Of a DNA stretch of 64,000 bases, positions 1 to 64,000 are shown piece after piece. The notes under the pieces are model-generated. The model ran no database searches. It saw only the letters and a program-made list of their open reading frames with translations, and was not told the origin of the DNA. The stretch comes from Labedella phragmitis (GTDB lineage: Bacteria; Actinomycetota; Actinomycetes; Actinomycetales; Microbacteriaceae), in NCBI RefSeq assembly GCF_004078635.1, contig NZ_RZNB01000003.1, positions 248,001 to 312,000 of the forward strand. The letters run 5' to 3'. Within the stretch, counting starts at the first letter, position 1. Each line of letters opens with the position of its first letter. A program made the position numbers and the translations under genes.

Positions 1-717
1 GTCGATGACGTCGTCGACGAGCTGGAAGGCGACGCCGACCTTCTCGCCGTACTCGACGACGGCGGCCTCGTACTCGGCGGGCGCGTTCGAGAAGATGACG
101 CCGGCTTGCGCGGCTGCGGCGATGAGCGAGCCCGTCTTGTCGGCGAGGACCTGGATGTAGTGCGCGCGGGGGTCGTCGCCCTCCTTCGGGCCGACCGTCT
201 CGTGCAGCTGACCGAGGACGAGGCGCTCGAACGTCTCGGCCTGGAGGCGGATCGCCCCTTCGCCGAGGCTCGCCATGAGGTTCGAGGCGCGGGCGAAGAG
301 CAGGTCGCCCGTGAGGATCGCGATGGAGTTCCCCCACACCGTATGCGCGCTCGGAACCCCGCGGCGGCGGTCGGCGTGGTCCATGACGTCGTCGTGGTAG
401 AGCGAGGCGAGGTGGGTGATCTCGATGGCCTTCGCCGCGGTCACGACGTCGTCCGTCGCGCCCTCGCCCAGTTGAGCTGTGAGGAGCAGGAGCATGGGGC
501 GCACGCGCTTGCCGCCCGCTTCGAGCAGGTAACGGCTGGTGGCATCGGCGAGGTCGTCGGTGAAGCTCAGTTCGGCGGCAAGGCTCGCTTCGACGGCGTC
601 CAAACCCTCCTCGATCGCGGAGAGCAAACGCTTCGTCTCGGGGGTGGCGAACATCCGTTCGGCGAGCCCCAACTGCTTGGACAGGCTCGACCCTCGCGTG
701 GGGGCGCTTGGATTCAC
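1..717 (-). CDS. Polyprenyl diphosphate synthase, C-terminus cut by window edge
   Basis: Trans-prenyltransferase that condenses isopentenyl diphosphate units into the polyprenyl chain, probably the menaquinone side chain given the men genes around it. The 239 visible codons start at GTG 717. They contain the LEAGGKRVRPMLLLL region, the first Asp-rich motif DDVMD (in LYHDDVMDHADRRRG) and, at the very edge, LVDDVID, the start of the second Asp-rich motif. About 100 residues are missing. A TAGGCT -10 hexamer lies 6 bases upstream of the start (724-729, minus strand), which suggests a leaderless message. The family is certain; the chain length made cannot be read from the sequence. Confidence 0.93.
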   Translation of the reverse strand, partial: MNPSAPTRGSSLSKQLGLAERMFATPETKRLLSAIEEGLDAVEASLAAELSFTDDLADATSRYLLEAGGKRVRPMLLLLTAQLGEGATDDVVTAAKAIEITHLASLYHDDVMDHADRRRGVPSAHTVWGNSIAILTGDLLFARASNLMASLGEGAIRLQAETFERLVLGQLHETVGPKEGDDPRAHYIQVLADKTGSLIAAAAQAGVIFSNAPAEYEAAVVEYGEKVGVAFQLVDDVID

Positions 718-778
718 ACCCTCAGCCTATCCGAGCGCCCATGCCGCTCGAACGGGGTAGCGGCGGACTGGCAGTAAG

Positions 779-1291
779 TCAGCGGACGAGCAGCACTTCG
801 GCGAGACCGTCGAGGTGTTCGTCGAGCTTGCGGATGCCTCCCCAGCGGAAGCCGTGCCGCTCGTAGAACCGGCGAGCGCGCGGGTTCTCCTCGGCGACCC
901 AGAGCTGCGCCGGGGCGTCACCGAGCACCGCGTCGAGAAGCGCGTCCCCGATGCCGCGCCCGTGCACCTCCGCGAGCGTGTAGATCATGGCGAGTTCGAG
1001 GGGCCGCTGCTGCACGCCGTCACGGCTCGGTCCCGCGGTCGCGAAACCGACGATGCGGCCGTCGAGCGCCGCGACCCGCGTCGTCCACCGGAGCGAGCCC
1101 GCTTCGGCCCGCTCGACGATCTCTCCCCACCACGTGCGCCGACGCTCGAGCGCCGCGTCGTCGTACATCTCCTCCGGCACGAGCCCCGCGTAGGTCTCAC
1201 GCCAGCTCGTGACGTGCACGAGCGCGACGCCCTCGGCGTCGCCGGCACGCAGCGGTCGGATCACGGCATCGGGCACTGCTTCACGCTCCAT
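779..1291 (-). CDS. GNAT-family N-acetyltransferase
   Basis: A 170-residue acetyl-CoA-dependent acetyltransferase. The GNAT fold is visible as the N-terminal IRPLRAGDAEGVALVH strand-helix, the acetyl-CoA loop EVHGRGIGDALLDAVL (Q/RxxGxG/A) and the C-terminal WVAEENPRARRFYERHGF motif, which is typical of this family. The substrate is unknown. A TAGCCT -10 hexamer lies 6 bases before the ATG (1298-1303, minus strand). It sits alone between the prenyl synthase and the saccharopine-dehydrogenase-like gene, so context gives no substrate hint. Confidence 0.9.
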   Translation of the reverse strand: MEREAVPDAVIRPLRAGDAEGVALVHVTSWRETYAGLVPEEMYDDAALERRRTWWGEIVERAEAGSLRWTTRVAALDGRIVGFATAGPSRDGVQQRPLELAMIYTLAEVHGRGIGDALLDAVLGDAPAQLWVAEENPRARRFYERHGFRWGGIRKLDEHLDGLAEVLLVR

Positions 1292-1349
1292 GCCACCAGG
1301 CTAGGACAGCGGGATCGATCGCCTCCCCCCGATCGCGGCGCGCGACGCC

Positions 1350-2582
1350 TCAGAGCGGCTTCTCCTCGAGGCCCCACGGGGAGTCGTAGCCGAACGGGGC
1401 GGGACCGGCGAGGAGGTCGAGGAACGGCTTCGCCGGGAACGCTTCCGGCCCGAGCACTCCCGTGCCCGTCCAGACGCCCGTCGCGAGGAGCTCGAGCGCG
1501 ATGACGGGGTTGATGGCCGTCTGCCACACGACCGCTTGCGAGCCGTACTCCGCCATCGTCTGCTCGTTGTCGGCCACGTGATAGAGGTAGGTCGAGCGCG
1601 GCTGCCCGTCCGTTCCGGTGCCGCGCACCCACACGCCAGCGCAGGTCTTGCCCGACATCGTGTCGCCGAGGGTCGCGGGGTCGGGCAGCGCGGCCGCCAC
1701 GACGTCGCGCGGTGAGACGGCGACGCCCTTCACCATCACGGGCTCCGTCTTGTCGAGGCCGAGCTTGTGCAGCGTCTTCAGCACGTCGATGAACTCGTCG
1801 CCGAGGCCGTACTTGAACGTGACACGCTTGGCCTTCGTCCAGCGCGGCATGAGGAGGACCTCTTCGTGCTCGACGTTGACGCACTCGACGGCACCGATGC
1901 CCTCGGGGAAGTCGAAGACCTCCGGCTCGCTGAACGGCGCGGTCGTGTACCAGCCGCGCTCCTCCTCGAACACGACGGGCGGGTTGAGGCACTCCTCGAT
2001 CGTCGTCCAGATCGAGAACGACGGCGCGAAGTCGTAGCCCGCGACGACGAGGTTCGCGCCGTCGCGCACCCCGAGCTCGTCGATCTCGCTGAAGAGCTCG
2101 TCCTCGGCGTACCGGGCGAAGACGTCGGAGAGCCCCGGCTCCACACCGATGCCCACGAGCGCGAGCCGGCCCTCCGCCTCCCACTCGTCGGCCTTCGCGA
2201 ACTGCTCGTCGCCGAGCTTCACACCCGTCTCGACGTAGGGGTTCTCGGGGTGGGGCTTCGACAGGCTCATGGCCATGTCGAGGTAGGTCGCGCCCGCGGC
2301 GAAGGCTCCGTCGAAGATCGGCATGACGAACCGTGGGTCGACGGCGTTGAGCACATGCGTGATGCGGTGCTCGCGGATGAGCGCCACGACGGAGTCGGCG
2401 CTCGACCCGTCGACCTGCGCCGCGACGAGGCGGTCGTCGCCGACCTCGGCGACGAGGCGCTCCGGTCGGGCCGGGTCGTAGTCCGCCACGACGAGCGTCT
2501 CGAAGAAGGAGCGACGGACGGCGATGCGGACGGCCGCTGAGCCGACGCCGCCGGCGCCGACGATGAGGATCCTGACGGTCAT
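1350..2582 (-). CDS. Saccharopine dehydrogenase family oxidoreductase
   Basis: A 410-residue NAD(P)-dependent dehydrogenase of the saccharopine/carboxynorspermidine dehydrogenase type. The N-terminus has the Rossmann nucleotide loop VRILIVGAGGVGSAAVR, followed by HVLNAVDPRFVMPIFDGAF and GIGVEPGLSDVFARYA, both conserved in this family. The ATG at 2582 is chosen because the Rossmann strand begins immediately; the reading frame stays open for 89 more codons, but those look non-coding. The amidase gene ends 121 bases upstream in the same direction. Lysine, polyamine or another substrate cannot be separated from sequence alone. Confidence 0.88.
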   Translation of the reverse strand: MTVRILIVGAGGVGSAAVRIAVRRSFFETLVVADYDPARPERLVAEVGDDRLVAAQVDGSSADSVVALIREHRITHVLNAVDPRFVMPIFDGAFAAGATYLDMAMSLSKPHPENPYVETGVKLGDEQFAKADEWEAEGRLALVGIGVEPGLSDVFARYAEDELFSEIDELGVRDGANLVVAGYDFAPSFSIWTTIEECLNPPVVFEEERGWYTTAPFSEPEVFDFPEGIGAVECVNVEHEEVLLMPRWTKAKRVTFKYGLGDEFIDVLKTLHKLGLDKTEPVMVKGVAVSPRDVVAAALPDPATLGDTMSGKTCAGVWVRGTGTDGQPRSTYLYHVADNEQTMAEYGSQAVVWQTAINPVIALELLATGVWTGTGVLGPEAFPAKPFLDLLAGPAPFGYDSPWGLEEKPL

Positions 2583-2703
2583 GCTGAGTGCTCCTCGAGA
2601 ATGGGTGGCGCGGTGAGCGGATGCGTCGGGCGGAACGGATCGAGCGTCAACGCGTCGATGTGGTGGCGGAGCGGGAGGGTCCGTCAATGGGTCGCGCTGC
2701 TCG

Positions 2704-4788
2704 TCATGCGATGCCGCCGACCACGGAGTAGGCGGCCTCAACGCCGCCGGTCTCGTCCCGCACACGGACGACGACGATCGACCCGTACGGCTCCCGCCAC
2801 CTGCTGTGGAGGTACGCGTGTACCTCGGGCCCCCGCGGGACGGCGACATCGACGACGGTCCGGTGATCGTGCTCGTCGCCCTCCGGATTCACCGGCACCT
2901 GCTCGCCGTCGACCGTGACCACGAGGTCGGCGAGCGGGGACGTGCTCTCGACCTCGATGCGGGCCCGCACGACGACGGTGCCGTCCGCGCCCGGCTCGAC
3001 CGCGGCGTCGAGCACTACGACGGGCGCCGCAGCCGGCCTCGCCGCCGGAGGGACGACCGCTGCACGCGGGAACACGTCGAGGGCGCGCTCCGGCGTCCGC
3101 GGCGGTGCCACACGCGCGTCCGCCGCCGCTTCGAAGGCGCCGGCGAGCGCCAGCAGACGCGCATCGTCGTAGGCGCGACCGGCGAACGTGAGCCCGACGG
3201 GCATCCCGATGTCGTCGAGGAGCCCCATCGTCACGGTGACGGTCGGGATGCCGAGGTGCCGGGGGATCGAATTGCCGTTCGAGAACGCGACGCCGTTCCG
3301 CCAGGCGATCTCACTCGAGGCCGGATCGACGTCCGCATCGGCCGGCGCGACGTCGGCGTTCGCGGGGAACACGATCGCGTCGAGACCCTGCTCGTCCATC
3401 CACTGCTCGAGATCGATGCGCCGCGTCTCCTCGAGGCCGCGCACCGCCTCGGCCATGCCGGGGAGATCGTCGAGGCCGATGTCGCGCTGCTTCGCGACCT
3501 CCACGAGTCGCTCCAGCTCCTCTGCGAGGTTCTCCGGGTTGGGGATCTCGCCGGGATTCTCGGGGAAGAGCAGCGCCCCGTCGACGTCGCGGAACCGGTT
3601 CAGGGCGGGATCGCCGTTGGACCGCAGATACTCGTCCCACGCGTAGATCGAGCCGAGCTCCCACTCCATGGCGCTGAACCCCGCGGGGACGAGCCCGCGT
3701 GTCTCGATCGTCCGGGCACCAGGTCGGTCGCCCTCGTAGTTCGTCACGGGCGGGAAGTCCGTCTCGACGACCGTCGCACCGAGCGACTCGAGGAGCGTGC
3801 GCGCGCTCCTCCAACGATCCATGATCGACTCGCGCGTCACGATCGGCTCGGCGATCTCCTCGTCGGCGTTGATGTACATGCGCGGCACACCGATACGCGC
3901 CCCCGCGAGCGCGCCGTCGTCGGCGAGCGCAGCGTAGGAGGCGGGCCGCACGTCGGCGAGCGGCGGCAACGCGACCCAGGGCTGCGTCCTCCAGAAGTCC
4001 CCACGCGGCTCGGGGTCGTCGGCGACGAGGACGTCGAGGAGCTCGAGCAGGTCCGGGACGCTCCGCGTGTGCGGGACGACGACGTCCATCGTCGGATACA
4101 ACGGCCAGTTGCCACGCACGGAGATGACGCCGCGCGACGGCGTGTACGCGACGAGGCCGTTGTTCGATGCGGGCGACCGGCCGGAGGACCAGGTCTCCTC
4201 ACCGAGCCCGATGATCGCGAGGCTCGCGGCCGTCCCGGCGCCGGAGCCGTTCGACGATCCGGATCCGAAGGCGGCAGGGAGGAAGTCCGCGTTGTACGGG
4301 CTCTCCGCTCGGCCGTAGAGACCTCGCTGCATCCCGCCGTCGGCCATGGGCGGCATGTTCGTGAGCCCGATGAGCACGGCCCCCGCGGCACGCATCCGCT
4401 CGATCGCGAACGCGTCGCGCGAGGCGATGAGGTCGGCGAAGGCTGGCGACCCGCTCGCGACCGTCAGACCCTCGACGGCGTAGCTGTCCTTCGCGGTGTA
4501 GGGAATGCCGTCGAGCGGACCGAGCGTCCGTCCGGTCCGCCGTCTCTCGTCCGAGGCCCTCGCCTCTTCGACCATCTGCGGGTTCAGCACGGGCACGGCG
4601 TTCAGGTGGATGCCGTGGCGGTCGTACCGCGCGATGCGCTCGAGGCACGCGGCCACGAGTTCGACACTCGTCACGACGCCGTCGTCGAGCGCGCGACGGG
4701 TGGCCGCGACGGTCGCCTCGGCGACGCTGTACCGCTCGGGACCGGACGCCCGGTCGACGTTTGTGGCCGCTTGATCGCGAGGGGTCAT
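2704..4788 (-). CDS. Amidase signature family hydrolase with extra C-terminal domain
   Basis: Hydrolyses amide bonds through a Ser-cisSer-Lys triad. The catalytic Lys is in DGIPYTAKDSYAV and the Ser-rich loop is GSGSSNGSGAGTAASLA followed by TWSSGRSPASNNGLV. The amidase core ends near residue 570 (LTFAGRAYDDARLLALAGAFE). A further ~120 residues, rich in short beta strands and Pro/Ala linkers (PPAARPAAAPVVVLDAAV onward), form a probable Ig-like domain that is unusual for this family. The start is ATG 4788 or GTG 4794; an AGGA motif lies 5 bases before the GTG. The substrate is unknown. Confidence 0.88.
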   Translation of the reverse strand: MTPRDQAATNVDRASGPERYSVAEATVAATRRALDDGVVTSVELVAACLERIARYDRHGIHLNAVPVLNPQMVEEARASDERRRTGRTLGPLDGIPYTAKDSYAVEGLTVASGSPAFADLIASRDAFAIERMRAAGAVLIGLTNMPPMADGGMQRGLYGRAESPYNADFLPAAFGSGSSNGSGAGTAASLAIIGLGEETWSSGRSPASNNGLVAYTPSRGVISVRGNWPLYPTMDVVVPHTRSVPDLLELLDVLVADDPEPRGDFWRTQPWVALPPLADVRPASYAALADDGALAGARIGVPRMYINADEEIAEPIVTRESIMDRWRSARTLLESLGATVVETDFPPVTNYEGDRPGARTIETRGLVPAGFSAMEWELGSIYAWDEYLRSNGDPALNRFRDVDGALLFPENPGEIPNPENLAEELERLVEVAKQRDIGLDDLPGMAEAVRGLEETRRIDLEQWMDEQGLDAIVFPANADVAPADADVDPASSEIAWRNGVAFSNGNSIPRHLGIPTVTVTMGLLDDIGMPVGLTFAGRAYDDARLLALAGAFEAAADARVAPPRTPERALDVFPRAAVVPPAARPAAAPVVVLDAAVEPGADGTVVVRARIEVESTSPLADLVVTVDGEQVPVNPEGDEHDHRTVVDVAVPRGPEVHAYLHSRWREPYGSIVVVRVRDETGGVEAAYSVVGGIA

Positions 4789-4905
4789 GAGCACCGTCGT
4801 CCTGTCGTGTCGGGGAGTGTCGAGGGATACTCTCCCGCATGCATCCCGATCGGTGCGATCACCCGATGCGGCGAGCCGCCCGGTGACCCGGAGCGGCTCG
4901 CGCCG

Positions 4906-5622
4906 TCAGACCGTCTCGAGCGGCTTGCGACCCCGGTGGAGCGCGACGATGCCGCCCGTGAGGTTGCGCCAGGCGACGTCGCGCCAACCGGCCTCGCGCA
5001 ACCACGCCGCGAGCTTGGGCTGCGCCGGCCAGTCCTTGATGGACTCGTCGAGGTAGTCGTACGCGTCGGAGTTCGAGCTGACCACCTTGACGACCGTCGG
5101 CATGACGCGATCGAGGTAGAAGTCGTAGAGCCCGCGGAAGGCGCGGTTCGGAGGAGTCGAGAACTCGCAGATGACGATGCGCCCGCCCGGCTTGGTGACG
5201 CGCAGCATCTCGGCGATCGCCTTCTGCGGTCCCTCGACGTTGCGAAGACCGAAGGAGATCGTGACAGCGTCGAATTCGGCGTCGCCGAACGGCAGAGCCG
5301 TCGCGTCGGCCTCGACGAACTCCACGTTCGCGAGGTGGCCGTACTTGCGGCGCCCGACCTCGAGCATTCCCGGCGAGAAGTCGGCGGCGACGATGCTCGC
5401 GCCCGACGCTGCGAATGCGGCGCTCGACGTACCCGTACCGGCGGCGAGGTCGAGGACGCGCTCGCCCGGCCGCGGGTCGACGGCGCGCGTCGTGGCGATG
5501 CGCCAGAGCTTGTCGTTGCCGACGGAGAGCACCGTGTTGGTGCGGTCGTAGTGCGTCGACACCTCGTCGAACATCGCCGAGACCTGACCGGGTTGCTTCG
5601 AGAGATCGGCTTTGCTGTTCAC
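4906..5622 (-). CDS. menG: Demethylmenaquinone methyltransferase MenG/UbiE
   Basis: Carries out the last step of menaquinone synthesis, methylating the ring of demethylmenaquinone with SAM. The 238-residue protein shows MFDEVSTHYDRTNTVLS, SAM motif I ERVLDLAAGTGTSSAA, and the family signatures ISFGLRNVEGPQKAIAEM and LRVTKPGGRIVICEFS. Start GTG 5622, with TAGACT 6 bases upstream (5629-5634, minus strand). It is divergent from the lipoprotein and menF, so the pathway genes sit on both strands of this block. Confidence 0.96.
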   Translation of the reverse strand: MNSKADLSKQPGQVSAMFDEVSTHYDRTNTVLSVGNDKLWRIATTRAVDPRPGERVLDLAAGTGTSSAAFAASGASIVAADFSPGMLEVGRRKYGHLANVEFVEADATALPFGDAEFDAVTISFGLRNVEGPQKAIAEMLRVTKPGGRIVICEFSTPPNRAFRGLYDFYLDRVMPTVVKVVSSNSDAYDYLDESIKDWPAQPKLAAWLREAGWRDVAWRNLTGGIVALHRGRKPLETV

Positions 5623-5707
5623 CCCGCCAGTCTAGGACCGTGCACCCCTCCGGAGCCTGGGCGCGGACCGGGTGGACGCGCCGTCGCCCGCGGCGGAGAC
5701 TGGAGGC

Positions 5708-6241
5708 ATGAGGCGGTACGGGAGGCGTCGCGCGGGAACCGTGGTCGCGTCGTGCGCCGCGAGCGCAGCGCTCCTCGTCGGATGCAGCGCCGGACCCCTG
5801 GTGGCGCCGAACCCGAACATGCCGGCCGACACGTCGATGCCCTCGCCGTCGGCGACCGACGCCGGCACGGTGACTCCGCTCGACGACGGCTCCTACCGCG
5901 CGGCCGTCTACGTCGCCGACGGTCCGGTCACGGGCGACGTCCTCGCGGCCGGCACGCTCGTGGATCTCGGTGGCGGGTGCCTCGGCCTCGAAGCGGAGGA
6001 CGGGCGACGGAGCCTCGTCGCCTTCCCCGCCGGGACGACCCTCGAGGACGGCGTGGTGTCGCCGATCGGGATGGCGTCGTTCGGACTCGGGCAGCCGCTC
6101 CGCTACACCGGGAGCGCAGGCTCCGTCGACCGCCCGCGCTCCGCCCTCGCGCTTCCGGAGGGCTGCCCGGCCGATGTTGCGGACGTCTGGTACTTCGTCG
6201 TCCCCGCGAGCGCGGGCGTCGACGGTCCGGGCGACGACTGA
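5708..6241 (+). CDS. Putative lipoprotein of unknown function
   Basis: A 177-residue exported protein. A basic N-terminus (MRRYGRRRAG) and hydrophobic segment lead to the lipobox ALLVGC, so the Cys at residue 26 is probably lipid-modified. The mature part starts with a Pro/Ser/Thr-rich spacer and has no domain I recognise. ATG 5708 has GGAGAC and GGAGG just upstream. menF follows 70 bases later in the same direction. There is no evidence that it belongs to the menaquinone pathway beyond position. Confidence 0.8.
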   Translation: MRRYGRRRAGTVVASCAASAALLVGCSAGPLVAPNPNMPADTSMPSPSATDAGTVTPLDDGSYRAAVYVADGPVTGDVLAAGTLVDLGGGCLGLEAEDGRRSLVAFPAGTTLEDGVVSPIGMASFGLGQPLRYTGSAGSVDRPRSALALPEGCPADVADVWYFVVPASAGVDGPGDD

Positions 6242-6311
6242 CCGCTCGCACGATGCGCTGCTCGTCCCCGGCCCCGGACCGGCGCCGCCCACCGGGCTTA
6301 GGCTGGAATCC

Positions 6312-7559
6312 GTGATCAGCACCGGCACCACTCCAGCCCTCGTCGCCTCGACGAAGCGGGCGGACGTCGTCGGCCCCTTGCTCGCCCACGCCGACGCACA
6401 GCGTCCGCTCGTCTGGTCGCGGCGGGGCGACGGGCTCGTCGGGATCGGCGAGGTGCTGCGGCTCGAGTTCTCGGGCCCCGAGCGCATGAGGGACGCCGCG
6501 GCGGCCTGGCGCGAGGTCGCGTCGGCCGCGACCGTGACGGACGGCGTCCAGGTCTCGGGATCGGGACTCGTCGCCTTCGGGACCTTCGCGTTCTCGGCCG
6601 AGTCCGAGGCTCGGAGCGTGCTCATCGTGCCGCGCACGATTGTGGGGCGCCACGGGTCGACGACTTTCGTGACACGCATCCGTCGGGCGGACGAGCCGGA
6701 TGACGACGCGCGCCTCACGGCCTCCCGCCGCTTCGGCGACGAGTTCCGCATCTCGCTCTCGGCCGGCGAGGAGACCGCCGACGGGTACATCGACCACGTG
6801 GGGCAGGCGATCGATCGGATCGCGAGCGGAGCGCTGTCGAAGGTCGTACTCGCGCGCGAGCTGAGCGGTCACGTCCCGGCCGGCGCCGACCTCCGCCGCG
6901 TCATCACCGACCTCGCCCTCGGCTACCCCGACTGCTGGACCTTCGCCGTCGACGGACTGATCGGGTCGAGCCCGGAGACGCTCGTCCGTGTCGAGGCCGG
7001 CACGGTGGGCGCACGGGTGCTCGCCGGTACGGCGTCACGGGGGGTCAACGCCGAGGCCGACCAGAAGGCGGCCCTCGCTCTCGTGACATCGACGAAGGAC
7101 CAGGACGAGCACCAGTTCGCGGTGCGGAGCGCCGTCGAGTCCCTCCGACCACACACCCGCCATCTCGCGACGAGCGAGGTGCCCTTCGCCCTCAAGCTGC
7201 CGAACCTCTGGCACCTCGCGACCGATCTCGAGGGCGCGATCGACGGCGGTGCCTCCTCCATCGACCTCATCGACGCGATGCACCCGACCGCGGCCGTCGC
7301 AGGCTCGCCACGGGAGGAAGCCGTCGCGCTCATCGCCGAGCTGGAACCGTTCGACCGGGGCCGCTACTCGGGACCGGTCGGCTGGGTCGACGCCTCCGGC
7401 GACGGCGAGTGGGCGATCGCGCTCCGCTGCGCCCAGGTCGACGAGGACGGCGATGTCACGGCCTATGCGGGCTGCGGCATCGTCGTCGACTCGGATCCGG
7501 CGGCGGAGCTCGCCGAGACACGCATGAAGTTCCGCCCCATCGTCGACGCCTTCGGCTGA
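6312..7559 (+). CDS. menF: Isochorismate synthase MenF
   Basis: Converts chorismate to isochorismate, the committed step to menaquinone. The 415-residue protein has the chorismate-binding C-terminal domain: SGALSKVVLARELSG, GSSPETLVRVEAGTV, RVLAGTASRGV, DEHQFAVRSAVESLRP, MHPTAAVAGSPREEAV and RYSGPVGWVDASGDGE. I choose GTG 6312, with TAGGCT 7 bases upstream (6299-6304); the frame is open further upstream but runs through the preceding lipoprotein gene. It is a short anthranilate-synthase-like enzyme without a glutaminase partner, as expected for MenF/EntC. Confidence 0.93.
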   Translation: MISTGTTPALVASTKRADVVGPLLAHADAQRPLVWSRRGDGLVGIGEVLRLEFSGPERMRDAAAAWREVASAATVTDGVQVSGSGLVAFGTFAFSAESEARSVLIVPRTIVGRHGSTTFVTRIRRADEPDDDARLTASRRFGDEFRISLSAGEETADGYIDHVGQAIDRIASGALSKVVLARELSGHVPAGADLRRVITDLALGYPDCWTFAVDGLIGSSPETLVRVEAGTVGARVLAGTASRGVNAEADQKAALALVTSTKDQDEHQFAVRSAVESLRPHTRHLATSEVPFALKLPNLWHLATDLEGAIDGGASSIDLIDAMHPTAAVAGSPREEAVALIAELEPFDRGRYSGPVGWVDASGDGEWAIALRCAQVDEDGDVTAYAGCGIVVDSDPAAELAETRMKFRPIVDAFG

Positions 7560-7589
7560 CCCGCTCCCCCTCCTCCTGGGTTGTCACAG

Positions 7590-7621
7590 ATCCGCTGTCC
7601 AACGGCCCGAAGACAGCGGAT
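7590..7621. terminator. Bidirectional terminator hairpin between menF and ppk2
   Basis: A perfect 10-bp stem (ATCCGCTGTC / GACAGCGGAT) with a 12-base loop, centred in the 94-base gap between two convergent genes. It could stop transcription from both sides. No U-run follows, which is usual in high-GC actinobacteria. Confidence 0.65.
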
Positions 7622-7653
7622 TCGCGTCGACCCGACGGGACGACTCCGGGCCG

Positions 7654-8496
7654 TCAGCTCCCCGCGAGGCGCTCCTTCTCGTGCTCGACGTCGAAGTCGG
7701 CCGCGGGCCACTGCGGATCGATCGACTCGAGCGCCTCGATGAGGAGCTGCTGGACGGCGAGTCGAGCGAACCACTTCTTGTCCGCCGGCACGACGTTCCA
7801 CGGCACCTCCTCGGTCGAGGTGCGCTCGAGCGCCACCTGGTACGCGGTCTGGTAGTCGTCCCACAGCAACCGCTCGTCGACGTCGCCCGGGTTGTACTTC
7901 CAGTGCTTGTCCGGACGCTCGAGCCGTTCGCCGAGTCGCTTCTTCTGCTCGTCCCGACCGACGTGCAGCATGATCTTCACGACGCGGATCCCGCGCTCGA
8001 CGAGTCCCCGCTCGAAGTCGACGATCGCGCCGTAGCGGCGCTCGAGTTCCTCGTCGGAGGCGAGGGAGCGGACCAGGCCGATGAGGACGTCCTCGTAGTG
8101 GGAGCGGTCGAACACGCCGATCAGCCCGGGCGCCGGGACCCGACGCTCGACGCGCCAGAGGAAGTCGTGCGCGAGCTCCTCCTCCGTCGGCTTCTTGAAG
8201 GCCGTGATCACGACGCCCTGCGGGTCCACGGCACCGACGACGTGTCGCATGATCCCGCCCTTGCCCGCCGTGTCCATGCCCTGGACGATGAGGAGGACGG
8301 CGTCGCGCGCTCCTCCCGTGCTCGCGGCGAAGAGCCGCTCCTGCAGTTCGGCGAGGCGCCCGACGTGGGACTCGAGCTCCGCCGTTCCGTGCTTCTTCGG
8401 GCTGCGCCGCCCCTCGGTCGCGAAACCGGGAGTGGAACCGGGATCCGCGTCGGCGAGGCGGAAGCCCGGGCCGACGCGCAGTGTCGAAGCGTCCAT
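7654..8496 (-). CDS. Polyphosphate kinase 2 family protein (polyphosphate:nucleotide phosphotransferase)
   Basis: Transfers phosphate between polyphosphate and nucleotides in the cytoplasm. The 280-residue protein carries Walker A IVQGMDTAGKGGIMRHVVG, Walker B GVFDRSHYEDVLIGLV and the lid/basic region KKRLGERLERPDKHWKYNPGD, all classic PPK2 signatures. ATG 8496 is preceded by a strong GGGAGGAT ribosome site; an in-frame upstream start at 8532 is less likely. Whether it prefers ADP, AMP or GDP cannot be told. It lies inside the men cluster, but no direct pathway link is known. Confidence 0.92.
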   Translation of the reverse strand: MDASTLRVGPGFRLADADPGSTPGFATEGRRSPKKHGTAELESHVGRLAELQERLFAASTGGARDAVLLIVQGMDTAGKGGIMRHVVGAVDPQGVVITAFKKPTEEELAHDFLWRVERRVPAPGLIGVFDRSHYEDVLIGLVRSLASDEELERRYGAIVDFERGLVERGIRVVKIMLHVGRDEQKKRLGERLERPDKHWKYNPGDVDERLLWDDYQTAYQVALERTSTEEVPWNVVPADKKWFARLAVQQLLIEALESIDPQWPAADFDVEHEKERLAGS

Positions 8497-8557
8497 GACG
8501 CCATCCTCCCGACTCCGTCGCCTCGGCGACACCCCTCCCTCGGCCGCTGCGGGAACC

Positions 8558-10306
8558 TCAGCGCTCGAGCGGAACCTCGACGAGCGTCGGCCCGGCCGTC
8601 GGTGCCGTGAGCGCCTGATCGAGGTCGGCGCGAGTGGCAGCCCGCGTGTAGCTCCATCCGAAGCCCTGCGCGAGCGCCGCGAAGTCGACGGGACGCGGCG
8701 TGTAGAGCACGCGATCGATGTCGTCCTCGCGAGCGGAGGAGGCGACCTCGAGGCCGTCGAAGATCGTGCCGCCGCCGTCGTTGCCGACGACGAGCTGCAG
8801 TCGCGGGACGCTCTCGCCGACAGCGAGCAGCAGGCTGCCGATGTCGTGCAGGGCCGTCAGATCACCGACGAGGACGCGCGTGACGCCCGCTCCCCCTCCG
8901 CGCTGGCTCGCCGTCGCGATCCCGAGGGCCGTCGAGACGGTGCCGTCGATGCCGGCGAGACCGCGATTGGCGTGTACACGGACCTTCTTGCCACCGACCA
9001 CCGCGTCGGCCTCGCGGATGAGTCGCGACGCTCCGAGGACGAGCCGGTCGTGCGGCCAGGTCGCTCGCCACACGGCCTCGACGAGCAAGCGGCGGTCGAC
9101 CGGCTGCCGGACGGCGGAGAACTCGGCCTTGACGTAGGCGAGCCGCTCGGCGCGGTCGTGGGAGTGCGCCGCTTCCAGGTCGGGAGCCACGTCGCGGGAC
9201 TCGGCCTCGGCGATCGCACGCGACGCCGTCACCCAGCCCCCGAGCCACTGCCGGTCGACGGGGCCTTCGACGACGGAGACGGACGACACGACGCGGACGG
9301 GTCGCCTGCCCGGGTTGTAGACCTCGCCGCCCGTCGGCGCGACGATCGTGACGTCGAGGCCGTCCCGTGTCAGGAGCGCGGGGATCTCCCGGCTGAGCGT
9401 CGGATGTCCGAACACGACGACGCGTTCGATGCGGCCGCCGAGCTCGGGCTCCGCGAGGAGCCGACGGTAGGCGACGACGAGGTTGCGACCGTAACGGGCG
9501 TCGCTCGACACCTCGGCGATGAGCGGCCAACCGCCCGCGTGGGCGAGCGCCTCGGCCGCGGGGCCGGCGGCGTGCCCCGCGACGACGACGGTGCGCTTGT
9601 CGCGATCGAGGAGGACGGACGGCCGGTACACCGCTGTCGGAGCAGCGGACGGCGGTGTCACGAGCCCCTCGTCGTCGGTGAGCGCGTCGACGAGCTGGTG
9701 CGGCACATGCACGAAGCCCGAGGAGAGCGGCTCGCGGAAGGCCAGGTTGAGGTGCACGGGTCCGGCTCCGGCCTCGCCGCGACCGGCGGAAAAGGAGACG
9801 GCGTTGTCCGCGAGCTCGTCGGCCGCCCGTGCCTCGCTCCGGAGACCCGAGGGGGCGGCGACGTCGACCGCGAAGCGGACGGCTCCCGCGAAGATCCCGG
9901 GCTGCACGGTCGTCTGATTCGACCGGACGCCCCGCAGCTCCTCCGGACGGTCCGCCGTGAGCAGGATGAGGGGAACGAGCGAGTGGTGCGCCTCGAGGAC
10001 GGCCGGGTGGAGGTTCGCGACGGCTGTCCCCGACGTCACGACGACCGCGACGGGACGGCGCGACTCCACGGCGAGCCCGAGCGCGAAGAAACCGGCCGCC
10101 CGCTCGTCGATCCGCACGTGGAGAGCGAGAGCGCCGGCACGCTCGAAGGCCGCCGCGGCGAGCGCGAGCGCTTGAGACCGCGAACCCGGGGACACCACGA
10201 CGTCGCGCACACCGCGCCGCACGAGCCCCTCCAGGAGGGCGGCGGCGAAGGCGGTAGAGGGGGCGGGCGACTGGTCCTCGGCGGAGAGGGACTGACCGTC
10301 AGACAT
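8558..10306 (-). CDS. menD: 2-succinyl-5-enolpyruvyl-6-hydroxy-3-cyclohexene-1-carboxylate synthase MenD
   Basis: A thiamine-diphosphate enzyme that adds the succinic semialdehyde unit of 2-oxoglutarate to isochorismate. The 582-residue protein shows VVVSPGSRSQALALAA, HVRIDERAAGFFALGLA (the ThDP activating Glu), VVVTSGTAVANLHPAV and LLTADRPEELRGVRSNQT. The C-terminal ThDP/Mg region is VLVGDLTALHDIGSLL with VVGNDGGGTIFDGLE. ATG 10306 has TAGAGT 7 bases upstream (10314-10319, minus strand). The upstream gene ends 10 bases away, but the hexamer suggests that menD also has its own promoter. Confidence 0.96.
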   Translation of the reverse strand: MSDGQSLSAEDQSPAPSTAFAAALLEGLVRRGVRDVVVSPGSRSQALALAAAAFERAGALALHVRIDERAAGFFALGLAVESRRPVAVVVTSGTAVANLHPAVLEAHHSLVPLILLTADRPEELRGVRSNQTTVQPGIFAGAVRFAVDVAAPSGLRSEARAADELADNAVSFSAGRGEAGAGPVHLNLAFREPLSSGFVHVPHQLVDALTDDEGLVTPPSAAPTAVYRPSVLLDRDKRTVVVAGHAAGPAAEALAHAGGWPLIAEVSSDARYGRNLVVAYRRLLAEPELGGRIERVVVFGHPTLSREIPALLTRDGLDVTIVAPTGGEVYNPGRRPVRVVSSVSVVEGPVDRQWLGGWVTASRAIAEAESRDVAPDLEAAHSHDRAERLAYVKAEFSAVRQPVDRRLLVEAVWRATWPHDRLVLGASRLIREADAVVGGKKVRVHANRGLAGIDGTVSTALGIATASQRGGGAGVTRVLVGDLTALHDIGSLLLAVGESVPRLQLVVGNDGGGTIFDGLEVASSAREDDIDRVLYTPRPVDFAALAQGFGWSYTRAATRADLDQALTAPTAGPTLVEVPLER

Positions 10307-10316
10307 GCAGTGGACT

Positions 10317-10739
10317 CTATCGGTCCCGCGAATCGCCGTCCTGGCGGTCGGCACCGTGATCGGCCTGGTCGTCCGGGAGGGTATCGGGGTGGCCGGGGGC
10401 AGGACCATCGGGGTCGGTCGACTCGGAATCGAGTGCCGCGAGTTCCTCCTCGAGGCGGCGGATCCTGTCGTCCTGCTCCGCGTCGCGGCCGAGACGGCCG
10501 AGGAACGCGGGGTCGTCGTCGGGCGCGCGTGGGCCGGCGGCAACGGCGGTGTTCTTGCGTCCACGGCCGATGAGGAACCACAACACGATCCCGATGACGG
10601 GGAGGACGATGATGACGACGATCCAGACCGGCTTCGGCAATCCACGGACGCGGTCGCTCGCCATCATGGCGCAATCCACGACCGCATAGATCGTGACCAC
10701 CACGACGATGACGGCGAGTCCGAGGAGCAGACGGGGCAT
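10317..10739 (-). CDS. Small membrane protein with PLDc N-terminal-like domain
   Basis: A 140-residue protein. There is a hydrophobic helix at residues 3-25, then DRVRGLPKPVWIVVIIVLPVIG, the signature of the phospholipase D N-terminal (PLDc_N, two-helix) family. A charged, low-complexity C-terminus follows (DDDPAFLGRLGRDAEQDDRIRRLEEEL and a Pro/Asp tail). ATG 10739 has TATCAT 6 bases upstream (10746-10751, minus strand). It sits directly upstream of menD, 10 bases apart, but its function is unknown. Confidence 0.82.
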   Translation of the reverse strand: MPRLLLGLAVIVVVVTIYAVVDCAMMASDRVRGLPKPVWIVVIIVLPVIGIVLWFLIGRGRKNTAVAAGPRAPDDDPAFLGRLGRDAEQDDRIRRLEEELAALDSESTDPDGPAPGHPDTLPDDQADHGADRQDGDSRDR

Positions 10740-10850
10740 GCCGTCATGATATCCGCCGAAACTGGACGTCGTCCGTGGTGCCCGCGCTCGCCCGGGCACG
10801 TCCGACGGGCTCCCGACCGTCTCCCGACACCCGGCACGTACACTTGACGG

Positions 10851-11108
10851 GTGAATCGCGTGCCTCCCGTCCTCGTCTACACGGTCCTCCGGCTGCTCGC
10901 GTTCCTCGTCCCCCTCGGTGTCCTGCTCGTGCTGCGTATCGAGCCGTGGATCGCGGCCGTGCTCGCGGCCCTCATCGGCATGGCCCTCTCGTTCATCCTC
11001 CTGCGCTCACCGCGTGAGCAGATCGCGAAGGACATCTACGCGCGGCGGCACGGCGACCACCGGCCCGACCACACCGACGAGGACGCTGAGGACTCCACAC
11101 CCGCCTGA
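10851..11108 (+). CDS. DUF4229 small membrane protein
   Basis: An 85-residue protein with two predicted membrane helices (LRLLAFLVPLGVLLVL and IAAVLAALIGMALSFILL), followed by RSPREQIAKDIYARR and an acidic tail. This matches actinobacterial DUF4229. GTG 10851 lies 6 bases after a TACACT hexamer (10839-10844). It is a frequent neighbour of menaquinone genes in this order, but no function has been assigned. It is convergent with menA, with a strong hairpin between them. Confidence 0.8.
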   Translation: MNRVPPVLVYTVLRLLAFLVPLGVLLVLRIEPWIAAVLAALIGMALSFILLRSPREQIAKDIYARRHGDHRPDHTDEDAEDSTPA

Positions 11109-11142
11109 CCTCCGGCGTCGCACGGACGGCGCGGCGACGAAC

Positions 11143-11180
11143 GACGACGGCCCCGCGGTTCGCACCGCGGGGCCGTCGTC
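11143..11180. terminator. Strong bidirectional terminator between DUF4229 gene and menA
   Basis: A perfect 16-bp stem (GACGACGGCCCCGCGG and its complement) around the 6-base loop TTCGCA. It lies between convergent genes, 15 bases before the menA stop. Confidence 0.75.
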
Positions 11181-11195
11181 TCGAGGTCGATCGGA

Positions 11196-12404
11196 TCAGA
11201 ACGCGAGCGCCCAGAACCACGCGAGGCCGTAGAGCAACTGCGTGATCCCCACGAGGCGGAGCGCCACGATCAGTTCGCGCGGCTGCTGCGCCGTCGCGAC
11301 GATCACGCACGCCGGGAGCGCGGCGAGGAGGGCGAAGAGCGAGAACCACAGCTCCGGGAAGAGGAACGCCACCCACGCCGCGAGCACGAACGGCACGATG
11401 AGGAAGACGATGAACAGCACCCGCGAGGCCGTCGATCCGATGATGACGCTGAGCGTGCGCTTGCCGACGAGCCGGTCCTGATCGCGGTCGCGCAAGTTGT
11501 TGACGAGGATCGCCGAACACGCGATGAGGCCGGCGCCCGTCGCCCCGAACCATGCTTCCTGGCTGAGCATCCCCACCTGCACGAACATCGTGCCGAGGGT
11601 CGCGACGAGGCCGAAGAAGAGGAAGACGAAGACCTCACCGAGGGCGAAATACCCGTACGGCCGCTTCCCGCCCGTGTAGAACCAGGCCGCCGCGATGCTC
11701 GCGGCACCGACGATGAGGAGCCACCAGTACTGCGTGATCACGGTGAGCGTGATCCCCGCGACGGCGGCGATGCCGAAGAAGACGAACGCGACGGCGAGCA
11801 CGGTGCGCGCCTTCGCCCGCCCCGAACCCACGAGCCGCGACGGGCCGACGCGCACGGCGTCGGTGCCGCGGATCCCGTCGGAGTAGTCGTTCGCGAAGTT
11901 CACGGCGATCTGCAGCGACACGGCGATCACGAGGCACAGGAGCGCCCTGGCCCAGTGGTACTCGCCGGGACCCGCCGCGAAGATCGCGGCGCCCGTGCCG
12001 ATGAGCACGGGGGCGACCGCCATCGGAAGGGTGCGCACGCGCGCGCCCTCGACCCAGTCGCCGAAGCGGGCGGGACGCACGTTCTCGAGGCGTCGGGCAG
12101 CCGGGTTGCCGCTCTTGCCCTTCGCCTTGGGGCGGTTGCCGCCCCCTCCGCGGGCACCGGCCTCCGCGATGACCTTCGCGGCGCCCGACTTCGCGTCGAT
12201 CGACTTCTGCTTGGCCGCCCGCTCCTGCTGGGTGCGACTCGGGGTCGCGGCGCCCTTCTTGGAGGACGACTTCTGCGCCGCCCCCCGCGCGGCGCCGGCG
12301 GACGCCGCGGTCTCCTCCGTCCCGCTCGCGCCGGATCGCTCCGTCGACGACTTCTTCCCGCCGAGGGCCCCAGCGGGGTCGAGCCTCTGTTCTTTCGCAG
12401 CCAC
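11196..12404 (-). CDS. menA: 1,4-dihydroxy-2-naphthoate polyprenyltransferase MenA
   Basis: A membrane UbiA-type enzyme that attaches the polyprenyl tail to 1,4-dihydroxy-2-naphthoate, giving demethylmenaquinone. The core has the prenyl-diphosphate Asp motif NFANDYSDGIRGTD, the second motif NNLRDRDQDRLVGKRTL and about eight hydrophobic helices. GTG 12404 has AAAGG upstream. Unusually, the first ~105 residues are a hydrophilic Ala/Lys/Ser/Gly tail (GGKKSSTERSG, KSSSKKGAATPSRT, GGGGNRPKAKGKSGNP) before the core begins at NVRPARFGDWVEGARVRTLP. It is the last gene of menB-menE-menA. Confidence 0.94.
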   Translation of the reverse strand: MAAKEQRLDPAGALGGKKSSTERSGASGTEETAASAGAARGAAQKSSSKKGAATPSRTQQERAAKQKSIDAKSGAAKVIAEAGARGGGGNRPKAKGKSGNPAARRLENVRPARFGDWVEGARVRTLPMAVAPVLIGTGAAIFAAGPGEYHWARALLCLVIAVSLQIAVNFANDYSDGIRGTDAVRVGPSRLVGSGRAKARTVLAVAFVFFGIAAVAGITLTVITQYWWLLIVGAASIAAAWFYTGGKRPYGYFALGEVFVFLFFGLVATLGTMFVQVGMLSQEAWFGATGAGLIACSAILVNNLRDRDQDRLVGKRTLSVIIGSTASRVLFIVFLIVPFVLAAWVAFLFPELWFSLFALLAALPACVIVATAQQPRELIVALRLVGITQLLYGLAWFWALAF

Positions 12405-12430
12405 GTGCCGACCTTTCGTTCGTGGAGATT

Positions 12431-13630
12431 CTAGAGCGTGGACGCGTCGGTGCCGTGATCGGCGAGTCCCGGGCCCGATCGCGCGACGAGCCGGGCGATC
12501 GCTCGTCGGTCCGGTTTCCCCGTCGCGAGCATCGGGATCTCGTCGAGCCGGACGATGCGCGCGGGACGCGCGGCGACCCCGAGCGACTCCTCGGCGGCGC
12601 GGCGGATGCCGGGGAGCATCCCGTCCGGCGCCCGTGAGTCGGCGACGACGACGGGGACGCTCCCCCACCGCGCGTCCTCGGCTCCCACCACGACGGCTTC
12701 CCCGAACCCTGCTCGCTCCCTGACGAGCGCCTCGATGCGATCCAGGGAGACGTTGACGCCGCCGGAGACGATGACGTTGTCGATGCGACCGAAGACGTCG
12801 ACGACGCCGTGCTCGTCGATGCTCCCGGCGTCGCCGGTGCGGTACCACCGGACTCCGTCGTCCTCTCGAAAGGCCGCCGCGGTGCGCTCTGGTTCACCGA
12901 GATAGCCGAGAGCGAGGGTCGCGCCGCCGATCTCGATCTCGCCATCGGCGAGACGTACGAGCACGCCGTCGAGCGGACGACCGTCGTAGACGCACCCGCC
13001 CGCCGTCTCGCTCGAGCCGTAACTGCGCACGAGACGAACGCCCTCGGTCTCGGCCCGGTCGCGCAACGCCACGGGAACGGCCTGTCCGCCGACGATGACG
13101 GCGTCGAATGCGGCGAGCGCTCCTCGCCCCGCGTCGTCGTCGAGCAGACGGGACACTTGAGCCGGAACGAGCGCCGTGTAGGTGCGAGACGCCCCGACGG
13201 CCGCTCGCGCGGCCCCGTCCACGAATGCGTCGACGCTGAAGACGCCACCTGGAAGGATTTCGGGCGTCGTCCCGGCGATCACCGAGCGCACGAGCACCTG
13301 GATGCCCGCCACGTAGTGCGCCGGCATCGCGAGCACCCACCGGCCGGGGCCGCCCACGGCGTGCTCGGTCGCCGTCGCACTCGCGACGAGGGCCGCGGCG
13401 GAGAGCGCGACGCGTTTCGGGTAGCCGCTCGAACCGGAGGTCGCGATGACGACGGCGACGTCGTCGTCGATTTCCTCGGCGGACCCGACCTCGGTCGGCG
13501 CCGCTGACAGCACGCGGTCGCCGACCGGGGTGGGCTGGACGGCGGGTTCGTTCCCCTCGATCGCGCGCGCGACCGCCTCCATGAGCCGCACGGGGTCATC
13601 GGCTCCGACGCGCCGCAGCTCTCTGCTCAC
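12431..13630 (-). CDS. menE: o-Succinylbenzoate-CoA ligase MenE
   Basis: Activates o-succinylbenzoate with ATP and CoA. The 399-residue, short acyl-adenylate enzyme shows the P-loop IATSGSSGYPKRVAL, VRSYGSSETAGGCVYDG, the adenylate motif GVRWYRTGDAGSID, VFGRIDNVIVSGGVNVS, and the C-terminal Lys region PMLATGKPDRRAI. GTG 13630 is 13 bases after the menB stop, and the next gene menA starts 26 bases after menE ends, so the three form one operon. The upstream open frame overlaps menB and is not coding. Confidence 0.94.
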   Translation of the reverse strand: MSRELRRVGADDPVRLMEAVARAIEGNEPAVQPTPVGDRVLSAAPTEVGSAEEIDDDVAVVIATSGSSGYPKRVALSAAALVASATATEHAVGGPGRWVLAMPAHYVAGIQVLVRSVIAGTTPEILPGGVFSVDAFVDGAARAAVGASRTYTALVPAQVSRLLDDDAGRGALAAFDAVIVGGQAVPVALRDRAETEGVRLVRSYGSSETAGGCVYDGRPLDGVLVRLADGEIEIGGATLALGYLGEPERTAAAFREDDGVRWYRTGDAGSIDEHGVVDVFGRIDNVIVSGGVNVSLDRIEALVRERAGFGEAVVVGAEDARWGSVPVVVADSRAPDGMLPGIRRAAEESLGVAARPARIVRLDEIPMLATGKPDRRAIARLVARSGPGLADHGTDASTL

Positions 13631-13643
13631 GCGCGGTCCATCG

Positions 13644-14549
13644 TCAGTAGTGCCAGGGGAACGCCGACCAGTCGGGTTCGCGCTTCTCCAAAAAGGAGTC
13701 GCGACCCTCGACGGCCTCGTCGGTGCCGTAGGCGAGTCGCGTCGCCTCACCCGCGAAGACCTGCTGGCCGACGAGCCCGTCGTCGACGGCGTTGAACGCG
13801 AACTTGAGCATGCGGATCGCCGTCGGCGACTTGCCCAGGATGGTGCGGGCCCACGCGATCGCGGTCTGCTCGAGTTCGGCGTGCGGCACGGCCGCATTGA
13901 TCGCTCCCGTCGCGAGCGCGCGCTCGGCAGAGTACTCCTCGGCGAGGAAGAAGACCTCCCTCGCGAACTTCTGTCCCACCTGCCGAGCGAAATACGCGCT
14001 GCCGTAACCCGCGTCGAACGACCCGACGTCGGCGTCCGTCTGCTTGAAGCGGCCGTGCTCGACGCTCGCGATCGTGAGGTCGCACACGACGTGCAGCGAG
14101 TGACCTCCCCCTGCGGCCCACCCGGGTACGACCGCGATGACGACTTTCGGCATGAACCGGATGAGTCGCTGCACCTCGAGGATGTGCAGGCGCCCGGAGC
14201 GCGCGGGCTCGACGGACTCGGCGGTGTCGCCCTCCGCGTACCGGTAGCCGTCACGGCCGCGGATGCGCTGGTCGCCGCCGGAGCAGAACGCCCAGCCGCC
14301 GTCCTTCGGACTCGGTCCGTTGCCCGTGAGGAGCACGACGCCGATCCGCGGGTTCTGGCGGGCGTCGTCGAGCACTCGCGCGAGCTCGTCGACCGTGCGG
14401 GGCCGGAACGCGTTCCGCACCTCGGGACGGTCGAACGCGACGCGAGCGATCCGCCCGTCGGTCGACTGGTGGTAGGTGATGTCCCCGAGGTCGTCGAAGC
14501 CCGGGGCCTCGGTCCACACGGATTCGTCGAACAGCTCGGAGACGCTCAT
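13644..14549 (-). CDS. menB: 1,4-dihydroxy-2-naphthoyl-CoA synthase MenB
   Basis: A crotonase-fold enzyme that closes the second ring of o-succinylbenzoyl-CoA. The 301-residue protein has AFCSGGDQRIRGRDGYRY, VVPGWAAGGGHSLHVVCDL (oxyanion hole), DADVGSFDAGYGSAYFARQ and the C-terminal DWSAFPWHY. ATG 14549 has TAAGCT 6 bases upstream (14556-14561, minus strand). It is the first gene of menB-menE-menA and divergent from menC, 115 bases away. Confidence 0.96.
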   Translation of the reverse strand: MSVSELFDESVWTEAPGFDDLGDITYHQSTDGRIARVAFDRPEVRNAFRPRTVDELARVLDDARQNPRIGVVLLTGNGPSPKDGGWAFCSGGDQRIRGRDGYRYAEGDTAESVEPARSGRLHILEVQRLIRFMPKVVIAVVPGWAAGGGHSLHVVCDLTIASVEHGRFKQTDADVGSFDAGYGSAYFARQVGQKFAREVFFLAEEYSAERALATGAINAAVPHAELEQTAIAWARTILGKSPTAIRMLKFAFNAVDDGLVGQQVFAGEATRLAYGTDEAVEGRDSFLEKREPDWSAFPWHY

Positions 14550-14664
14550 CGCTCCAGCTTAAGCCCGCGACTCGGCGCGACCGCGGCGCGGATCTCGTCG
14601 CTCGCCATGCTCCGATTGTGGCAGGTCGAGGGTGCGATCGGGCGGTCGATGCCAGACTGAGCCC

Positions 14665-15663
14665 ATGGATCCGCTCGCCGCACCGGTGCCGAGCGTCGAG
14701 GACCTCGTCGCGTCGGCCCACGTCGTCTCTCTGCCGCTCACGACGCGATTCCGCGGGATCACGGTTCGCGAGGCCGTCGTCTTCGACGGCCCGATGCGTG
14801 CGACGGAGTTCTCGCCGTTCGTCGAATACGGCGACGTCGAGGCCTCGACCTGGTTGCGCGCCGCGATCGAATTCGGGTGGACCGAACAGCCGCCGATCCG
14901 CCGCGACTCCATCCGCGTCAACGCGACGGTCCCGTCCGTCCCCGCTCATGAGGTCGCGGGCATACTCGCGCGGTTCCCGGGCTGCCGCACCGCGAAGGTC
15001 AAGGTCGCCGAACCCTCACAGACCCGGGAGGACGATGTCGCCCGCGTGCGCGCCGTCCGAGAGGCCCTCGGCCCGGAAGGGCGTATCCGCGTGGACGCGA
15101 ACGGGGGCTGGAACGTCGACGAAGCAGAACACGCCGTCCACGACCTCGCCCCGTTCGACCTCGAGTACGTCGAGCAGCCGTGCGCGAACGTCGAGGAACT
15201 CGTCGAGCTGCGCACGCGCATCCGCTGGATGGGTGTTCCCATCGCGGCGGACGAGAGCGTCCGGAAGGCGGAGGACCCGCTGGCCGTCGCGCGCGCGGAA
15301 GCGGCGGACGTCCTCGTCGTGAAGGCGCAGCCCCTCGGCGGCATCCGTCGCGCCCTCCGCATCCTGGAGCGGACCGGCCTCCCCGTCGTGGTGTCGAGCG
15401 CACTCGACACCTCGGTCGGACTCGCAATGGGTGCGAGACTCGCGGCCGCGGTCCCCGAGCTCGAGTTCGATTGCGGGCTCGGCACGGCGGCGTTGCTGGC
15501 TGCGGACGTGACCGAGGACCCGCTTCTGCCGGTCGACGGAGCCGTCCCCGTGCGCGACGTCGACCTGTCGCCCGAGCTCCTGGCTCGCTACGCGGCGGAT
15601 CGCGACCGCACCGCATGGTGGCTCGAGCGCATCGAGCGCTGCCACCGTCTCCTCACCGACTGA
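14665..15663 (+). CDS. menC: o-Succinylbenzoate synthase MenC
   Basis: An enolase-superfamily dehydratase producing o-succinylbenzoate. Metal ligands and catalytic lysines are visible: TAKVKVAEP (KxK), RIRVDANGGWNVDEAE (Asp), DLEYVEQPCANVEEL (Glu), PIAADESVRKAEDP (Asp) and VLVVKAQPLGGIRRAL (Lys). The protein is 332 residues. ATG 14665 lies 6 bases after CAGACT (14653-14658). It is convergent with the cytochrome c operon, a small hairpin separating them. Confidence 0.93.
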   Translation: MDPLAAPVPSVEDLVASAHVVSLPLTTRFRGITVREAVVFDGPMRATEFSPFVEYGDVEASTWLRAAIEFGWTEQPPIRRDSIRVNATVPSVPAHEVAGILARFPGCRTAKVKVAEPSQTREDDVARVRAVREALGPEGRIRVDANGGWNVDEAEHAVHDLAPFDLEYVEQPCANVEELVELRTRIRWMGVPIAADESVRKAEDPLAVARAEAADVLVVKAQPLGGIRRALRILERTGLPVVVSSALDTSVGLAMGARLAAAVPELEFDCGLGTAALLAADVTEDPLLPVDGAVPVRDVDLSPELLARYAADRDRTAWWLERIERCHRLLTD

Positions 15664-15678
15664 GCGGCGACGCCGTTC

Positions 15679-15695
15679 GCGCCGACACTCGGCGC
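15679..15695. terminator. Short hairpin between menC and ccsB
   Basis: A 7-bp stem (GCGCCGA/TCGGCGC) with a 3-base loop, in the 33-base gap between convergent stop codons. Confidence 0.5.
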
Positions 15696-15696
15696 G

Positions 15697-16698
15697 TCAC
15701 AGCCCCGAGTAGGCGTGCAGTCCCTTGAAGAAGACGTTCACGATGCCGAAGTTGAACATGACGGCGGCGAAGCCGATGATGGACAGCCACGCCGACCGGG
15801 TGCCGCGCCATCCGCGCGTCGCCCGCGCGTGGATGTAGCCCGCGTAGATGACCCAGATGATGAAGGTCCAGACCTCCTTGGTGTCCCAGCCCCAGTAGCG
15901 GCCCCACGCCGACTCGGCCCAGATGGCGCCGGCGATGAGCGTGAAGGTCCAGAAGATGAAGCCGATGATGCTCACGCGGTAGGCGAGGTTCTCGAGGCGG
16001 TCAGCGCTCGGCAGTGTCGCGAGGAAACGCATCTTGAGGGCCGAGAGTTCGAGCTGCAGTCGCTCCTGGCGCGCCTGGACGAGCTGCACGACCGAGAGCG
16101 CGAAGCCGAGGGCGAGGAACGCGGTTCCGAGGCTCGCGACGAAGACGTGCACGACGAGCCACGCCGACTGGAGTGCCGGGATGAGCGGCGCGACCTCGAC
16201 GTAGAAGTTCCACGACAGCCCGAGGAGGATGACCACGAGTCCGGTCACGAAGGTGCCGAGGAAGCGCAGGTCCTCGCGCGTGAGCACGACGAGGAAGACG
16301 CCGATGATGAGCAATGTGCCGGTCATCGCGAACTCGTACATGTTCGCCCACGGGACACGACCGGCCGCGATGCCGCGCGTCACGTCGGCGGCGAGGTGGA
16401 CCACGAAGCCGAGAATCGTGAGGGCTACGCCGACGCGCAGTGACGGTGACCGCGAAGCGGTGACGCGCGCCTCTCCCCCGGTGCCTGTCGGACGATCGAC
16501 CGTGAGGGTGCGAACCGACGACGCTTCGGACCCGGCCGTCGAGGAGCTGCGGGCGACCGCGCTCGGCACGACCGCGTCGGCGGCCTGCCGCACTTCGGTG
16601 CTGCGCCGCGCGAGGTCGAAGGTGAAGGCGATGAAGGCCAAGGCGTAGAGCGCAAGCGCCGTCCACAGGGCCATCACCGAGAAGTCGTTGAGATCCAC
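15697..16698 (-). CDS. ccsB: Cytochrome c biogenesis protein CcsB/ResC
   Basis: The membrane haem-handling half of the system II cytochrome c synthetase. The 333-residue protein has several transmembrane helices and the tryptophan-rich haem motif ESAWGRYWGWDTKEVWTFI, with flanking His-containing helices (VVHVFVASLGTAFLALGF, AGYIHARATRGWRGTRSAW). GTG 16698 has TAGTCT 6 bases upstream (16705-16710, minus strand). A loop of ~60 residues after the first helix is Ser/Arg/Thr-rich. The resB gene ends 71 bases upstream, so ccsB may have its own promoter within the operon. Confidence 0.95.
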   Translation of the reverse strand: MDLNDFSVMALWTALALYALAFIAFTFDLARRSTEVRQAADAVVPSAVARSSSTAGSEASSVRTLTVDRPTGTGGEARVTASRSPSLRVGVALTILGFVVHLAADVTRGIAAGRVPWANMYEFAMTGTLLIIGVFLVVLTREDLRFLGTFVTGLVVILLGLSWNFYVEVAPLIPALQSAWLVVHVFVASLGTAFLALGFALSVVQLVQARQERLQLELSALKMRFLATLPSADRLENLAYRVSIIGFIFWTFTLIAGAIWAESAWGRYWGWDTKEVWTFIIWVIYAGYIHARATRGWRGTRSAWLSIIGFAAVMFNFGIVNVFFKGLHAYSGL

Positions 16699-16769
16699 CC
16701 CTCCAGACTACCTCGCGAAGCTGAGGCCGAGAGGGGCCGCGATCCGCACCGGGACGCGGAAGGCGGCGG

Positions 16770-18566
16770 TCAGGGGCGCTCGACTCCGAGGGCCGTTCCG
16801 TGCCGGTAGGCGAGGGCCTCGACGGCCTCGGCGAGTCCCGGATCCTCGCCGCGCGCGAGGCCCGCGTACTCCACGCGGACACCGCTCGTCGGCTCGTCGT
16901 CGCCGTCGGCCCCCTCGCCGTCGCGAGCGCCGGGAGGACCGTCGGCGGGATGCACCGCGATCCACACGCGCCGACGGGGTACGAAGAGCGAGGTGAGCAG
17001 ACCGAGCGTCACGAGCACGGCGAAGAGCAGCACCCACACCTGGCTCGGATCGCTGTGGATGTCGAGGGACGCGAAGCGCGGGACCGAGTTCGAGAAGTCG
17101 CCCGTCGCGGCGTCCGGGTCGGCGTTCCCGAACTCGATCGAGCCGAGACCGTTCGGCAGCTCCGCCGACTGTCCCGGCAGCAACTGGATGGCCTCGACGT
17201 CCGAGTCCCGACCGGCGACCTGGGTCATGTCGTCCGTGTTGAGCGTGTATACCGAACGCGGGACGCCGCCGTCGATGCCGAGGTCGCCCGTGTAGACGTT
17301 GAGCGACAGCATCGGGAGGACGAGGTCGGGGAAGGTCGAGGTGAAGGCGCCGTCCTCGAGCGGCTGCGCCGTCGGGTAGAAGAAGCCGAGCAACCCGACT
17401 TGCTTCTCGAGTCCGTCGGGGACCTTCACGACGCCGACGGACGTGAGGTTTGCGTCCTGCGGAAGGAACGGAACCGAATCTGTGAAGACGACGGTGCCCT
17501 CCGGGTCGCGCACCGTGATGGTCGGCGCGTAGCCGTTGCCGAGCAGGAAGACGTCCGTGCCGGCGAAGCGCAGCGGCTGGTTCACCTTCATGCTGTGGTC
17601 CTCGGTGTCGCCGTCCGGTGTGGTCGTCGTGAGATGCGCCGTGAAGTCGATCGGCTGCCCGAAGGCGTCGGCGTTCTGCGTCTCGTACGTCACGTCGAAC
17701 CGGTCGAGCGTGAGGGCGTACGGCGACAGGCTGTCCTGGTCGAAGAACCGGCCGGGGTTGATCGTGTCGTAGTCGATGACCGAATTGACGAACGACTGGC
17801 CCTCGACGACGACGCGCTGACCGGAGTAGCCGAACCCGCCGCCGATCCCCACGGCCACGAGGACGCCGACGAGCGAGGCGTGGAACACGAGGTTTCCGGT
17901 CTCCCTCAAGTAGCCGCGCTCCGCCGACACCGACCGGACCCCGCGCTGGTCGTACTCCTCGACGCGATAGCCCGACTTCTTCAGGAGTGTGCGCGCCTCC
18001 GCGATCGCGGTGTCCGGGTCGACTCCCGCGTAGGTCTCCTCGATGTGGTCCGCGAGACGCGACAACCGCGCAGGGGTCCGCGGCGGACGGGAGCGCATCG
18101 CGTCGAAGTGGTGCTTCGTGCGCGGGATGATGCAGCCGATGAGCGACACGAACAACAGGATGTAGACGGCCGAGAACCACGCCGAGCTGTAGACGTCGAA
18201 GAGCTGCAGCTTGTCGAGCACGGGCGCGAGGTCGGGGTTGTCGACGAAGTACTGCGTGACGCCGTTCGGGTCGCTCGAGCGCTGCGGCACGAGCGAGCCG
18301 GGGATGGCCGCGATCGCGAGCAGAAGGAGGAGGAGGATCGCCGTGCGCATGCTCGTGAGCTGGCGCCAGAAGAACCGCAGCGAGCCGACGACGCCGAGCT
18401 TCGGCGAGACGGGACCGTCAGGGCGCGCGGCGCTCTCGGGCGCCTCGCCGTCGAGCTCGGGTCGCGCGTTCGGATCGTCGATGCGGTCGGAGGGCCCGCG
18501 GAGGTCGGCGGATCGGGCGGGACGCTGCGGTTTCGCGCCGCGATCGGAATCAGAGGACGAGGTCAA
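16770..18566 (-). CDS. resB: Cytochrome c biogenesis protein ResB
   Basis: The partner of CcsB in haem ligation at the outer face of the membrane. The 598-residue protein has a disordered charged N-terminus (~55 residues), then LGVVGSLRFFWRQLTSMRTAI leading into the first helix, LFVSLIGCIIPRTKHHFDAM, a large extracytoplasmic domain and a final helix VWVLLFAVLVTLGLLTSLFVPRR. The C-terminal ~70 residues are hydrophilic. The start is TTG 18566, overlapping the ccdA stop by 17 bases with GGGGGTG upstream, so it is translationally coupled. Confidence 0.93.
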   Translation of the reverse strand: MTSSSDSDRGAKPQRPARSADLRGPSDRIDDPNARPELDGEAPESAARPDGPVSPKLGVVGSLRFFWRQLTSMRTAILLLLLLAIAAIPGSLVPQRSSDPNGVTQYFVDNPDLAPVLDKLQLFDVYSSAWFSAVYILLFVSLIGCIIPRTKHHFDAMRSRPPRTPARLSRLADHIEETYAGVDPDTAIAEARTLLKKSGYRVEEYDQRGVRSVSAERGYLRETGNLVFHASLVGVLVAVGIGGGFGYSGQRVVVEGQSFVNSVIDYDTINPGRFFDQDSLSPYALTLDRFDVTYETQNADAFGQPIDFTAHLTTTTPDGDTEDHSMKVNQPLRFAGTDVFLLGNGYAPTITVRDPEGTVVFTDSVPFLPQDANLTSVGVVKVPDGLEKQVGLLGFFYPTAQPLEDGAFTSTFPDLVLPMLSLNVYTGDLGIDGGVPRSVYTLNTDDMTQVAGRDSDVEAIQLLPGQSAELPNGLGSIEFGNADPDAATGDFSNSVPRFASLDIHSDPSQVWVLLFAVLVTLGLLTSLFVPRRRVWIAVHPADGPPGARDGEGADGDDEPTSGVRVEYAGLARGEDPGLAEAVEALAYRHGTALGVERP

Positions 18567-19284
18567 AGCCGTACATCACCCCCTGGAGCTGGTACATGAT
18601 GAGCGACCACACGCCGGTGACCATGAGCAGGCCCACGACGATGAGCAGCACGCCGCCGACGATGTTGACGGCGCGGATGTGGCGGCGCAGGAAGCTGACG
18701 GAGCGGGTGGCCCAGCCGAGACCGAGGGCGATGAGGATGAACGGGATGCCGAGACCGAGGCAATAGCCGAAGGCGAGGAGCGCGCCCTGCCAGGCCGTTC
18801 CGCCGGTGAAGCCGAGCGACAGGACGGCGGAGAGGGTCGGACCGATGCACGGCGTCCAACCGATGGCGAAGACGGCTCCGAGGAGCGGTGCGCCGCCGAG
18901 GCCCGTCGCCGGCAGCCAGGCCAGCTTCGCGGTGCGCTGGAAGGCGCCGAAGCGGCCGATGAACACGAGGCCCATGAGGATGACGATGACGCCGAGGACG
19001 CGCGTGATGACGCCCTCCCACTGCACGAACCAGGCGCCGATCGCACCGAAGGCCGCTCCGTACAGCACGAAGACGATCGCGAAGCCGAGCACGAAGAGCG
19101 ACGCTCCGAGCACGAGGCGTCGGCGATCCTGACGCCCCTCCCCCTGGAAGCCGCCGACGTAGCCGAGGTAGCCCGGCACGAGCGGCAGGACGCACGGCGA
19201 CGCGAACGACACGAGCCCCGCGAGCATCGCGAGCGGCACGGCGACGAGCAGCGAGCCGCTCGTGATGACCTCCCCCGGGTTCAC
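18550..19284 (-). CDS. ccdA: Thiol-disulfide exchange membrane protein CcdA
   Basis: Passes reducing equivalents across the membrane to ResA. The 244-residue, six-helix protein has both redox cysteines in typical motifs, SFASPCVLPLVPGYLGYVGG and FAIGWTPCIGPTLSAVL. The GTG start at 19284 overlaps the resA stop codon (GTGA). I prefer this start because the protein begins directly before the first helix; the longer open frame runs inside resA. Confidence 0.95.
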   Translation of the reverse strand: MNPGEVITSGSLLVAVPLAMLAGLVSFASPCVLPLVPGYLGYVGGFQGEGRQDRRRLVLGASLFVLGFAIVFVLYGAAFGAIGAWFVQWEGVITRVLGVIVILMGLVFIGRFGAFQRTAKLAWLPATGLGGAPLLGAVFAIGWTPCIGPTLSAVLSLGFTGGTAWQGALLAFGYCLGLGIPFILIALGLGWATRSVSFLRRHIRAVNIVGGVLLIVVGLLMVTGVWSLIMYQLQGVMYGFDLVL

Positions 19285-19892
19285 TCCTCGGACTCGGCGA
19301 TCGTGTCGCGGATGAGGGTGTCGAGGATCGACGCGTCGCGCACCTGGCCGACGATGCGGGCGGCGATGCGGCCCTCGGCGTCGAGCACGAGTGTCGTCGG
19401 CACGGCGTTCGGCGGCACGGAACCCGAGAACGCGAGCTTCACGGCTCCGTCGTTCGTATCGATGATCGAGGGGTACTCGATGCCGTAGGTCTCGTCGAAC
19501 GCGATCGCCGTGTCCGCCTGGTCGCGGACGTTCACGCCGAGGAAGCTCGCGCCCTGACCCTCGTACTGCGCGCTCAATTCGACGAGGTCGGGAGCCTCGG
19601 CACGGCACGGTGCACACGCCGCGTACCAGAAGTTCACGACGAGCACCTCGCCGACGTAGTCGTCCGAGGTGACGGTCTCCCCGTTCTGGTCGACGCCGGA
19701 GAACTCGACGGGGTCGTCGCGCTCGGCCGGCGGGACCTCCGTCCAGCTGCCGTCTCCCGCGATATAGCCCTTTCCGCTGCCCTCGCGATACTGCTCAGCG
19801 AGCGGATCGTTCGTGCACCCGGTGAGCGCGAGGAGCGCGATCGCGGCTGCGGCGGCGAGTCGCGCACCCCGGCGTCGTCGAAGAGCGTTCAT
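19281..19892 (-). CDS. resA: Thioredoxin-like lipoprotein ResA/TlpA
   Basis: Reduces apocytochrome c cysteines outside the cell membrane. A lipobox LLALTGC follows a basic start (MNALRRRRGARL), and the redox motif is FWYAACAPCRAEAPDLVEL (CAPC). The cis-Pro region is SVPPNAVPTTLVLD. The start is ATG 19892, or GTG 19898, which would overlap the phosphatase stop codon in the GTGA manner seen elsewhere in this operon. It precedes ccdA, its electron donor. Confidence 0.94.
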   Translation of the reverse strand: MNALRRRRGARLAAAAAIALLALTGCTNDPLAEQYREGSGKGYIAGDGSWTEVPPAERDDPVEFSGVDQNGETVTSDDYVGEVLVVNFWYAACAPCRAEAPDLVELSAQYEGQGASFLGVNVRDQADTAIAFDETYGIEYPSIIDTNDGAVKLAFSGSVPPNAVPTTLVLDAEGRIAARIVGQVRDASILDTLIRDTIAESEE

Positions 19893-19894
19893 GG

Positions 19895-20530
19895 TCACAC
19901 CGCCCCCACATCGGTGGCCGCTGTCGCGAGGCCCGCGGCCGGGTCGCGATAGAGGACCTCGACGAAGCCGTCCCCGCGCCGCTCGAGTGTCGTGATGCTC
20001 GAGAGCGCGCAGCGCCGCTTGCGCGGGTCGTGCGGCAGCGGGATGCCCGCGACCGTCGAGTGCACCATCCAGATCGGCAGCTGATGGCTCACGATGACGA
20101 CGTCGCCCTCCGGCGTGCTGTCCCACGCGTCGCGGACGGCGGCGAGCATCCGTGCGGAGATCGACACGTACGGCTCTCCCCACGTGGGGATGCGCGGGTT
20201 CCGCAACGCGAACCAGTTGCGCGGGTCACGCACGGCACGCGCCATGACGCGTCCCTCGAAGTGGTTCGCGGGCTCGATCAACCGCTCGTCGAGTTCGACC
20301 TCGAGCCCGAACCGCTTCGCGACGGGAGCCGCAGACTCCTGCGTGCGCTGGAGCGGCGAGGCGATGATGCGCGAGACCGGCGCGTGCTCGTCCTGCAGCG
20401 CGAGGGCCGCGGCTGCCGCCATGCGTTCTCCGAGGGTCGAGAGCCGGAATCCGGGAAGGCGTCCGTAGAGCACGCGCGAGGGATTGTGGACCTCGCCGTG
20501 CCGGACGAGATGGATCCGGGAGGCAGACAC
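19895..20530 (-). CDS. Histidine phosphatase (phosphoglycerate mutase-like) protein
   Basis: A 211-residue phosphatase-fold protein with the catalytic RHG motif (IHLVRHGEVHNPSRVLYGRLPG) and second His in VVIVSHQLPIWMVHSTV. It is the first gene of the resA-ccdA-resB-ccsB operon. GTG 20530 has TAGACT 6 bases upstream (20537-20542, minus strand), so this is the operon promoter. Such genes are regular companions of actinobacterial system II loci; the substrate is unknown. Confidence 0.9.
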   Translation of the reverse strand: MSASRIHLVRHGEVHNPSRVLYGRLPGFRLSTLGERMAAAAALALQDEHAPVSRIIASPLQRTQESAAPVAKRFGLEVELDERLIEPANHFEGRVMARAVRDPRNWFALRNPRIPTWGEPYVSISARMLAAVRDAWDSTPEGDVVIVSHQLPIWMVHSTVAGIPLPHDPRKRRCALSSITTLERRGDGFVEVLYRDPAAGLATAATDVGAV

Positions 20531-20601
20531 CCCTCCAGTCTACGTTCGCGCCGCCTGAGCGTTCGCCCGCGTCCCGCACGCCCCGAGTAGGCTTGACCCC
20601 C

Positions 20602-21945
20602 GTGAGCGAACGCACCCTAGTCAAGAATCTGGCCGCCCTCGAGGACGGCCCCGTCAGTGTGTCCGGATGGGTCGAGACCGTCCGGGATCAGAAGAAGGTG
20701 CAGTTCGTCGTCCTCCGCGATGAATCGGGCGCCGTCCAGCTCGTGAACCCCGCCGTCCGCGAGCTCGTCGACGACGACGATCCGGAGAGCGCCACGAAGC
20801 TCGCGACGACGGAGGCGATCTCCGCCCTCGCGCACGGCTCGTTCCTCACCGTCACCGGCGCGCTGAAGCACGACGAGCGGGTGAAGCTTGGCGGCCTCGA
20901 GGTCAGGATCGGCGCGCTCGAGGTCGTGAGCGAGTCCCTCCCCGAGACCCCGATCGCCGCAGACTCGAGCCTCGACAAGCGTCTCGACTGGCGCTTCCTC
21001 GACCTCCGCAACCCGAAGCAGAATCTCATCTTCCGGGTACAGACGACGATCGAGCACGCCTTCCGCCAGTACTGGATCGACAACGACTTCATCGAGATCC
21101 ACACGCCGAAGCTCATGGCCTCCGCGAGCGAGTCGCGCGCCGAGCTCTTCGAGGTCGGCTACTTCGAGACGACGGCGTACCTCGCCCAGAGCCCGCAGTT
21201 CTTCAAGCAGATGGCGCAGCCGGCCGGCTTCGGCAAGGTGTTCGAGATCGGCCCGGCCTTCCGCGCCGACCCCTCGTTCACGAGCCGCCACGCCACCGAG
21301 TTCACGAGCGTCGACGCGGAGATCAGTTGGATCGAGTCCCACGAGGACGTCATGGCGCTCCACGAGGAACTCCTCGTCGCGGCGTTCACGGCCGTCAAGG
21401 AGAAGCACGGCGAGGCCCTCAAGGAGCACTTCGACCTCGACGTCGTCGTGCCGTCCCGCCCGTTCCCCCGCATCCCGCTCGCCGAGGCGAAGCGCATCGT
21501 CGGCGAGCGCGGCTACGAGATTCCGCGCGCGGACGACGACATGGACCCCGAGGGCGAGCGTCGCATCGCGGCGTACGTGAAGGAGGAGTTCGGGCACGAC
21601 TTCGTGTTCCTCACGGACTACGCCTCGAGCATCCGGCCGTTCTACCACATGCGCCACGAGGGCGACTCGTCGCTCACGAACAGCTACGACCTCATCTTCA
21701 ACGGCGTCGAGATCTCGACGGGTGCGCAGCGTGAGCACCGTGTCGACGTGCTCATCGAGCAGGCGCGCGAGAAGGGTCTCGAACCGGAGGAGCTCGAGTT
21801 CTACCTCGACTTCTTCCGCTACGGCGTTCCGCCCCACGGCGGCTTCGGTATGGGTCTCGCCCGCGTCCTCATGCTGCTGCTCGGCGAGCAGTCGATCCGC
21901 GAGACGACGTACCTCTTCCGCGGCCCGACGCGCCTCCTCCCCTAA
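20602..21945 (+). CDS. aspS: Archaeal-type (non-GAD) aspartyl-tRNA synthetase, AspRS2
   Basis: Charges tRNA with aspartate. The 447-residue protein is much shorter than the ~590-residue bacterial AspRS because it lacks the GAD insertion. Visible parts are the anticodon OB fold (VSVSGWVETVRDQKKVQFVV), motif 2 FEIGPAFRADPSFTSRHATEF, and motif 3 GGFGMGLARVLMLLLGEQSIRE with a C-terminal RGPTRLLP. Enzymes of this type are often non-discriminating and also make Asp-tRNA(Asn). GTG 20602 lies 8 bases after TAGGCT (20588-20593). AsnRS is the main alternative; the SVD after motif 2 and the terminal motif favour AspRS. Confidence 0.88.
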   Translation: MSERTLVKNLAALEDGPVSVSGWVETVRDQKKVQFVVLRDESGAVQLVNPAVRELVDDDDPESATKLATTEAISALAHGSFLTVTGALKHDERVKLGGLEVRIGALEVVSESLPETPIAADSSLDKRLDWRFLDLRNPKQNLIFRVQTTIEHAFRQYWIDNDFIEIHTPKLMASASESRAELFEVGYFETTAYLAQSPQFFKQMAQPAGFGKVFEIGPAFRADPSFTSRHATEFTSVDAEISWIESHEDVMALHEELLVAAFTAVKEKHGEALKEHFDLDVVVPSRPFPRIPLAEAKRIVGERGYEIPRADDDMDPEGERRIAAYVKEEFGHDFVFLTDYASSIRPFYHMRHEGDSSLTNSYDLIFNGVEISTGAQREHRVDVLIEQAREKGLEPEELEFYLDFFRYGVPPHGGFGMGLARVLMLLLGEQSIRETTYLFRGPTRLLP

Positions 21946-21958
21946 CCCCGCAACATTA

Positions 21959-22005
21959 ATTTGGCGATGGTGCGCGTAACTACACGCACCATCGCCACAT
22001 TGATG
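21959..22005. repeat. Palindromic repeat, copy 1 (also bidirectional terminator)
   Basis: A 13-bp perfect stem (TGGCGATGGTGCG, 21962-21974, pairing with 21985-21997) between the convergent aspS and Dabb genes. It shares arms, loop start (CGTAAC) and the right flank ATTGATG with the element at 30077-30125. Hairpin and position suit a terminator; near-identity to the second copy suggests a dispersed element. Confidence 0.7.
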
Positions 22006-22010
22006 CCCGG

Positions 22011-22313
22011 TCAGAGGGTGTAGTCGATGGAGGCGCGGTCCGCGACGACGCTGCCGACGTAGGCGGCGGCCTCCTGATGGGCCGGGTGCTTCTGGTACCC
22101 GTCCAGCGCGTCGAGATCGTCGAACTCCGACACGAGCACGACGTCCCAGTTCCGGTCGGGATAGGCCTCGTTCGTCGCGACGGAGAGCGACCGGATCTCC
22201 TCGACCACGCCGACGAGTGCCGTGAGCCGCTCCGCGATCCCCGCGGCGTGCTCCGCACGCGTCTGCGGATCGGTCGCGGCGAGCTTCCACGTGACGATGT
22301 GTCGGATGGTCAT
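22011..22313 (-). CDS. Dabb (stress-responsive alpha/beta barrel) domain protein
   Basis: A 100-residue ferredoxin-like fold protein. The start MTIRHIVTWKLAA and the later WDVVLVSEFDDLDALDGYQKHPAHQEAAAYV are the Dabb signature. The ATG at 22313 overlaps the stop of the upstream glutaredoxin-like gene (ATGA), so they are co-translated. Members dimerise and act in small-molecule or stress reactions; the role here is unknown. Confidence 0.88.
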   Translation of the reverse strand: MTIRHIVTWKLAATDPQTRAEHAAGIAERLTALVGVVEEIRSLSVATNEAYPDRNWDVVLVSEFDDLDALDGYQKHPAHQEAAAYVGSVVADRASIDYTL

Positions 22314-22576
22314 CGGTCCTCCAGGATCGCGTTCGTGAGGCGACCGGCGTCCACGCGCCAGTAGCAGTGCTGCCGACCGTCGATCAGCACGACCGGGATC
22401 ATCTCCCAGTAGCGCTCCCGCAGGGGCTCGTCGTCGGCGATCGAGAGCTCCTCGACCGTGATCTCCGGGCCGTCCGACCGCGAGGCGACCTCCGCCACGA
22501 CCGATTCGACAACCGATCGGGCGTCGTCGCACAAGTGGCAGTCCGGTTTCCCGATGAGAGTGATGGCGACGGTCAC
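22310..22576 (-). CDS. Glutaredoxin-like thiol protein
   Basis: An 88-residue thioredoxin-fold protein with the redox motif GKPDCHLCDDARSVVE (CHLC) and the cis-Pro segment WEMIPVVLIDGRQHCYWRVD. GTG 22576 has TAGGCT 6 bases upstream (22583-22588, minus strand), so it is the first gene of a two-gene unit with the Dabb protein. The partner protein is unknown. Confidence 0.9.
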   Translation of the reverse strand: MTVAITLIGKPDCHLCDDARSVVESVVAEVASRSDGPEITVEELSIADDEPLRERYWEMIPVVLIDGRQHCYWRVDAGRLTNAILEDR

Positions 22577-22622
22577 CCGCTCAGCCTACCGACGCCCGGC
22601 AGCGGCACGGCCACGTCGCCCG

Positions 22623-23312
22623 TCAGTCGTCGGGCGTCACCCAGATCGCCCGCGCGGCAAGGACACCGAGCTCGGTCTCGAGGGGCCGCCCCGTCTCCCC
22701 GCTCTCACGACCGAGCACGAGCACGCCCGCGACCTCGACCCGGTCGCGGACAGACACGCGCGTGTCGAGGACGATGCCGTGGGTGCCGAGGTAGCGCAGG
22801 AGCGCCGGGTCCTCGTCCGAGATGCGCGCGATCGTGCCTCCCGTCCCGACGGCGAGGTCGGCGAGGTTCACGGCGTCCGAGGTGGAGACCCGACCGTCGC
22901 GCCGCGGGATGAGGTCGCCGTGCGGATCACGTTCGGGGAACCCGAGCTCCTGATCGATGCGGTCGATGAACGTCTCCGATGCGGCGTGTTCGAGGTGTTC
23001 GGCCTCGTCGTGCACCTCGTCCCAGCCGTACCCGAGCCGCTCGACGAGGTACGACTCGAGCAACCGGTGCCGGCGGACCATCTGCACGGCGGCGGCGCGT
23101 CCGTCGGACGTGAGGGTCACCGCGCCGTAGCGCTCGTGCTCGACGAGGCCGTCCGCGACGAGCTTCTTGAGATTGCCGGAAACCGTCGACGTCGCGACCC
23201 CGAGCCGTGCGGCGATGTCGCCAGCGGCGGCGTGCTCGTCGCTCCACTCCTCGGCCTTCCAGATGGCGCTCACGTAGTCCTGCGCCATACGCGTCAACCG
23301 GTCGAGATCCAC
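22623..23312 (-). CDS. mntR: DtxR/MntR-family metal-dependent repressor
   Basis: A 229-residue regulator that binds DNA when loaded with divalent metal. The winged helix is AGDIAARLGVATSTVSGNLKKLVADGLVEHERYG; the dimerisation/metal region contains VHDEAEHLEHAASETFIDRID and ERDPHGDLIP; a C-terminal SH3-like (FeoA) domain follows. The Cys found in iron-sensing DtxR/IdeR (CPxxxPFGNPIP) is absent, replaced by Glu-Arg-Asp-Pro-His-Gly, which favours manganese sensing. GTG 23312 lies 7 bases after TAGACT (23320-23325, minus strand) and 10 bases after the permease stop. It probably represses the adjacent transporter. Confidence 0.88.
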   Translation of the reverse strand: MDLDRLTRMAQDYVSAIWKAEEWSDEHAAAGDIAARLGVATSTVSGNLKKLVADGLVEHERYGAVTLTSDGRAAAVQMVRRHRLLESYLVERLGYGWDEVHDEAEHLEHAASETFIDRIDQELGFPERDPHGDLIPRRDGRVSTSDAVNLADLAVGTGGTIARISDEDPALLRYLGTHGIVLDTRVSVRDRVEVAGVLVLGRESGETGRPLETELGVLAARAIWVTPDD

Positions 23313-23322
23313 GGGAGCGAGT

Positions 23323-24222
23323 CTAGGGGGCGACGGTGTCGGGGCGCGGGGACCTGTGACGCCGCCACCGGCGCCGCACGGCCGCCACGAGGACACCGTG
23401 CCGCGGACTCACGAGGAACACGGCGGCGAAGGCGACGCCCTGCGCGAGCACCACCATCCCGCCGGGAGCGGTGTCGAGGAAGTAGCTCGAATAGATGCCG
23501 ACGACGGCCGACGCCGCGGCGATCGACGGCGCGACGACGAGCATGCGCGGGAACCGGTCGGTGAGGAGGTACGCCGTGGCTCCCGGGATGATGAGCATCG
23601 CCACGACGAGGATCACTCCGACGGTCTGAAGCGCGACGACGGCGGTGAGCGCGAGCACGCCGAGGAGCAGGGCCCCGAGCAGCCGCGGTGAGAGGCCGAT
23701 CGCGTGGGCGTGAGTCGGATCGAACGCGAACAGCGTCAGGTCCCGCCGCGTGACGAGGAGCACGGCGGCCGCGACAGCGCCGAGCACGAGGATCTGGACG
23801 AGGTCCCCCGTCCCGATCCCGAGCACATTCCCGAAGATGATGTGGCCGAGGTCGGTCTGACTGGGTGTCACCGAGATGAGCACGAGCCCGAGCGCGAAGA
23901 GCGTCGTGAAGACGATGCCGATCGCGGCGTCCTCCTTCACGCGACTCGTGTCGCGCACGACGCCGATGAGGGCGACGGCGAGGAACCCGAATACGAGGGC
24001 ACCGATCGCGAAGGGCGCGCCGACGATGTAGGCGAGCACGACTCCCGGGAGCACGGCATGCGACACGGCATCCCCCATGAGCGACCAGCCGATGAGCACG
24101 AGCCAACAGCTCAGCAGAGCGCACACGACCGCCGCGACGACGGTCGCGACGAGAGCGCGCACCATGAAGTCGAACTGCAGGGGTTCGAGCAGGAGCCCGA
24201 GAAGTCCGTCGAATCCGGTCAT
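23323..24222 (-). CDS. Manganese/zinc ABC transporter permease
   Basis: A 299-residue ABC-3 (ZnuB/MntB) membrane subunit with about eight helices. The family signatures are LSCWLVLIGWSLMGDAVSHAVLPGVVLAY and TLFAFDPTHAHAIGL. ATG 24222 is one base after the ATPase stop. The C-terminus is short and basic (VRRRWRRHRSPRPDTVAP). It works with the ATPase and solute-binding lipoprotein upstream. Confidence 0.93.
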   Translation of the reverse strand: MTGFDGLLGLLLEPLQFDFMVRALVATVVAAVVCALLSCWLVLIGWSLMGDAVSHAVLPGVVLAYIVGAPFAIGALVFGFLAVALIGVVRDTSRVKEDAAIGIVFTTLFALGLVLISVTPSQTDLGHIIFGNVLGIGTGDLVQILVLGAVAAAVLLVTRRDLTLFAFDPTHAHAIGLSPRLLGALLLGVLALTAVVALQTVGVILVVAMLIIPGATAYLLTDRFPRMLVVAPSIAAASAVVGIYSSYFLDTAPGGMVVLAQGVAFAAVFLVSPRHGVLVAAVRRRWRRHRSPRPDTVAP

Positions 24223-24223
24223 G

Positions 24224-24973
24224 TCAGTCCTCCTCCGCGAGCACATCCAGTCCGAACGCCCGAGCGAGCTGCTCCGGGCGCAGCACGTCTCGCGGGTCGC
24301 CGTGGGCGAGCACCCGACGGAGCAGGAGCACCGCCTCGTCGCACAGGGCCGGAAGCGCTCGGAGGTCGTGCGTCGACACCACGACAGTCCGCCCGTCGTC
24401 CGCGAGTTCGCGGAGCAGACGACTGATCGTCGCCTCTGAGCGCTTGTCGACGCCCGCGAACGGCTCGTCGAGGAGTAGGACGTCCGCTCCCTGCGCGATG
24501 CCGCGGGCCACGAAGGCGCGCTTGCGCTGGCCACCGGAGAGCTGTCCGATCTGCCGCTGCGCGAACTCCGTCAACTCGACGCGGTCGAGTGCTTCCGCGA
24601 CGGCGGCGCGATCGGCCGCGCTCGGGCGACGCAGGAAGCCCATCCGTCCGTACCGCCCCATCATCACGACGTCGGCGACGCTCACGGGGAACTGCGCGTC
24701 GATCTCCTCGCTCTGCGGGACGTACCCGACGACGCCGCGCTTCCGGGCGATGCCGGGCGTGAGCCCCGTGACCGCGACGCTCCCCGAGTCGGGAGTCACG
24801 AGTCCCATGACCGATTTGAACAGCGTCGACTTCCCGGACCCGTTCATCCCGACGAGCCCGCACACCCGACCGGGCAGGATCGTGACGCTCGCCTCGTCGA
24901 GACCGAGGACGTCCCCGTACCGCACGGTGACGCCACGCAGTTCGAGCGCCGGCACCACGCCTGCCCCGGTCAC
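24224..24973 (-). CDS. Manganese/zinc ABC transporter ATPase
   Basis: A 249-residue cytoplasmic ATPase. Walker A is GLVGMNGSGKSTLFKSVMG, the Q-loop VGYVPQSEEID, the signature GQLSGGQRKRAFVARGIAQG, Walker B VLLLDEPFAGVD and the H-loop VVVSTHDLRALP. GTG 24973 overlaps the stop of the binding-protein gene (GTGA). Confidence 0.95.
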   Translation of the reverse strand: MTGAGVVPALELRGVTVRYGDVLGLDEASVTILPGRVCGLVGMNGSGKSTLFKSVMGLVTPDSGSVAVTGLTPGIARKRGVVGYVPQSEEIDAQFPVSVADVVMMGRYGRMGFLRRPSAADRAAVAEALDRVELTEFAQRQIGQLSGGQRKRAFVARGIAQGADVLLLDEPFAGVDKRSEATISRLLRELADDGRTVVVSTHDLRALPALCDEAVLLLRRVLAHGDPRDVLRPEQLARAFGLDVLAEED

Positions 24974-25974
24974 CGGTCGGCTCCCGAACCGGTGAGGCCC
25001 GAGACGATCGTGCGGACGTCGTGACGGAGGAGGTCGAGATAGGTCGGCACGGGACCGCCGGGCAAGGACAGCGAGTCGACGTAGAGCACTCCCCCGAAGC
25101 GGGCTCCCGTTGCCCCGACCACCTGCCGCATGGCGGAGTCGGAGACCGTCGACTCGCAGAAGACGGCGGCGACGTCGTTCCTCTCCACGAAATCGATCGC
25201 TCCGGCGATCTGTCCGGGCGTCGCCTGCTGCTCGGCGTTGACGGGCCAGAGGTACGCCTCCTCGAGCCCACCGTCACGGGCGAGGTAGGAGAACGCGCCC
25301 TCGCAGGTGACGAGCGCCCGCTGTGTCGCTGGCAGGGTCGCGAGACCCGCCACGAGTTCGTCGTGCACGTCGGCGATCTCGTCGGAATACGCGTCGCCGT
25401 TGGCACGGAAGTCCGCCGCGTTCGCGGGGTCGAGATCGCTGAAAGCGTCGACCATGCTCGCGACGTAGCGCTGCGCCTCGACGGGCGACATCCAGGCGTG
25501 CGGGTTCGGGCGACCGGCGTATGCGTCCGAGGCGATCGGAATGGGGTCGACGTCGTCGCTCACGACGGCGTGGGGCACGTCGAGTTCCCCGACGAACCGC
25601 TCGAACCAGGCTTCGAGTCCGAGGCCGTTGTCGAGCACGAGGTCGGCGTTCGCCGTGACGCGCACATCCCCGGGAGTCGGCTCGTAGCCGTGGATCTCCG
25701 CCCCCACCTTGGTGATCGACTCGATCCGGAGATGGTCGCCCGCGACGTTGCGGGCCATGTCCGCGAGGACCGTGAACGTCGTTGCGACGACCGGACGGTC
25801 GTCTGGCGGCGCGGCGGCCTCGCACCCGCTGAGAGCGACCGAGGCTGCGAGCACCGTGGCGAGCGCACCGAGTGACGGCGGTCGGCGGAATCGGCGGCGG
25901 GCCGACCGGCGGCGTCTCGGAGTCGCTCGGTCAGAGGCGTCCGGAGCTGTCGCCGTCGACAAGGGCACTGGCAT
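24970..25974 (-). CDS. Manganese/zinc-binding lipoprotein of the ABC transporter
   Basis: A 334-residue cluster A-I (ZnuA/TroA) solute-binding protein. A long basic N-terminus leads to a hydrophobic stretch with the lipobox SVALSGC. Metal-site elements include EIHGYEPTPGDV, GRPNPHAWMSPVEAQRYV and VFCESTVSDSAMRQV. The usual long His-rich zinc loop is absent, which fits manganese better than zinc. ATG 25974 is 6 bases after TAGGCT. It is the first gene of the operon that continues to mntR. Confidence 0.92.
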   Translation of the reverse strand: MPVPLSTATAPDASDRATPRRRRSARRRFRRPPSLGALATVLAASVALSGCEAAAPPDDRPVVATTFTVLADMARNVAGDHLRIESITKVGAEIHGYEPTPGDVRVTANADLVLDNGLGLEAWFERFVGELDVPHAVVSDDVDPIPIASDAYAGRPNPHAWMSPVEAQRYVASMVDAFSDLDPANAADFRANGDAYSDEIADVHDELVAGLATLPATQRALVTCEGAFSYLARDGGLEEAYLWPVNAEQQATPGQIAGAIDFVERNDVAAVFCESTVSDSAMRQVVGATGARFGGVLYVDSLSLPGGPVPTYLDLLRHDVRTIVSGLTGSGADR

Positions 25975-25980
25975 GCGATC

Positions 25981-26009
25981 AGCCTAATGTTCGACCCGTA
26001 CGATGACAA
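25981..26009 (-). promoter_or_regulatory. Promoter of the metal transporter operon
   Basis: On the minus strand, a -35 TTGTCA (26004-26009), a 17-base spacer and -10 TAGGCT (25981-25986). The -10 ends 6 bases before the ATG, so the transcript should begin at or next to the start codon. Confidence 0.75.
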
Positions 26010-26029
26010 TGTTCGGGTATCCGAACATT
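26008..26029. promoter_or_regulatory. Putative MntR operator
   Basis: A perfect inverted repeat AATGTTCGG-GTAT-CCGAACATT (9-bp arms, 4-base centre) that overlaps the -35 by two bases. A further half-site AATGTTCG lies at 25986-25993, abutting the -10. The position suits repression of the operon by its terminal gene product MntR; Zur or another regulator is possible. Confidence 0.65.
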
Positions 26030-26097
26030 GCTCCGGGTCACCGACCTCCGGTCATCGACCACCGGTGTCTCGCGCCCGCCGCTCGGGAACGCCAAAA

Positions 26098-26123
26098 AGC
26101 GCCAGGCCGATCGGCCTGGCGCT
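26098..26123 (-). terminator. Terminator of the bS22 gene
   Basis: A perfect 26-base palindrome (13-bp arms, AGCGCCAGGCCGA and its complement), preceded on the plus strand by AAAAA (so followed by U-rich RNA on the minus strand). It lies 16 bases after the bS22 stop. Confidence 0.75.
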
Positions 26124-26139
26124 CGTCCGACGCGCGACT

Positions 26140-26238
26140 CTACTTCTTGTTGCGGCGCTGGTGGCGGGTCTTACGAAGGAGCTTGCGGTGCTTCTTCTTC
26201 GCCATACGCTTGCGGCGCTTCTTGATAACAGAACCCAC
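26140..26238 (-). CDS. Small ribosomal protein bS22 (AURKAIP1/COX24-domain peptide)
   Basis: A 32-residue, extremely basic peptide: MGSVIKKRRKRMAKKKHRK followed by LLRKTRHQRRNKK. It matches the tiny actinobacterial protein found in the small ribosomal subunit. The start is GTG 26238 and the stop TAG. In mycobacteria the same gene lies near a BldC-like regulator and proC; all three are within 5 kb here. Confidence 0.9.
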   Translation of the reverse strand: MGSVIKKRRKRMAKKKHRKLLRKTRHQRRNKK

Positions 26239-26471
26239 GGATACCTCACTGAAGAATCGGAAAGGGTCACGACGAGCGCGACCTGAGAAAAAATGCCTCG
26301 GGACAGTCTAGCCGATCGGCGAGCCTCCGGGCGCACGGGCAGGATACGAGCCCGTCGAGGCCGGAAGATTCACGACGCGTCGGGGTTTGTTGGGTTGTCC
26401 CCCAAACATCCGACTACCCCCGTCGAGAGGGACGCGTCAGGATCAGGGGACCAAGGGATCGGGGGATCACC

Positions 26472-27038
26472 GTGGACGAGACGACTCACGACTGGTGGGT
26501 CCTGGGCGCGGATCACGGCCGCGCCCTGCTCCATATGCAGAGCGCGTGGGTCGGGCGGTCCGGACCGAGCGACTTCCGCCTGCCCGACGGCCGCGACGAG
26601 GACGAACTCGTCGCGAGCGGCGAGTTCGCGTCGTGCTCCTTCTCGCTCTGGTTCGAGCCCGTGCCCGGCGGAGTCCTCGTCGGCGACATGATCGCCGCGA
26701 ACGGAGCGGGCTACAAGATCGTCTCGGACCGAATCATCGAGGCATTCGACGAGCTCGACGTCGTGGGATTCCTCTCCACCCCGGCAGACCTGCGCACGCA
26801 CGACGGCTCGCGGCTCGCCGGCTTCCACTTGCTCCACGCCCTCCCCGAGTCTCCCGGCCACAAAGTCCGACCGTTCTTCGGTGATCTCGCCCACGTGTGG
26901 CTCTTCGAAGTGAGCTCTCGCGTGCGCTGGGAGCTCGCGCGTCGCGGCATCGACGACATGCGGATCCGCCCGGCCCGCGTGCTCACAGACGACGCGCACT
27001 GGCTCGTGAGCGACCTCTCGGCGCTCGATCCGCCGTGA
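26472..27038 (+). CDS. Hypothetical protein
   Basis: A 188-residue soluble protein with no family I recognise. It starts MDETTHDWWVLGADHGRALLHMQ, has a central WFEPVPGGVLVGDMIAANG and the C-terminal ELARRGIDDMRIRPARVLTDDAHWLV. No signal peptide or membrane helix is visible. GTG 26472 has GGGGGATC upstream. It sits between the bS22 and BldC-like genes on the opposite strand. Confidence 0.7.
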   Translation: MDETTHDWWVLGADHGRALLHMQSAWVGRSGPSDFRLPDGRDEDELVASGEFASCSFSLWFEPVPGGVLVGDMIAANGAGYKIVSDRIIEAFDELDVVGFLSTPADLRTHDGSRLAGFHLLHALPESPGHKVRPFFGDLAHVWLFEVSSRVRWELARRGIDDMRIRPARVLTDDAHWLVSDLSALDPP

Positions 27039-27083
27039 GTCGCGCTCGGAGCAGCCACACGCTCGGGCGACCGATCGGTCGCG

Positions 27084-27290
27084 TCAGGCGGAGTGCTCGC
27101 CCGCGTCGGCGACGGGCCTGTTGAGCACTGCGAGCACGGCGGACTCGGGCACCCGGAATGACCGACCGAATCGGATGGCGGGGAGGTCGCCCGAGTGCAC
27201 GTGCCGGTAGACGGTCATCTTCGACACCCGCATCATGTCGGCCACCTCGGCGACCGTGAGGAAACGGGCATCGGACAGTCCGTTGCTCAC
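27084..27290 (-). CDS. BldC-like helix-turn-helix DNA-binding protein
   Basis: A 68-residue excisionase/MerR-type winged helix: FLTVAEVADMMRVSKMTVYRHVHSGDLPAIRFGRSFRVPESAV. GTG 27290 has a strong GGGGAGG 6 bases upstream; the longer upstream frame is non-coding. BldC homologues control development in Streptomyces and occur next to the bS22 gene in many actinobacteria. An inverted repeat TCACT-TT-AGTGA lies in its upstream region (27371-27382). Confidence 0.9.
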   Translation of the reverse strand: MSNGLSDARFLTVAEVADMMRVSKMTVYRHVHSGDLPAIRFGRSFRVPESAVLAVLNRPVADAGEHSA

Positions 27291-27429
27291 GGGAACCTCC
27301 CCATCGTGTCGAGTGTGCGGCAGTATCGGCCGCGCCCGCGTGAGGCTCCTGTGACCGATGTGATTGACGATCACTTTAGTGACCGCGACTCCGAAAAGCC
27401 ATGCTCCCGAAGACGGGTCAGAAGGCCGC

Positions 27430-27867
27430 TCAGGGGCGGAGCTTCTTGCCGACGGCATGCACAGCGCTCGTGACGCGGTGGGTGGTGTCGGCGACGGCGT
27501 GGCCGATGGCGTCCGCGACCTGCTTCGCCTGATCCGGGAGGCTCGCGACCATCTGCCTCGCTTGCTCGGCCGGGTCGAAATCAGCGCTCAGGAACGGGAT
27601 GAGCCAGTCCTCGACGCTCTCGAGCGGCGTGTAGTCGAGGCTGTAGTAACGGTGCTGACCCTCCTCACGGACGGAGACGAGGCCGGCCTCCCTCAACACC
27701 TTGAGGTGCTTCGAGACCGTCGGCTGACTGAGCCCGAGGTGCGCGACGATCTCGGACACGCTCGTGCCCGGCTGCTCGTCCTCGGTGTCGGGCACGTGGC
27801 CGTCGAGCAGCACCTGGAGGATGTCGCGTCGCGTGGGATCCGCGATCACGGTGAAGATGTCGGCCAT
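27430..27867 (-). CDS. ArsR-family transcriptional regulator
   Basis: A 145-residue regulator: ADIFTVIADPTRRDILQVLLDGH followed by the recognition region VSEIVAHLGLSQPTVSKHLKVLREAGLVSVREEGQHRYYSLD. No cysteine cluster for metals is present, so it may sense something else. The C-terminal ~50 residues form an amphipathic helix with many Val/Ala (AKQVADAIGHAVADTTHRVTSAV). ATG 27867 follows TAGCCT by 7 bases (27875-27880, minus strand). It is divergent from the potassium transporter genes 35 bases away, a possible target. Confidence 0.9.
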   Translation of the reverse strand: MADIFTVIADPTRRDILQVLLDGHVPDTEDEQPGTSVSEIVAHLGLSQPTVSKHLKVLREAGLVSVREEGQHRYYSLDYTPLESVEDWLIPFLSADFDPAEQARQMVASLPDQAKQVADAIGHAVADTTHRVTSAVHAVGKKLRP

Positions 27868-27902
27868 GGCCTCAAGGCTAGTGAGTCCGGGGACGGAGTA
27901 CC

Positions 27903-29399
27903 ATGACATTCGATTCGCTCGGTTCGACACCGAAATCACAGGCACCGGGGGTCTCCATGGCACTCAAGGGCGACCTCCATCGCTCTCCGATCGCGCACCG
28001 CTACTTCTGGGAACGGGTCCGCGACGCCGTCAACGACTTCACGGGCAGTTCGCCGTCGCGATTCGCGATCCTCGTGTTCACGTTCCTCATCCTCGTGTTC
28101 ACGCTCCTCTTCAGCCTCCCGATCGCGACGAACAGCGGCGAGCGCGCCGAACTGGCCGACGCGTTCTTCACGGCTGTGTCCGTCATCTGCGTCACAGGAC
28201 TCGCGACGGTCGACATGGCGTCGCACTGGTCGCTCGTCGGCCACATCTTCGTCTACATCGGCGTCCAGATCGGCGCTGTCGGGGTTCTGACCCTTGCGTC
28301 TATCCTCGGACTCGTCATCTCGCGCCGCCTCGGACTCCGCGCGAAGCTCATCGCAGCGAGCGACTCGAACCCGCTGCGTGCGCACCACGGGCCCGTCTCC
28401 GAGAGTCAGGCCGTCCGCCTCGGCGAGGTCGGCAACCTCCTCGTGACCGTCGCACTCAGCCTCGTCGTCATCGAGGCCGGCGTCGCGGCCCTCTTGTTCC
28501 CCCGCATGCTGATCGACGGGATCCCCCTCTGGGACGCGATCTGGAACAGCTTCTACTACTCGGCGATGGCTTTCACGAACACGGGCTTCACCCCGAACGC
28601 CGAGGGCCTCGCCCGGTTCGAGAACGACTACTGGTTCCTGTCGATCCTCATGATCGGCGTCTTCCTCGGGGCCGTCGGCTTCCCTGTGATCTACGCGCTC
28701 CAGAAGCAGCTGCTCAAGCCGCGGCTCTGGTCGCTGCACGTCAAGCTCACGGTCGTGACGACGGTGCTGCTCCTCTTCATGGGCGCGCTCGCGTTCATCA
28801 TCCTCGAGTACAACAACCCGAAGACCTTCGGCACCTTGAACGCGTCGGACACGATCTTCCAATCGCTGTTCCTGTCGATGATGACGAGGTCCGGCGGATT
28901 CGCGACGATCGACATCCCCGACCTCAACGGATCGAGCCTTCTCGTCGCCGACATGCTCATGTTCATCGGCGGCGGCTCGGCGTCCACCGGCGGTGGCATC
29001 AAAGTGACGACGCTCGCCGTCCTGTTCCTCTCGGCCGTCGCCGAGGCGAAGGGCAACCCCGACATGGAGGCGTTCGGACGCCGGATCCCCGGCGACGTCT
29101 CGCGCGTCGCCGTGAGCGTCGTCCTGTGGGGGGCGACGATCGTCGCCGTCTCGACCGTGACGCTCCTGCACATCACGAAGGCCTCACTCGACTACGTGCT
29201 CTTCGACGTCATCTCGGCATTCGGCACGGTGGGCCTCTCCACGGGCCTCACGGGTGATCTCCCGGAATCCGGCAAGTACGTGCTCGGACTCACGATGCTC
29301 CTCGGTCGCGTTGGTACAGTGACACTCGCAGCGGCGGTGGCGGCAAGTCAGACGTCGAAGCTCTTCAGACGTCCAGAGGAAAGGCCGATCGTTGGTTGA
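27903..29399 (+). CDS. Trk/Ktr potassium transporter membrane subunit
   Basis: Imports potassium (KtrB/TrkH family). The 498-residue protein has the four P-loop/filter regions, visible at AVSVICVTGLATVDMASHW, YYSAMAFTNTGFTPNAEGL, FLSMMTRSGGFATIDIPDL and ISAFGTVGLSTGLTGDLPE, plus the GGGSASTGGGIKVTTLAVLF helix break. ATG 27903 has GGAG upstream. It overlaps the regulatory subunit gene by 8 bases. Confidence 0.95.
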   Translation: MTFDSLGSTPKSQAPGVSMALKGDLHRSPIAHRYFWERVRDAVNDFTGSSPSRFAILVFTFLILVFTLLFSLPIATNSGERAELADAFFTAVSVICVTGLATVDMASHWSLVGHIFVYIGVQIGAVGVLTLASILGLVISRRLGLRAKLIAASDSNPLRAHHGPVSESQAVRLGEVGNLLVTVALSLVVIEAGVAALLFPRMLIDGIPLWDAIWNSFYYSAMAFTNTGFTPNAEGLARFENDYWFLSILMIGVFLGAVGFPVIYALQKQLLKPRLWSLHVKLTVVTTVLLLFMGALAFIILEYNNPKTFGTLNASDTIFQSLFLSMMTRSGGFATIDIPDLNGSSLLVADMLMFIGGGSASTGGGIKVTTLAVLFLSAVAEAKGNPDMEAFGRRIPGDVSRVAVSVVLWGATIVAVSTVTLLHITKASLDYVLFDVISAFGTVGLSTGLTGDLPESGKYVLGLTMLLGRVGTVTLAAAVAASQTSKLFRRPEERPIVG

Positions 29400-30063
29400 T
29401 CGCATCAAGCACGACGCGCCCGTTCTCGTGATCGGGCTGGGTCGGTTCGGCGCGGCGTGCGCCGGGGAACTCGATCGGCTCGACCGCGAAGTGCTCGCGA
29501 TCGACGAGGACATGGGCCTCGTCCAGAAGTGGTCCGAGCGGATCACGCACACGGTCCAGGCCGACGCCCGCAATCTGGAGGCCCTCAAGCAGATCGGTGC
29601 TGCGGACTTCTCGATCGCCGTCGTCGCCGTCGGCTCGTCGATCGAGGCGAGCGTGCTCATCACCGCGAACCTCGTCGACCTCAAGGTGCCGCAGATCTGG
29701 GCCAAGGCTGTCTCGCAGTCGCACGGCAAGATCCTCACCCGCGTCGGCGCCAATCACGTCATCTACCCCGAGGCGGAGGCTGGCGAGCGCGTCGCGCACC
29801 TCGTGAGCGGCCGGATGCTCGACTTCATCCAGTTCGACGACGATTTCGTCCTCGTGAAGATGTACCCGCCGAAGCCCATCCGCGGCCTCAACCTCACCGA
29901 GAGCGGCGTGCGCACGAAGCACCGCATCACCGTCGTGGGTGTCAAGAGCCCCGGAAAGCCGTTCACCTACGCGACCGCGGACACGGTCGTCTCGAACCAC
30001 GACCTCATCATCGTGTCGGGCACGTCCGCCGACATCGAGCGCTTCGCGGCCCTCGGCTCCTGA
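29392..30063 (+). CDS. Trk/Ktr potassium uptake regulatory subunit (RCK protein)
   Basis: A 223-residue cytosolic gating ring protein. The N-terminal nucleotide-binding fold is APVLVIGLGRFGAACAGEL with VLAIDEDMGLVQKWSERI, followed by the C-terminal RCK_C domain (GLNLTESGVRTKHRITVVGV). The start is TTG 29392 with AGAGGAAAGG upstream and translational overlap with the membrane subunit. It is followed by palindromic repeat copy 2. Confidence 0.94.
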   Translation: MVDRIKHDAPVLVIGLGRFGAACAGELDRLDREVLAIDEDMGLVQKWSERITHTVQADARNLEALKQIGAADFSIAVVAVGSSIEASVLITANLVDLKVPQIWAKAVSQSHGKILTRVGANHVIYPEAEAGERVAHLVSGRMLDFIQFDDDFVLVKMYPPKPIRGLNLTESGVRTKHRITVVGVKSPGKPFTYATADTVVSNHDLIIVSGTSADIERFAALGS

Positions 30064-30076
30064 CCCCCGGGCGCGT

Positions 30077-30125
30077 TGATTTGGCGATGGTGCGCGTAAC
30101 GACGTGCACCATCGCCAAATTGATG
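30077..30125. repeat. Palindromic repeat, copy 2 (also bidirectional terminator)
   Basis: A 15-bp perfect stem (ATTTGGCGATGGTGC at 30079-30093, pairing with 30106-30120) with a 12-base loop, between the convergent potassium gene and proC. It is nearly identical to the element at 21959-22005, including the loop start GCGTAAC and the flank ATTGATG. Confidence 0.7.
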
Positions 30126-30126
30126 G

Positions 30127-30975
30127 TCAGGGGGTGGGGGCCGCGAGCTCGCGAGCGCGCGCGAGGGCGGCGTCCGTCGCCTCGGTGAAGACGCGCTCGA
30201 GGCCGGCTGCTCGGAGGACCGCGATCGCGCGCTCCGTCGTGCCCTTGGGGCTCGTGACTTGGATGCGCAGCTCCTCGGCGGTCTTCTCCGATGACACGAG
30301 CAGTTCGGCCGCTCCGAGGAAGGTCTGCGACACCAGCAGGTCGGCCTCCTCGGGCGTGAATCCCTTGCCGATGGCCGTGCGAGTGAACTCCTCGACGAGG
30401 TAGAACACGTAGGCGGGGCCGGAGCCCGAGATCGTGCTGAGGGCGTCGAGTTTCCCCTCCGGAACCTCGAGCACCTCTCCGACGGTCTCGAACACCGAGC
30501 GCACGACCGCGAGGTCGTCGTCGCTCGAACGCGTCCCCGCGGACAGGCCGGTGAGGCCGCGACCCACGATCGACGGCGTGTTCGGCATCGAGCGGATGAC
30601 GGCGACCCCCTCCTGCAGGATCGATTCGAAGGTCGCGACGGTCACGCCGGCGGCGACGCTCACGACGATCGTGCCCGGCTCGAGGACGTCGGCGATCTCG
30701 CGGAGCAGGTCGGGGACCATGGCGGGCTTGACCGCCACGAGCACGACGGCGGCGCCCTCGACGGCCTCGCGGTTCGCGTCCGGTCGCTCCTCGAGGGCGA
30801 GGGACGTGACCCCGCGGAGGCGACCGAGCGGCTCAGCCTTCTCGCGCGTCCGGTTCGTCACGGTGATGCCGCCGTCGACCTCGACGTGCGGTTGCACGAG
30901 GCCCGAGAGGATCGCACCGCCCATCGAACCGGTGCCGAGGATCGCAATGCGGGGAAGAGTCGTCGGGGTGCTCAC
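30127..30975 (-). CDS. proC: Pyrroline-5-carboxylate reductase
   Basis: Last enzyme of proline synthesis, reducing pyrroline-5-carboxylate with NAD(P)H. The 282-residue protein has the Rossmann loop [56 protein letters not shown] and the C-terminal signature [22 protein letters not shown] with [18 protein letters not shown] 30975 has TAGGAT 6 bases upstream (30982-30987, minus strand). Confidence 0.96.
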
Positions 30976-31060
30976 GAGCCCATCCTAGGAGGCCGTCGAG
31001 GCGCTATCGTGGCTCGGTGGCGGCTCATGCCGGCGAACGCACGAGGAGACGACAGGAACG

Positions 31061-31204
31061 ATGGCGATCACGATCGGGCACGGCACTCGTGTGCTCTTCA
31101 CCGACGACAGCGTCACCGACACCGGCCGCCGCGAGGTCCTCGACACGGCCATCTGTGATGACGACTCGCGGCACGCCTTCGTCTCGACAGGAGCGGCCTC
31201 GTGA
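31061..31204 (+). pseudogene. Tiny ORF resembling a truncated SGNH/GDSL hydrolase N-terminus
   Basis: A 47-residue ORF with AGGAACG before ATG 31061, ending in the GTGA overlap with the kinase gene. Residues 8-23 ([16 protein letters not shown]) resemble block I of SGNH hydrolases (GDSxT with the catalytic Ser), but the Gly is Asp and the rest of the enzyme is absent. The likely explanation is internal deletion of a hydrolase gene that left its start and stop coupling. A genuine small coupled peptide is the alternative. Confidence 0.5.
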
Positions 31205-32136
31205 CCACGCTCAACCGTCTCGCCGTCGACGGAGGCCAGACGGGCACGCGGTTGAGGCTCACCGATGGCACCGGGACCGTGCTCGTCGAGCAGGAGCTGC
31301 CCGGCATCCTCACCGACCGGCCGATCCTCCCGCAGGTCGCGGCCTACTCGACGGAGCTCGCCGCGGTCTCCGGACACCGGATCGACGAACTCGCCCTCGG
31401 CCTCTCCGGACTCACTCCCGCCGCGTCGCGGCCCGAGGTTCTCCTCGCCGCCGTGGCTCCGCTCGGCGTGCGCCGAGTAGCGCTCGCCCACGACTCGGTG
31501 AGCGGGTACCTCGCCGCCAACGGCCTCACGACGGGAGCGATGCTCGCGGTCGGCACGGGGGTCGTGATCCTGGCGGCGTCGGAGACCTCCGTGGCCAAGG
31601 TCGACGGCTGGGGCTACCTCGTCGGCGATGTCGGCAGCGGTTTCTGGATCGGCCGGGCCGGCCTCGAAGCGGCGATGCGCGCATTCGACGGTCGCGGCGA
31701 GCCGACGGTGCTCGAGGCGGCGGCCCGGGATCGCTTCGGAGCTCTCGACGAGCTGTACATGGTGATCCAGGGCGACGAACGCCGCGTGTCCGTCGTCGCG
31801 TCCTTCTGCCGCACGGTCATCGAGGCCGCGACGGCGGGCGACGGCGTGTCGCTCCGCATCGTCTCGGCGGCCGCCCGAGAGCTCGCGCACTCCGCCGCGA
31901 CGGCACTCCGACGGACGGGTTGGGAGCCGGGCTCCGCGACGCGTGTCGGGGCCGTCGGAGCCCCCGTCACCCGCTCGGAACTCATGCGGAGCGAACTCGC
32001 GGCGGGGCTCACGATCGAAGCCCCCGGCGCGCTCCTCGAGCCGCCCCTCGGCGAGCCGATCGACGGCGTCGGAGCCCTTCTCGACGTGCCGCCGACCCAC
32101 GCGCTGCACGGATCGATCCTCATCGCGTCGGCCTGA
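31201..32136 (+). CDS. BadF/BadG-type sugar kinase (N-acetylglucosamine kinase-like)
   Basis: A 311-residue ASKHA-fold ATPase/kinase: [20 protein letters not shown] (phosphate 1), [31 protein letters not shown] (phosphate 2) and [19 protein letters not shown]. The GTG start 31201 is fused to the stop of the tiny upstream ORF. Related enzymes phosphorylate N-acetylglucosamine or similar sugars; the exact sugar is not visible. The gene is convergent with tadA. Confidence 0.88.
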
Positions 32137-32264
32137 CGTTCGCCGTCCCCGCGGGATCGTCTCTCGCGGGCGGGCATGGGCCCCGGACCGGTCGGAGATC
32201 CGACGGCGTCAGCCCCAGTCGCCGCGGTCCGGCGACGCGCGACGGCTGGATCGCGCCGCCGTCC

Positions 32265-32750
32265 TCAGAGCTCGGTCGGCTGCTCTCCTCGGAAGAACCG
32301 GGTGAGCAGTCTCGAGCAGCGTTCCTCGTCCACGCCTCCGACGACCTCGACGCGGTGGTTGAGTCGTCGGTCGCGCACGAGGTCGAAGACGGATCCCGCA
32401 GCCCCGGCCTTGTCGTCCCAGGCTCCGAAAGCGAGCCTGTCGAGCCGAGCGGCGACGATCGCACCCGCGCACATGACGCAGGGCTCGAGCGTCACGACGA
32501 GCGTCGCTCCCGGCAACCGCCAGTCCCCCGTCGCGGCAGCGGCGTCGCGGATCGCGATGACCTCGGCGTGGGCGGTGGGGTCGTGGTCGCCCTCTTTGCG
32601 GTTCCGACCCCGACCAATCACGCGCCCATCGCGGTCAAGGACGACGGCACCGACGGGCACGTCTCCGGCCTCGAGGGCCGTTTCAGCCTCAGCGTGCGCG
32701 TACTCCATCGCCTCGAGGATCATGCGGTCGACGATCACGATGATCCGCAT
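32265..32750 (-). CDS. tadA: tRNA(Arg) adenosine-34 deaminase TadA
   Basis: Converts A34 to inosine in the tRNA(Arg)(ACG) anticodon. The 161-residue cytidine-deaminase-fold protein has the zinc/catalytic sites HAE (residues 61-63) and PCVMC (Cys91, Cys94). The start could be ATG 32750, with GGGAGAGG directly before it, or ATG 32723 ([14 protein letters not shown]), which matches family length better. It is divergent from upp, 36 bases away. Confidence 0.94.
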
Positions 32751-32786
32751 CCTCTCCCGACAGGTGCAACCGGTAGGTTAGAGCCT

Positions 32787-33419
32787 ATGCGAGTGCACGT
32801 TGCCGACCACCCCCTCATCACCCACAAGCTCACCGTCTTGCGGGACGAGCGGACGCCGTCGCCCGTGTTCCGAGCGCTGACCGAAGAGCTCGTCACGCTG
32901 CTCGCCTACGAGGCGACGCGCAACGTGCGGACGGAGTCCGTCACGATCCAGACTCCCGTGACGGAGACGCTCGGCCTCGAGATCAGCCGCCCCCGGCCAC
33001 TCGTCGTCCCGATCCTCCGCGCGGGCCTCGGCATGCTCGACGGGATGGTCAAGCTTCTCCCGACCGCCGAGGTCGGCTTCCTCGGCATGGTGCGGAACGA
33101 AGAGACGCTCGAGCCGACGACGTACGCGGAACGACTGCCGGACGATCTGTCCGACCGTCAGTGCTTCGTCCTCGATCCCATGCTCGCGACGGGCGGATCG
33201 CTCGGTGCCGCCATCGAGTTCCTCTTCGATCGCGGTGCCGTCGACGTCACGGCGATCTGCCTGCTCGCGGCGCCCGAGGGCGTCGCCGCCCTCGAGAAGG
33301 CCACGGAAGGCCGCGACGTCACGATCGTGCTCGGGTCGCTCGACGAGCGCCTCAACGAGAACGGTTACATCGTGCCCGGTCTCGGTGACGCGGGCGACCG
33401 CCTCTACGGCCTGGTCTGA
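32787..33419 (+). CDS. upp: Uracil phosphoribosyltransferase
   Basis: Salvages uracil to UMP using PRPP. The 210-residue protein has [19 protein letters not shown], the PRPP loop [20 protein letters not shown] and the uracil-binding C-terminus [23 protein letters not shown] 32787 lies 7 bases after TAGGTT (32774-32779). The tadA-upp head-to-head arrangement is common in actinobacteria. Confidence 0.97.
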
Positions 33420-33434
33420 CCCTTCCTCGCTCGT

Positions 33435-33453
33435 AGGACGCGACGAACGTCCT
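33435..33453 (+). terminator. Weak hairpin after upp
   Basis: A 6-bp stem AGGACG/CGTCCT with a 7-base loop, 16 bases after the upp stop. A second, longer-range pairing CCTGCGA/TCGCAGG follows. A probable but not strong terminator. Confidence 0.4.
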
Positions 33454-33562
33454 GCGAACCGGACCAGGACGTCTCCCAACAGCTCGCAGGATCCGCGATG
33501 ATGAACAACTGCGGCGAAGAACCTGCATTATGACCGCGACTTTCGTCACCTTGTGCAATGAA

Positions 33563-33592
33563 TTGACACACTTCTCCGCGCGTGTGTTTAAT
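33563..33592 (+). promoter_or_regulatory. Strong sigma-70-type promoter of the leader-peptide/regulator unit
   Basis: TTGACA (33563-33568), an 18-base spacer and TTTAAT (33587-33592). It is the closest match to consensus in the window, inside an AT-rich stretch. The -10 ends 7 bases before the ATG of the leader peptide, so the message should be leaderless. Confidence 0.8.
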
Positions 33593-33599
33593 CAACCTC

Positions 33600-33701
33600 A
33601 TGACTGACAACGCGTACGTCCCGGGCTCCGTCGAGCTTCATCGGACTGCCGGCATGATGATGGCCGGCCGCGTCGCCTCCTGTTGTCGAATGTGCCGCTG
33701 A
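33600..33701 (+). CDS. Cysteine-rich leader peptide (putative attenuator uORF)
   Basis: A 33-residue ORF that begins right at the predicted transcription start and ends ASCCRMCR, with Cys at positions 28, 29 and 32. The middle, VELHRTAGMMM, resembles the actinobacterial putative leader peptides found before sulfur- or metal-related genes. It is followed by a 212-base hairpin-rich leader before the winged-helix regulator gene. Ribosome stalling at the Cys codons when cysteinyl-tRNA is scarce could control the downstream gene. This is inferred from layout, not shown. Confidence 0.7.
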   Translation: MTDNAYVPGSVELHRTAGMMMAGRVASCCRMCR

Positions 33702-33913
33702 TCCTGCGCCGTTCGCCCCGATCCCACCCCACCGTCGCAGCCACAGCCGGTCACGGGATCTCCGCGGGTCCTTCGGACCTCGCGGCCGACTGACGCTCCG
33801 CCGGTCGGCGCTCCCGAACCCCACCCGGGTTCCTTCTCGAACAGGACGACGCGGTCGTCGCTCGTTCCGACCTCCGGGTCGCACCGTCTTCATCATCATC
33901 AAGGACTCCTCCC
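33702..33913 (+). promoter_or_regulatory. Structured 5' leader between the uORF and the regulator gene
   Basis: It contains short hairpins: GGGTCC-ttc-GGACC near 33763-33778, GAACCC-cacccg-GGTTC near 33817-33833, and GACGAC-gcg-GTCGTC near 33844-33858. An SD-like AAGGAC lies at 33900-33905. The arrangement is compatible with attenuation; no classic U-tract terminator is visible. Confidence 0.5.
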
Positions 33914-34630
33914 ATGTCTCTCGCCCACATCGACAGCCACCCGTCCTTCGAGCAGCAGCTCGAGCGCCAGCAGACCCCGTCCGATGCCCCGGGCCGCCGT
34001 CTCAGCGCCGTCCCGTCCGGCGCCGAAGCCCGCGGCTTCGTGCTCTACGTCGGCGTCGACGAGGCCAAGGCCGCCGCCGCCGGAACCGATCTCGGGGCGC
34101 TCGTCCAGGCGCTCAAGGCCCTCGCGGCCGACCTCGTCCCGGCGTCCGAGACCTACGCGGCCGTCGCCCTCGCACCCGAAGGGGTCGGAGGTCGCGACGT
34201 CGACGTCGTCCGCCTCGCCCTCCAGGAGCCGGCCGCCCTCGCCCGGCACCGACACGTCGACGAGGCCGAGGACGCCGACCTCGACCGCGCACACGACGGT
34301 GTCGTCATCGACATCTCCCGCAAGCGCGTCGTTCTCGACAACGAGGTCGCGTCGCTCACGTACAAGGAGTTCGAGCTCCTCCAGTTCCTCGTCCTGCGCG
34401 AGGGACGCACGGTCGGGCGGACAGAACTCATCGAGTCGCTGTGGAAGGCCGGAGACGAGGACGGTGTGCCGAACGAGCGCACGATCGACGTCCACGTACG
34501 CCGTCTCCGCTCGAAGCTCGGACGGTACGAGGACATCGTTCGCACGGTTCGTGGCGTTGGCTACCGGTTCGACCGCCACGCCGACGTCTCGATCCGGCAC
34601 GCGTCCACGCCGTCGCCCGACCTCTTCTGA
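33914..34630 (+). CDS. Winged-helix (OmpR/PhoB-type) regulator without receiver domain
   Basis: A 238-residue protein. The N-terminal ~125 residues are unrecognised (GFVLYVGVDEAKAAAAGTDL). The C-terminal Trans_reg_C winged helix covers residues ~135-220: LTYKEFELLQFLVLREGRTV, RTELIESLW, NERTIDVHVRRLRSKLGRYE and VRTVRGVGYRFD. No phospho-acceptor receiver is present, so it is not a standard response regulator. It is controlled from the promoter upstream of a Cys-rich leader peptide, which hints at sulfur or redox control; its target genes are unknown. Confidence 0.85.
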   Translation: MSLAHIDSHPSFEQQLERQQTPSDAPGRRLSAVPSGAEARGFVLYVGVDEAKAAAAGTDLGALVQALKALAADLVPASETYAAVALAPEGVGGRDVDVVRLALQEPAALARHRHVDEAEDADLDRAHDGVVIDISRKRVVLDNEVASLTYKEFELLQFLVLREGRTVGRTELIESLWKAGDEDGVPNERTIDVHVRRLRSKLGRYEDIVRTVRGVGYRFDRHADVSIRHASTPSPDLF

Positions 34631-34656
34631 GACGAGCCGCGCCGCTCCCCCACCCG

Positions 34657-34700
34657 AACACGTCCGATGTGCACGAGTTTTCGTGCACATCGGACGTGTT
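34657..34700. terminator. Perfect 20-bp hairpin between convergent genes
   Basis: AACACGTCCGATGTGCACGA (34657-34676), loop GTTT, then the exact complement (34681-34700). It lies between the regulator gene and the convergent L,D-transpeptidase gene and should act as a terminator in both directions. Confidence 0.8.
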
Positions 34701-34717
34701 GAGACACCCGCGGGGGG

Positions 34718-36094
34718 TCAGTTGTGGACGGAGACCTCTGTGCCGACCTGCGCGAAGCGGTAGACGGCCTCGGCCGCGCCGATCGTGAGGTTGACGCACC
34801 CGTGGCTCATCATCGCGCCGGCCCCGAAGTTGCTGTGCCAGTACGTTCCGTGCAGACCCTGGTCGCCGTTGAAGTACGTGACCCAGGGCACATCCTTCGT
34901 GCAGTAGTCGTAACCGGGAACGCAGCCCATATCCTGCTTCGTCAGCTGGGCGTACACGCGGTAGTTGCCGTTGTCGGTCGGGCTTCCCGGCTTACCGATC
35001 GCCATCGAGTACGTAGCCATGAGCTTCTCGTTCTCGTACAGGCGGGTGACGCCGTCGCTCTTGTCCACGTCGATGCGGCGGTACAGCTCGTGCGTCTGCG
35101 CCTCCTGGACCTCGACGGCCAGCTCGTAGACGCCGTTGCCCGCTCCGAGCTGCTCGGCGAAGCTCGCGGCGACACCGTCGGTGGTGGGAAGGGCCCAGCC
35201 GTCCTGACCCTTCTGGATCGTTCGGAGATGCTTGCCGGCGGAATCGGTGACGACCTTCTCGTCGACGACGGTCCGATTGACCTTCTCGGGCACCGTCGCG
35301 ACGACCGCGGCGATCGCGGCCTCGTCGGCCGAGACGTGGAAGGTGTCGCCGTCCGTCGTGATCGTGAGCCACGACGCGACCACGGCGGGTTCGACCGCGA
35401 CGGCCTTCTCGCCGTTGATGTAGAAGCCGGCCTGACCGATCAGGGTGTTGAGCGAGTCGGCCTCCGCCTGTGCCTCGTCCGTCGTGATGACGGCCTCGAC
35501 CTCGCTCGGCTGCGGCGTGACCGTGATGGCGCCACCGCCGTCGGCGAGCGCTGCCGAGATGCTCGACGCGAGAGCGTCGAGGTCGACGCCCGTGCCGGCC
35601 TGTGCCTCGGCAACCGAGTAGGCGGATGCCGCGGTGTCGAAGGCCACTCGGGCGTCGACCGGGTCTGAGAAGAGCGTCGGGGCGGCGCCTCGCAGAGCGG
35701 TCGTCGCCGCTTCCTCGTCGATGTCGACGTCGAGATCGAGTGAGCCGGCATTCCAGCTCCCGACGTTCCAGAGCGGGTGGTCGGCGTGGGCGCGCTCGGC
35801 GATCGCTTTCGCGTCGACGGAGAGGCCGAGATCGGCCCCCGTGAGCGCCACGTCACCGTTCTCACCCTCGATCGTGATGGTCGTGGACGCGAGCGAGGTC
35901 ATGATCGACTGCGCGGCGGCATCGCTCGTCCGCCATCCGATCTCGGCACCCGCTGCGCTGACACCGGGAGCCACGAGGAGGAGGGAGCACGCGGTCGCGG
36001 CGACGGCGAGTAGACCGCCGGGTACACCGAACCACAGGCCGAGGTGACGCTTCTTGCGGACCGGCTCAGCCGGTGCCCACTCGTACTGAACCAC
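34718..36094 (-). CDS. L,D-transpeptidase (YkuD) with peptidoglycan-binding domains
   Basis: Makes 3-3 cross-links in peptidoglycan or attaches proteins to it. The 458-residue protein has one N-terminal membrane anchor (LGLWFGVPGGLLAVAATACSLLLVA), about 270 extracytoplasmic residues with two probable PG-binding repeats, and a C-terminal YkuD domain. The active site is YWHSNFGAGAMMSHGCVNLT with the nucleophile Cys433. GTG 36094 has GGAGAG upstream; a longer reading frame exists but has no coding look. Confidence 0.92.
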   Translation of the reverse strand: MVQYEWAPAEPVRKKRHLGLWFGVPGGLLAVAATACSLLLVAPGVSAAGAEIGWRTSDAAAQSIMTSLASTTITIEGENGDVALTGADLGLSVDAKAIAERAHADHPLWNVGSWNAGSLDLDVDIDEEAATTALRGAAPTLFSDPVDARVAFDTAASAYSVAEAQAGTGVDLDALASSISAALADGGGAITVTPQPSEVEAVITTDEAQAEADSLNTLIGQAGFYINGEKAVAVEPAVVASWLTITTDGDTFHVSADEAAIAAVVATVPEKVNRTVVDEKVVTDSAGKHLRTIQKGQDGWALPTTDGVAASFAEQLGAGNGVYELAVEVQEAQTHELYRRIDVDKSDGVTRLYENEKLMATYSMAIGKPGSPTDNGNYRVYAQLTKQDMGCVPGYDYCTKDVPWVTYFNGDQGLHGTYWHSNFGAGAMMSHGCVNLTIGAAEAVYRFAQVGTEVSVHN

Positions 36095-36153
36095 GACTCT
36101 CCAGACCCCTTCGCGCCGGACCCCCCGGCAGAACACGTCGTTCCATGGTAAGC

Positions 36154-36206
36154 GCCGATCCGCGGGATCGGCATACCCGAGTCTCACGAATCGGCTACGA
36201 TTCGTG
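36154..36206 (-). terminator. Two hairpins downstream of the DMT transporter gene
   Basis: A CACGAATCG/CGATTCGTG stem with loop GCTA (36185-36206) lies 42 bases after the DMT stop codon. A second stem GCCGATCC/GGATCGGC with a 3-base loop (36154-36172) follows. They separate the DMT unit from the L,D-transpeptidase gene in the same direction. Confidence 0.6.
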
Positions 36207-36247
36207 CCCGCTTCGGGGGGACACCCGATCGCTCGAGGAGCCCGGGT

Positions 36248-37162
36248 TCAGCCGGCGGTCTCCGCGGCGGCGCCGTTCCGGTGCTCCTCGTCCCCGTGGC
36301 GCGCGAGCGTCCAGACTCCGAAGCCCGCCATCGCACCGGCGAACAGGAAGATCGCGATCGCGTACAGAGGCGCGCTCGCCGCCTCGCCCAGCACGATGAT
36401 GCCGAGGCCCACGGCGACGATCGGATCGATCACGGTGAGCCCCGCGACGACGAGCGACGCCTTGCCGGTCACGTACGCCTTCTGCACGAAGAAGACGCCG
36501 AGCGCGAGCGTCGCGACGAGGGCCACGACGCAGACGACCGTGAGCCACTCGAAATTGCCCGTGATGACCCGGTTGATGACGACCTTCGCGAGAGTGACGA
36601 CGAAGCCGTAGAGAACGCCGGCCGCCACGATGTAGAAGGGCGCGCGGAGCGAGCCGTGAGCGCGGGCGTACAGCACCACCGCGATCGCGTAGATCACCGC
36701 GAGCAGCGAGAGGATGATGAGCAGCTGGACCTCGCCGATGGGCTCCTCGTGGGCGAAGATCGCGGCCGCCGTCACGAAGATCGCGATACCGCCGACGCAC
36801 ATCGCGATCGAGCGGATCTCGACGCCGTCGAGGCGTCGTTTCACCTGCCTCGCACCCAGCAGAGCGGTGATGACGAGCGCGATGGCGCCGAGCGGCTGCA
36901 CGACGATGAGCGGCGCGAAGCCGAGTGCGACGAGCTGAAGGACGACGGCGGAGCCGAGCAGCACGGTGCCGACGAGCCAGGACGGTCGCCTGAGGAGGAG
37001 CGGCAGCTGGCGGATTCCGAAGCCCCCGGCGCTCGCGGCCTTTCCCACGCCGCGCGACTGATAATGCGTCCCGAGGGCGAGGAGCACAGCGGCGATGAGG
37101 GCGATCGGGATCCCGATCGCCTGATAGGGCGTCACCGAGATGTTGAGATCATCCTCGAGCAT
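36248..37162 (-). CDS. DMT-family membrane transporter
   Basis: A 304-residue, ten-helix protein with the drug/metabolite (EamA/NIPA-like) layout: LALGTHYQSRGVG after helix 1, FAPLIVVQPLGAIALVITALLGARQ and AGLTVIDPIVAVGLGIIVLGEA. These repeats at similar spacing reflect the internal duplication of the family. ATG 37162 has GGAGGA 7 bases upstream. The AI-2E-like transporter ends 46 bases upstream, so they may form an operon. The substrate is unknown. Confidence 0.85.
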   Translation of the reverse strand: MLEDDLNISVTPYQAIGIPIALIAAVLLALGTHYQSRGVGKAASAGGFGIRQLPLLLRRPSWLVGTVLLGSAVVLQLVALGFAPLIVVQPLGAIALVITALLGARQVKRRLDGVEIRSIAMCVGGIAIFVTAAAIFAHEEPIGEVQLLIILSLLAVIYAIAVVLYARAHGSLRAPFYIVAAGVLYGFVVTLAKVVINRVITGNFEWLTVVCVVALVATLALGVFFVQKAYVTGKASLVVAGLTVIDPIVAVGLGIIVLGEAASAPLYAIAIFLFAGAMAGFGVWTLARHGDEEHRNGAAAETAG

Positions 37163-37208
37163 GCGGTGGTCCTCCGGTCGGGGGCGTACGGCGGGCGCGA
37201 CGTCGGCG

Positions 37209-38357
37209 TCAGGAGGCGACGACCGGGGCCGGCGCCTTCTTGGCGTCCTGACCCGGGAAGACCACCTTCTGGATGATGATAATGACCGAAGCTGCGATCG
37301 GGATGGCGACGAGCGCACCGAGCACCCCGCCGAGCGCACCGCCCGCGACGGCCGCGATCACGACGACGGCGCCCGGGACGGACACGGCGCGGTTCATGAT
37401 GCGCGGGCTCAGGATGTACGCCTCCACCTGCATGTAGATCAGGTAGTAGATGCCGGCCCACAGCGCCGTCTGCGGGGAGTTGAAGAAGCAGAGCGCGGTG
37501 ATGATGATCGACGCGGAGAGCGTTCCGACGAGCGGGATGAGCGAGCCGATGAAGGCGAGCAGCGCGAGCAGCGCGGGCAGCGGTGCCTGGATGATCGTGA
37601 GGAAGACGAAGCTCAAGACGCCGTTCACGAGCGCGAGGCTCACCTGACCCATGACATACCGCCCGACGGCTCCCGTGACCTGGTCGGTCACATCCGCGAA
37701 GGCCTGACGCCGGTAGGCGGGGACGAAGCGGTAGAGCGCGCGCTTCATGCTGCGGAGCGACCCGAGGAAGTAGAGCGTCAGGATCGTGACGATCGTGACG
37801 GCCGTGATGCCGGTCGCGACGCCGGCGCCGACCGCGACGATGCCGCCACCGATCGAGAGCAGATTCGCGGGATCCTGGATGAAGGAGAGCGCGCCGTTGA
37901 CCGCGTCCTGGAATCCGTCGCCGAACATGTTCTCGAGGTTGTTGTACCACTCGCTCGCGAGGATGTCGTCGACATACCCGGGGATGTCCTCCACGAGGTT
38001 GGACGTCTGCTTCACGAGAATCGGGACGATCGCGAACAGGATGCCGGCGACGGCCACGAGGGCCCCGAGGACGACGATCGCGATCGCCGCCGGTCGCGGC
38101 AGCTTCTTCTCGATGAGCGAGACGAGCGGGTCGAGCCCGAGGGCGAGGAAGAGCGCGAGGCCGACGTAGACGAGCACCGTGGAGAGCTGCGTGACGATAC
38201 TGCCGACGAGAAGGGCCACGAGGACGCCGAGACCGCCGAGGAGCCCCATGCGGAACGCGTTGATCCGGATGGGGGGCAGGGGACCGTACCCCTCGGCCTC
38301 GATCGTCTTCACTTCGAAGTGGTCGGCGCTCGTCGATCGACGGAACGGGTTCTGCAA
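37209..38357 (-). CDS. AI-2E family transporter
   Basis: A 382-residue protein with seven to eight membrane helices. Family features are [24 protein letters not shown], the central soluble loop, [21 protein letters not shown] (the conserved PxxG helix break) and [24 protein letters not shown] 38357 is the likely start, with GAGAGGAC upstream. Members export small molecules or act as Na+/H+ antiporters; the substrate is not known. Confidence 0.88.
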
Positions 38358-38508
38358 TGTGCGTGTCCTCTCGAGCCGCGGGTCGGGCGACGCCCGCGCT
38401 GCGCGTCCGGTCCACCGCCGCCGCTCCCCGCGCTCTCATGATCGCGCACGGCGCGCCCATCCTGGGGGATCTTGCGACGCGGCGCGGCTCGCAGACGGCA
38501 GCTGATGA

Positions 38509-38728
38509 ATGTACTACTCGGTGGGAGACGGGGGCCGAAAGCCATCACATCCGCCTCGCGGTGGCCGACGACCGGCTCGGTCCGCTCCGCGACCTCGACG
38601 TGAACCTCACGCCCGACGAGAGCTTCGCGATCGACGCCCATCCCTTCCGGGATCACGACGGGCGGTGGTACCTGTTCTTCGCTCGCGACGTGCTCGACGA
38701 TTTCCGACACGATTCGAGATCGCACTAG
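38509..38728 (+). pseudogene. GH43-type glycoside hydrolase remnant (frameshifted)
   Basis: Residues match the middle of a family 43 glycosidase: [12 protein letters not shown] in one frame, then after a frameshift near 38545 [18 protein letters not shown] and [30 protein letters not shown] in another. The N-terminal catalytic part and the C-terminus are missing, and no ribosome site is evident. The flanking 38729-38919 is AT-rich for this genome with no other gene. The rest of 38358-38508 shows nothing I can identify. Confidence 0.65.
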
Positions 38729-38826
38729 CCGTCGTTACCGTTCCGTTATATATTTGGAGAACGGAAGCCGTTTTGCTGTGGCGGCCTTCGTGAATGTGAT
38801 TGCAGGACACTCTTGGTGCAAAGGGA

Positions 38827-38860
38827 GAGGGTCGGTCGTATGCCTCTACGACCGGCCCTC
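38827..38860. terminator. 14-bp hairpin upstream of the small membrane protein gene
   Basis: GAGGGTCGGTCGTA pairs with TACGACCGGCCCTC (one G-U position) around a 6-base loop. It follows the GH43 remnant and is probably its old terminator. Confidence 0.55.
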
Positions 38861-38919
38861 TACTGCGTTACACGCCTCCTCCGCGCCGATGCCGACCGAG
38901 TCTCACGTAGGTTGGAACG

Positions 38920-39195
38920 ATGACCACGCCGAGCGACGGGCCGGACCAGCAGAACGGCGCCTCCCTCCTCCGCGACGCCGGGGGCGCCATCGCGTTCGGA
39001 CTCGGGCTGCTCCTGCTCGCCGCCGGTCTCATCCTCGGCGTGCTGGGCCTCACCGGCGCACCGACCGTCGTCGGAAGCGGCATCGCCCCGGCGCTCCTCG
39101 GGCTCCTGCTCGTGCTCGGCGGACTCGCGACGGCGATGGCCGGCCTCCTCGCCCTGTATCGGCGACTCACGCGCGGCGGCCCGACCGGCCGGTGA
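38920..39195 (+). CDS. Small two-helix membrane protein
   Basis: A 91-residue protein with two Gly/Leu-rich transmembrane segments (AIAFGLGLLLLAAGLILGVLG and GIAPALLGLLLVLGGLATAMAG) and short hydrophilic ends. No family is recognised. ATG 38920 lies 6 bases after TAGGTT (38908-38913). Confidence 0.75.
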   Translation: MTTPSDGPDQQNGASLLRDAGGAIAFGLGLLLLAAGLILGVLGLTGAPTVVGSGIAPALLGLLLVLGGLATAMAGLLALYRRLTRGGPTGR

Positions 39196-39313
39196 GGCTG
39201 CGTCGCGCCGCCCGCCCCGGGCATACCGACATCACGTGTCCACGGCCGCGTCCCACCGATCGCGAGGAGGGCTCGGGTAACCGTAGGCTGGGGCGAGGGA
39301 AAGGAACGCACTC

Positions 39314-39760
39314 ATGGCTTCGACGTCCGCGGCGGTGACCGCTTGGGAGTCCCTCTTCCGTGCGCAGGTCGGCGTCATGCGCGCGTTGGCCGCCGAGTTC
39401 CCGACGGCCGTCCTCTCGCTCAACGAGTACGACGTGCTGTTCAACCTCTCGATCCAGCCCGATCGCAGCGCCCGGCTCCGCGACATCAACGACCTCGTGC
39501 TCATCAGCCAGCCGAGCGTGTCACGACTCGTCGACAAGCTCACGAAGCGTGGACTCGTCGGCAAGTGCCCGGATGCGAACGACGGCCGCGGTACGATCGT
39601 CCGCCTCACGGACGAGGGGTACGCGCTCTACCGACAGGTGGCTCTCGAACACGTCAAGGTCATCTCGCGCGTCATGACCGCCGAACTGGGCGATGACGAC
39701 CTGTCAACCCTCACGGCCCTCACGGACCGCATCAGTTCCGGATTGCGCCACCGCACCTAG
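39314..39760 (+). CDS. MarR-family transcriptional regulator
   Basis: A 148-residue winged-helix regulator: LSLNEYDVLFNLSIQPDRSARLRDINDLVLISQPSVSRLVDKLTKRGLV followed by the wing DGRGTIVRLTDEGYALY. ATG 39314. It lies 9 bases upstream of the photolyase gene, which has its own -10, so the two may be only loosely coupled. The ligand is unknown. Confidence 0.92.
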   Translation: MASTSAAVTAWESLFRAQVGVMRALAAEFPTAVLSLNEYDVLFNLSIQPDRSARLRDINDLVLISQPSVSRLVDKLTKRGLVGKCPDANDGRGTIVRLTDEGYALYRQVALEHVKVISRVMTAELGDDDLSTLTALTDRISSGLRHRT

Positions 39761-39769
39761 GCTGTCCGG

Positions 39770-41053
39770 ATGGCAGCCTCCGAGACCGCGACGGCATCCG
39801 CGAACCTCTCCGTCGTGTGGTTCCGCGACGACCTCCGCGTGGCCGACAACGGCGCTCTCACGGCCGCCATCGCGCACGGCGGTACCGTGATCGCGCTCTA
39901 CGTGCTCGACGACGTGAGCGACGAGGCGCGCGCCCTCGGGGGAGCCGCCCGGTGGTGGCTGCACGGCAGCCTCGAGGTGCTGTCGGCGCGGCTCCGCGAG
40001 CTCGGCGTACCACTCGTGCTCCGGGAAGGACCGGCGGAGGCCGTCGTCATGGGGCTCGTCGAGGAGCTCGACGCCGAAGCGGTCTTCTGGAACCGCCGCT
40101 ACGGCGCCGAACGCCACATCGACGAGTCGATCACGTCGCGCCTCCGCGACGCGGAGATCGAGGCCACGAGCTTCCCGGGCTTCCTGCTCAACGAACCGTG
40201 GGATGTCCAGACGGGCGCCGGAACTCCGTACGCCGTCTACTCGCCGTTCTGGAGGGCGAGCCTCGACCGGATCGCCCACCACCCCGTGCCCGAGCCGCTC
40301 CCCGTCCCTCCCGCCGCGGGTGCTCCCGCACCGAACGTCCCGGGCGACGATCTCGCCTCGTGGCGCCTGCGGCCCACCTCGCCGGACTGGGCGACGGAGA
40401 TCGCCGAGCGCTGGACTCCCGGCGAGGACGCCGCCCACGACCGACTCGGCGAGTTCGCCGACGCGGAGCTCGTCGACTACGTACGGTCGCGGGATCACCT
40501 CGATGTCGACGAGACGTCGCGGCTCTCCCCGCGGTTGCGCTGGGGAGAGCTCACGCCGCGACAGGTCTGGCACTCCGTCGCCCACCAGCAGTCCGAGGCC
40601 GCACGCACCTTCCGCTCGGAGCTCGGCTGGCGGGAGTTCGCGTGGCACTCGCTCTACGCACGCCCAGACCTCCACGAGCGCAATTGGCGCGTCGACTTCG
40701 ACCTGTTCCCGTGGCCGCCGCTCGATCAGGAGGCACTGAGGGCCTGGCAACGCGGCCTCACGGGCTTCCCCCTCGTCGACGCCGGCATGCGCGAGCTCTG
40801 GCGGACGGGCACGATGCACAACCGCGTCCGCATGGTCGTCGCGTCCTTCCTGACGAAGAACCTGCTCATCGACTGGCGCATCGGCGAGCGCTGGTTCTGG
40901 GACACCCTCGTCGACGCCGATGCGGCGAACAACCCCTTCAACTGGCAGTGGGTCGCGGGCAGCGGCGCCGACGCCGCGCCGTTCTTCCGCGTCTTCAACC
41001 CGGAGCGGCAGCGCGACACGTTCGACGCGAAGGGCGCGTACGTCTCCCGCTGA
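39770..41053 (+). CDS. phr: Deoxyribodipyrimidine photolyase, C-terminus cut by an in-frame TGA
   Basis: Repairs UV-induced pyrimidine dimers with light and FAD. The N-terminal Rossmann domain (VVWFRDDLRVADNGAL, WNRRYGAERHIDES) and FAD domain (WGELTPRQVWHSVAHQ, LGWREFAWHSLYARP, GLTGFPLVDAGMRELWRTG, NRVRMVVASFLTKNLLIDW, NPFNWQWVAGSGADAAPFF) are intact. Residue 428, a conserved Trp in YVxRWLPEL, is TGA (41051-41053). The same frame continues LPDLGQPGYPEPIVDLAASR to a second stop at 41152, so the last 33 residues are lost unless TGA is read through. ATG 39770 follows TAGGCT by 6 bases. Confidence 0.9.
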   Translation: MAASETATASANLSVVWFRDDLRVADNGALTAAIAHGGTVIALYVLDDVSDEARALGGAARWWLHGSLEVLSARLRELGVPLVLREGPAEAVVMGLVEELDAEAVFWNRRYGAERHIDESITSRLRDAEIEATSFPGFLLNEPWDVQTGAGTPYAVYSPFWRASLDRIAHHPVPEPLPVPPAAGAPAPNVPGDDLASWRLRPTSPDWATEIAERWTPGEDAAHDRLGEFADAELVDYVRSRDHLDVDETSRLSPRLRWGELTPRQVWHSVAHQQSEAARTFRSELGWREFAWHSLYARPDLHERNWRVDFDLFPWPPLDQEALRAWQRGLTGFPLVDAGMRELWRTGTMHNRVRMVVASFLTKNLLIDWRIGERWFWDTLVDADAANNPFNWQWVAGSGADAAPFFRVFNPERQRDTFDAKGAYVSR

Positions 41054-41264
41054 CTCCCGGATCTCGGACAACCCGGATACCCGGAGCCGATCGTGGATCT
41101 CGCCGCCTCGCGACGTGCGGCGCTCGACGCGTGGGAGTCGATCCGGAGGTGAGTGCGCCGTGCCGCGCCGGCGCAACCCCCCGGCTCGGGAGTGGACCTC
41201 CCCCTACTGTGGGGGACGATCGGGACGCCGTCCGCGCCCGCTCCCTCACCGAAAGGACGCCATC

Positions 41265-41519
41265 ATGAGTATCGGACTGGGAATCTTCTTGTTCGTCGTC
41301 GGCGCCATCCTCACCTTCGCCCTCAACGTCACGCTCGACTGGATCGACCTCGATCTCGTCGGTTACCTGCTCATGGGCGCCGGCGCCGTCGTCACGATCA
41401 TCGGGATCGCGCTGCTCGCGCGTCGTCGCCAGACGGTGACGACGGAGCGCAGCGGCGTCGACCCCGTCGCGAACGAGCGCGTCACGCGTCGTTCGACGGA
41501 GTCGGACCCGCTCGCCTGA
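41265..41519 (+). CDS. DUF6458 small membrane protein
   Basis: An 84-residue protein. MSIGLGIFLFVVGAILTFAL, LDWIDLDLVGYLLMGAGAVVTIIGIALLARRR and the polar tail VDPVANERVTRRSTES match actinobacterial DUF6458. There are two membrane helices. ATG 41265 has AAAGGA 9 bases upstream. Function unknown. Confidence 0.88.
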   Translation: MSIGLGIFLFVVGAILTFALNVTLDWIDLDLVGYLLMGAGAVVTIIGIALLARRRQTVTTERSGVDPVANERVTRRSTESDPLA

Positions 41520-41690
41520 GCCGGGCATCCCGCACCACCGTGACGACGCTCGACCGAGGTCTCCCTGAGTAGCGGTCGCGGCCTCGACACGAGCGCCATC
41601 ACCGACGCGGTCCTCTCCCCCTTCACGGGGAGCGGGCCGCGTCGTCGTGCGCTCAAGCGGCGCGCGAAGAAGATCAACGACAATCCCGCC

Positions 41691-42443
41691 GTGTGGATCG
41701 CAGCGCGTGTCGGACTCGCCGCGAACGGGCTCATGCACATCATCATCGGCGGGGTCGCCGTGGGCGTCGCGCTGGGGGCCGGCGGGGACGCCGCTCAGTC
41801 CGGTGTGCTCACGGCCATCGCCGTCACTCCCGGCGGGTTCCTCGTGCTCTGGACCACGGCGGTCGGTCTGTGGGGCCTCGCGCTCTGGCAGTTGACGGAC
41901 GTGGCCTGGGTCGGAACGCGCGACTCGGCGAAGATCGCCTACCGTCGGACGAAGGCACTCGGGAAGGCCGTGGGATTCGCGAGCGTCGGCGTGCTCGCGG
42001 CCTTCGTCGCGATGGGCGGGCGCTCCGACGGGGACTCCACCGCCCGCAGCTTCAGCTCGTGGGCGCTGTCGTCGCCCCTCGGCGGCGCCGTCCTGATCCT
42101 GACCGCCGGGCTCGTCGGCGCGCTCGGCGTCGGCTTCGCCGTCCGCGGAGTCATGCGCACGTTCCGCGAGGACCTGACGATCCCGCCCGGGACGCTCGGC
42201 CCCGTCGTGACGGGGGTCGGCATCATCGGCCACATCGCGAAGGGGATCTCCTTCCTCCTCGTCGCCGGCCTCCTCGTGTCCGCCGCCGTCGTCGCCGATC
42301 CGGAGCGGGCCGGCGGGCTCGACGGGGCGCTCTCGGCCGTTCGAGACCGCCCGTACGGACCCGCACTGCTCCTCGCGATCGCGATCGGCCTCATCGCGTT
42401 CGGCGTCTACCTCGGAGCGCGCGCCCGCTACTTGCGGCGCTGA
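41691..42443 (+). CDS. DUF1206 membrane protein
   Basis: At least 250 residues with about six helices in three repeated pairs, typical of DUF1206: VGLAANGLMHIIIGGVAVGVALG, ALGKAVGFASVGVLAAFVAMGG and GIIGHIAKGISFLLVAGLLVS. GTG 41691 begins right at the first helix. The frame is open back to 41544 without ATG/GTG/TTG, encoding a plausible N-terminal stretch (ALKRRAKKINDNPAVW). A CTG start at 41565 with GAGGT upstream is possible. Function unknown. Confidence 0.82.
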   Translation: MWIAARVGLAANGLMHIIIGGVAVGVALGAGGDAAQSGVLTAIAVTPGGFLVLWTTAVGLWGLALWQLTDVAWVGTRDSAKIAYRRTKALGKAVGFASVGVLAAFVAMGGRSDGDSTARSFSSWALSSPLGGAVLILTAGLVGALGVGFAVRGVMRTFREDLTIPPGTLGPVVTGVGIIGHIAKGISFLLVAGLLVSAAVVADPERAGGLDGALSAVRDRPYGPALLLAIAIGLIAFGVYLGARARYLRR

Positions 42444-42470
42444 CGATGTCGCCGTCGTGCGGTGACGGGC

Positions 42471-43349
42471 TCAGGCGGGGAGCAGCACCACCGGAACCGG
42501 TGAGTGACGGACGATCTTCGTGGCGCTCGAGCCCATGAACACGCGAGCGACCGGTCCCCCGGGCTTCGAGCCGACGACGAGGACATCTCCCGGCGCCCAA
42601 TCCACCTCGTCGACGGCGGCGCGCCAGTCGGCACCCACGGCGATCGTCGTCTCGACGCCTGCGCCGATGAGCCCGCGCCTCCGCAACGAATCGACGGTCG
42701 ACTGGACGCCCGCCGTCCATGCGGCGAAGACCTCCTCCTCGGCGTCGAGACCGACCTCCGGGGGAAACATCGCCGGTCGACGGAGACCGAAGGTGACGAC
42801 ACGGACCCGAGCATCCAACGGCGCCGCGAGTTCGGCGAGGCGCTCGATCGCGGAGACCTCCGCCTCGTCGCCCGCCCATGCGAACGTGAGCCGGTCGATT
42901 CCGTCCTTCGGAGCGCGGTAGGCACGCGGCGCGACGGCGACGGGCACGGGCGACGAGTGGACGAGCCGATCGGCCGTCGAACCGAGCACGACCTGCCCGA
43001 GGCTGCCGTCGGCGGCCGATCCGAGCACGATCACGGTCGCGTCCTCGTCCCGGGCAGCCTCGACGAGAGCGGCGGGCACCGATCGTCCCTCGACCCGACG
43101 GAACGCGACGTCACGGGTCGGTGCGAGTTCCGTCAGTCGTGCCCGTGCCGCTGCGAGGTCCTCGTCCGCGGTGCGCCTCGACCAGTCGATGAACTCGGCG
43201 TCCACACGCGAGATGGAGGGGGTCCCCCAGGAGCGCCGCGCGGCCGTGACGACCGTGAGGGGGACGCCGAGGGCGTCGGCGAGCGCGACCCCGAGCTCGA
43301 GCGCGTCGCGCGCGCCCCGACCGTCGGCGTATCCGACCAGGACGGTCAC
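42471..43349 (-). CDS. Universal stress protein with two UspA domains
   Basis: A 292-residue tandem UspA protein. The first domain ends in the ATP-binding motif VIVLGSAADGSLGQVVLGSTADRLVHSSPVPV and the second in VLVVGSKPGGPVARVFMGSSATKIVRHSPVPV (both G-2x-G-9x-G-S/T). GTG 43349 overlaps the permease stop (GTGA), so the two are co-translated; a stress protein paired with an amino acid permease is common in this phylum. Confidence 0.93.
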   Translation of the reverse strand: MTVLVGYADGRGARDALELGVALADALGVPLTVVTAARRSWGTPSISRVDAEFIDWSRRTADEDLAAARARLTELAPTRDVAFRRVEGRSVPAALVEAARDEDATVIVLGSAADGSLGQVVLGSTADRLVHSSPVPVAVAPRAYRAPKDGIDRLTFAWAGDEAEVSAIERLAELAAPLDARVRVVTFGLRRPAMFPPEVGLDAEEEVFAAWTAGVQSTVDSLRRRGLIGAGVETTIAVGADWRAAVDEVDWAPGDVLVVGSKPGGPVARVFMGSSATKIVRHSPVPVVLLPA

Positions 43350-44794
43350 GACCGAGCCCCTCCGCCGGGCCCCGCCGTCGGGCCGACCTCGACCGGGGTG
43401 TCGTTGAGCTTGCTGTGGCGCCGTCCCCACAAGAGGTAGAACGCGAGGACGACGAGCAGCCAGCCGAGGAACCACAGGTACGTGCTCCAGTGCAGCCCCG
43501 ACAGGATGTAGAGGCAGGCAAGGATCGAGAGGATCGGAACGACGGGGTAGCCGGGCACCTTGAATCCGCGCGGCAGGTCCGGCCGCGTCCGACGGAGCAC
43601 GATGACGCCGAGCGACACGACGATGAACGCCACGAGGGTGCCGATCGAGACGAGGTCCCACAGGCTGTCGAGCGGCACGAATCCGGCGAGCAGGCCGACG
43701 GCGATCGCCACGACGATCGTCGTGTTGACGGGCGTCCGGAGCGTCGGGTGCACGCGTGCGAACACCGACGGCAGGAGGCCGTCTCGGCCGATGGCGAAGA
43801 GGATGCGCGTCTGGCCGTACATCGTCACGAGCGTGACGGAGAAGATCGAGATGACGGCGCCGATCGCGAGGATGGTCCCGGGCCATGCCGCACCCACGAC
43901 GTTCTCGAGGATCTTCGCGAGGCCGGCCTCAGCTTGGTCCTCGTCCGAGAACGCCTGCCACGGCTGCGTGCCGAGAGCCGACACCGCGACGAGCAGGTAG
44001 ATGACGACGACGGTGATGAGAGCGGCGATGAGCGCCCGCGGCAGTGTCTTCTGCGGGTCCTTCACCTCGTCGCCCGCCGTCGAGACCGCGTCGAGCCCGA
44101 TGAAGGTGAAGAAGATCGTGCCGGCGGCCGCCGTGATGCCCGTGACACCGTTCGGTGCGAAGTCGGCGAAGTTGTCCGCGTTGAAGGCTGTGAACGCGAC
44201 GGCACTGAAGCCGAGCAGGACCGCGAGCTTGATGATGACCATGACCGCATTGGCGACAGCAGACTCGCTCGTCCCGCGGATGAGCAGGATCGCGCACATC
44301 ACCACGAGCACGACGGCCGGGAGGTTGATGATCCCGCCCTCGAACGGTCCTCCCTCGAGAGCGTCGGGAATGCCGAAGCCGAACAGGTTCGAGATGAGCA
44401 GGTCGACGTAGTCGCTCCAGCCGACGGCGACGGCGGCCGTCGACACTCCGTACTCGAGGAGCAGACACGCCGCGACGCCCATCGCGACGATCTCGCCGAG
44501 TGTCGCGTACGCGTAGGAGTACGTCGACCCCGAGACGGGCACGGCCGACGCCATCTCGGCATAGCAGAGGGCGGAGAGACCCGCGGCGAGTCCGGCGAGG
44601 AGGAAGGCGACGATGACGGCCGGTCCTGCGTCGGGGACGGCCTCGTGCATCACGAAGAAGACGCCCGTCCCGACGGTCGCGCCGACGCCGAACATCGTGA
44701 GCTGGAACGCGCTGAGGTTGCGGGCGAGGCCCCCGGGCGAGGAGACGGGAGCCGAGATGGGCTTGCGACGGAACAGCTGCTGACTCGTACTCAC
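43346..44794 (-). CDS. APC-family amino acid permease
   Basis: A 482-residue, twelve-helix transporter of the cationic amino acid/basic permease type. TM1 has the substrate motif FGVGATVGTGVFFVMHEAV and TM6 FFTFIGLDAVSTAGDEVKDPQKTLP. The C-terminus is hydrophilic. GTG 44794 has GGGGATC upstream. The substrate is probably a cationic or branched amino acid, not certain. Confidence 0.92.
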   Translation of the reverse strand: MSTSQQLFRRKPISAPVSSPGGLARNLSAFQLTMFGVGATVGTGVFFVMHEAVPDAGPAVIVAFLLAGLAAGLSALCYAEMASAVPVSGSTYSYAYATLGEIVAMGVAACLLLEYGVSTAAVAVGWSDYVDLLISNLFGFGIPDALEGGPFEGGIINLPAVVLVVMCAILLIRGTSESAVANAVMVIIKLAVLLGFSAVAFTAFNADNFADFAPNGVTGITAAAGTIFFTFIGLDAVSTAGDEVKDPQKTLPRALIAALITVVVIYLLVAVSALGTQPWQAFSDEDQAEAGLAKILENVVGAAWPGTILAIGAVISIFSVTLVTMYGQTRILFAIGRDGLLPSVFARVHPTLRTPVNTTIVVAIAVGLLAGFVPLDSLWDLVSIGTLVAFIVVSLGVIVLRRTRPDLPRGFKVPGYPVVPILSILACLYILSGLHWSTYLWFLGWLLVVLAFYLLWGRRHSKLNDTPVEVGPTAGPGGGARS

Positions 44795-44912
44795 GCGATC
44801 CCCGTTCGTCGGCGCGATCGACCGGTCGGCGTCGCGAAGCTGCACGATGTTGACCGATCGTAGAAGCGCCGGGCGCGCGACACAAGCCGCCGGGCGACGC
44901 TCCCGGGTCGTG

Positions 44913-45284
44913 TCAGCGGGGGTCGAGCCGACCGACGAGCGACTCGATCGCCGACACGTCGGGCACGAACCAGACGTGCGCCCCACGATTCGACTCCACC
45001 ACGAAGGCGGAGAGAGCCGCGCTCCCGGCGATGGTCTCCGAGATGTCGCCGACGATCGCGATCGCGATGCGGTAGGTGACGAACTTCTGCAGGAACTCCC
45101 CCGCGAAACCGGTACTCAAGTCGAAGAACAGGGGATCGAATCGACCGACGGGGACCGCGACGACCGTCGCGTGCTCCGAGAACGCCGCTTCGAGGAGCGT
45201 GGTCGCGTCGTCCGGTGTGGACAGCGCGCCGCCCAACTCGTCCACCAGGAGCACCGTGTTCTCGCCGTACGTGATCGATTCCAT
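44913..45284 (-). CDS. DUF4180 protein
   Basis: A 123-residue soluble protein. VVAVPVGRFDPLFFDLSTGFAGEFLQKFVTYRIAIAIVGDISE and FVVESNRGAHVWFV match DUF4180. ATG 45284 has TAGCGT 6 bases upstream (45291-45296, minus strand). Function unknown. Confidence 0.85.
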   Translation of the reverse strand: MESITYGENTVLLVDELGGALSTPDDATTLLEAAFSEHATVVAVPVGRFDPLFFDLSTGFAGEFLQKFVTYRIAIAIVGDISETIAGSAALSAFVVESNRGAHVWFVPDVSAIESLVGRLDPR

Positions 45285-45354
45285 GCCCCGACGCTACACG
45301 CCTGATAAGCCCGCGCACCGGGCGGACCGAGCGTCGCGACGACCGCGACGGGCG

Positions 45355-46080
45355 TCACCGCTGCCGGAGGACCTCGGCGAGCGCGCGCTCGTCGGCAGCG
45401 CGCGAGAAGGGGATCTCACGCCCTCCCGCTTCGAGTTCGAGTCGCTCGATCGCTTGGTCGATGGTCGCATCATCGAGGAGATCGGCGAGCGCCACCGTGA
45501 GGAAGCCGGGCTGATCGCCCTCCCGGCGGCGCCGTCGCGCCCGCGGGAACGGACGGACGACGTGCGTGAGTCTGGCGTCGATCACGCGCGCTCGCGTGCG
45601 CCCCACGTCCGTGACGGCGAGACCGACGGTGACGTCGCGCCCGTGCCGCGTCATGCGGTCGGCGACGCACACGGCCGTGACGACGGACCATTCGAGGAGC
45701 GGCAGGTGAGCGAGGTGCACGCCCGCAGACGACAGCCCGATGACGATGCCGCCCTCCGGGGCGGACGAGGCGAGCAGCCGACGCCGGCGTGCGCGCGCGG
45801 CCTGGGCGATGGCGCCGGCGGACGCGGCCGCGGCGAGTGCCGCGAGGGACAACGAGAAGCCGAGGGGCGAGCTGCCCGCATCGGTGAGGACGACGACGGC
45901 CAGGACGGCGAGCACGAGTGCACCCGCGAGAGCGATGCCCCCGACCCAGAGGCCGAAGCGCGCCCGGCGGTGCACGCGCGCCGCGAGCGCGGCGGAGATC
46001 TCGGCCTCCAGCCGATCATCTCCTGCGCGACGTCCGAACACGTCCGACACCACCAGCACCTCCCGTGTCACCCGCGCCAC
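45355..46080 (-). CDS. Hypothetical membrane protein
   Basis: 241 residues with two adjacent helices near 44-90 (LWVGGIALAGALVLAVLAVVVLTD and a following Ala/Ser-rich segment), then a soluble C-terminal domain with EWSVVTAVCVADRMTRHGRDVT and VALADLLDDATIDQAIERLE. The helix pair plus beta-rich tail resembles PH-like or YcxB-type proteins, but I cannot name a family. GTG 46080 is the likely start. Confidence 0.7.
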   Translation of the reverse strand: MARVTREVLVVSDVFGRRAGDDRLEAEISAALAARVHRRARFGLWVGGIALAGALVLAVLAVVVLTDAGSSPLGFSLSLAALAAAASAGAIAQAARARRRRLLASSAPEGGIVIGLSSAGVHLAHLPLLEWSVVTAVCVADRMTRHGRDVTVGLAVTDVGRTRARVIDARLTHVVRPFPRARRRRREGDQPGFLTVALADLLDDATIDQAIERLELEAGGREIPFSRAADERALAEVLRQR

Positions 46081-46175
46081 CGTAACCCGTCCGTGAATCC
46101 CCCGGATGGGTACGACGACTGCTTGTGGAAACGGAGGGCGCCGACCGACTTGTGCGACGCCGGAATCGGAGGAGT

Positions 46176-46877
46176 TCAGGCTTCGTCGAGCACGAGACGG
46201 TAGCCCCTGCCGGGCTCCGTCAGCAGATGCTGCGGCTCCGACGGGTTCGCCTCGAGCTTCTTCCGCAACTGCCCGACGTACAGGCGCAGGTAGCCGCTGT
46301 CACCCGTGTGGTGCGAACCCCAGACCTCGGTGAGCAGGTGCTCGCGCGAGACGAGGCGACCGGCGTTGCGCGCGAGCAGTTCGAGGATCTTCCACTCCGT
46401 CGGAGTCAGCCGGATGTGCTCGCTCCCGCCGCCCGTCGGCGCCGCTCGACCGACGGAGCGGGAGGCGAGATCGACCGTGACACCTCCGAACGCGATCACG
46501 GGATCGCTCGCGGCGGCGGGGCCGACCCGGCGGCCGAGAGCGCGCACACGCGCGAGCAGTTCGTCGATGACGAACGGCTTGGTGACGTAGTCGTCGGCTC
46601 CCGCGTCGAGCGCGTCCACCTTGTCGGACGCATCGGTGCGGCCCGAGACCACGAGGATCGGCATCGTGGACCAGCCCCTGACGGCCTCGATGACCTCGAC
46701 GCCCGAGAGACCCGGCATGCCGAGGTCGAGCAGCAGGAGGTCGGGGTGCTGCTCGATGACGGCGTTGACCGCCGCCGTGCCGTCTGGAGCGGTCACGACG
46801 TCGTACCCGCGCGCTCCGAGGGTCACGCGCAATGCTCGGACGAGTTGCGGATCGTCGTCCGCGATGAGGATCCTCAC
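46176..46877 (-). CDS. kdpE: KdpE-type response regulator
   Basis: A 233-residue OmpR-class regulator with receiver (phospho-Asp51 in LLLLDLGMPGLSGVEV; RTDASDKVDALDAGADDYVTKPF) and winged helix (LTPTEWKILELLARNAGRLVS, SGYLRLYVGQLRKKLE, PGRGYRLVL). It resembles KdpE, which controls high-affinity potassium uptake. Its start GTG 46877 overlaps the stop of a degraded KdpD kinase remnant. No kdpFABC genes are in this window. Confidence 0.88.
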   Translation of the reverse strand: MRILIADDDPQLVRALRVTLGARGYDVVTAPDGTAAVNAVIEQHPDLLLLDLGMPGLSGVEVIEAVRGWSTMPILVVSGRTDASDKVDALDAGADDYVTKPFVIDELLARVRALGRRVGPAAASDPVIAFGGVTVDLASRSVGRAAPTGGGSEHIRLTPTEWKILELLARNAGRLVSREHLLTEVWGSHHTGDSGYLRLYVGQLRKKLEANPSEPQHLLTEPGRGYRLVLDEA

Positions 46878-47023
46878 GAGTCCATCCTCCCGCTGTCGAC
46901 GGTCGCGAGCGAGACGACCATCGTGAGTCCGCCACCCGGCGTGTCCTCGGCCTCGAGAGCGCCGCCCTTCCCCTCGGCGAGCACGCGGGGCAGCGCGAGT
47001 CCCAGATAGACCCCGCGCCACAC
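46874..47023 (-). pseudogene. C-terminal remnant of a KdpD-like histidine kinase
   Basis: 49 codons (GTG 47023 to TGA 46874) encoding YLGLALPRVLAEGKGGALEA followed by EDTPGGGLTMVVSLATVDSG. This matches the G2 box and extreme C-terminus of KdpD (GLGLA...GGxLxAEDTPGGGLTMVVSL). The sensor, dimerisation and ATP-binding N-box are absent, so it cannot be active. The remaining stop still overlaps kdpE in the usual GTGA way. Confidence 0.8.
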
Positions 47024-47035
47024 CGTCCACGCGGA

Positions 47036-47497
47036 TCAGGAGCTCGGGGGGACGGGAGGGCCGATGACGAGGAGCGCGACGAAGACGAGCGTCACGACCA
47101 CGAGCGCCGACAGGGCAGCGATGACGGGGCGCCGAAGCACCCATGCCTGTACGCGCTCGAGGGGGTTTCCGGGCACCTCGCCGCCCGCCGCGAGCCGCCA
47201 GCTCCCGTCGAGCCGGCCGCGCCGATCCATCACGACGTCGAAGGGGATCGTGGCGAACGGCACGACAGCGCTCGCGAGCCCCAGCAGACCCGTTCCGACG
47301 GACCACCGCTTGTCGACCCAGACGAACACCGTCACCGCGACGAAGCACAGGAAGACGAACCCGTGGACGCCCCCCGCTGGCGGGACGAGGGCCTCGGTCG
47401 TCCGCGTCACGTACTTGAGGAACATCGCCGTGAGCAGGAACGCCCACGTGACGGCTTCGGCGATCGCGACGGCGCGGAACAGGAGTCGGGGGGTCAT
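47036..47497 (-). CDS. DUF3817 membrane protein
   Basis: A 153-residue protein: LFRAVAIAEAVTWAFLLTAMFLKYV, GGVHGFVFLCFVAVTVFVWVDKRWS and ASAVVPFATIPFDVVMDRRG are DUF3817 signatures, with four helices. ATG 47497 follows TAGCGT by 7 bases (47505-47510, minus strand). It lies directly upstream of the kinase remnant. Function unknown. Confidence 0.85.
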   Translation of the reverse strand: MTPRLLFRAVAIAEAVTWAFLLTAMFLKYVTRTTEALVPPAGGVHGFVFLCFVAVTVFVWVDKRWSVGTGLLGLASAVVPFATIPFDVVMDRRGRLDGSWRLAAGGEVPGNPLERVQAWVLRRPVIAALSALVVVTLVFVALLVIGPPVPPSS

Positions 47498-47733
47498 CGG
47501 TTCAACGCTAACGCGTGGAGGTCACGGCTCGCTGGGGAGGACGCCCGCGGCCAGGATGACGGTGATCGCGGAGCGCGACAGACGACGGGGGTTCATGGTG
47601 ATGCCTTCGGGTATGAGCGCCTCGGGTCGGCGCGCGATTCACGCTGGACCCACGGTCGATCGCGCGATATCACCCGCCCAAAGGACGTACCGTTGGCAGT
47701 GCAGGACGACGCTGTCCGAGATCAGGAGATGCG

Positions 47734-49059
47734 ATGACCCACGTGAACGACGCGACGAATGGCGCCGCGAGCACCGACGGCTGGCGACGGGCCGGAGGAC
47801 AGCGCTCCACGGCCGGCGACGACAAGTCGAACTGGGCGGGCAACTACACCTACACCGGACAGATCGTGGTTCCCGGGTCCCTCGACGAGGTGCGCGCGAT
47901 CGTGACGTCGGGCCGACGGGTCCGAGCACTCGGCACCCGGCACTCGTTCAACGCCCTTCCCGACAGCGAGGTCCTCGTGCACCTCGGCGGCCTGCCGTCC
48001 GACCCCGTCGTCGACGACGAACGACGCACCGTCACGGTGGGGGCGGCGACGCGCTACGGCGACCTGGCCCGGTACCTCCACGGCGAGGGGCTTGCGCTCC
48101 ACAACCTCGGCTCCCTTCCACACATCTCGGTGGGCGGTGCGACGGCGACGGGCACCCACGGCTCGGGTGACGCCAACGGAACGCTCTCGAGCGCCGTCTC
48201 GGCGCTCCAACTCGTCGTCGCGAACGGCGACGTCGTCGAGGTGGACCGCTCCACCGAGGGCTTCGACGGGATGGTGGTCGGGCTCGGGGCCTTCGGCATC
48301 GTCACGCGCGTGACCCTCGACGTGCGACCGACCTTCGACATCCGTCAGGACGCGTTCACCGGGGTCGCCTGGGACCGCCTCATCGAGGACTTCGACGCCG
48401 TCATGGGCTCCGCCTACAGCGTGAGCGTGTTGACGCGGTGGGCGTCCGACACGATCGACCACATGTGGCTCAAGACCCTCGTCACGGAGTCGACGCCGGA
48501 CCTCATCGACGCGACCCACCTCGGAGCCGTCGCCGCTCCGACCTCGGAGACCGTCGACGAGCAGCCGTCCAACCTCACGAGCTTCGGCGTCGCCGGCCCC
48601 TGGTCGGAGATGCTCCCCCACTTCCGGCTCGACTCGACGCCGAGCGCCGGCGAGGAGATCCAGACCGAATACCTCGTGCCGCGCGACCGCATCCGGGAGG
48701 CGCTCCGCGCCCTCCGCGGGATCGGCGACCGCATCGACGCCGCTCTCCTCATCACGGAGCTCCGCACCGTCGCGGCCGACGATCTGTGGCTGAGCGGCGC
48801 GTCGGGCCGCGACGCGGTCGGGGTGCACTTCACGTTCGTGCCCGACGCCGACCGGGTCAACGCCGTCGTGCCCGCGATCGAGGAGATCCTGCTCCCGCTC
48901 GGCGGTCGGCCGCATTGGGGCAAGCACTTCCTCGCGACGGCGGCCGATCTCGCTCCGCTCTATCCGCGGCGCGACGAGTGGGCGGCGCTCGTGGAGCGCT
49001 ACGACCCCTCGGGCGTTTTCCGCAACCGCTTCATCGAGGAGCGCGTCCTCGGCGACTGA
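47734..49059 (+). CDS. Alditol oxidase/xylitol oxidase-like flavoprotein
   Basis: A 441-residue VAO-family FAD oxidase. The N-terminal FAD domain has VRALGTRHSFNALPDS, where His70 is the probable covalent FAD attachment site as in AldO, and HNLGSLPHISVGGATATGTHGSG; the C-terminal ALO domain has GGRPHWGKHFL and YDPSGVFRNRF. AldO enzymes oxidise sugar alcohols, producing H2O2. ATG 47734 has AGGAG just upstream. Confidence 0.9.
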   Translation: MTHVNDATNGAASTDGWRRAGGQRSTAGDDKSNWAGNYTYTGQIVVPGSLDEVRAIVTSGRRVRALGTRHSFNALPDSEVLVHLGGLPSDPVVDDERRTVTVGAATRYGDLARYLHGEGLALHNLGSLPHISVGGATATGTHGSGDANGTLSSAVSALQLVVANGDVVEVDRSTEGFDGMVVGLGAFGIVTRVTLDVRPTFDIRQDAFTGVAWDRLIEDFDAVMGSAYSVSVLTRWASDTIDHMWLKTLVTESTPDLIDATHLGAVAAPTSETVDEQPSNLTSFGVAGPWSEMLPHFRLDSTPSAGEEIQTEYLVPRDRIREALRALRGIGDRIDAALLITELRTVAADDLWLSGASGRDAVGVHFTFVPDADRVNAVVPAIEEILLPLGGRPHWGKHFLATAADLAPLYPRRDEWAALVERYDPSGVFRNRFIEERVLGD

Positions 49060-49066
49060 CGAGGCG

Positions 49067-49330
49067 TCACCCCTCGTCGCCAGCGCCGAACGTCTGCTCG
49101 TCGTCGGCCGCAGCGTCCGTCGCGTCGGCGGAGGGCTCCTCCATACGTCCGTCGCGCGGAATGACGAGGCCCTCCTCCGGGGAGGCGCCGTGGCTGCCGC
49201 CGGCGATCTGGTCGACCGTCAGCAGACCGTCGGGGTCGCGCGGGTCGCGCTCTCCCGTGAGGCGCTCGCCCACGATGGCGGCGTCGTTCGCGGTCTGCTG
49301 GGCACTCTCGTCGCGCTGAGGATCCGACAT
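49067..49330 (-). CDS. Small acidic hypothetical protein
   Basis: 87 residues, hydrophilic and Asp/Glu/Ala-rich, with the phrases NDAAIVGERLTGERDPRDPDGLL and QIAGGSHGASPEEGLVIPRDGRMEE. Probably disordered; no family recognised. ATG 49330 has GGAGAACC upstream. Convergent with the flavoprotein gene, 7 bases apart. Confidence 0.7.
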   Translation of the reverse strand: MSDPQRDESAQQTANDAAIVGERLTGERDPRDPDGLLTVDQIAGGSHGASPEEGLVIPRDGRMEEPSADATDAAADDEQTFGAGDEG

Positions 49331-49671
49331 GGTTCTCCGTTCCCGATCGTCGTGACGGGCGAGACATCGCACCGCCGCGACGCCAGACTTTATGGTTCTC
49401 GCGGGGATTGTCAATGCCCTGTGCCTGCTTCTTCCGACGGATAGCGTGGGAACCGGTTCGGATGCAGGACAGGTTCACGAAGCAGCGGCACCCTCGGAGA
49501 AGGGGTGATCCGTAGGCTCGGGGCCTCGCGTTCGGCGTGGGGGTGGAGTGTGTCGGGTCATTCCACCCCCACTCTTTTTCTTGTCGCCCCTCCGGGGAGA
49601 CGCGCCTTCGGCGCGCCCGCGAGCGGCAGGTGGACCGGAACGCCCGACATCGCGACAGCACTGGAGGAACG
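49331..49671 (+). promoter_or_regulatory. Leader region of the SDR/ADH unit with an internal terminator
   Basis: A TAGGCT -10-like hexamer (49513-49518) is followed by no start codon at the usual 6-8 bases. A rho-independent terminator then lies at 49537-49582, and further short hairpins (CCCCtccGGGG, GCGCCttcGGCGC) precede the ATG at 49672. The layout suits an attenuated leader or a separate ~60-base small RNA. No gene is visible in 49331-49510. Confidence 0.5.
49537..49582 (+). terminator. Rho-independent terminator in the SDR gene leader
   Basis: A perfect 11-bp stem GTGGGGGTGGA/TCCACCCCCAC with a 14-base loop, followed by TCTTTTTCTT. It is the only hairpin in the window with a real U-tract on its own strand, and it points towards, and lies upstream of, the SDR gene. 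Confidence 0.8.
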
Positions 49672-50514
49672 ATGAGCGACAGCACGACGACCGACAGCGG
49701 TGCGAGCAGTACGAGCACCGCCGACCCCACCCGCACCGCGATCGTCACGGGATCGGACTCCGGGATCGGCCGCGCGACCGCCGTGGCCCTCGCGCGCGAC
49801 GGCTTCGACGTCGGAATCACGTGGCACTCGGACGAGGGCGGAGCGAACGAGACCGCCGAGCTCGTCCGGCAGCACGGCGTCCGAGCCGTCGTGGCTCAAC
49901 TCGACACGACGGACCTCGAGAACTGCGGAGACGTCGTCGACGGCCTCGCCGATGAGCTCGGTGGACTGCACGTCTTCGTCAACAACGCCGGCATGGGTGA
50001 GCACACGAAGTTCCTGGACCAGACGATCGAGGACTGGCGCAAGGTCATCGCCGCCGACCTCGACGGGGCCTTCGTCTGCATCCAGCGCGCCGCCAAGCGC
50101 ATGGTCGCCGCCGGCAACGGCGGACGCATCATCGGCGTCACGAGCGTGCACGAGACCCAGCCTCGCGTCGGGTCGTCGGCCTACGACGCCGCGAAGCACG
50201 GCCTCGGCGGGCTCCTCAAGACCGTCGCGCTCGAGCTCGGCCACCTCGGCATCACCGCGAACGCGGTCGCCCCCGGAGAGATCAACACCCCGATGAACTC
50301 GACGGAGGACGTCGACGCTCGTGAGATGGAGCGCCCCGGCGTCCCGCTCGGTCGACCGGGCAACCCCGAGGAGATCGCCGACGTCATCGCGTTCCTCGCC
50401 TCGCCCCGCTCGTCCTACGTCACGGGCGCCTCGTGGGCCGTCGACGGCGGCATGCTCAACATGGGCCCTCAGGCCGGCTCCCACCTCGAGAGCAACGACT
50501 GGCGCGAGAACTGA
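49672..50514 (+). CDS. SDR-family oxidoreductase (3-oxoacyl/sugar reductase-like)
   Basis: A 280-residue NAD(P) short-chain dehydrogenase: nucleotide loop AIVTGSDSGIGRATAVALA, NNAGMG, catalytic Ser158, Tyr171 and Lys175 (SSAYDAAKHGLGGLLKTVA), and the C-terminal ASPRSSYVTGASWAVDGGML. The first ~20 residues are a Ser/Thr-rich tail. ATG 49672 has a strong GGAGGAAC. The alcohol dehydrogenase gene follows 73 bases later. The substrate is unknown. Confidence 0.92.
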   Translation: MSDSTTTDSGASSTSTADPTRTAIVTGSDSGIGRATAVALARDGFDVGITWHSDEGGANETAELVRQHGVRAVVAQLDTTDLENCGDVVDGLADELGGLHVFVNNAGMGEHTKFLDQTIEDWRKVIAADLDGAFVCIQRAAKRMVAAGNGGRIIGVTSVHETQPRVGSSAYDAAKHGLGGLLKTVALELGHLGITANAVAPGEINTPMNSTEDVDAREMERPGVPLGRPGNPEEIADVIAFLASPRSSYVTGASWAVDGGMLNMGPQAGSHLESNDWREN

Positions 50515-50587
50515 CCACCAGCAGCGGAGCGCGACGCACCCAACGGAGCCGGCTCGACCGGACATCGCAGGACCGAAAGGATCACTC

Positions 50588-51769
50588 ATGAAGGCACTCA
50601 CCTGGCAGGCCAAGCGGAACGTGAGCGTCGAGGACGTACCGGACCCCCGCATCGAGAAGCCGACCGACGTGGTCATCCGCGTGACCTCTGCGGCCATCTG
50701 CGGATCGGACCTCCACCTCTACGAGCTGTTCGGACCGTTCATCGGCAAGGGCGACGTGCTCGGCCACGAGACGATGGGCGTCGTCGAGGAGGTCGGCCCG
50801 GAGGTCACGCGCGTCAAGGTGGGCGACCGCGTCGTCATCCCGTTCACGATCGCGTGCGGCGAGTGCTACATGTGCAAGCGCGGCCTGCAGTCGCAGTGCG
50901 AGACGACCCAGGTGCACGAGTACGGCACGGGGGCGTCGCTCTACGGCTACACGAAGATGTACGGCGAGATCCCCGGCGGCCAGGCCGAGTACCTGCGCGT
51001 GCACCGGGCCGACGCGAACTGCATCGTCGTCGGGACGGAACTGCCGGACGACCGATACCTGTTCTTGAGCGACATCCTGCCGACGGCCTGGCAGGCCGTG
51101 CAGTACGCGAACGTCCCGGACGGCGGCAGCCTCGGCGTCTACGGGCTCGGGCCCGTCGGGCAGTTCTCCGCGCGGATCGGCGCCTACCTCGGCTACGAGG
51201 TCTATGCGATCGACCCCGTTGCCGAGCGCCGCGCCCTCGCCGAGAAGTACGGTATCCGGACGTTCGATTCCACGAAGACGGTGATCGAGGAGATCCGCGA
51301 CGCCACCGACGGTCGCGGACCCGACGCCGTCGTCGACGCCGTCGGTATGGAAGCCCACGGGTCGCCCGTCGCGGCCGCCGCCCACGCCGCCATCGGACTC
51401 CTCCCCGACGCCGTCGCGCGACCCGCCATGGAAAAGGCCGGCATCGACCGCCTCGCCGCTCTCCACGGGGCACTCGAGCTCGTGCGCCGAGGCGGCACGG
51501 TGTCGATCAGCGGCGTCTACGGCGGCGAGGCCGACCCGATGCCGATGAAGTCGATGTTCGACAAGCAGGTCGCGATGCGGATGGGGCAGTGCAACGTCGC
51601 GCGCTGGACGCCGACGCTCCTGCCGCTCGCCGAGCGCGACGACGACCCGCTCGGCACCGCCGATCTCGTGACCCACCGCGTCCCCCTCGCGGAGGCCCCC
51701 CACATGTACGAGGTCTTCCAGAAGAAGGAGGACGGCTGCATCAAGGTCGTTCTCGACCCCGCGGCGTGA
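50588..51769 (+). CDS. Zinc-dependent alcohol dehydrogenase (MDR family)
   Basis: A 393-residue medium-chain dehydrogenase, class III/formaldehyde-type layout. Catalytic zinc ligands are Cys38 (AAICGSDLH) and His60-Glu61 (VLGHETMGVVEEVGPEV). Structural zinc cysteines are in ACGECYMCKRGLQSQCE. NAD binding is LGVYGLGPVGQFSARIGAYL. A GYTKMYGEIPGGQAEYLRV segment is typical of the family. ATG 50588 follows CGAAAGGATCACTC. Probably co-transcribed with the SDR gene. Confidence 0.93.
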   Translation: MKALTWQAKRNVSVEDVPDPRIEKPTDVVIRVTSAAICGSDLHLYELFGPFIGKGDVLGHETMGVVEEVGPEVTRVKVGDRVVIPFTIACGECYMCKRGLQSQCETTQVHEYGTGASLYGYTKMYGEIPGGQAEYLRVHRADANCIVVGTELPDDRYLFLSDILPTAWQAVQYANVPDGGSLGVYGLGPVGQFSARIGAYLGYEVYAIDPVAERRALAEKYGIRTFDSTKTVIEEIRDATDGRGPDAVVDAVGMEAHGSPVAAAAHAAIGLLPDAVARPAMEKAGIDRLAALHGALELVRRGGTVSISGVYGGEADPMPMKSMFDKQVAMRMGQCNVARWTPTLLPLAERDDDPLGTADLVTHRVPLAEAPHMYEVFQKKEDGCIKVVLDPAA

Positions 51770-51804
51770 GGGGCGTCGGGCTTCCCGCCTGACCAGGATC
51801 CCGA

Positions 51805-52311
51805 TCAGGAGCCGTCGTCGCCTTCCTCCAGCATCGCTGCGAGGAGGGAGACGGCGGCTTCCGTCGTCTCGGAGACGACCTCGGCGGGGTCGCCGTCGAA
51901 GTGGAACTCCCGGACCTCGATACGATCACGGAGGGCGACGGCGATGAAGGCCGTGCCTTCCGGCTGGCCCTCCTCCTGCCCCGGGCCGCCGACACCGGTC
52001 GCCCCGATCGCCGCGTCGGCTCCGAGCAGCGAAGCGACTCCGCGGGCGAGCTGTTCGGCGCAGGACGCGGTGACCACTGGCCCCCGCTCCACACCGAGCA
52101 CGCCGAACTTCACCTCGGCGTCATACGCGACGACACCGCCGGAGAACCACTCCGATGCACCGGACCCGGCTCCGAGGCGCGACGCGATCGCACCGCTCGT
52201 GAGCGACTCCGCCACCGCGACCCTGATGCCTGCCGCGGGAGCCCGCTCCGCGATCCTGTCGACGGCGTCGCGCGTCGCGCCCGAACCGGTGTCGTCCGTT
52301 GAAGAGGTCAT
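51805..52311 (-). CDS. CinA-family nicotinamide-nucleotide amidohydrolase
   Basis: A 168-residue single-domain CinA (PncC) protein: IRVAVAESLTSGAIASRLGAGSGASEWFSGGVVAYDAEVK, GASEWFSGG and GATGVGGPGQEEGQPEGTAFIA. It deamidates NMN, recycling pyridine nucleotides. ATG 52311 is preceded by a run of octamer tandem repeats (52351-52382). Unlike E. coli CinA it has no COG1058 domain. Confidence 0.9.
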   Translation of the reverse strand: MTSSTDDTGSGATRDAVDRIAERAPAAGIRVAVAESLTSGAIASRLGAGSGASEWFSGGVVAYDAEVKFGVLGVERGPVVTASCAEQLARGVASLLGADAAIGATGVGGPGQEEGQPEGTAFIAVALRDRIEVREFHFDGDPAEVVSETTEAAVSLLAAMLEEGDDGS

Positions 52312-52350
52312 CGTGCTGGTCCTGCTCTGCTGTCGTGCTTCGATCCTCGT

Positions 52351-52382
52351 GACACCGTGACACCGTGACACCGTGACACCGT
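52351..52382. repeat. Tandem octamer repeat upstream of cinA-like gene
   Basis: Four perfect copies of GACACCGT (52351-52382), with a degenerate fifth at the right edge (GGCAC). The run lies about 40 bases upstream of the gene start. Confidence 0.9.
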
Positions 52383-52404
52383 GGCACGAGCGATCAGCGT
52401 CCGC

Positions 52405-52710
52405 TTACTGCTCCGGCGGCTCGGGGCAGTCGTCGAGGTCGAGTCCGCGGACGGAGAACGACGCCGTCATGAGGCGCTCGAGCCAGACCTGGTTGAGCGT
52501 CGGGGGCTTGCTGCCGTTGAAACGGAAGTGCAAGTGGCTGTGCTCGTTGAGCCAGATGGAACTGCGGCCGGAGCCGAGGGCGAGCGAGTACGACCACGAC
52601 AGCAGGAAGCTCTCCTGACGACGGAGCTTCTGACTGATGACGAACTTGACGTGCGCGAGTTGACGATCTTCGAACTCGAAGGTCTCGGTACCGTAGATGA
52701 GGGAGGCCAT
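52405..52710 (-). CDS. DUF7882-type small protein, paralogue A
   Basis: A 101-residue protein: ASLIYGTETFEFEDRQLAHVKFVISQKLRRQESFLLSW, then SSIWLNEHSHLHFRF. It is clearly related to paralogue B. ATG 52710 has a CATAGT -10 6 bases upstream (52717-52722, minus strand). No enzyme motif is visible. The family is common in Microbacteriaceae and has no known function. Confidence 0.8.
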   Translation of the reverse strand: MASLIYGTETFEFEDRQLAHVKFVISQKLRRQESFLLSWSYSLALGSGRSSIWLNEHSHLHFRFNGSKPPTLNQVWLERLMTASFSVRGLDLDDCPEPPEQ

Positions 52711-52836
52711 GCGATGACTATGACACTCGTTGCGACGATTCCCGAAATTCACGTCGCTAGACAGACTAAGTGACAGTCAATCCGCCGTTTCGGAGCGACA
52801 ATCGAGAGGCGGGCCCACATCGGCCCCGACCTCGCG

Positions 52837-53139
52837 TCACTCGGCCGCAGTCGGCTCCGCGACCGCATCGACGTCGAGACCTCTCGACGCGTACGACGAC
52901 TCCATCATCATGGAGAGCCACTGCTGGTTGAGCACGGGCGGTTTCGCCTCGGCGAAGCGGAAGTGCAGATCGCTGGACGCGTTCACCCACACCGAGCTGC
53001 GACCCCGCCCGTCGCGATGAGTCCAGGACAGCAGGAAGCTCTCGCTCCGCCGGAGCTTCTGGGTGATGACGATCTTGACGTGCGCAAGCAGTCTCTCGTC
53101 GAATTCGAACGTTTCGCTCCCGTAGATCAGAACGGCCAT
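52837..53139 (-). CDS. DUF7882-type small protein, paralogue B
   Basis: A 100-residue protein: AVLIYGSETFEFDERLLAHVKIVITQKLRRSESFLLSW, then SSVWVNASSDLHFRF and PPVLNQQWLSMMMESSYASRGLD. It shares most residues with paralogue A. ATG 53139 has TACGAT 7 bases upstream (53147-53152, minus strand), so each copy has its own promoter. Confidence 0.8.
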   Translation of the reverse strand: MAVLIYGSETFEFDERLLAHVKIVITQKLRRSESFLLSWTHRDGRGRSSVWVNASSDLHFRFAEAKPPVLNQQWLSMMMESSYASRGLDVDAVAEPTAAE

Positions 53140-53205
53140 GACGGACATCGTAGAGGAAGCGCGGCACGCTCGCCTCCCGCGATTCTCTCCGGATCCGTGG
53201 AGCGA

Positions 53206-53268
53206 GAGAAGCACACTTCTCCTCATCCCGGCAAGGACTTTCCCGCCGGAGACGCTTCTCGTTACCGT
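53206..53268 (+). promoter_or_regulatory. Operator/promoter of the sugar-binding-protein gene
   Basis: Palindrome GAGAAG-CACA-CTTCTC at 53206-53221, then a second partial site with half GCTTCTC (53254-53260) directly before -10 TACCGT (53263-53268). The same site architecture recurs at 55290-55351. Confidence 0.65.
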
Positions 53269-53336
53269 CAGGCCGTCGTCGTTCACCGGAGCGAACACGC
53301 GTTCGTCGCGCACGGCGGCAGAAGGAAAGGGAAGTC

Positions 53337-54701
53337 ATGAGGAAATTCACTCGCTCGCTCGTGGCGGTCGGAGCCGTCGCCACGGTCGCCGCCATGAGCG
53401 CCTGCAGCTCGGGCAGCGGCGGAACGGGAGGCGGGGACGCCTCGTTCGGAACCGAGGCCACCGGCACGCTCAACGCGTGGGGGTTCGAGAACGCCGACGA
53501 CGTGGGCACGTCGCGGCTCGACTACGCGGCCGAGCAGCTCGGCGACGTCGAGGTCAAAATCGATCAGACGTCGTTCGACGCTCAGAAGTTCACGACGCGC
53601 GTCGCGGGCGGCAACGTGCCCGACGTCGTGCAGATGGACCGCCGCTTCGTCGCGACGTACGCCTCGCAAGGGCTCATCATGCCCCTCGACGAGTGTTTCT
53701 CCGCACACGACGTCGACCCCGCGTCGACCTACTACGAGTCGGTGCTCGACGACGTCACCTACGACGACGGCGTCTGGGGAGTGCCGCAGTTCTACCAGCC
53801 GCCGGCCATCATCCTGAACAACCGCGTCCTCGAAGCCGCGGGTGTCACACCGGAGGAGATCGACACATCGAAGCCCGACGTCCTCCTCGGCGCGATCGAG
53901 AAGATGTACCAGGAGAGCGGCGGCAACCCGACGCTCATCGGCTTCGACCCCGTCGCCGGCGGGCAGGCCGGTCTCTGGATCCTCGGCGCGGGCGGAACCC
54001 TCGTGGAGGACGGCAGGCCGACGCTCGACGACGAGTCGAACATCGCGGGTCTCGAGCTGCTCAAGAGCATCACCGACGCGCAGGGCGGCTACGCGAAGGT
54101 CAAGAGCTTCACGGACTCGTTCGACACGTTCGGTGAGAACAACCAGTTCGTCGCCGACCAGGTCGGCGCGCAGGTCAACGCCCAGTGGTACGTGAACGTC
54201 CTGAGCCCGTATGTCGACTCCCTCGACATCTCGGCCGTGCCGTTCCGCGGGGGCGACGGCGAACCCTTCGCCGTCGCCGGCGGGCAGGCCTTCGTCATCC
54301 CGGCGAACGCGAAGAACCCCGACGCCGCGTGCTCGTGGGCTCTCGAGCTCACGAGCCTCGATGCATGGAAGGCGGCGGGCGAAGCCCGTGCGGCGACCCT
54401 CGAGGAGACGCCCGGTGCGATCAACGCCGGACTCTTCACGGGGTCGCCCGAGGCCGACACCTTCGTGCGTGAGCAGTACGTGGGCGAGAGCGGCAACGCC
54501 GGTTTCGACCAGACCATCTCGACCTACTACGACGCCGTGGAGAACGGCGAGACGTTCGGCGCATCGCCCGCCGGTCAGCAGATCGAAGCGGAGTTGAACA
54601 ACGCGGTCCAGTCGGTGCTCCTCGGAGACAAGACCCCGGAGGACGCTCTCGCCGACGCCCAGAAGGCCGCGATGCGGGCCTACGACCAGGCCGTCGGCTG
54701 A
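53337..54701 (+). CDS. Sugar ABC transporter substrate-binding lipoprotein
   Basis: A 454-residue cluster B solute-binding protein. The signal ends in the lipobox AAMSAC; the body shows RVAGGNVPDVVQMDRRFVATYASQGLIMPLD and GEPFAVAGGQAFVIPANAKNPDAACSWALELTS, typical of carbohydrate binders. ATG 53337 has AAAGGGAAG upstream. A 13-bp terminator follows. Its permeases are 700 bases downstream under matching operators; no ATPase is encoded here, so a shared MsiK-type ATPase is likely. Confidence 0.93.
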   Translation: MRKFTRSLVAVGAVATVAAMSACSSGSGGTGGGDASFGTEATGTLNAWGFENADDVGTSRLDYAAEQLGDVEVKIDQTSFDAQKFTTRVAGGNVPDVVQMDRRFVATYASQGLIMPLDECFSAHDVDPASTYYESVLDDVTYDDGVWGVPQFYQPPAIILNNRVLEAAGVTPEEIDTSKPDVLLGAIEKMYQESGGNPTLIGFDPVAGGQAGLWILGAGGTLVEDGRPTLDDESNIAGLELLKSITDAQGGYAKVKSFTDSFDTFGENNQFVADQVGAQVNAQWYVNVLSPYVDSLDISAVPFRGGDGEPFAVAGGQAFVIPANAKNPDAACSWALELTSLDAWKAAGEARAATLEETPGAINAGLFTGSPEADTFVREQYVGESGNAGFDQTISTYYDAVENGETFGASPAGQQIEAELNNAVQSVLLGDKTPEDALADAQKAAMRAYDQAVG

Positions 54702-54720
54702 CCAGCGGCTTCCGCTCACG

Positions 54721-54749
54721 ACGAGCCCGGCGCGGTGCGCCGGGCTCGT
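54721..54749 (+). terminator. Terminator after the sugar-binding-protein gene
   Basis: A perfect 13-bp stem ACGAGCCCGGCGC/GCGCCGGGCTCGT with loop GGT, 20 bases after the stop codon. Confidence 0.75.
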
Positions 54750-54882
54750 CCGTTGCCGGGTGCGGCCCTCGATCGTTGCGCCATTCGAAGCGCAGGACCC
54801 TTCGACGAGTTCAGGACCGAAGCGGGGGCGGACCGGGACAACGGCACCACACTTGCTGAGCTCGGACGCCGGCGGAGACGCG

Positions 54883-54917
54883 GGAAGGGCCCGGGAGCGA
54901 TGCTCCCAGGCCCTTCC
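54883..54917 (-). terminator. Terminator of the CsbD gene
   Basis: A GGAAGGGCC-GGGAGC stem with one mismatch around the loop GAT, 16 bases downstream of the csbD stop on the minus strand. Confidence 0.7.
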
Positions 54918-54933
54918 GTTCGTGGTCGTCTGC

Positions 54934-55104
54934 TTACTTGAAGGCGTCCTTGACGTTCTCGCCGGCCTGCTTCAGGTCGGCCTTCGACTGGTCCCCACGA
55001 CCCTCGGCGACCTTCTCGTCGTCGTTCGTCGCGTGGCCGAAAGCCTCCTTGGCCTTGCCGGCAAGCTTCTCGGTGGTGTTCTCCACCTTGTCGTCAGCAC
55101 CCAT
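54934..55104 (-). CDS. CsbD-family stress protein
   Basis: A 56-residue hydrophilic protein: MGADDKVENTTEKLAGKAKEAFGH onward, with KADLKQAGENVKDAFK at the end; typical CsbD. ATG 55104 has AGGGAGATC upstream. Members are general-stress proteins of unknown mechanism. Confidence 0.92.
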   Translation of the reverse strand: MGADDKVENTTEKLAGKAKEAFGHATNDDEKVAEGRGDQSKADLKQAGENVKDAFK

Positions 55105-55238
55105 GTGATCTCCCTTCGATGGTTCGACCGCCGGTGGGATTCCCGACGTGGCAGCGACGGTACGCCGAAGGGGGCGGGCGGGCGTCCCCTTGCGCAATCG
55201 CAGATGAGCGCTTAGAGCCCGCAGCAACCGCACCGCGA

Positions 55239-55252
55239 GAGAAGCGCTTCTC
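55239..55252. promoter_or_regulatory. LacI-type operator upstream of the sugar permeases
   Basis: A perfect 14-bp palindrome GAGAAGCGCTTCTC with the central CG typical of LacI-family operators. It is the best consensus site; the others in 53206-53260 and 55290-55339 are variants. Confidence 0.65.
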
Positions 55253-55289
55253 GAAGAATCATCCCCTTGACAATCGGGAGGAGCAGTCG

Positions 55290-55351
55290 GCGAAGCACGC
55301 TTCTCCTCGGAAAGCAATGTGTTGAACGAGTCGCTTCTCGGGCCCTAACGT
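55290..55351 (+). promoter_or_regulatory. Operator/promoter of the sugar permease operon
   Basis: GCGAAG-CACG-CTTCTC (55290-55305), then -35 TTGAAC (55322-55327), a half-site CGCTTCTC (55332-55339) in the 18-base spacer, and -10 TAACGT (55346-55351). Repressor binding at the spacer site would block the promoter. GAGGAGGG precedes ATG 55406. Confidence 0.65.
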
Positions 55352-55405
55352 CCGATCGGGACCTCGGCGCTGCCGGGGTCGCTTCGAGGAGGGTGCACCA
55401 TCACG

Positions 55406-56353
55406 ATGACGCAGACGCGATCACAGCACACCCCGGTCTCCGAGATCCGGGTGCGCACGTACAACAAGAGGGAAGCGATCGCCGGCTACCTGTTCATCAG
55501 CCCGTGGATCATCGGCTTCCTCGTGTTCACCGCCGGAGCGATGGGCTACAGCCTCGCCATCTCCATGAGCGACTACAACCTCGCGACGGGAGAGATCGCC
55601 CCCACCGGCTTCGACAACTACGCCGGCCTCTTCGAGGACCCGAAGGTCGCCCTCTCGCTCGGCAACACCCTCTTCTACGCGATCCTCGCCGTGCCGTTCG
55701 AGATCGCCTTCGCGCTCCTGCTCGCTTTCGTGCTCAACCGGGTCGGCCGCGGCGCGGGCTTCTTCCGCACGGTCTTCTACCTGCCGCGGATGACGCCGAC
55801 CGTCGCGACGGCGGCGATGTTCCTCCTGCTGCTCAACGGCAACACCGGCGCGATCAACCAGTTCCTCCGCATCTTCGGAATCGAGGGCCCGCAGTGGCTC
55901 ATCGATCCCGACTGGGTGAAGCCGTCCATCGTGCTCATGACGCTGTGGGGCGTCGCCGGTACCATGGTCATCTTCCTCGCCGCTCTCAAGAACGTGCCCG
56001 TCGAGCTGTACGAGGTGTCCGCGCTCGACGGGGCCGGCCCGGTCCGCCAGTTCTTCTCGATCACGGTTCCGATGATCTCGGGCGCGATCTTCTTCAACGT
56101 CATCGTCCTGACGATCGCGGCGCTGCAGGTGTTCGACCAGGCGTACCTGCTCTTCTGGCGCGACCAGACGAACGCGTCGCCGGAATCGTCGCTCTTCTAC
56201 GGCGTCTACCTCTTCCAGCAGGCGTTCCGTCAGTTCAACTTCGGCTTCGCGGCCGCGATGGCGTGGCTGCTGTTCGTCATCATCCTGCTCATCACGCTCG
56301 TGCAGGTGAAGGTCAGCAACCGATTCGTGTACTACGAGGGGGACAACCGATGA
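55406..56353 (+). CDS. Sugar ABC transporter permease 1
   Basis: A 315-residue six-helix MalF-type permease: YLFISPWIIGFLVFTAGAMGYSL, and the EAA loop NVPVELYEVSALDGAGPVRQFFSITVPMIS for ATPase docking. The start overlaps no other gene; the stop overlaps permease 2 (ATGA). Imports an unknown carbohydrate. Confidence 0.94.
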   Translation: MTQTRSQHTPVSEIRVRTYNKREAIAGYLFISPWIIGFLVFTAGAMGYSLAISMSDYNLATGEIAPTGFDNYAGLFEDPKVALSLGNTLFYAILAVPFEIAFALLLAFVLNRVGRGAGFFRTVFYLPRMTPTVATAAMFLLLLNGNTGAINQFLRIFGIEGPQWLIDPDWVKPSIVLMTLWGVAGTMVIFLAALKNVPVELYEVSALDGAGPVRQFFSITVPMISGAIFFNVIVLTIAALQVFDQAYLLFWRDQTNASPESSLFYGVYLFQQAFRQFNFGFAAAMAWLLFVIILLITLVQVKVSNRFVYYEGDNR

Positions 56354-57387
56354 GCGCATCGACCGGAACGACGACCGGGCGCGGACCGGGCGAAATCGAC
56401 GGTGCTCGCCCGGACGGCGGCGGCGTCTCGCTCGACAGCGGACCCCTCGCGACCCTCCCGCCCGAGTTCGACGCTGAACTCTCGGAGCGACAGGCCGGAC
56501 CGGCCAGCGCCGAGCGCCGGTTCGCGGGCGACCGCCGGTACCGGACGCGTCGGCGGGTCCTCAAGGGCGTGCTCTGGGTCCTCCTCGCGGGCTTCAGCGC
56601 CCTGTTCCTCTACCCGTTCGTGTGGCTCGTCTCGGCGAGCCTCAAGCCGCGCGGGGAGGTCTTCGACAACCGACTCATCCCCAACACGATCCTTCCCGGC
56701 AACTACGCCGAGGTCTGGAACCAGCTGCCGCTGTTCTCCTGGATCTTCAACAGCCTCGTCATCGCCCTGCTCGCCGCGGCGTTCGTCGCGATCTCGAGTT
56801 CGCTCGTCGCCTTCGGCTTCGCCTACTTCCGCTTCCCGGGGCGCGGGCTGCTCTTCGGCCTCGTCCTCGCGACCATGATGCTGCCGGGAGCCGTGACGAT
56901 GGTGCCGCAATACCTCATCTGGAAGAACCTCGGGCTCCTCGGCACGTCGCTCCCGCTGTTCGCGGCCAACCTCTTCGGCTCGGCGTTCTACATCTTCCTG
57001 CAGCGGCAGTTCTTCCTCGGCCTGCCGAAGGAGCTGTTCGAGGCGGCGCGCCTCGACGGCGCGAGCTACTTCGGGCTGTTCCGGAGGATCGCCCTGCCGC
57101 TGTCGATCCCGTCGTTCGTCATCATCTTCCTCTTCGAGTTCCAGGCCAGCTGGAACAACCTGCAGGGCGCGCTCATCTACCTCAACGCGGGAAGCGTCGA
57201 GGGCTTCACCGTGCCGCTCGGCATCTCGTACGCGATGACGACGTTCAGTCCCACGAACGGCGGTCACGGCGACTATCAATACGTGATGGTCGCGAGCGTC
57301 ATCGTCACGATCCCCATGCTGATCCTGTTCGCATTCGGTCAGCGCTACTTCATCGAGGGCGTCGCGACCCAGGCCCGCAAGGGCTGA
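56350..57387 (+). CDS. Sugar ABC transporter permease 2
   Basis: A 345-residue MalG-type permease. A ~75-residue cytosolic N-terminus is hydrophilic. The core has YPFVWLVSASLKPRGEVFDN and the EAA motif LPKELFEAARLDGASYFGLFRRIALPLSIPS. The ATG overlaps the previous stop. It pairs with permease 1. Confidence 0.94.
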   Translation: MSASTGTTTGRGPGEIDGARPDGGGVSLDSGPLATLPPEFDAELSERQAGPASAERRFAGDRRYRTRRRVLKGVLWVLLAGFSALFLYPFVWLVSASLKPRGEVFDNRLIPNTILPGNYAEVWNQLPLFSWIFNSLVIALLAAAFVAISSSLVAFGFAYFRFPGRGLLFGLVLATMMLPGAVTMVPQYLIWKNLGLLGTSLPLFAANLFGSAFYIFLQRQFFLGLPKELFEAARLDGASYFGLFRRIALPLSIPSFVIIFLFEFQASWNNLQGALIYLNAGSVEGFTVPLGISYAMTTFSPTNGGHGDYQYVMVASVIVTIPMLILFAFGQRYFIEGVATQARKG

Positions 57388-57398
57388 GCCCCTTCTCT

Positions 57399-57437
57399 GT
57401 GCCGCCGACACTGTCAAGCGCTTGAGGGCGGCGGCAC
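57399..57437 (+). terminator. Hairpin after the sugar permeases, containing TCAAGCGCTTGA
   Basis: GTGCCGCC/GGCGGCAC arms enclose the perfect palindrome TCAAGCGCTTGA (57414-57425). The inner site also resembles a LacI-family operator, so this may be both terminator and regulatory site for the P450 gene 20 bases downstream. Confidence 0.5.
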
Positions 57438-57456
57438 TCCAGAGGAGGCTGCCGAC

Positions 57457-58953
57457 ATGAATCAGGACGAGGGGCGCGGCCGGGACGACGGACAGAGCAG
57501 GGACGCGGGAGATCGAGAGGTCGTCGGGAGTCGACGGTTCCGCGGCGGCGGCCTCCGCCTGTTCGCCCGTCGAGGCCAACGGGACAGGACCCCCATCGCC
57601 GACGGCTCCGTCGCCCTGTTGGCCGAGGGCTACCTCTTCGGGCGGCACCGCTTCCAACGCGCCGGGACGGACGTCTTCGACACCCGGCTCATGCTCCGGC
57701 CCGCGACCGTCGTCTACGGCGCCGACGCCGCGCAGATGTTCTACGACGGCGAGCGCTTCGGGCGAGAACGCGCCATGCCCACGTCCGTCATGCACCTCCT
57801 CCAGGACGAGGGCAGCGTCCAGTCGCTCACGGGGGCGTCACATCGCCGGCGGAAGTCCCTCTTCGTCGAGCTCCTCATGGACGACGGGGCGATCGAGGAT
57901 CTGCAGAGCGTCTACCGCAACGAGTGGTCGCGAGCCGTCCGGAGTTGGACGGGCGAGGTCGTGCTCCACGACGAACTCACGATGATCCTCACGCGCACGG
58001 CCCTGCGCTGGGTCGGCATCGCTCCGTCGACCGTCGACGTCGAGCGGCTCCGAGCCGACCTGATCGCGATGATCGACAACGCCGGCTCGTTCGGCCCGGC
58101 CAACTGGCTTGCGAGGGGCCACCGCCGTCGTGCGGAGCGCTGGGCGCGCGATGTGCTCGCGCTCGAGAGGCGCGAAGCGGCGCGCTTGCGTCGGACGGGG
58201 CGGAAGAACTCGCCGGCGGACGCGCGCCAGTCACCGGTCCGGCGTCTGGCGACCGCGACCGGCGACGACGGCGAGCTGCTCCCGGTCGAGGTCGCGGCCG
58301 TCGAGCTCCTCAACGTGCTGCGACCGACCGTCGCGGTCGCGCGCTTCATCGTGTTCGGCGCGCACGCGATGAATCGTTGGCCGGGTTGGCGGCGACGCCT
58401 CCGCTCGGGGGCCTCACCCGACCGGGACGCGCTCCTCCTCACCCACGAGGTGCGCCGGTGCTATCCCTTCTTCCCCGTCGTCGGCGGTCGCGCATTGCGG
58501 GACTTCGAGTGGCGGGACCGCTCCTTCGCGGAGGGTGACTGGGTGCTGCTCGATCTCTACGCGACGAATCACGACGAACGCATCTGGGGCGACTCGACGG
58601 TCTTCCGCCCTGACCGCTTCCGCGATTGGGACGGCGACCCGTTCACGCTCGTCCCGCAAGGCGCCGGCGACGTGTCGACGGGACACCGCTGCCCCGGAGA
58701 ACGTGCGACGGTCGCCCTCATGCAGACGGCCGTGCTCGAACTCGCGCGGCTCGACTACTACCTGCCGGAACAGGACCTGAGCATCGCTCTCAACCACTTC
58801 CCCGCTCTGCCGAAGAGCGGCTTCCGGATCGGGCTCCTGCCACCGGCTCGCGCACGGAGCGGATCGCTCCGCCCGACCCGCGCGGGCTCGAGGGGACCGT
58901 CGAGACGAGGCGCTCCGGCGCAGCGACCCGGCCACGGCGCGCCGGGAGTATAG
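57457..58953 (+). CDS. CYP152-type cytochrome P450 (fatty acid peroxygenase-like)
   Basis: A 498-residue P450. The haem-ligand loop is VSTGHRCPGERATV (Cys412), the ExxR motif lies in HEVRRCYPFFPVVGGRAL, and AAVELLNVLRPTVAVARFIVF carries the CYP152 Arg that pairs with the fatty-acid carboxylate. These point to an H2O2-dependent fatty acid hydroxylase/decarboxylase. It has ~50 extra N-terminal residues and a basic ~40-residue C-terminal tail (RAGSRGPSRRGAPAQRPG) beyond the core. Confidence 0.9.
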   Translation: MNQDEGRGRDDGQSRDAGDREVVGSRRFRGGGLRLFARRGQRDRTPIADGSVALLAEGYLFGRHRFQRAGTDVFDTRLMLRPATVVYGADAAQMFYDGERFGRERAMPTSVMHLLQDEGSVQSLTGASHRRRKSLFVELLMDDGAIEDLQSVYRNEWSRAVRSWTGEVVLHDELTMILTRTALRWVGIAPSTVDVERLRADLIAMIDNAGSFGPANWLARGHRRRAERWARDVLALERREAARLRRTGRKNSPADARQSPVRRLATATGDDGELLPVEVAAVELLNVLRPTVAVARFIVFGAHAMNRWPGWRRRLRSGASPDRDALLLTHEVRRCYPFFPVVGGRALRDFEWRDRSFAEGDWVLLDLYATNHDERIWGDSTVFRPDRFRDWDGDPFTLVPQGAGDVSTGHRCPGERATVALMQTAVLELARLDYYLPEQDLSIALNHFPALPKSGFRIGLLPPARARSGSLRPTRAGSRGPSRRGAPAQRPGHGAPGV

Positions 58954-59057
58954 GGCCTGCCTTCCGAGCGGGAAACGGCGCACCGGCCGTTTGTCGTTCT
59001 CCCCTCCGGCACGGGAGCATGGAACCCGACACCGGATCATCGACGAGAGGACCGACC

Positions 59058-59492
59058 ATGTCCACACGCTCCACCGACGATCGCCAGAGCCTCCGAGACA
59101 CGTCGCTCGGCTCCCTCATCGGGCGGCTGCCCGAGCTCATCTCGCGACTCATCCGCGGCGAGATCCAACTCGCGAAGCAGGAGATGACGACCAAGCTGAA
59201 GTCGGCGGGAGTCGGTGTCGGCCTCCTCATCGGTGCCGCGATCCTCGGCATCATCTTCCTGCAGATCATCCTCGCTGCGGCCATCATGGCCTTGTCACTC
59301 GTGCTCCCGGCGTGGGCGTCGGCGCTCATCGTCGGCGGTGTCGTGCTGATCATCGTGATCGTGCTCGCCCTCATCGGCCTCAAGGCCCTCAAGACGGGCG
59401 TTCCGCCCGTCCCGACCGAGGCCGTCGAGAACGTCAAGGCAGACGTGCGCGCGTTCAAGGGCGAGGGCGAGTATGACAGCGCCAAACGCTGA
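59058..59492 (+). CDS. Phage-holin-superfamily (DUF1469) membrane protein
   Basis: A 144-residue protein: SLGSLIGRLPELISRLIRGEIQLAKQEM followed by two strong helices. It matches Phage_holin_3_6/DUF1469, a conserved bacterial envelope protein and not a phage gene. ATG 59058. It overlaps the next gene by 20 bases. Confidence 0.88.
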   Translation: MSTRSTDDRQSLRDTSLGSLIGRLPELISRLIRGEIQLAKQEMTTKLKSAGVGVGLLIGAAILGIIFLQIILAAAIMALSLVLPAWASALIVGGVVLIIVIVLALIGLKALKTGVPPVPTEAVENVKADVRAFKGEGEYDSAKR

Positions 59493-59751
59493 CGACTCTC
59501 CCGACGCCCATGACGGTGCCGAGTCCCTGGCGGACGCGACCGACGCCGTCGAGCAGGCGCGTGAGGAATTCGCCGCGACGCTCGACGCCATCGAGGAGAA
59601 GTTCGATCTGACCCACCGCTGGCGGGAGATCTCCGCCCGGGTCCGGACACGCGTGACCGAGCAACCGGCTCCCGTCGTCGCGATCGTGATCGCCTGCACG
59701 GCGGTCGCCGCCCTCACCGTCTTCCTCACCGTCCGGTCCCGGGGCCGCTGA
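59473..59751 (+). CDS. DUF3618 protein
   Basis: A 92-residue protein: VEQAREEFAATLDAIEEKFDLTHRWREISARVRTRV, then one membrane helix. It matches DUF3618, commonly paired with DUF1469 as here, and the overlap indicates co-translation. Function is unknown. Confidence 0.86.
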   Translation: MTAPNADDSPDAHDGAESLADATDAVEQAREEFAATLDAIEEKFDLTHRWREISARVRTRVTEQPAPVVAIVIACTAVAALTVFLTVRSRGR

Positions 59752-60001
59752 CGCATCGGCGTGGCCGCACGACCGTCGTCCTACCGGCGTACGCCACCGG
59801 CTAGTCGGCTCCCCTCCGGCTGTCAAGGTGCTGACCCCCCAACGGGGTGACCCCTAGCGTTGAAGAGCGGGCGATCGAGGAGGATCCCCCGCGAGAGGTC
59901 CTCCGCCGACGCGACGGACCGGACGAACCGGCACCGGCCGCACACCGGCGCCGACGGCGACGCACGCACGCACGACGGCGCGTCTGAAGGGGAACAGCAC
60001 C

Positions 60002-60328
60002 ATGACACTGGACATCCATTCCACGCGGACCGCCGCCGGGCGAGCACGCGCGGCCGCCGCACGCACGACACCGGAGTCGACGACACGATCGGTCAGCACG
60101 CACAGCACGCTCATCCGCGCGGGGGTCGTCGAGACGGTCGCGCACGAGGAACTCGTCCTCGACCGCGTCTCGCCGAGCCTCCTCCGCGTCATGCGCGACG
60201 ACCGGGTTCTGGGGTTCGTCGAGCACGTCGGCCGCGTCTACGTCGCCCTCTCCGGCGAGCACTACGACCGCGCCGTCGAGGTCGCCCAGTCGCTCGACGT
60301 CACGCGAGCCGCCCGCTCGCTCGTCTGA
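60002..60328 (+). CDS. Hypothetical protein
   Basis: A 108-residue protein with an Ala/Arg/Thr-rich first third and a compact second part (VVETVAHEELVLDRVSPSLLRVMRDDRVLGFVEHVGRVYVALSGEHYDRAVEVAQSLD). ATG 60002 has AAGGGGAACAG upstream. No family is recognised. Divergent hexamer TAGCGT lies at 59862-59867. Confidence 0.65.
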   Translation: MTLDIHSTRTAAGRARAAAARTTPESTTRSVSTHSTLIRAGVVETVAHEELVLDRVSPSLLRVMRDDRVLGFVEHVGRVYVALSGEHYDRAVEVAQSLDVTRAARSLV

Positions 60329-60407
60329 CCCGGCACACGCCACCGTCGGCCCGCACGGAGCCCGACGCACGCTCCACTACCCATACGACGACACGAGGAG
60401 GACACCG

Positions 60408-60938
60408 ATGAGCGCTCTCATCATCACCACCAACTACGGAGTCGAGCAGGACGAGCTCACGAAGCCGCTCGCGGCTCTCCGTGATGCCGGTATCGATGTG
60501 ACCGTCGCGGCCGTCTCGACCGACCCCATCCAGACCCTCGTCGGCGACAAGGACCCCGGCGAGTCCGTCTCCCCCGACACGACCATCGCCGCGGTCGACG
60601 CCGGCTCCTTCGATCTGCTCGTCGTCCCGGGCGGCACGATCAACGCCGACAACCTCCGCCAGGAGTCCACCGCCGTGGACCTCGCTCGCGCATTCGCGAG
60701 CGGCGGAAAGACCATCGCATCGATCTGCCACGGCCCGTGGCTCCTCGTCGAGGCCGGTCTCGCCGAGGGCAAGAACCTGACCTCGTGGGCGAGCCTCCAG
60801 ACCGACCTGCGGAACGCCGGTGCGACGTGGACCGACCAGGAGCTCGTCACCGACTCCGAGGGCGGCTGGACGCTCATCACGTCGCGTTCGCCCGAGGACC
60901 TGCCCGCGTTCACGGGTGCGATCGCCTCGACGGACTGA
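60408..60938 (+). CDS. DJ-1/PfpI family protein
   Basis: A 176-residue class I glutamine-amidotransferase-like protein. The nucleophile elbow is KTIASICHGPWLLVEAG (Cys107), with LLVVPGGTINADNLRQ and the C-terminal LVTDSEGGWTLITSRSPEDLPAF. Members detoxify or repair glycated proteins, or act as chaperones. ATG 60408 has GAGGAGG 9 bases upstream. Confidence 0.92.
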   Translation: MSALIITTNYGVEQDELTKPLAALRDAGIDVTVAAVSTDPIQTLVGDKDPGESVSPDTTIAAVDAGSFDLLVVPGGTINADNLRQESTAVDLARAFASGGKTIASICHGPWLLVEAGLAEGKNLTSWASLQTDLRNAGATWTDQELVTDSEGGWTLITSRSPEDLPAFTGAIASTD

Positions 60939-61001
60939 GCTCGGCCGGGGCGACGACGCGGGCCCGCGACGTCGCCTCCGAACGATGGGAGAGTGAGCGG
61001 G

Positions 61002-61364
61002 ATGAAGATCACACGCATGTCCGTCGTCTTCGACACGGACGATCTCGAGGCGGAGAGCTCGTTCTGGGCCGAGATCACCGGCGGCACGGTCGAGCGTGAC
61101 GACGACTGGCACTCGCTGTCGGTCGACGGCGAGCAGCGTCTCGCGTTCCAACTGGCGCCCGACCACGTCCCGCCGCGCTGGCCGGACGGCGAGCCGCAGC
61201 AGATCCACCTCGACCTCGTCGTCGACGACATCCGCTCCGCTCACGACGAGGTCATGGCCGCCGGGGCGCGGCTTCTCAAGCGAGCGGACGATCTCGACGC
61301 CGCCGAGGGATTCCAGGTGTACGCGGACCCGTCCGGGCACCCGTTCTGTCTGTGCTGGGAGTGA
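61002..61364 (+). CDS. VOC-family (glyoxalase-like) protein
   Basis: A 120-residue betaalphabetabetabeta-fold protein: TRMSVVFDTDDLEAESSFWAEITGG, QQIHLDLVVDDIRSAHDEVMAAGARLL and DPSGHPFCLCWE. ATG 61002 is preferred over GTG 60993 because GGGAGAG is 8 bases away. The substrate is unknown. Confidence 0.88.
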   Translation: MKITRMSVVFDTDDLEAESSFWAEITGGTVERDDDWHSLSVDGEQRLAFQLAPDHVPPRWPDGEPQQIHLDLVVDDIRSAHDEVMAAGARLLKRADDLDAAEGFQVYADPSGHPFCLCWE

Positions 61365-61444
61365 GAGGGCGCGGCACCGTAGCCCCCGAACCTGGAGATC
61401 GACAGGGGCACCGTCGACCGGCCGGTCGTGGTTAGCCTGACATC

Positions 61445-62608
61445 ATGCCCGCCCGTATCCGCTCCATCGAAACCCGGGTGCCGGACACCGTGATCTCCCA
61501 GGAATCGGTGCGCGACATCTTCCGAAGCCAGCCCGGCACCTCCCGCCTCGCACAACGACTCATCGGAGCCGCGTTCGACGCGTCCGCGATCGACACGCGC
61601 CACACCGTCATCGCCGAACTCGCCGATCCCGGCGCCGCGACAGGGCGATGCGACGATGACGACGGGCCGCCGACCTTCTACTCCCGCGAATCCGGCCTCA
61701 TCCTCAACCCGGGGACGGGAGTCCGCAATGACGTCTACACGCGCGAGGCGCCTCCCCTGCTCATCGGCGCGGCGCGAGACGCGCTCGACTCCTCCGGGTT
61801 CGACCCGTCCGATGTGACCCACGTCGTGACCGTGTCCTGCACGGGTTTCTTCGCTCCAGGCCCGGACTACCGGCTCGTCCGCGCGCTCGGACTCGGCGTC
61901 GACACCCAGCGCTACCACCTCGGATTCATGGGCTGCTACGGCGCCTTCCCCGCGCTCCGGTCCGCGGCGCAGTTCTGCGCCGCGGATCCCGACGCCGTGG
62001 TCCTCGTCGTGTGCGTCGAGCTCTGCACCCTCCACATCCGATCGTCGGACGACCCCGATGCCATCGTCGCCTCCTCGGTGTTCGCCGACGGGGCGGCCGC
62101 CGCGATCATCACGGCCCGCGAGGACGGCGGCGCCGGTCCCTCCCTCGAACTCGACCACTTCTCCACGACGATCACGAGCGACGGAGAGGCCGACATGGCC
62201 TGGACGATCTCGGACCACGGTTTCGAGATGGTCCTGAGCAGCTACGTCCCGCAGATCATCGGGCGCTCGATCGAGGCCGCCCTCGCCCCGGTGCTCGGCA
62301 CCGTCGACGGCGCGGTCGCCGACCCGTCCGGGTCGATCGAGCGGTGGGCCATCCACCCCGGCGGCCGGAGCATCCTCGACCGCGTGCAATCGACACTCCG
62401 CCTCGACGACAGCCAACTGGCACCGTCACGAGAGGTGCTCCGATCGGTGGGCAACATGTCGAGCGGGACCGTCCTGTTCATCCTGCGCTCGATCCTCCAC
62501 GACGAGGGCTCCGCCGCCGACCGCACGGGTGACGCCGAGCGCGTCTGCGCGATGGCGTTCGGGCCTGGCCTCACCGTCGAGTCCGCCATGATGACGCGTC
62601 GGAGCTGA
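61445..62608 (+). CDS. Type III polyketide synthase
   Basis: A 387-residue chalcone-synthase-fold enzyme. The catalytic triad is Cys164 (HLGFMGCYGAFPALR), His304 (RWAIHPGGRSILD) and Asn337 (VGNMSSGTVLFIL). It extends an acyl-CoA starter with malonyl-CoA to a pyrone or resorcinol. ATG 61445 lies 6 bases after TAGCCT (61433-61438). It is the first gene of a three-gene operon with a methyltransferase and an FAD oxidoreductase; product type unknown. Confidence 0.94.
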   Translation: MPARIRSIETRVPDTVISQESVRDIFRSQPGTSRLAQRLIGAAFDASAIDTRHTVIAELADPGAATGRCDDDDGPPTFYSRESGLILNPGTGVRNDVYTREAPPLLIGAARDALDSSGFDPSDVTHVVTVSCTGFFAPGPDYRLVRALGLGVDTQRYHLGFMGCYGAFPALRSAAQFCAADPDAVVLVVCVELCTLHIRSSDDPDAIVASSVFADGAAAAIITAREDGGAGPSLELDHFSTTITSDGEADMAWTISDHGFEMVLSSYVPQIIGRSIEAALAPVLGTVDGAVADPSGSIERWAIHPGGRSILDRVQSTLRLDDSQLAPSREVLRSVGNMSSGTVLFILRSILHDEGSAADRTGDAERVCAMAFGPGLTVESAMMTRRS

Positions 62609-63408
62609 TGATGGATCCGGCGTCGCGTTCGGCCGGGGCTCGAGGTGGTCCCCGAGACCGGCCGAGCCTGCGCGAGCGCGCCGCCGACCTGACCGAGCTC
62701 ATGGACGATCCGCAGTGCGACCCCGTCGCCCTCGACCGCACCTACGCCCGGTTCGGACTCGTCAATCGACTCGTCTCGGGCTGGCGCGGCGTCTACCGCA
62801 CCAGGATCCGCCCGCTCGCCCGGCACGTCCGCTCCTCCACGGGTTCGCCCCTGTCGATCCTCGACATCGGCTTCGGGGGCGGCGACCTCCCCCTCGCGCT
62901 CGCGCACTGGGCGCGGAAGGACGGCATCGACCTCACGATCACCGGGATCGATCCCGACGAGCGCGCGTTCGCGTTCGCATCGCGTCGGCGAGTGCCTCCG
63001 GGAGTCGCCTTCCGCCGCGAGGGCAGTGCCGACCTCGTGTCGCGCGGCGAGAGGTACGACCTCGTGATCTCGAACCACGTGCTCCACCACCTCGATTCCT
63101 CGGCGCTCGACAACGTCCTCCATGACTCGGCGGTACTCGCGCGCCATCTCGTCATCCACAACGACATCGAGCGCGGCCGAATCGCCTACGCCGGGTACCA
63201 GGTCGGCATCACCCCGATCGCACCCGGATCCTTCCTCCGCACCGATGGACTGCGCTCCATCCGCCGCAGCTACACGGCACCGGAGCTCGCGCGCGTCGTC
63301 CCGACCGGCTGGCGGGTCGAGCAGCACGCGCCGTTCCGCGTCCTCGCCGTGTTCGACGCGCACCCGACGGAGGCGACGCCCTCCTCGCCCGGGAGGACGC
63401 CGGCGTGA
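62608..63408 (+). CDS. Class I SAM-dependent methyltransferase
   Basis: A 266-residue methyltransferase with motif I LSILDIGFGGGDLPLALAHW, motif II/III GERYDLVISNHVLHHLDSSAL, and a long Arg-rich N-terminus. The ATG overlaps the polyketide synthase stop (TGATG). It probably tailors the type III product. The C-terminal SSPGRTPA runs into the next gene's start. Confidence 0.88.
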   Translation: MMDPASRSAGARGGPRDRPSLRERAADLTELMDDPQCDPVALDRTYARFGLVNRLVSGWRGVYRTRIRPLARHVRSSTGSPLSILDIGFGGGDLPLALAHWARKDGIDLTITGIDPDERAFAFASRRRVPPGVAFRREGSADLVSRGERYDLVISNHVLHHLDSSALDNVLHDSAVLARHLVIHNDIERGRIAYAGYQVGITPIAPGSFLRTDGLRSIRRSYTAPELARVVPTGWRVEQHAPFRVLAVFDAHPTEATPSSPGRTPA

Positions 63409-64000
63409 TCGACGTGCTCGTGATCGGTGCCGGAGCGGCGGGCCTGTTCGCCGCCGCCGCATTCGCCCGCGCGGGTCTCGAGGTCGAGGTCTGGGAGAAG
63501 CGCAGCGATCGAGCGATGCTCTCGCGCGCGATCGGCGTGCACGCCCCCGCGCTCGCTGCCCTCGACGACGTCGGTGCGGCGGAACCGCTGCTCGCCGAAG
63601 CCGTCATGGTCCGCCGCGGGCACGCGCGCATCGCGCCCGTGATCGGCACCGGAGTGCGGCCGCGACACGTCGGCACGGTGTCGTTCGACGGGGTCTCGCG
63701 GCGCTTCCCCTTCGTTGCGACGCTCCCGCAGCACCGCACCGAGGCGATCCTCGAGGACACGGCGCGCGGAGCCGGCGCGCCCGCCGTCCGCTACGGCGTC
63801 GAGGTCGTCGGTGTCGCACCCGACCCGCGCGGGGTGACGGTCCGCGGCGAGCACTCGGATCGCGCCGGCTCGTCACGGGAGCAGCAGCGGAGCCGGGAGA
63901 CGACGCAGACCCGTGCGCGATTCGTCGTGGTCGCCGACGGACCCGACAGCCCCGCGCGTCGTCGCCTGGGCATCCGGACGAGCGGGCGCGCGTACCGTGA
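63405..64000 (+). CDS. FAD-dependent oxidoreductase, C-terminus cut by window edge
   Basis: The first ~198 residues of a flavin monooxygenase/oxidoreductase. The N-terminal dinucleotide fold is DVLVIGAGAAGLFAAAAFARA, then VWEKRSDRAMLSRAIGVHA and the start of the second conserved region VVVADGPDSPARRRLGI. GTG 63405 overlaps the methyltransferase stop (GTGA) with GGGAGGA upstream. It is the third gene of the type III polyketide operon and probably hydroxylates its product. Confidence 0.88.
   Translation, partial: MIDVLVIGAGAAGLFAAAAFARAGLEVEVWEKRSDRAMLSRAIGVHAPALAALDDVGAAEPLLAEAVMVRRGHARIAPVIGTGVRPRHVGTVSFDGVSRRFPFVATLPQHRTEAILEDTARGAGAPAVRYGVEVVGVAPDPRGVTVRGEHSDRAGSSREQQRSRETTQTRARFVVVADGPDSPARRRLGIRTSGRAYR

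What the first reader, a model, noticed from the sequence alone, without database searches (positions are those of the whole stretch)
33563..33913. Cysteine-rich leader peptide at the very 5' end of a regulator transcript
A near-consensus promoter (TTGACA-18-TTTAAT) sits 7 bases before an ATG that opens a 33-codon ORF ending ASCCRMCR, followed by a 212-base hairpin-rich leader and then a winged-helix regulator gene lacking a receiver domain. Cys-codon-rich leader peptides are known to couple cysteine or sulfur status to downstream expression in actinobacteria. Here the sensor would control a transcription factor and not an enzyme, which would make it a regulatory node for a sulfur or redox regulon not yet described.
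Basis: partly seen in the sequence, partly recalled or inferred. Interest (0 to 1): 0.7.

Follow-up and report, generated by a model that had tools for sequence, protein, structure and literature searches.

The report
Cysteine leader peptide governing a regulator
A tiny cysteine-containing coding frame at the very start of a transcript is conserved across two families of soil bacteria and probably uses paused ribosomes to sense cysteine shortage and switch on a regulator that may run sulfur metabolism.

Summary
In a Labedella genome (Microbacteriaceae), TTGACA-18-TTTAAT lies 7 nt before a 33-codon ORF ending ASCCRMCR*, 212 nt before a winged-helix regulator without a receiver domain. The sORF is conserved upstream of the orthologue in all 82 first-set loci with enough upstream DNA and in 16 of 23 loci of a second family. 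Its start codon lies 36-37 nt from TTGAC in 87 of 101 loci, so it is probably leaderless. The most conserved point is not the cysteines but a rare slow codon, CGA, before ATG (79 of 79), usually with Cys codons upstream and the stop two codons later. The leader after the stop is C-rich and G-poor in 101 of 101 loci, with no intrinsic terminator in the window. The same genome carries a sister cysteine leader, VSSSFPCCRCR*, before its cbs gene. The sORF promoter carries GTNAC-type direct repeats that recur before both metY gene types but not before cbs. Best reading: a cysteine-responsive, ribosome-gated attenuator (Rho-dependent or translational) controlling an autoregulated transcription factor of a sulfur regulon. 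The attenuator is a new variant of a known kind. The regulon step is inference. Nothing has been tested experimentally.

The parts
33545..33549 (+). GTCAC half-site of a candidate direct-repeat operator upstream of the -35
   Evidence: for the sequence; phased GTCA sites across 81 dereplicated promoters; enrichment against generic promoters
33563..33568 (+). -35 element TTGACA
   Evidence: a TTGAC-like element starts 36 or 37 nt before the start codon in 87 of 101 loci
33587..33592 (+). -10 element TTTAAT, 7 nt before the ATG
33600..33701 (+). probably leaderless 33-codon sORF, MTDNAYVPGSVELHRTAGMMMAGRVASCCRMCR*
33625..33636 (+). small hairpin in the sORF (GCTC-CGTC-GAGC; CCTC-NNNN-GAGG in many relatives)
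   Evidence: predicted only; codon bias
33648..33668 (+). hairpin GCCGGC-ATGATGATG-GCCGGC; its MMM codons are complementary to 33891-33899
33681..33701 (+). core TGT TGT CGA ATG TGC CGC TGA: Cys codons, invariant slow CGA-ATG, stop
33702..33913 (+). C-rich, G-poor leader without intrinsic terminator; candidate Rho-loading region
33891..33899 (+). CATCATCAT just upstream of the Shine-Dalgarno AAGGA (33901-33905)
33914..34630 (+). winged-helix regulator, 238 aa, unknown N-terminal domain, no receiver found

Best explanation
A cysteine-responsive, ribosome-gated attenuator. The transcript starts at or next to the ATG, so 70S ribosomes translate the sORF without a leader (inferred from spacing). 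With enough Cys-tRNA the ribosome passes the stop-proximal Cys codons and the conserved slow CGA codon, terminates and leaves. The C-rich, G-poor RNA after the stop is then free to load Rho, or the RBS region is sequestered, and little regulator is made. When Cys-tRNA is short the ribosome stalls at TGT-TGT-(CGA), four to six codons before the stop, and shields the region downstream of the frame, so transcription or translation continues into the regulator. The regulator probably binds GTNAC-type direct repeats (10-11 bp period) at its own promoter and at sulfur genes such as both metY types. Shown: sORF conservation, promoter spacing, CGA invariance, leader composition, the sister cbs leader, shared promoter repeats. 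Inferred: TSS, stalling, Rho, direction of response, binding by this regulator.
For: sORF found in 82 of 82 first-set loci with enough upstream DNA (84 examined, two contigs cut before it) and in 16 of 23 loci of the second family, most with a different N-terminus and GTG start. Coding signal: 43% of single-base codon differences are synonymous in frame against 31% and 25% in the other frames; three stop codon types at one position. TTGAC-like element 36-37 nt before the start in 87 of 101. CGA slows translation of a leader peptide in vivo (PMC4046918, passages). At least 2 Cys in the last 8 residues in 96 of 101. Leader C/(C+G) 0.626, C>G in 101 of 101, changing at the stop codon; 0.608 (78 leaders) against 0.509 in 120 control gaps; no intrinsic terminator in the window. 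Own cbs leader VSSSFPCCRCR*, similar in 8 of 27 cbs loci. Paired GTNAC repeats: sORF promoters 37 of 86, metY-A 28 of 41, metY-B 18 of 29, cbs 2 of 27, generic 17 of 209. The sORF-regulator pair stays together where no upp or tadA is found upstream (18 of 101 loci, two of them with under 1 kb of upstream DNA).
Against: No expression data, TSS or binding data. Cys number is not conserved: one Cys in the last 8 residues in 4 of 101 and none in L144, whose Cys lie further in. Seven of 23 second-family loci, and 7 of 7 and 1 of 1 loci in two more families, lack a clear sORF although the regulator is present. Leader folding is not conserved between clades. C-richness shows neither a rut site nor Rho use; the regulator coding region is also mildly C>G (0.541); rho was not looked for. 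Operator: the phased positions were chosen; one control set, 3' of the regulator, was also raised (13 of 82 against 5.0 expected, largest shuffle 10); a genome-wide pattern search in the own genome gave 7 hits against 5 for the reversed pattern; GTNAC is also a GlnR-type half-site (recalled) and the genome has a separate GlnR. The own sORF promoter has one clear GTCAC (plus GACAC 20 bp on), not a perfect 10-11 bp pair.
Confidence: 0.62

Rival explanations
1. Translational attenuation by long-range pairing: the ATGATGATG of the sORF hairpin pairs with CATCATC beside the Shine-Dalgarno; ribosome position on the sORF decides between local hairpin and long-range pairing. Rho is not needed.
For: Only the MMM segment of the sORF is strongly enriched in complements in the leader (up to 36 of 89 loci, 3.9 expected). 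CATCATC lies within 45 nt of the regulator start in 48 of 101 loci. The base after MMM and the base before CATCATC vary together: 35 of 48 can pair, Fisher p 3.6e-5, not corrected for relatedness. Translation attenuation is the mode reported for M. smegmatis cysteine genes (cited in PMC13236596, passage).
Against: The Cryobacterium A group and Herbiconiux lack CATCATC but keep MMM; L035, L037, L063, L084 and L090 lack MMM but keep CATCAT; the second-family sORFs have neither AGMMM nor TSFEA.
Confidence: 0.3
2. The sORF senses general translation speed, arginine or tRNA-Arg(ICG) rather than cysteine: the universal element is the slow CGA codon, and Cys codons are secondary.
For: CGA-ATG is kept where Cys codons are lost (Clavibacter SCRMSA, L142 RRMCA); CGA is slow in a bacterial leader (PMC4046918, passages); tadA, whose product makes the inosine needed to read CGA (recalled), is a neighbour in 75 of 101 loci.
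Against: At least 2 Cys in the last 8 residues in 96 of 101, directly before CGA in 79 of 79 of the first set (a Cys there was required by the search) and in 71 of 79 also one codon earlier; the cbs leaders have Cys but CGT, CGC or CGG, never CGA, for their C-terminal Arg; no tadA or upp is found upstream in the twelve Microbacterium-like loci L130-L141.
Confidence: 0.2
3. The sORF makes a functional small protein (for example a thiol or metal-binding regulator partner) and does not act in cis.
For: Whole-peptide conservation including TSFEA and AGMMM in the first family.
Against: Synonymous bias (CGA invariant, TCC and CTG strongly preferred) points to RNA or codon constraint; the N-terminus is different in the second family; no family match for the window's peptide.
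Confidence: 0.07
4. Chance ORF and annotation artefact; the regulator is expressed from another promoter.
For: No transcript data.
Against: Conservation in 82 of 82 first-set loci and in a second family; near-fixed promoter spacing; one match per matching genome, 32 of 60, reversed control 0.
Confidence: 0.02

Closest known systems
Cysteine leader peptides of actinobacterial cys operons and B. longum cbs (Seliverstov 2005, PMC1262725, passages seen) and leaderless polycysteine sORFs of M. smegmatis (Canestrari 2020, not held; seen only as cited in passages of PMC9094748 and PMC13236596)
   Same: Short ORF with Cys codons near the stop, no intrinsic terminator, pyrimidine- or C-rich leader; probably leaderless start; the window's genome has such a leader before cbs
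   Different: Target is a transcription factor; invariant CGA-ATG two codons before the stop; RNA hairpins inside the first-family sORF; found here in two other families
whiB7/wblC uORF attenuator (PMC11550727, passages seen)
   Same: Actinobacterial uORF controls a transcription factor in response to translation stress or amino-acid starvation
   Different: whiB7/wblC uses an intrinsic terminator and antibiotics or amino-acid stress; here no terminator found, Cys codons, different TF family
TnaC of E. coli (tna operon named in PMC1262725; details recalled)
   Same: Proposed stalling near the stop codon that shields a Rho-loading region
   Different: TnaC is an arrest peptide sensing free tryptophan; here codon-specific pausing is proposed
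uORFC-8-2 motif upstream of cysS in Rhodobacterales (PMC8632094, passages seen)
   Same: Tandem Cys codons in a uORF
   Different: Has an intrinsic terminator, an aminoacyl-tRNA synthetase target and an alphaproteobacterial host
GlnR (PF21695 + PF00486)
   Same: C-terminal winged helix 45% identical over 96 aa to the genome's own GlnR; GTNAC-type half-site (GlnR site recalled)
   Different: N-terminal domain does not match GlnR_1st; GlnR is a separate gene in the same genome

Membership tests
Leaderless cysteine-codon attenuator (actinobacterial Cys leader peptides) | Start codon at or next to the transcription start | tested here: inconclusive
   TTGAC-like element 36-37 nt before the start in 87 of 101; no TSS data
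Leaderless cysteine-codon attenuator (actinobacterial Cys leader peptides) | Cys codons clustered near the stop, conserved | tested here: met
   at least 2 Cys in last 8 residues in 96 of 101, at least 1 in 100 of 101
Leaderless cysteine-codon attenuator (actinobacterial Cys leader peptides) | Conserved as a coding frame upstream of the controlled gene | tested here: met
   82 of 82 first-set loci with upstream DNA, 16 of 23 in a second family; syn/nonsyn by frame
Leaderless cysteine-codon attenuator (actinobacterial Cys leader peptides) | Downstream gene responds to cysteine limitation through the sORF | not testable with these tools
   needs reporter or RNA-seq
Leaderless cysteine-codon attenuator (actinobacterial Cys leader peptides) | Target is a cysteine or sulfur gene | tested here: inconclusive
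   target is a TF; it shares promoter repeats with metY-A and metY-B but binding is not shown
Intrinsic-terminator transcription attenuator | GC hairpin followed by a U run in the leader | tested here: not met
   0 terminator-like sites in window 33400-34800; other loci not scanned
Rho-dependent leader attenuator | C-rich, G-poor region after the uORF stop | tested here: met
   101 of 101 loci C>G; mean 0.608 in 78 leaders against 0.509 in 120 control gaps
Rho-dependent leader attenuator | Rho required for termination | not testable with these tools
   needs bicyclomycin or Rho in vitro assay
GlnR | GlnR_1st N-terminal domain (PF21695) | tested here: not met
   regulator matches only PF00486; the genome's GlnR is L002
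OmpR/PhoB two-component response regulator | Receiver domain | tested here: not met
   only PF00486 matches; model pLDDT 78.9, pTM 0.50 shows no strands before residue 130; the best Foldseek matches are C-terminal winged helices (50 of 208 listed)

The most novel reading that the evidence does not exclude
An undescribed sulfur-control circuit of Microbacteriaceae and a second Micrococcales family: cysteine supply is read by ribosome pausing on a stop-proximal Cys-Cys-Arg(CGA)-Met motif in a leaderless sORF. That sets the level of an autoregulated winged-helix activator with a new N-terminal domain, which acts through GTNAC direct repeats on its own promoter, both metY types, and in some lineages organosulfur monooxygenase, AhpD-like, OsmC and substrate-binding-protein genes. 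A translation-level sensor is thereby turned into a transcriptional regulon.
Probability: 0.38. Interest if true: 0.8.

Novelty: new variant of a known kind. Interest (0 to 1): 0.62.

Why it matters
It would link a ribosome-based amino-acid sensor to a transcription factor, so one leader could control a whole sulfur regulon instead of one operon. It names a candidate sulfur regulator for two large families of soil and plant-associated actinobacteria; three paper searches aimed at these families or at an OmpR-type sulfur regulator showed none (no paper; 12 of 149 listed; 12 of 25 listed). The window's genome has no sulfite reductase match, so it may depend on reduced sulfur. The invariant CGA-ATG is a simple, testable clue to how stop-proximal pausing is set.

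Tried and rejected
CGAATG pairing with CATTCG in the leader: 19 of 101 against 9.2 expected, largest of 100 shuffles 17, and weak in the sliding test (at best 8 of 89 against 1.75). Slightly above chance, but not accepted as the reason for CGA invariance.

One conserved terminator or sequestering fold for the whole leader: clade consensus folds differ; rejected. Rfam at relaxed E-values gave only matches far under the gathering scores.

Many copies of the CCRMCR leader in a genome: the pattern TGYTGYCGNATGTGYSSNTRR was found once per matching genome (32 of 60; 28 had none under this strict pattern); rejected. The broad pattern TGYTGYYGN was uninformative. TGYTGYNNNTGYNNNTRR gave 11 hits in the own genome against 74 for the reversed control, among them the cbs leader.

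Regulon by triple GTCAY arrays (39 matches in 28 of 60 genomes, reversed control 2): 30 loci were looked at with a crude gene call. Seven lie inside genes (L218, L220, L222, L227, L230, L236, L241). Of 23 intergenic ones, 7 are sulfur- or redox-flavoured (L216 NtaA/DmoA, L217 metY, L244 OsmC, L235 AhpD-like; L229, L233, L243 SBP_bac_5). The others are not: zf-HC2 L219, NlpC/P60 L226 and M14 peptidase L232, leuA L224, ileS L239, rpsM L242 and L245 and ribulokinase-like L234 (named by eye only), and the rest unnamed or with no gene called. So the directed metY test carries the argument. Own-genome GTNAC-GTTAC search: 7 hits against 5 in the control, one of them metY-A; the named genes at two others (L318 PTS enzyme I, L322 sugar-type ABC permease) are not sulfur genes, L317 gave no name, and L316, L319 and L321 were not named.

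cysK (L174) has no Cys sORF in 600 nt upstream. Downstream neighbours of the regulator: in 75 loci no gene cluster of a crude call is shared by more than 26 loci, and that one was not identified; an AhpD-like gene adjoins the regulator in L075 and L235, with luciferase-like matches in L075. The N-terminal domain matched nothing in Pfam; NCBIfam matches reach into it only in part (for example a uroporphyrinogen-III synthase model over residues 60-221 at 41.5 bits, cut-off 273; 25 of 40 families listed). Four of five typed peptides gave no NCBIfam match and the fifth one far under its cut-off.

Full report
What is there. Read directly: TTGACA 33563-33568, 18 nt, TTTAAT 33587-33592, 7 nt, ATG 33600; frame 33600-33701 = MTDNAYVPGSVELHRTAGMMMAGRVASCCRMCR*; leader 33702-33913; regulator 33914-34630. 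The promoter string is unique in the window and absent from 100 shuffles. The regulator has a C-terminal PF00486 winged helix and no other Pfam match.

Conservation of the sORF. One scan of named genomes returned 80 orthologues, the best of at least 430, which with the window and genus members makes 84 loci (L001, L008-L090). Two contigs end too close to the regulator (L023, L066). The other 82 all carry the sORF (L009 after reverse-complementing); the record titles bear 21 genus names. Of 22 further first-family loci from a 297-genome order sample, 20 have it by a search that allowed any codon before ATG, L142 has it with Cys changed to Arg (RRMCA), and L128 was not placed by my script. Seven of 23 lack it, as do 7 of 7 loci of family f7 and 1 of 1 of f9. 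In a set of 101 usable loci a TTGAC-like element lies 36 or 37 nt before the start codon in 87. Stops are TGA 50, TAA 42, TAG 9; 43% of single-base codon differences among 55 distinct 33-codon sORFs are synonymous in frame, 31% and 25% in the other frames.

The invariant point. CGA makes up 62 of 2009 Arg codons in the regulator matches and 0 of 106 at the three other well-filled Arg columns of the sORF; one CGA stands in an insertion of a single sequence. The Cys codons vary more: in the last eight residues three in 81 of 101, four in 1, two in 14, one in 4, none in 1. CGA is read slowly in the his leader in vivo (PMC4046918, passages), so a conserved slow codon beside Cys codons and a stop two codons later fits a placed ribosome pause.

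The leader. After the stop, base composition changes at once: C 0.20, G 0.32 in the 20 nt before; C 0.45, G 0.24 in the 20 nt after; C exceeds G in 101 of 101 leaders, mean C/(C+G) 0.626, against 0.521 upstream of the promoter and 0.541 in the regulator gene. In 120 other 5' gaps of the same sequences C/(C+G) averages 0.509, against 0.608 in 78 regulator leaders; the window's own leader is 0.62, a value reached by 2.5% of controls. The window has no terminator-like site there. This is what a Rho-loading region would look like, the idea Seliverstov and co-workers put forward, as a weak prediction, for Cys leaders of other actinobacteria (PMC1262725, passages). A translational alternative exists: ATGATGATG in the sORF is the only segment with strongly enriched complements in the leader, CATCATC near the Shine-Dalgarno (present in 48 of 101), with some compensating change, but several clades lack one partner.

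A sister leader in the same genome. The cbs-type gene at G000:C1:959850 is preceded by a leaderless-looking GTG frame VSSSFPCCRCR*. Leaders of this kind (CCRR*, CRRCR*, CCRCR* and one RCRGT*) precede 8 of 27 cbs loci of the family, with CGT, CGC or CGG but not CGA among their C-terminal Arg codons; 19 of 27 show none by the same test. So cysteine-codon leaders on a cysteine gene are in use in this lineage, which supports a cysteine reading of the regulator's sORF. The own genome has no PF01077 sulfite reductase match, while 11 of 14 control genomes do.

What the regulator may control. The sORF promoter carries GTCA half-sites phased by 10-11 bp (66 of 86 occurrences at phased positions, 81 dereplicated promoters; positions picked), as expected for an OmpR/PhoB/GlnR-type winged helix (half-sites recalled). 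Its winged helix is closest to GlnR among solved structures, but the genome has a separate true GlnR. A paired GTNAC match (at least 7 of 8 bases, 10 or 11 bp apart, within 120 nt) occurs in 37 of 86 sORF promoters (7.5 expected from shuffles), 28 of 41 metY type A (2.9), 18 of 29 metY type B (2.5), 2 of 27 cbs (2.3), 4 of 81 stretches near upp (4.9) and 17 of 209 generic upstream regions. One control set, 3' of the regulator, was raised too (13 of 82, 5.0 expected). In metY-A 26 GTNAC occurrences in 41 sequences sit 47-49 nt before the start, an activator-like place. Triple arrays in 60 genomes were found 39 times against 2 in the control, 7 of 23 intergenic loci being before NtaA/DmoA monooxygenase, metY, OsmC, AhpD-like and substrate-binding-protein genes, others before genes with no clear sulfur link, and 7 of 30 inside genes. 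In L235 and L075 the AhpD-like gene adjoins the regulator itself. I read this as a sulfur regulon, at moderate confidence; binding is not shown.

How it likely works, and how sure. Leaderless translation of the sORF (likely), pausing at Cys codons when Cys-tRNA is short, aided by CGA (inferred), release of a block in the leader (inferred; Rho more likely than pairing in my view, with about 0.3 for the pairing rival), more regulator, then autoregulation and metY control (inferred).

Known or new. Cys leader peptides in actinobacteria are known (PMC1262725; Canestrari 2020 seen only through PMC9094748 and PMC13236596 passages), and a uORF in front of a transcription factor is known (whiB7/wblC, PMC11550727 passages). 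Tandem-Cys uORFs also occur before cysS in other bacteria (PMC8632094, passages). The listings of my library searches (two searches showed 12 of 149 and 12 of 25) held no paper on this sORF or this regulator; the library lacks most subscription journals. I therefore call it a new variant of a known kind.

Noticed in passing
L175 (G000:C1), sORF ending 85 nt before the cbs-type match: A leaderless-looking GTG sORF, VSSSFPCCRCR*, precedes the cbs-type gene of the same genome; similar CCRR or CRRCR leaders occur in 8 of 27 cbs loci of the family, this one included.
   Followed up: yes
whole genome G000: No match to the sulfite/nitrite reductase family PF01077 in a genome rated 100% complete, suggesting dependence on reduced or organic sulfur.
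   Followed up: partly
window 32265-32750 and 32841-33419: A tadA-like deaminase (75 of 101 loci) and upp (83 of 101) lie upstream of the sORF. TadA makes the inosine needed to read CGA (recalled), the codon invariant in the sORF; possibly a coincidence.
   Followed up: partly
L144, L148, L152, L154, L156, L158, about 30 nt upstream of the first GTTAC repeat: A TCTCA-N1/2-ATG-N-GGAC-like element, seen by eye in the printed promoters, upstream of second-family sORF promoters; its regulator is unknown to me.
   Followed up: no
window 33914-34290: The N-terminal ~125 residues of the regulator (GFVLYVG..ETYAAVALAP..) match no Pfam domain, and none of the 50 listed Foldseek matches (of 208) is described as a match to that part; conserved across two families.
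   Followed up: partly
L075:3800-6688 and L235:1500-1902: In one lineage the regulator adjoins an AhpD-like gene; in L235 that gene has a triple GTCAC array upstream, and in L075 luciferase-like monooxygenase matches follow.
   Followed up: partly
metY-A promoters L246-L275: The metY type A genes also look leaderless: a TANNNT lies 4-9 nt before the start codon in 30 of 30.
   Followed up: partly
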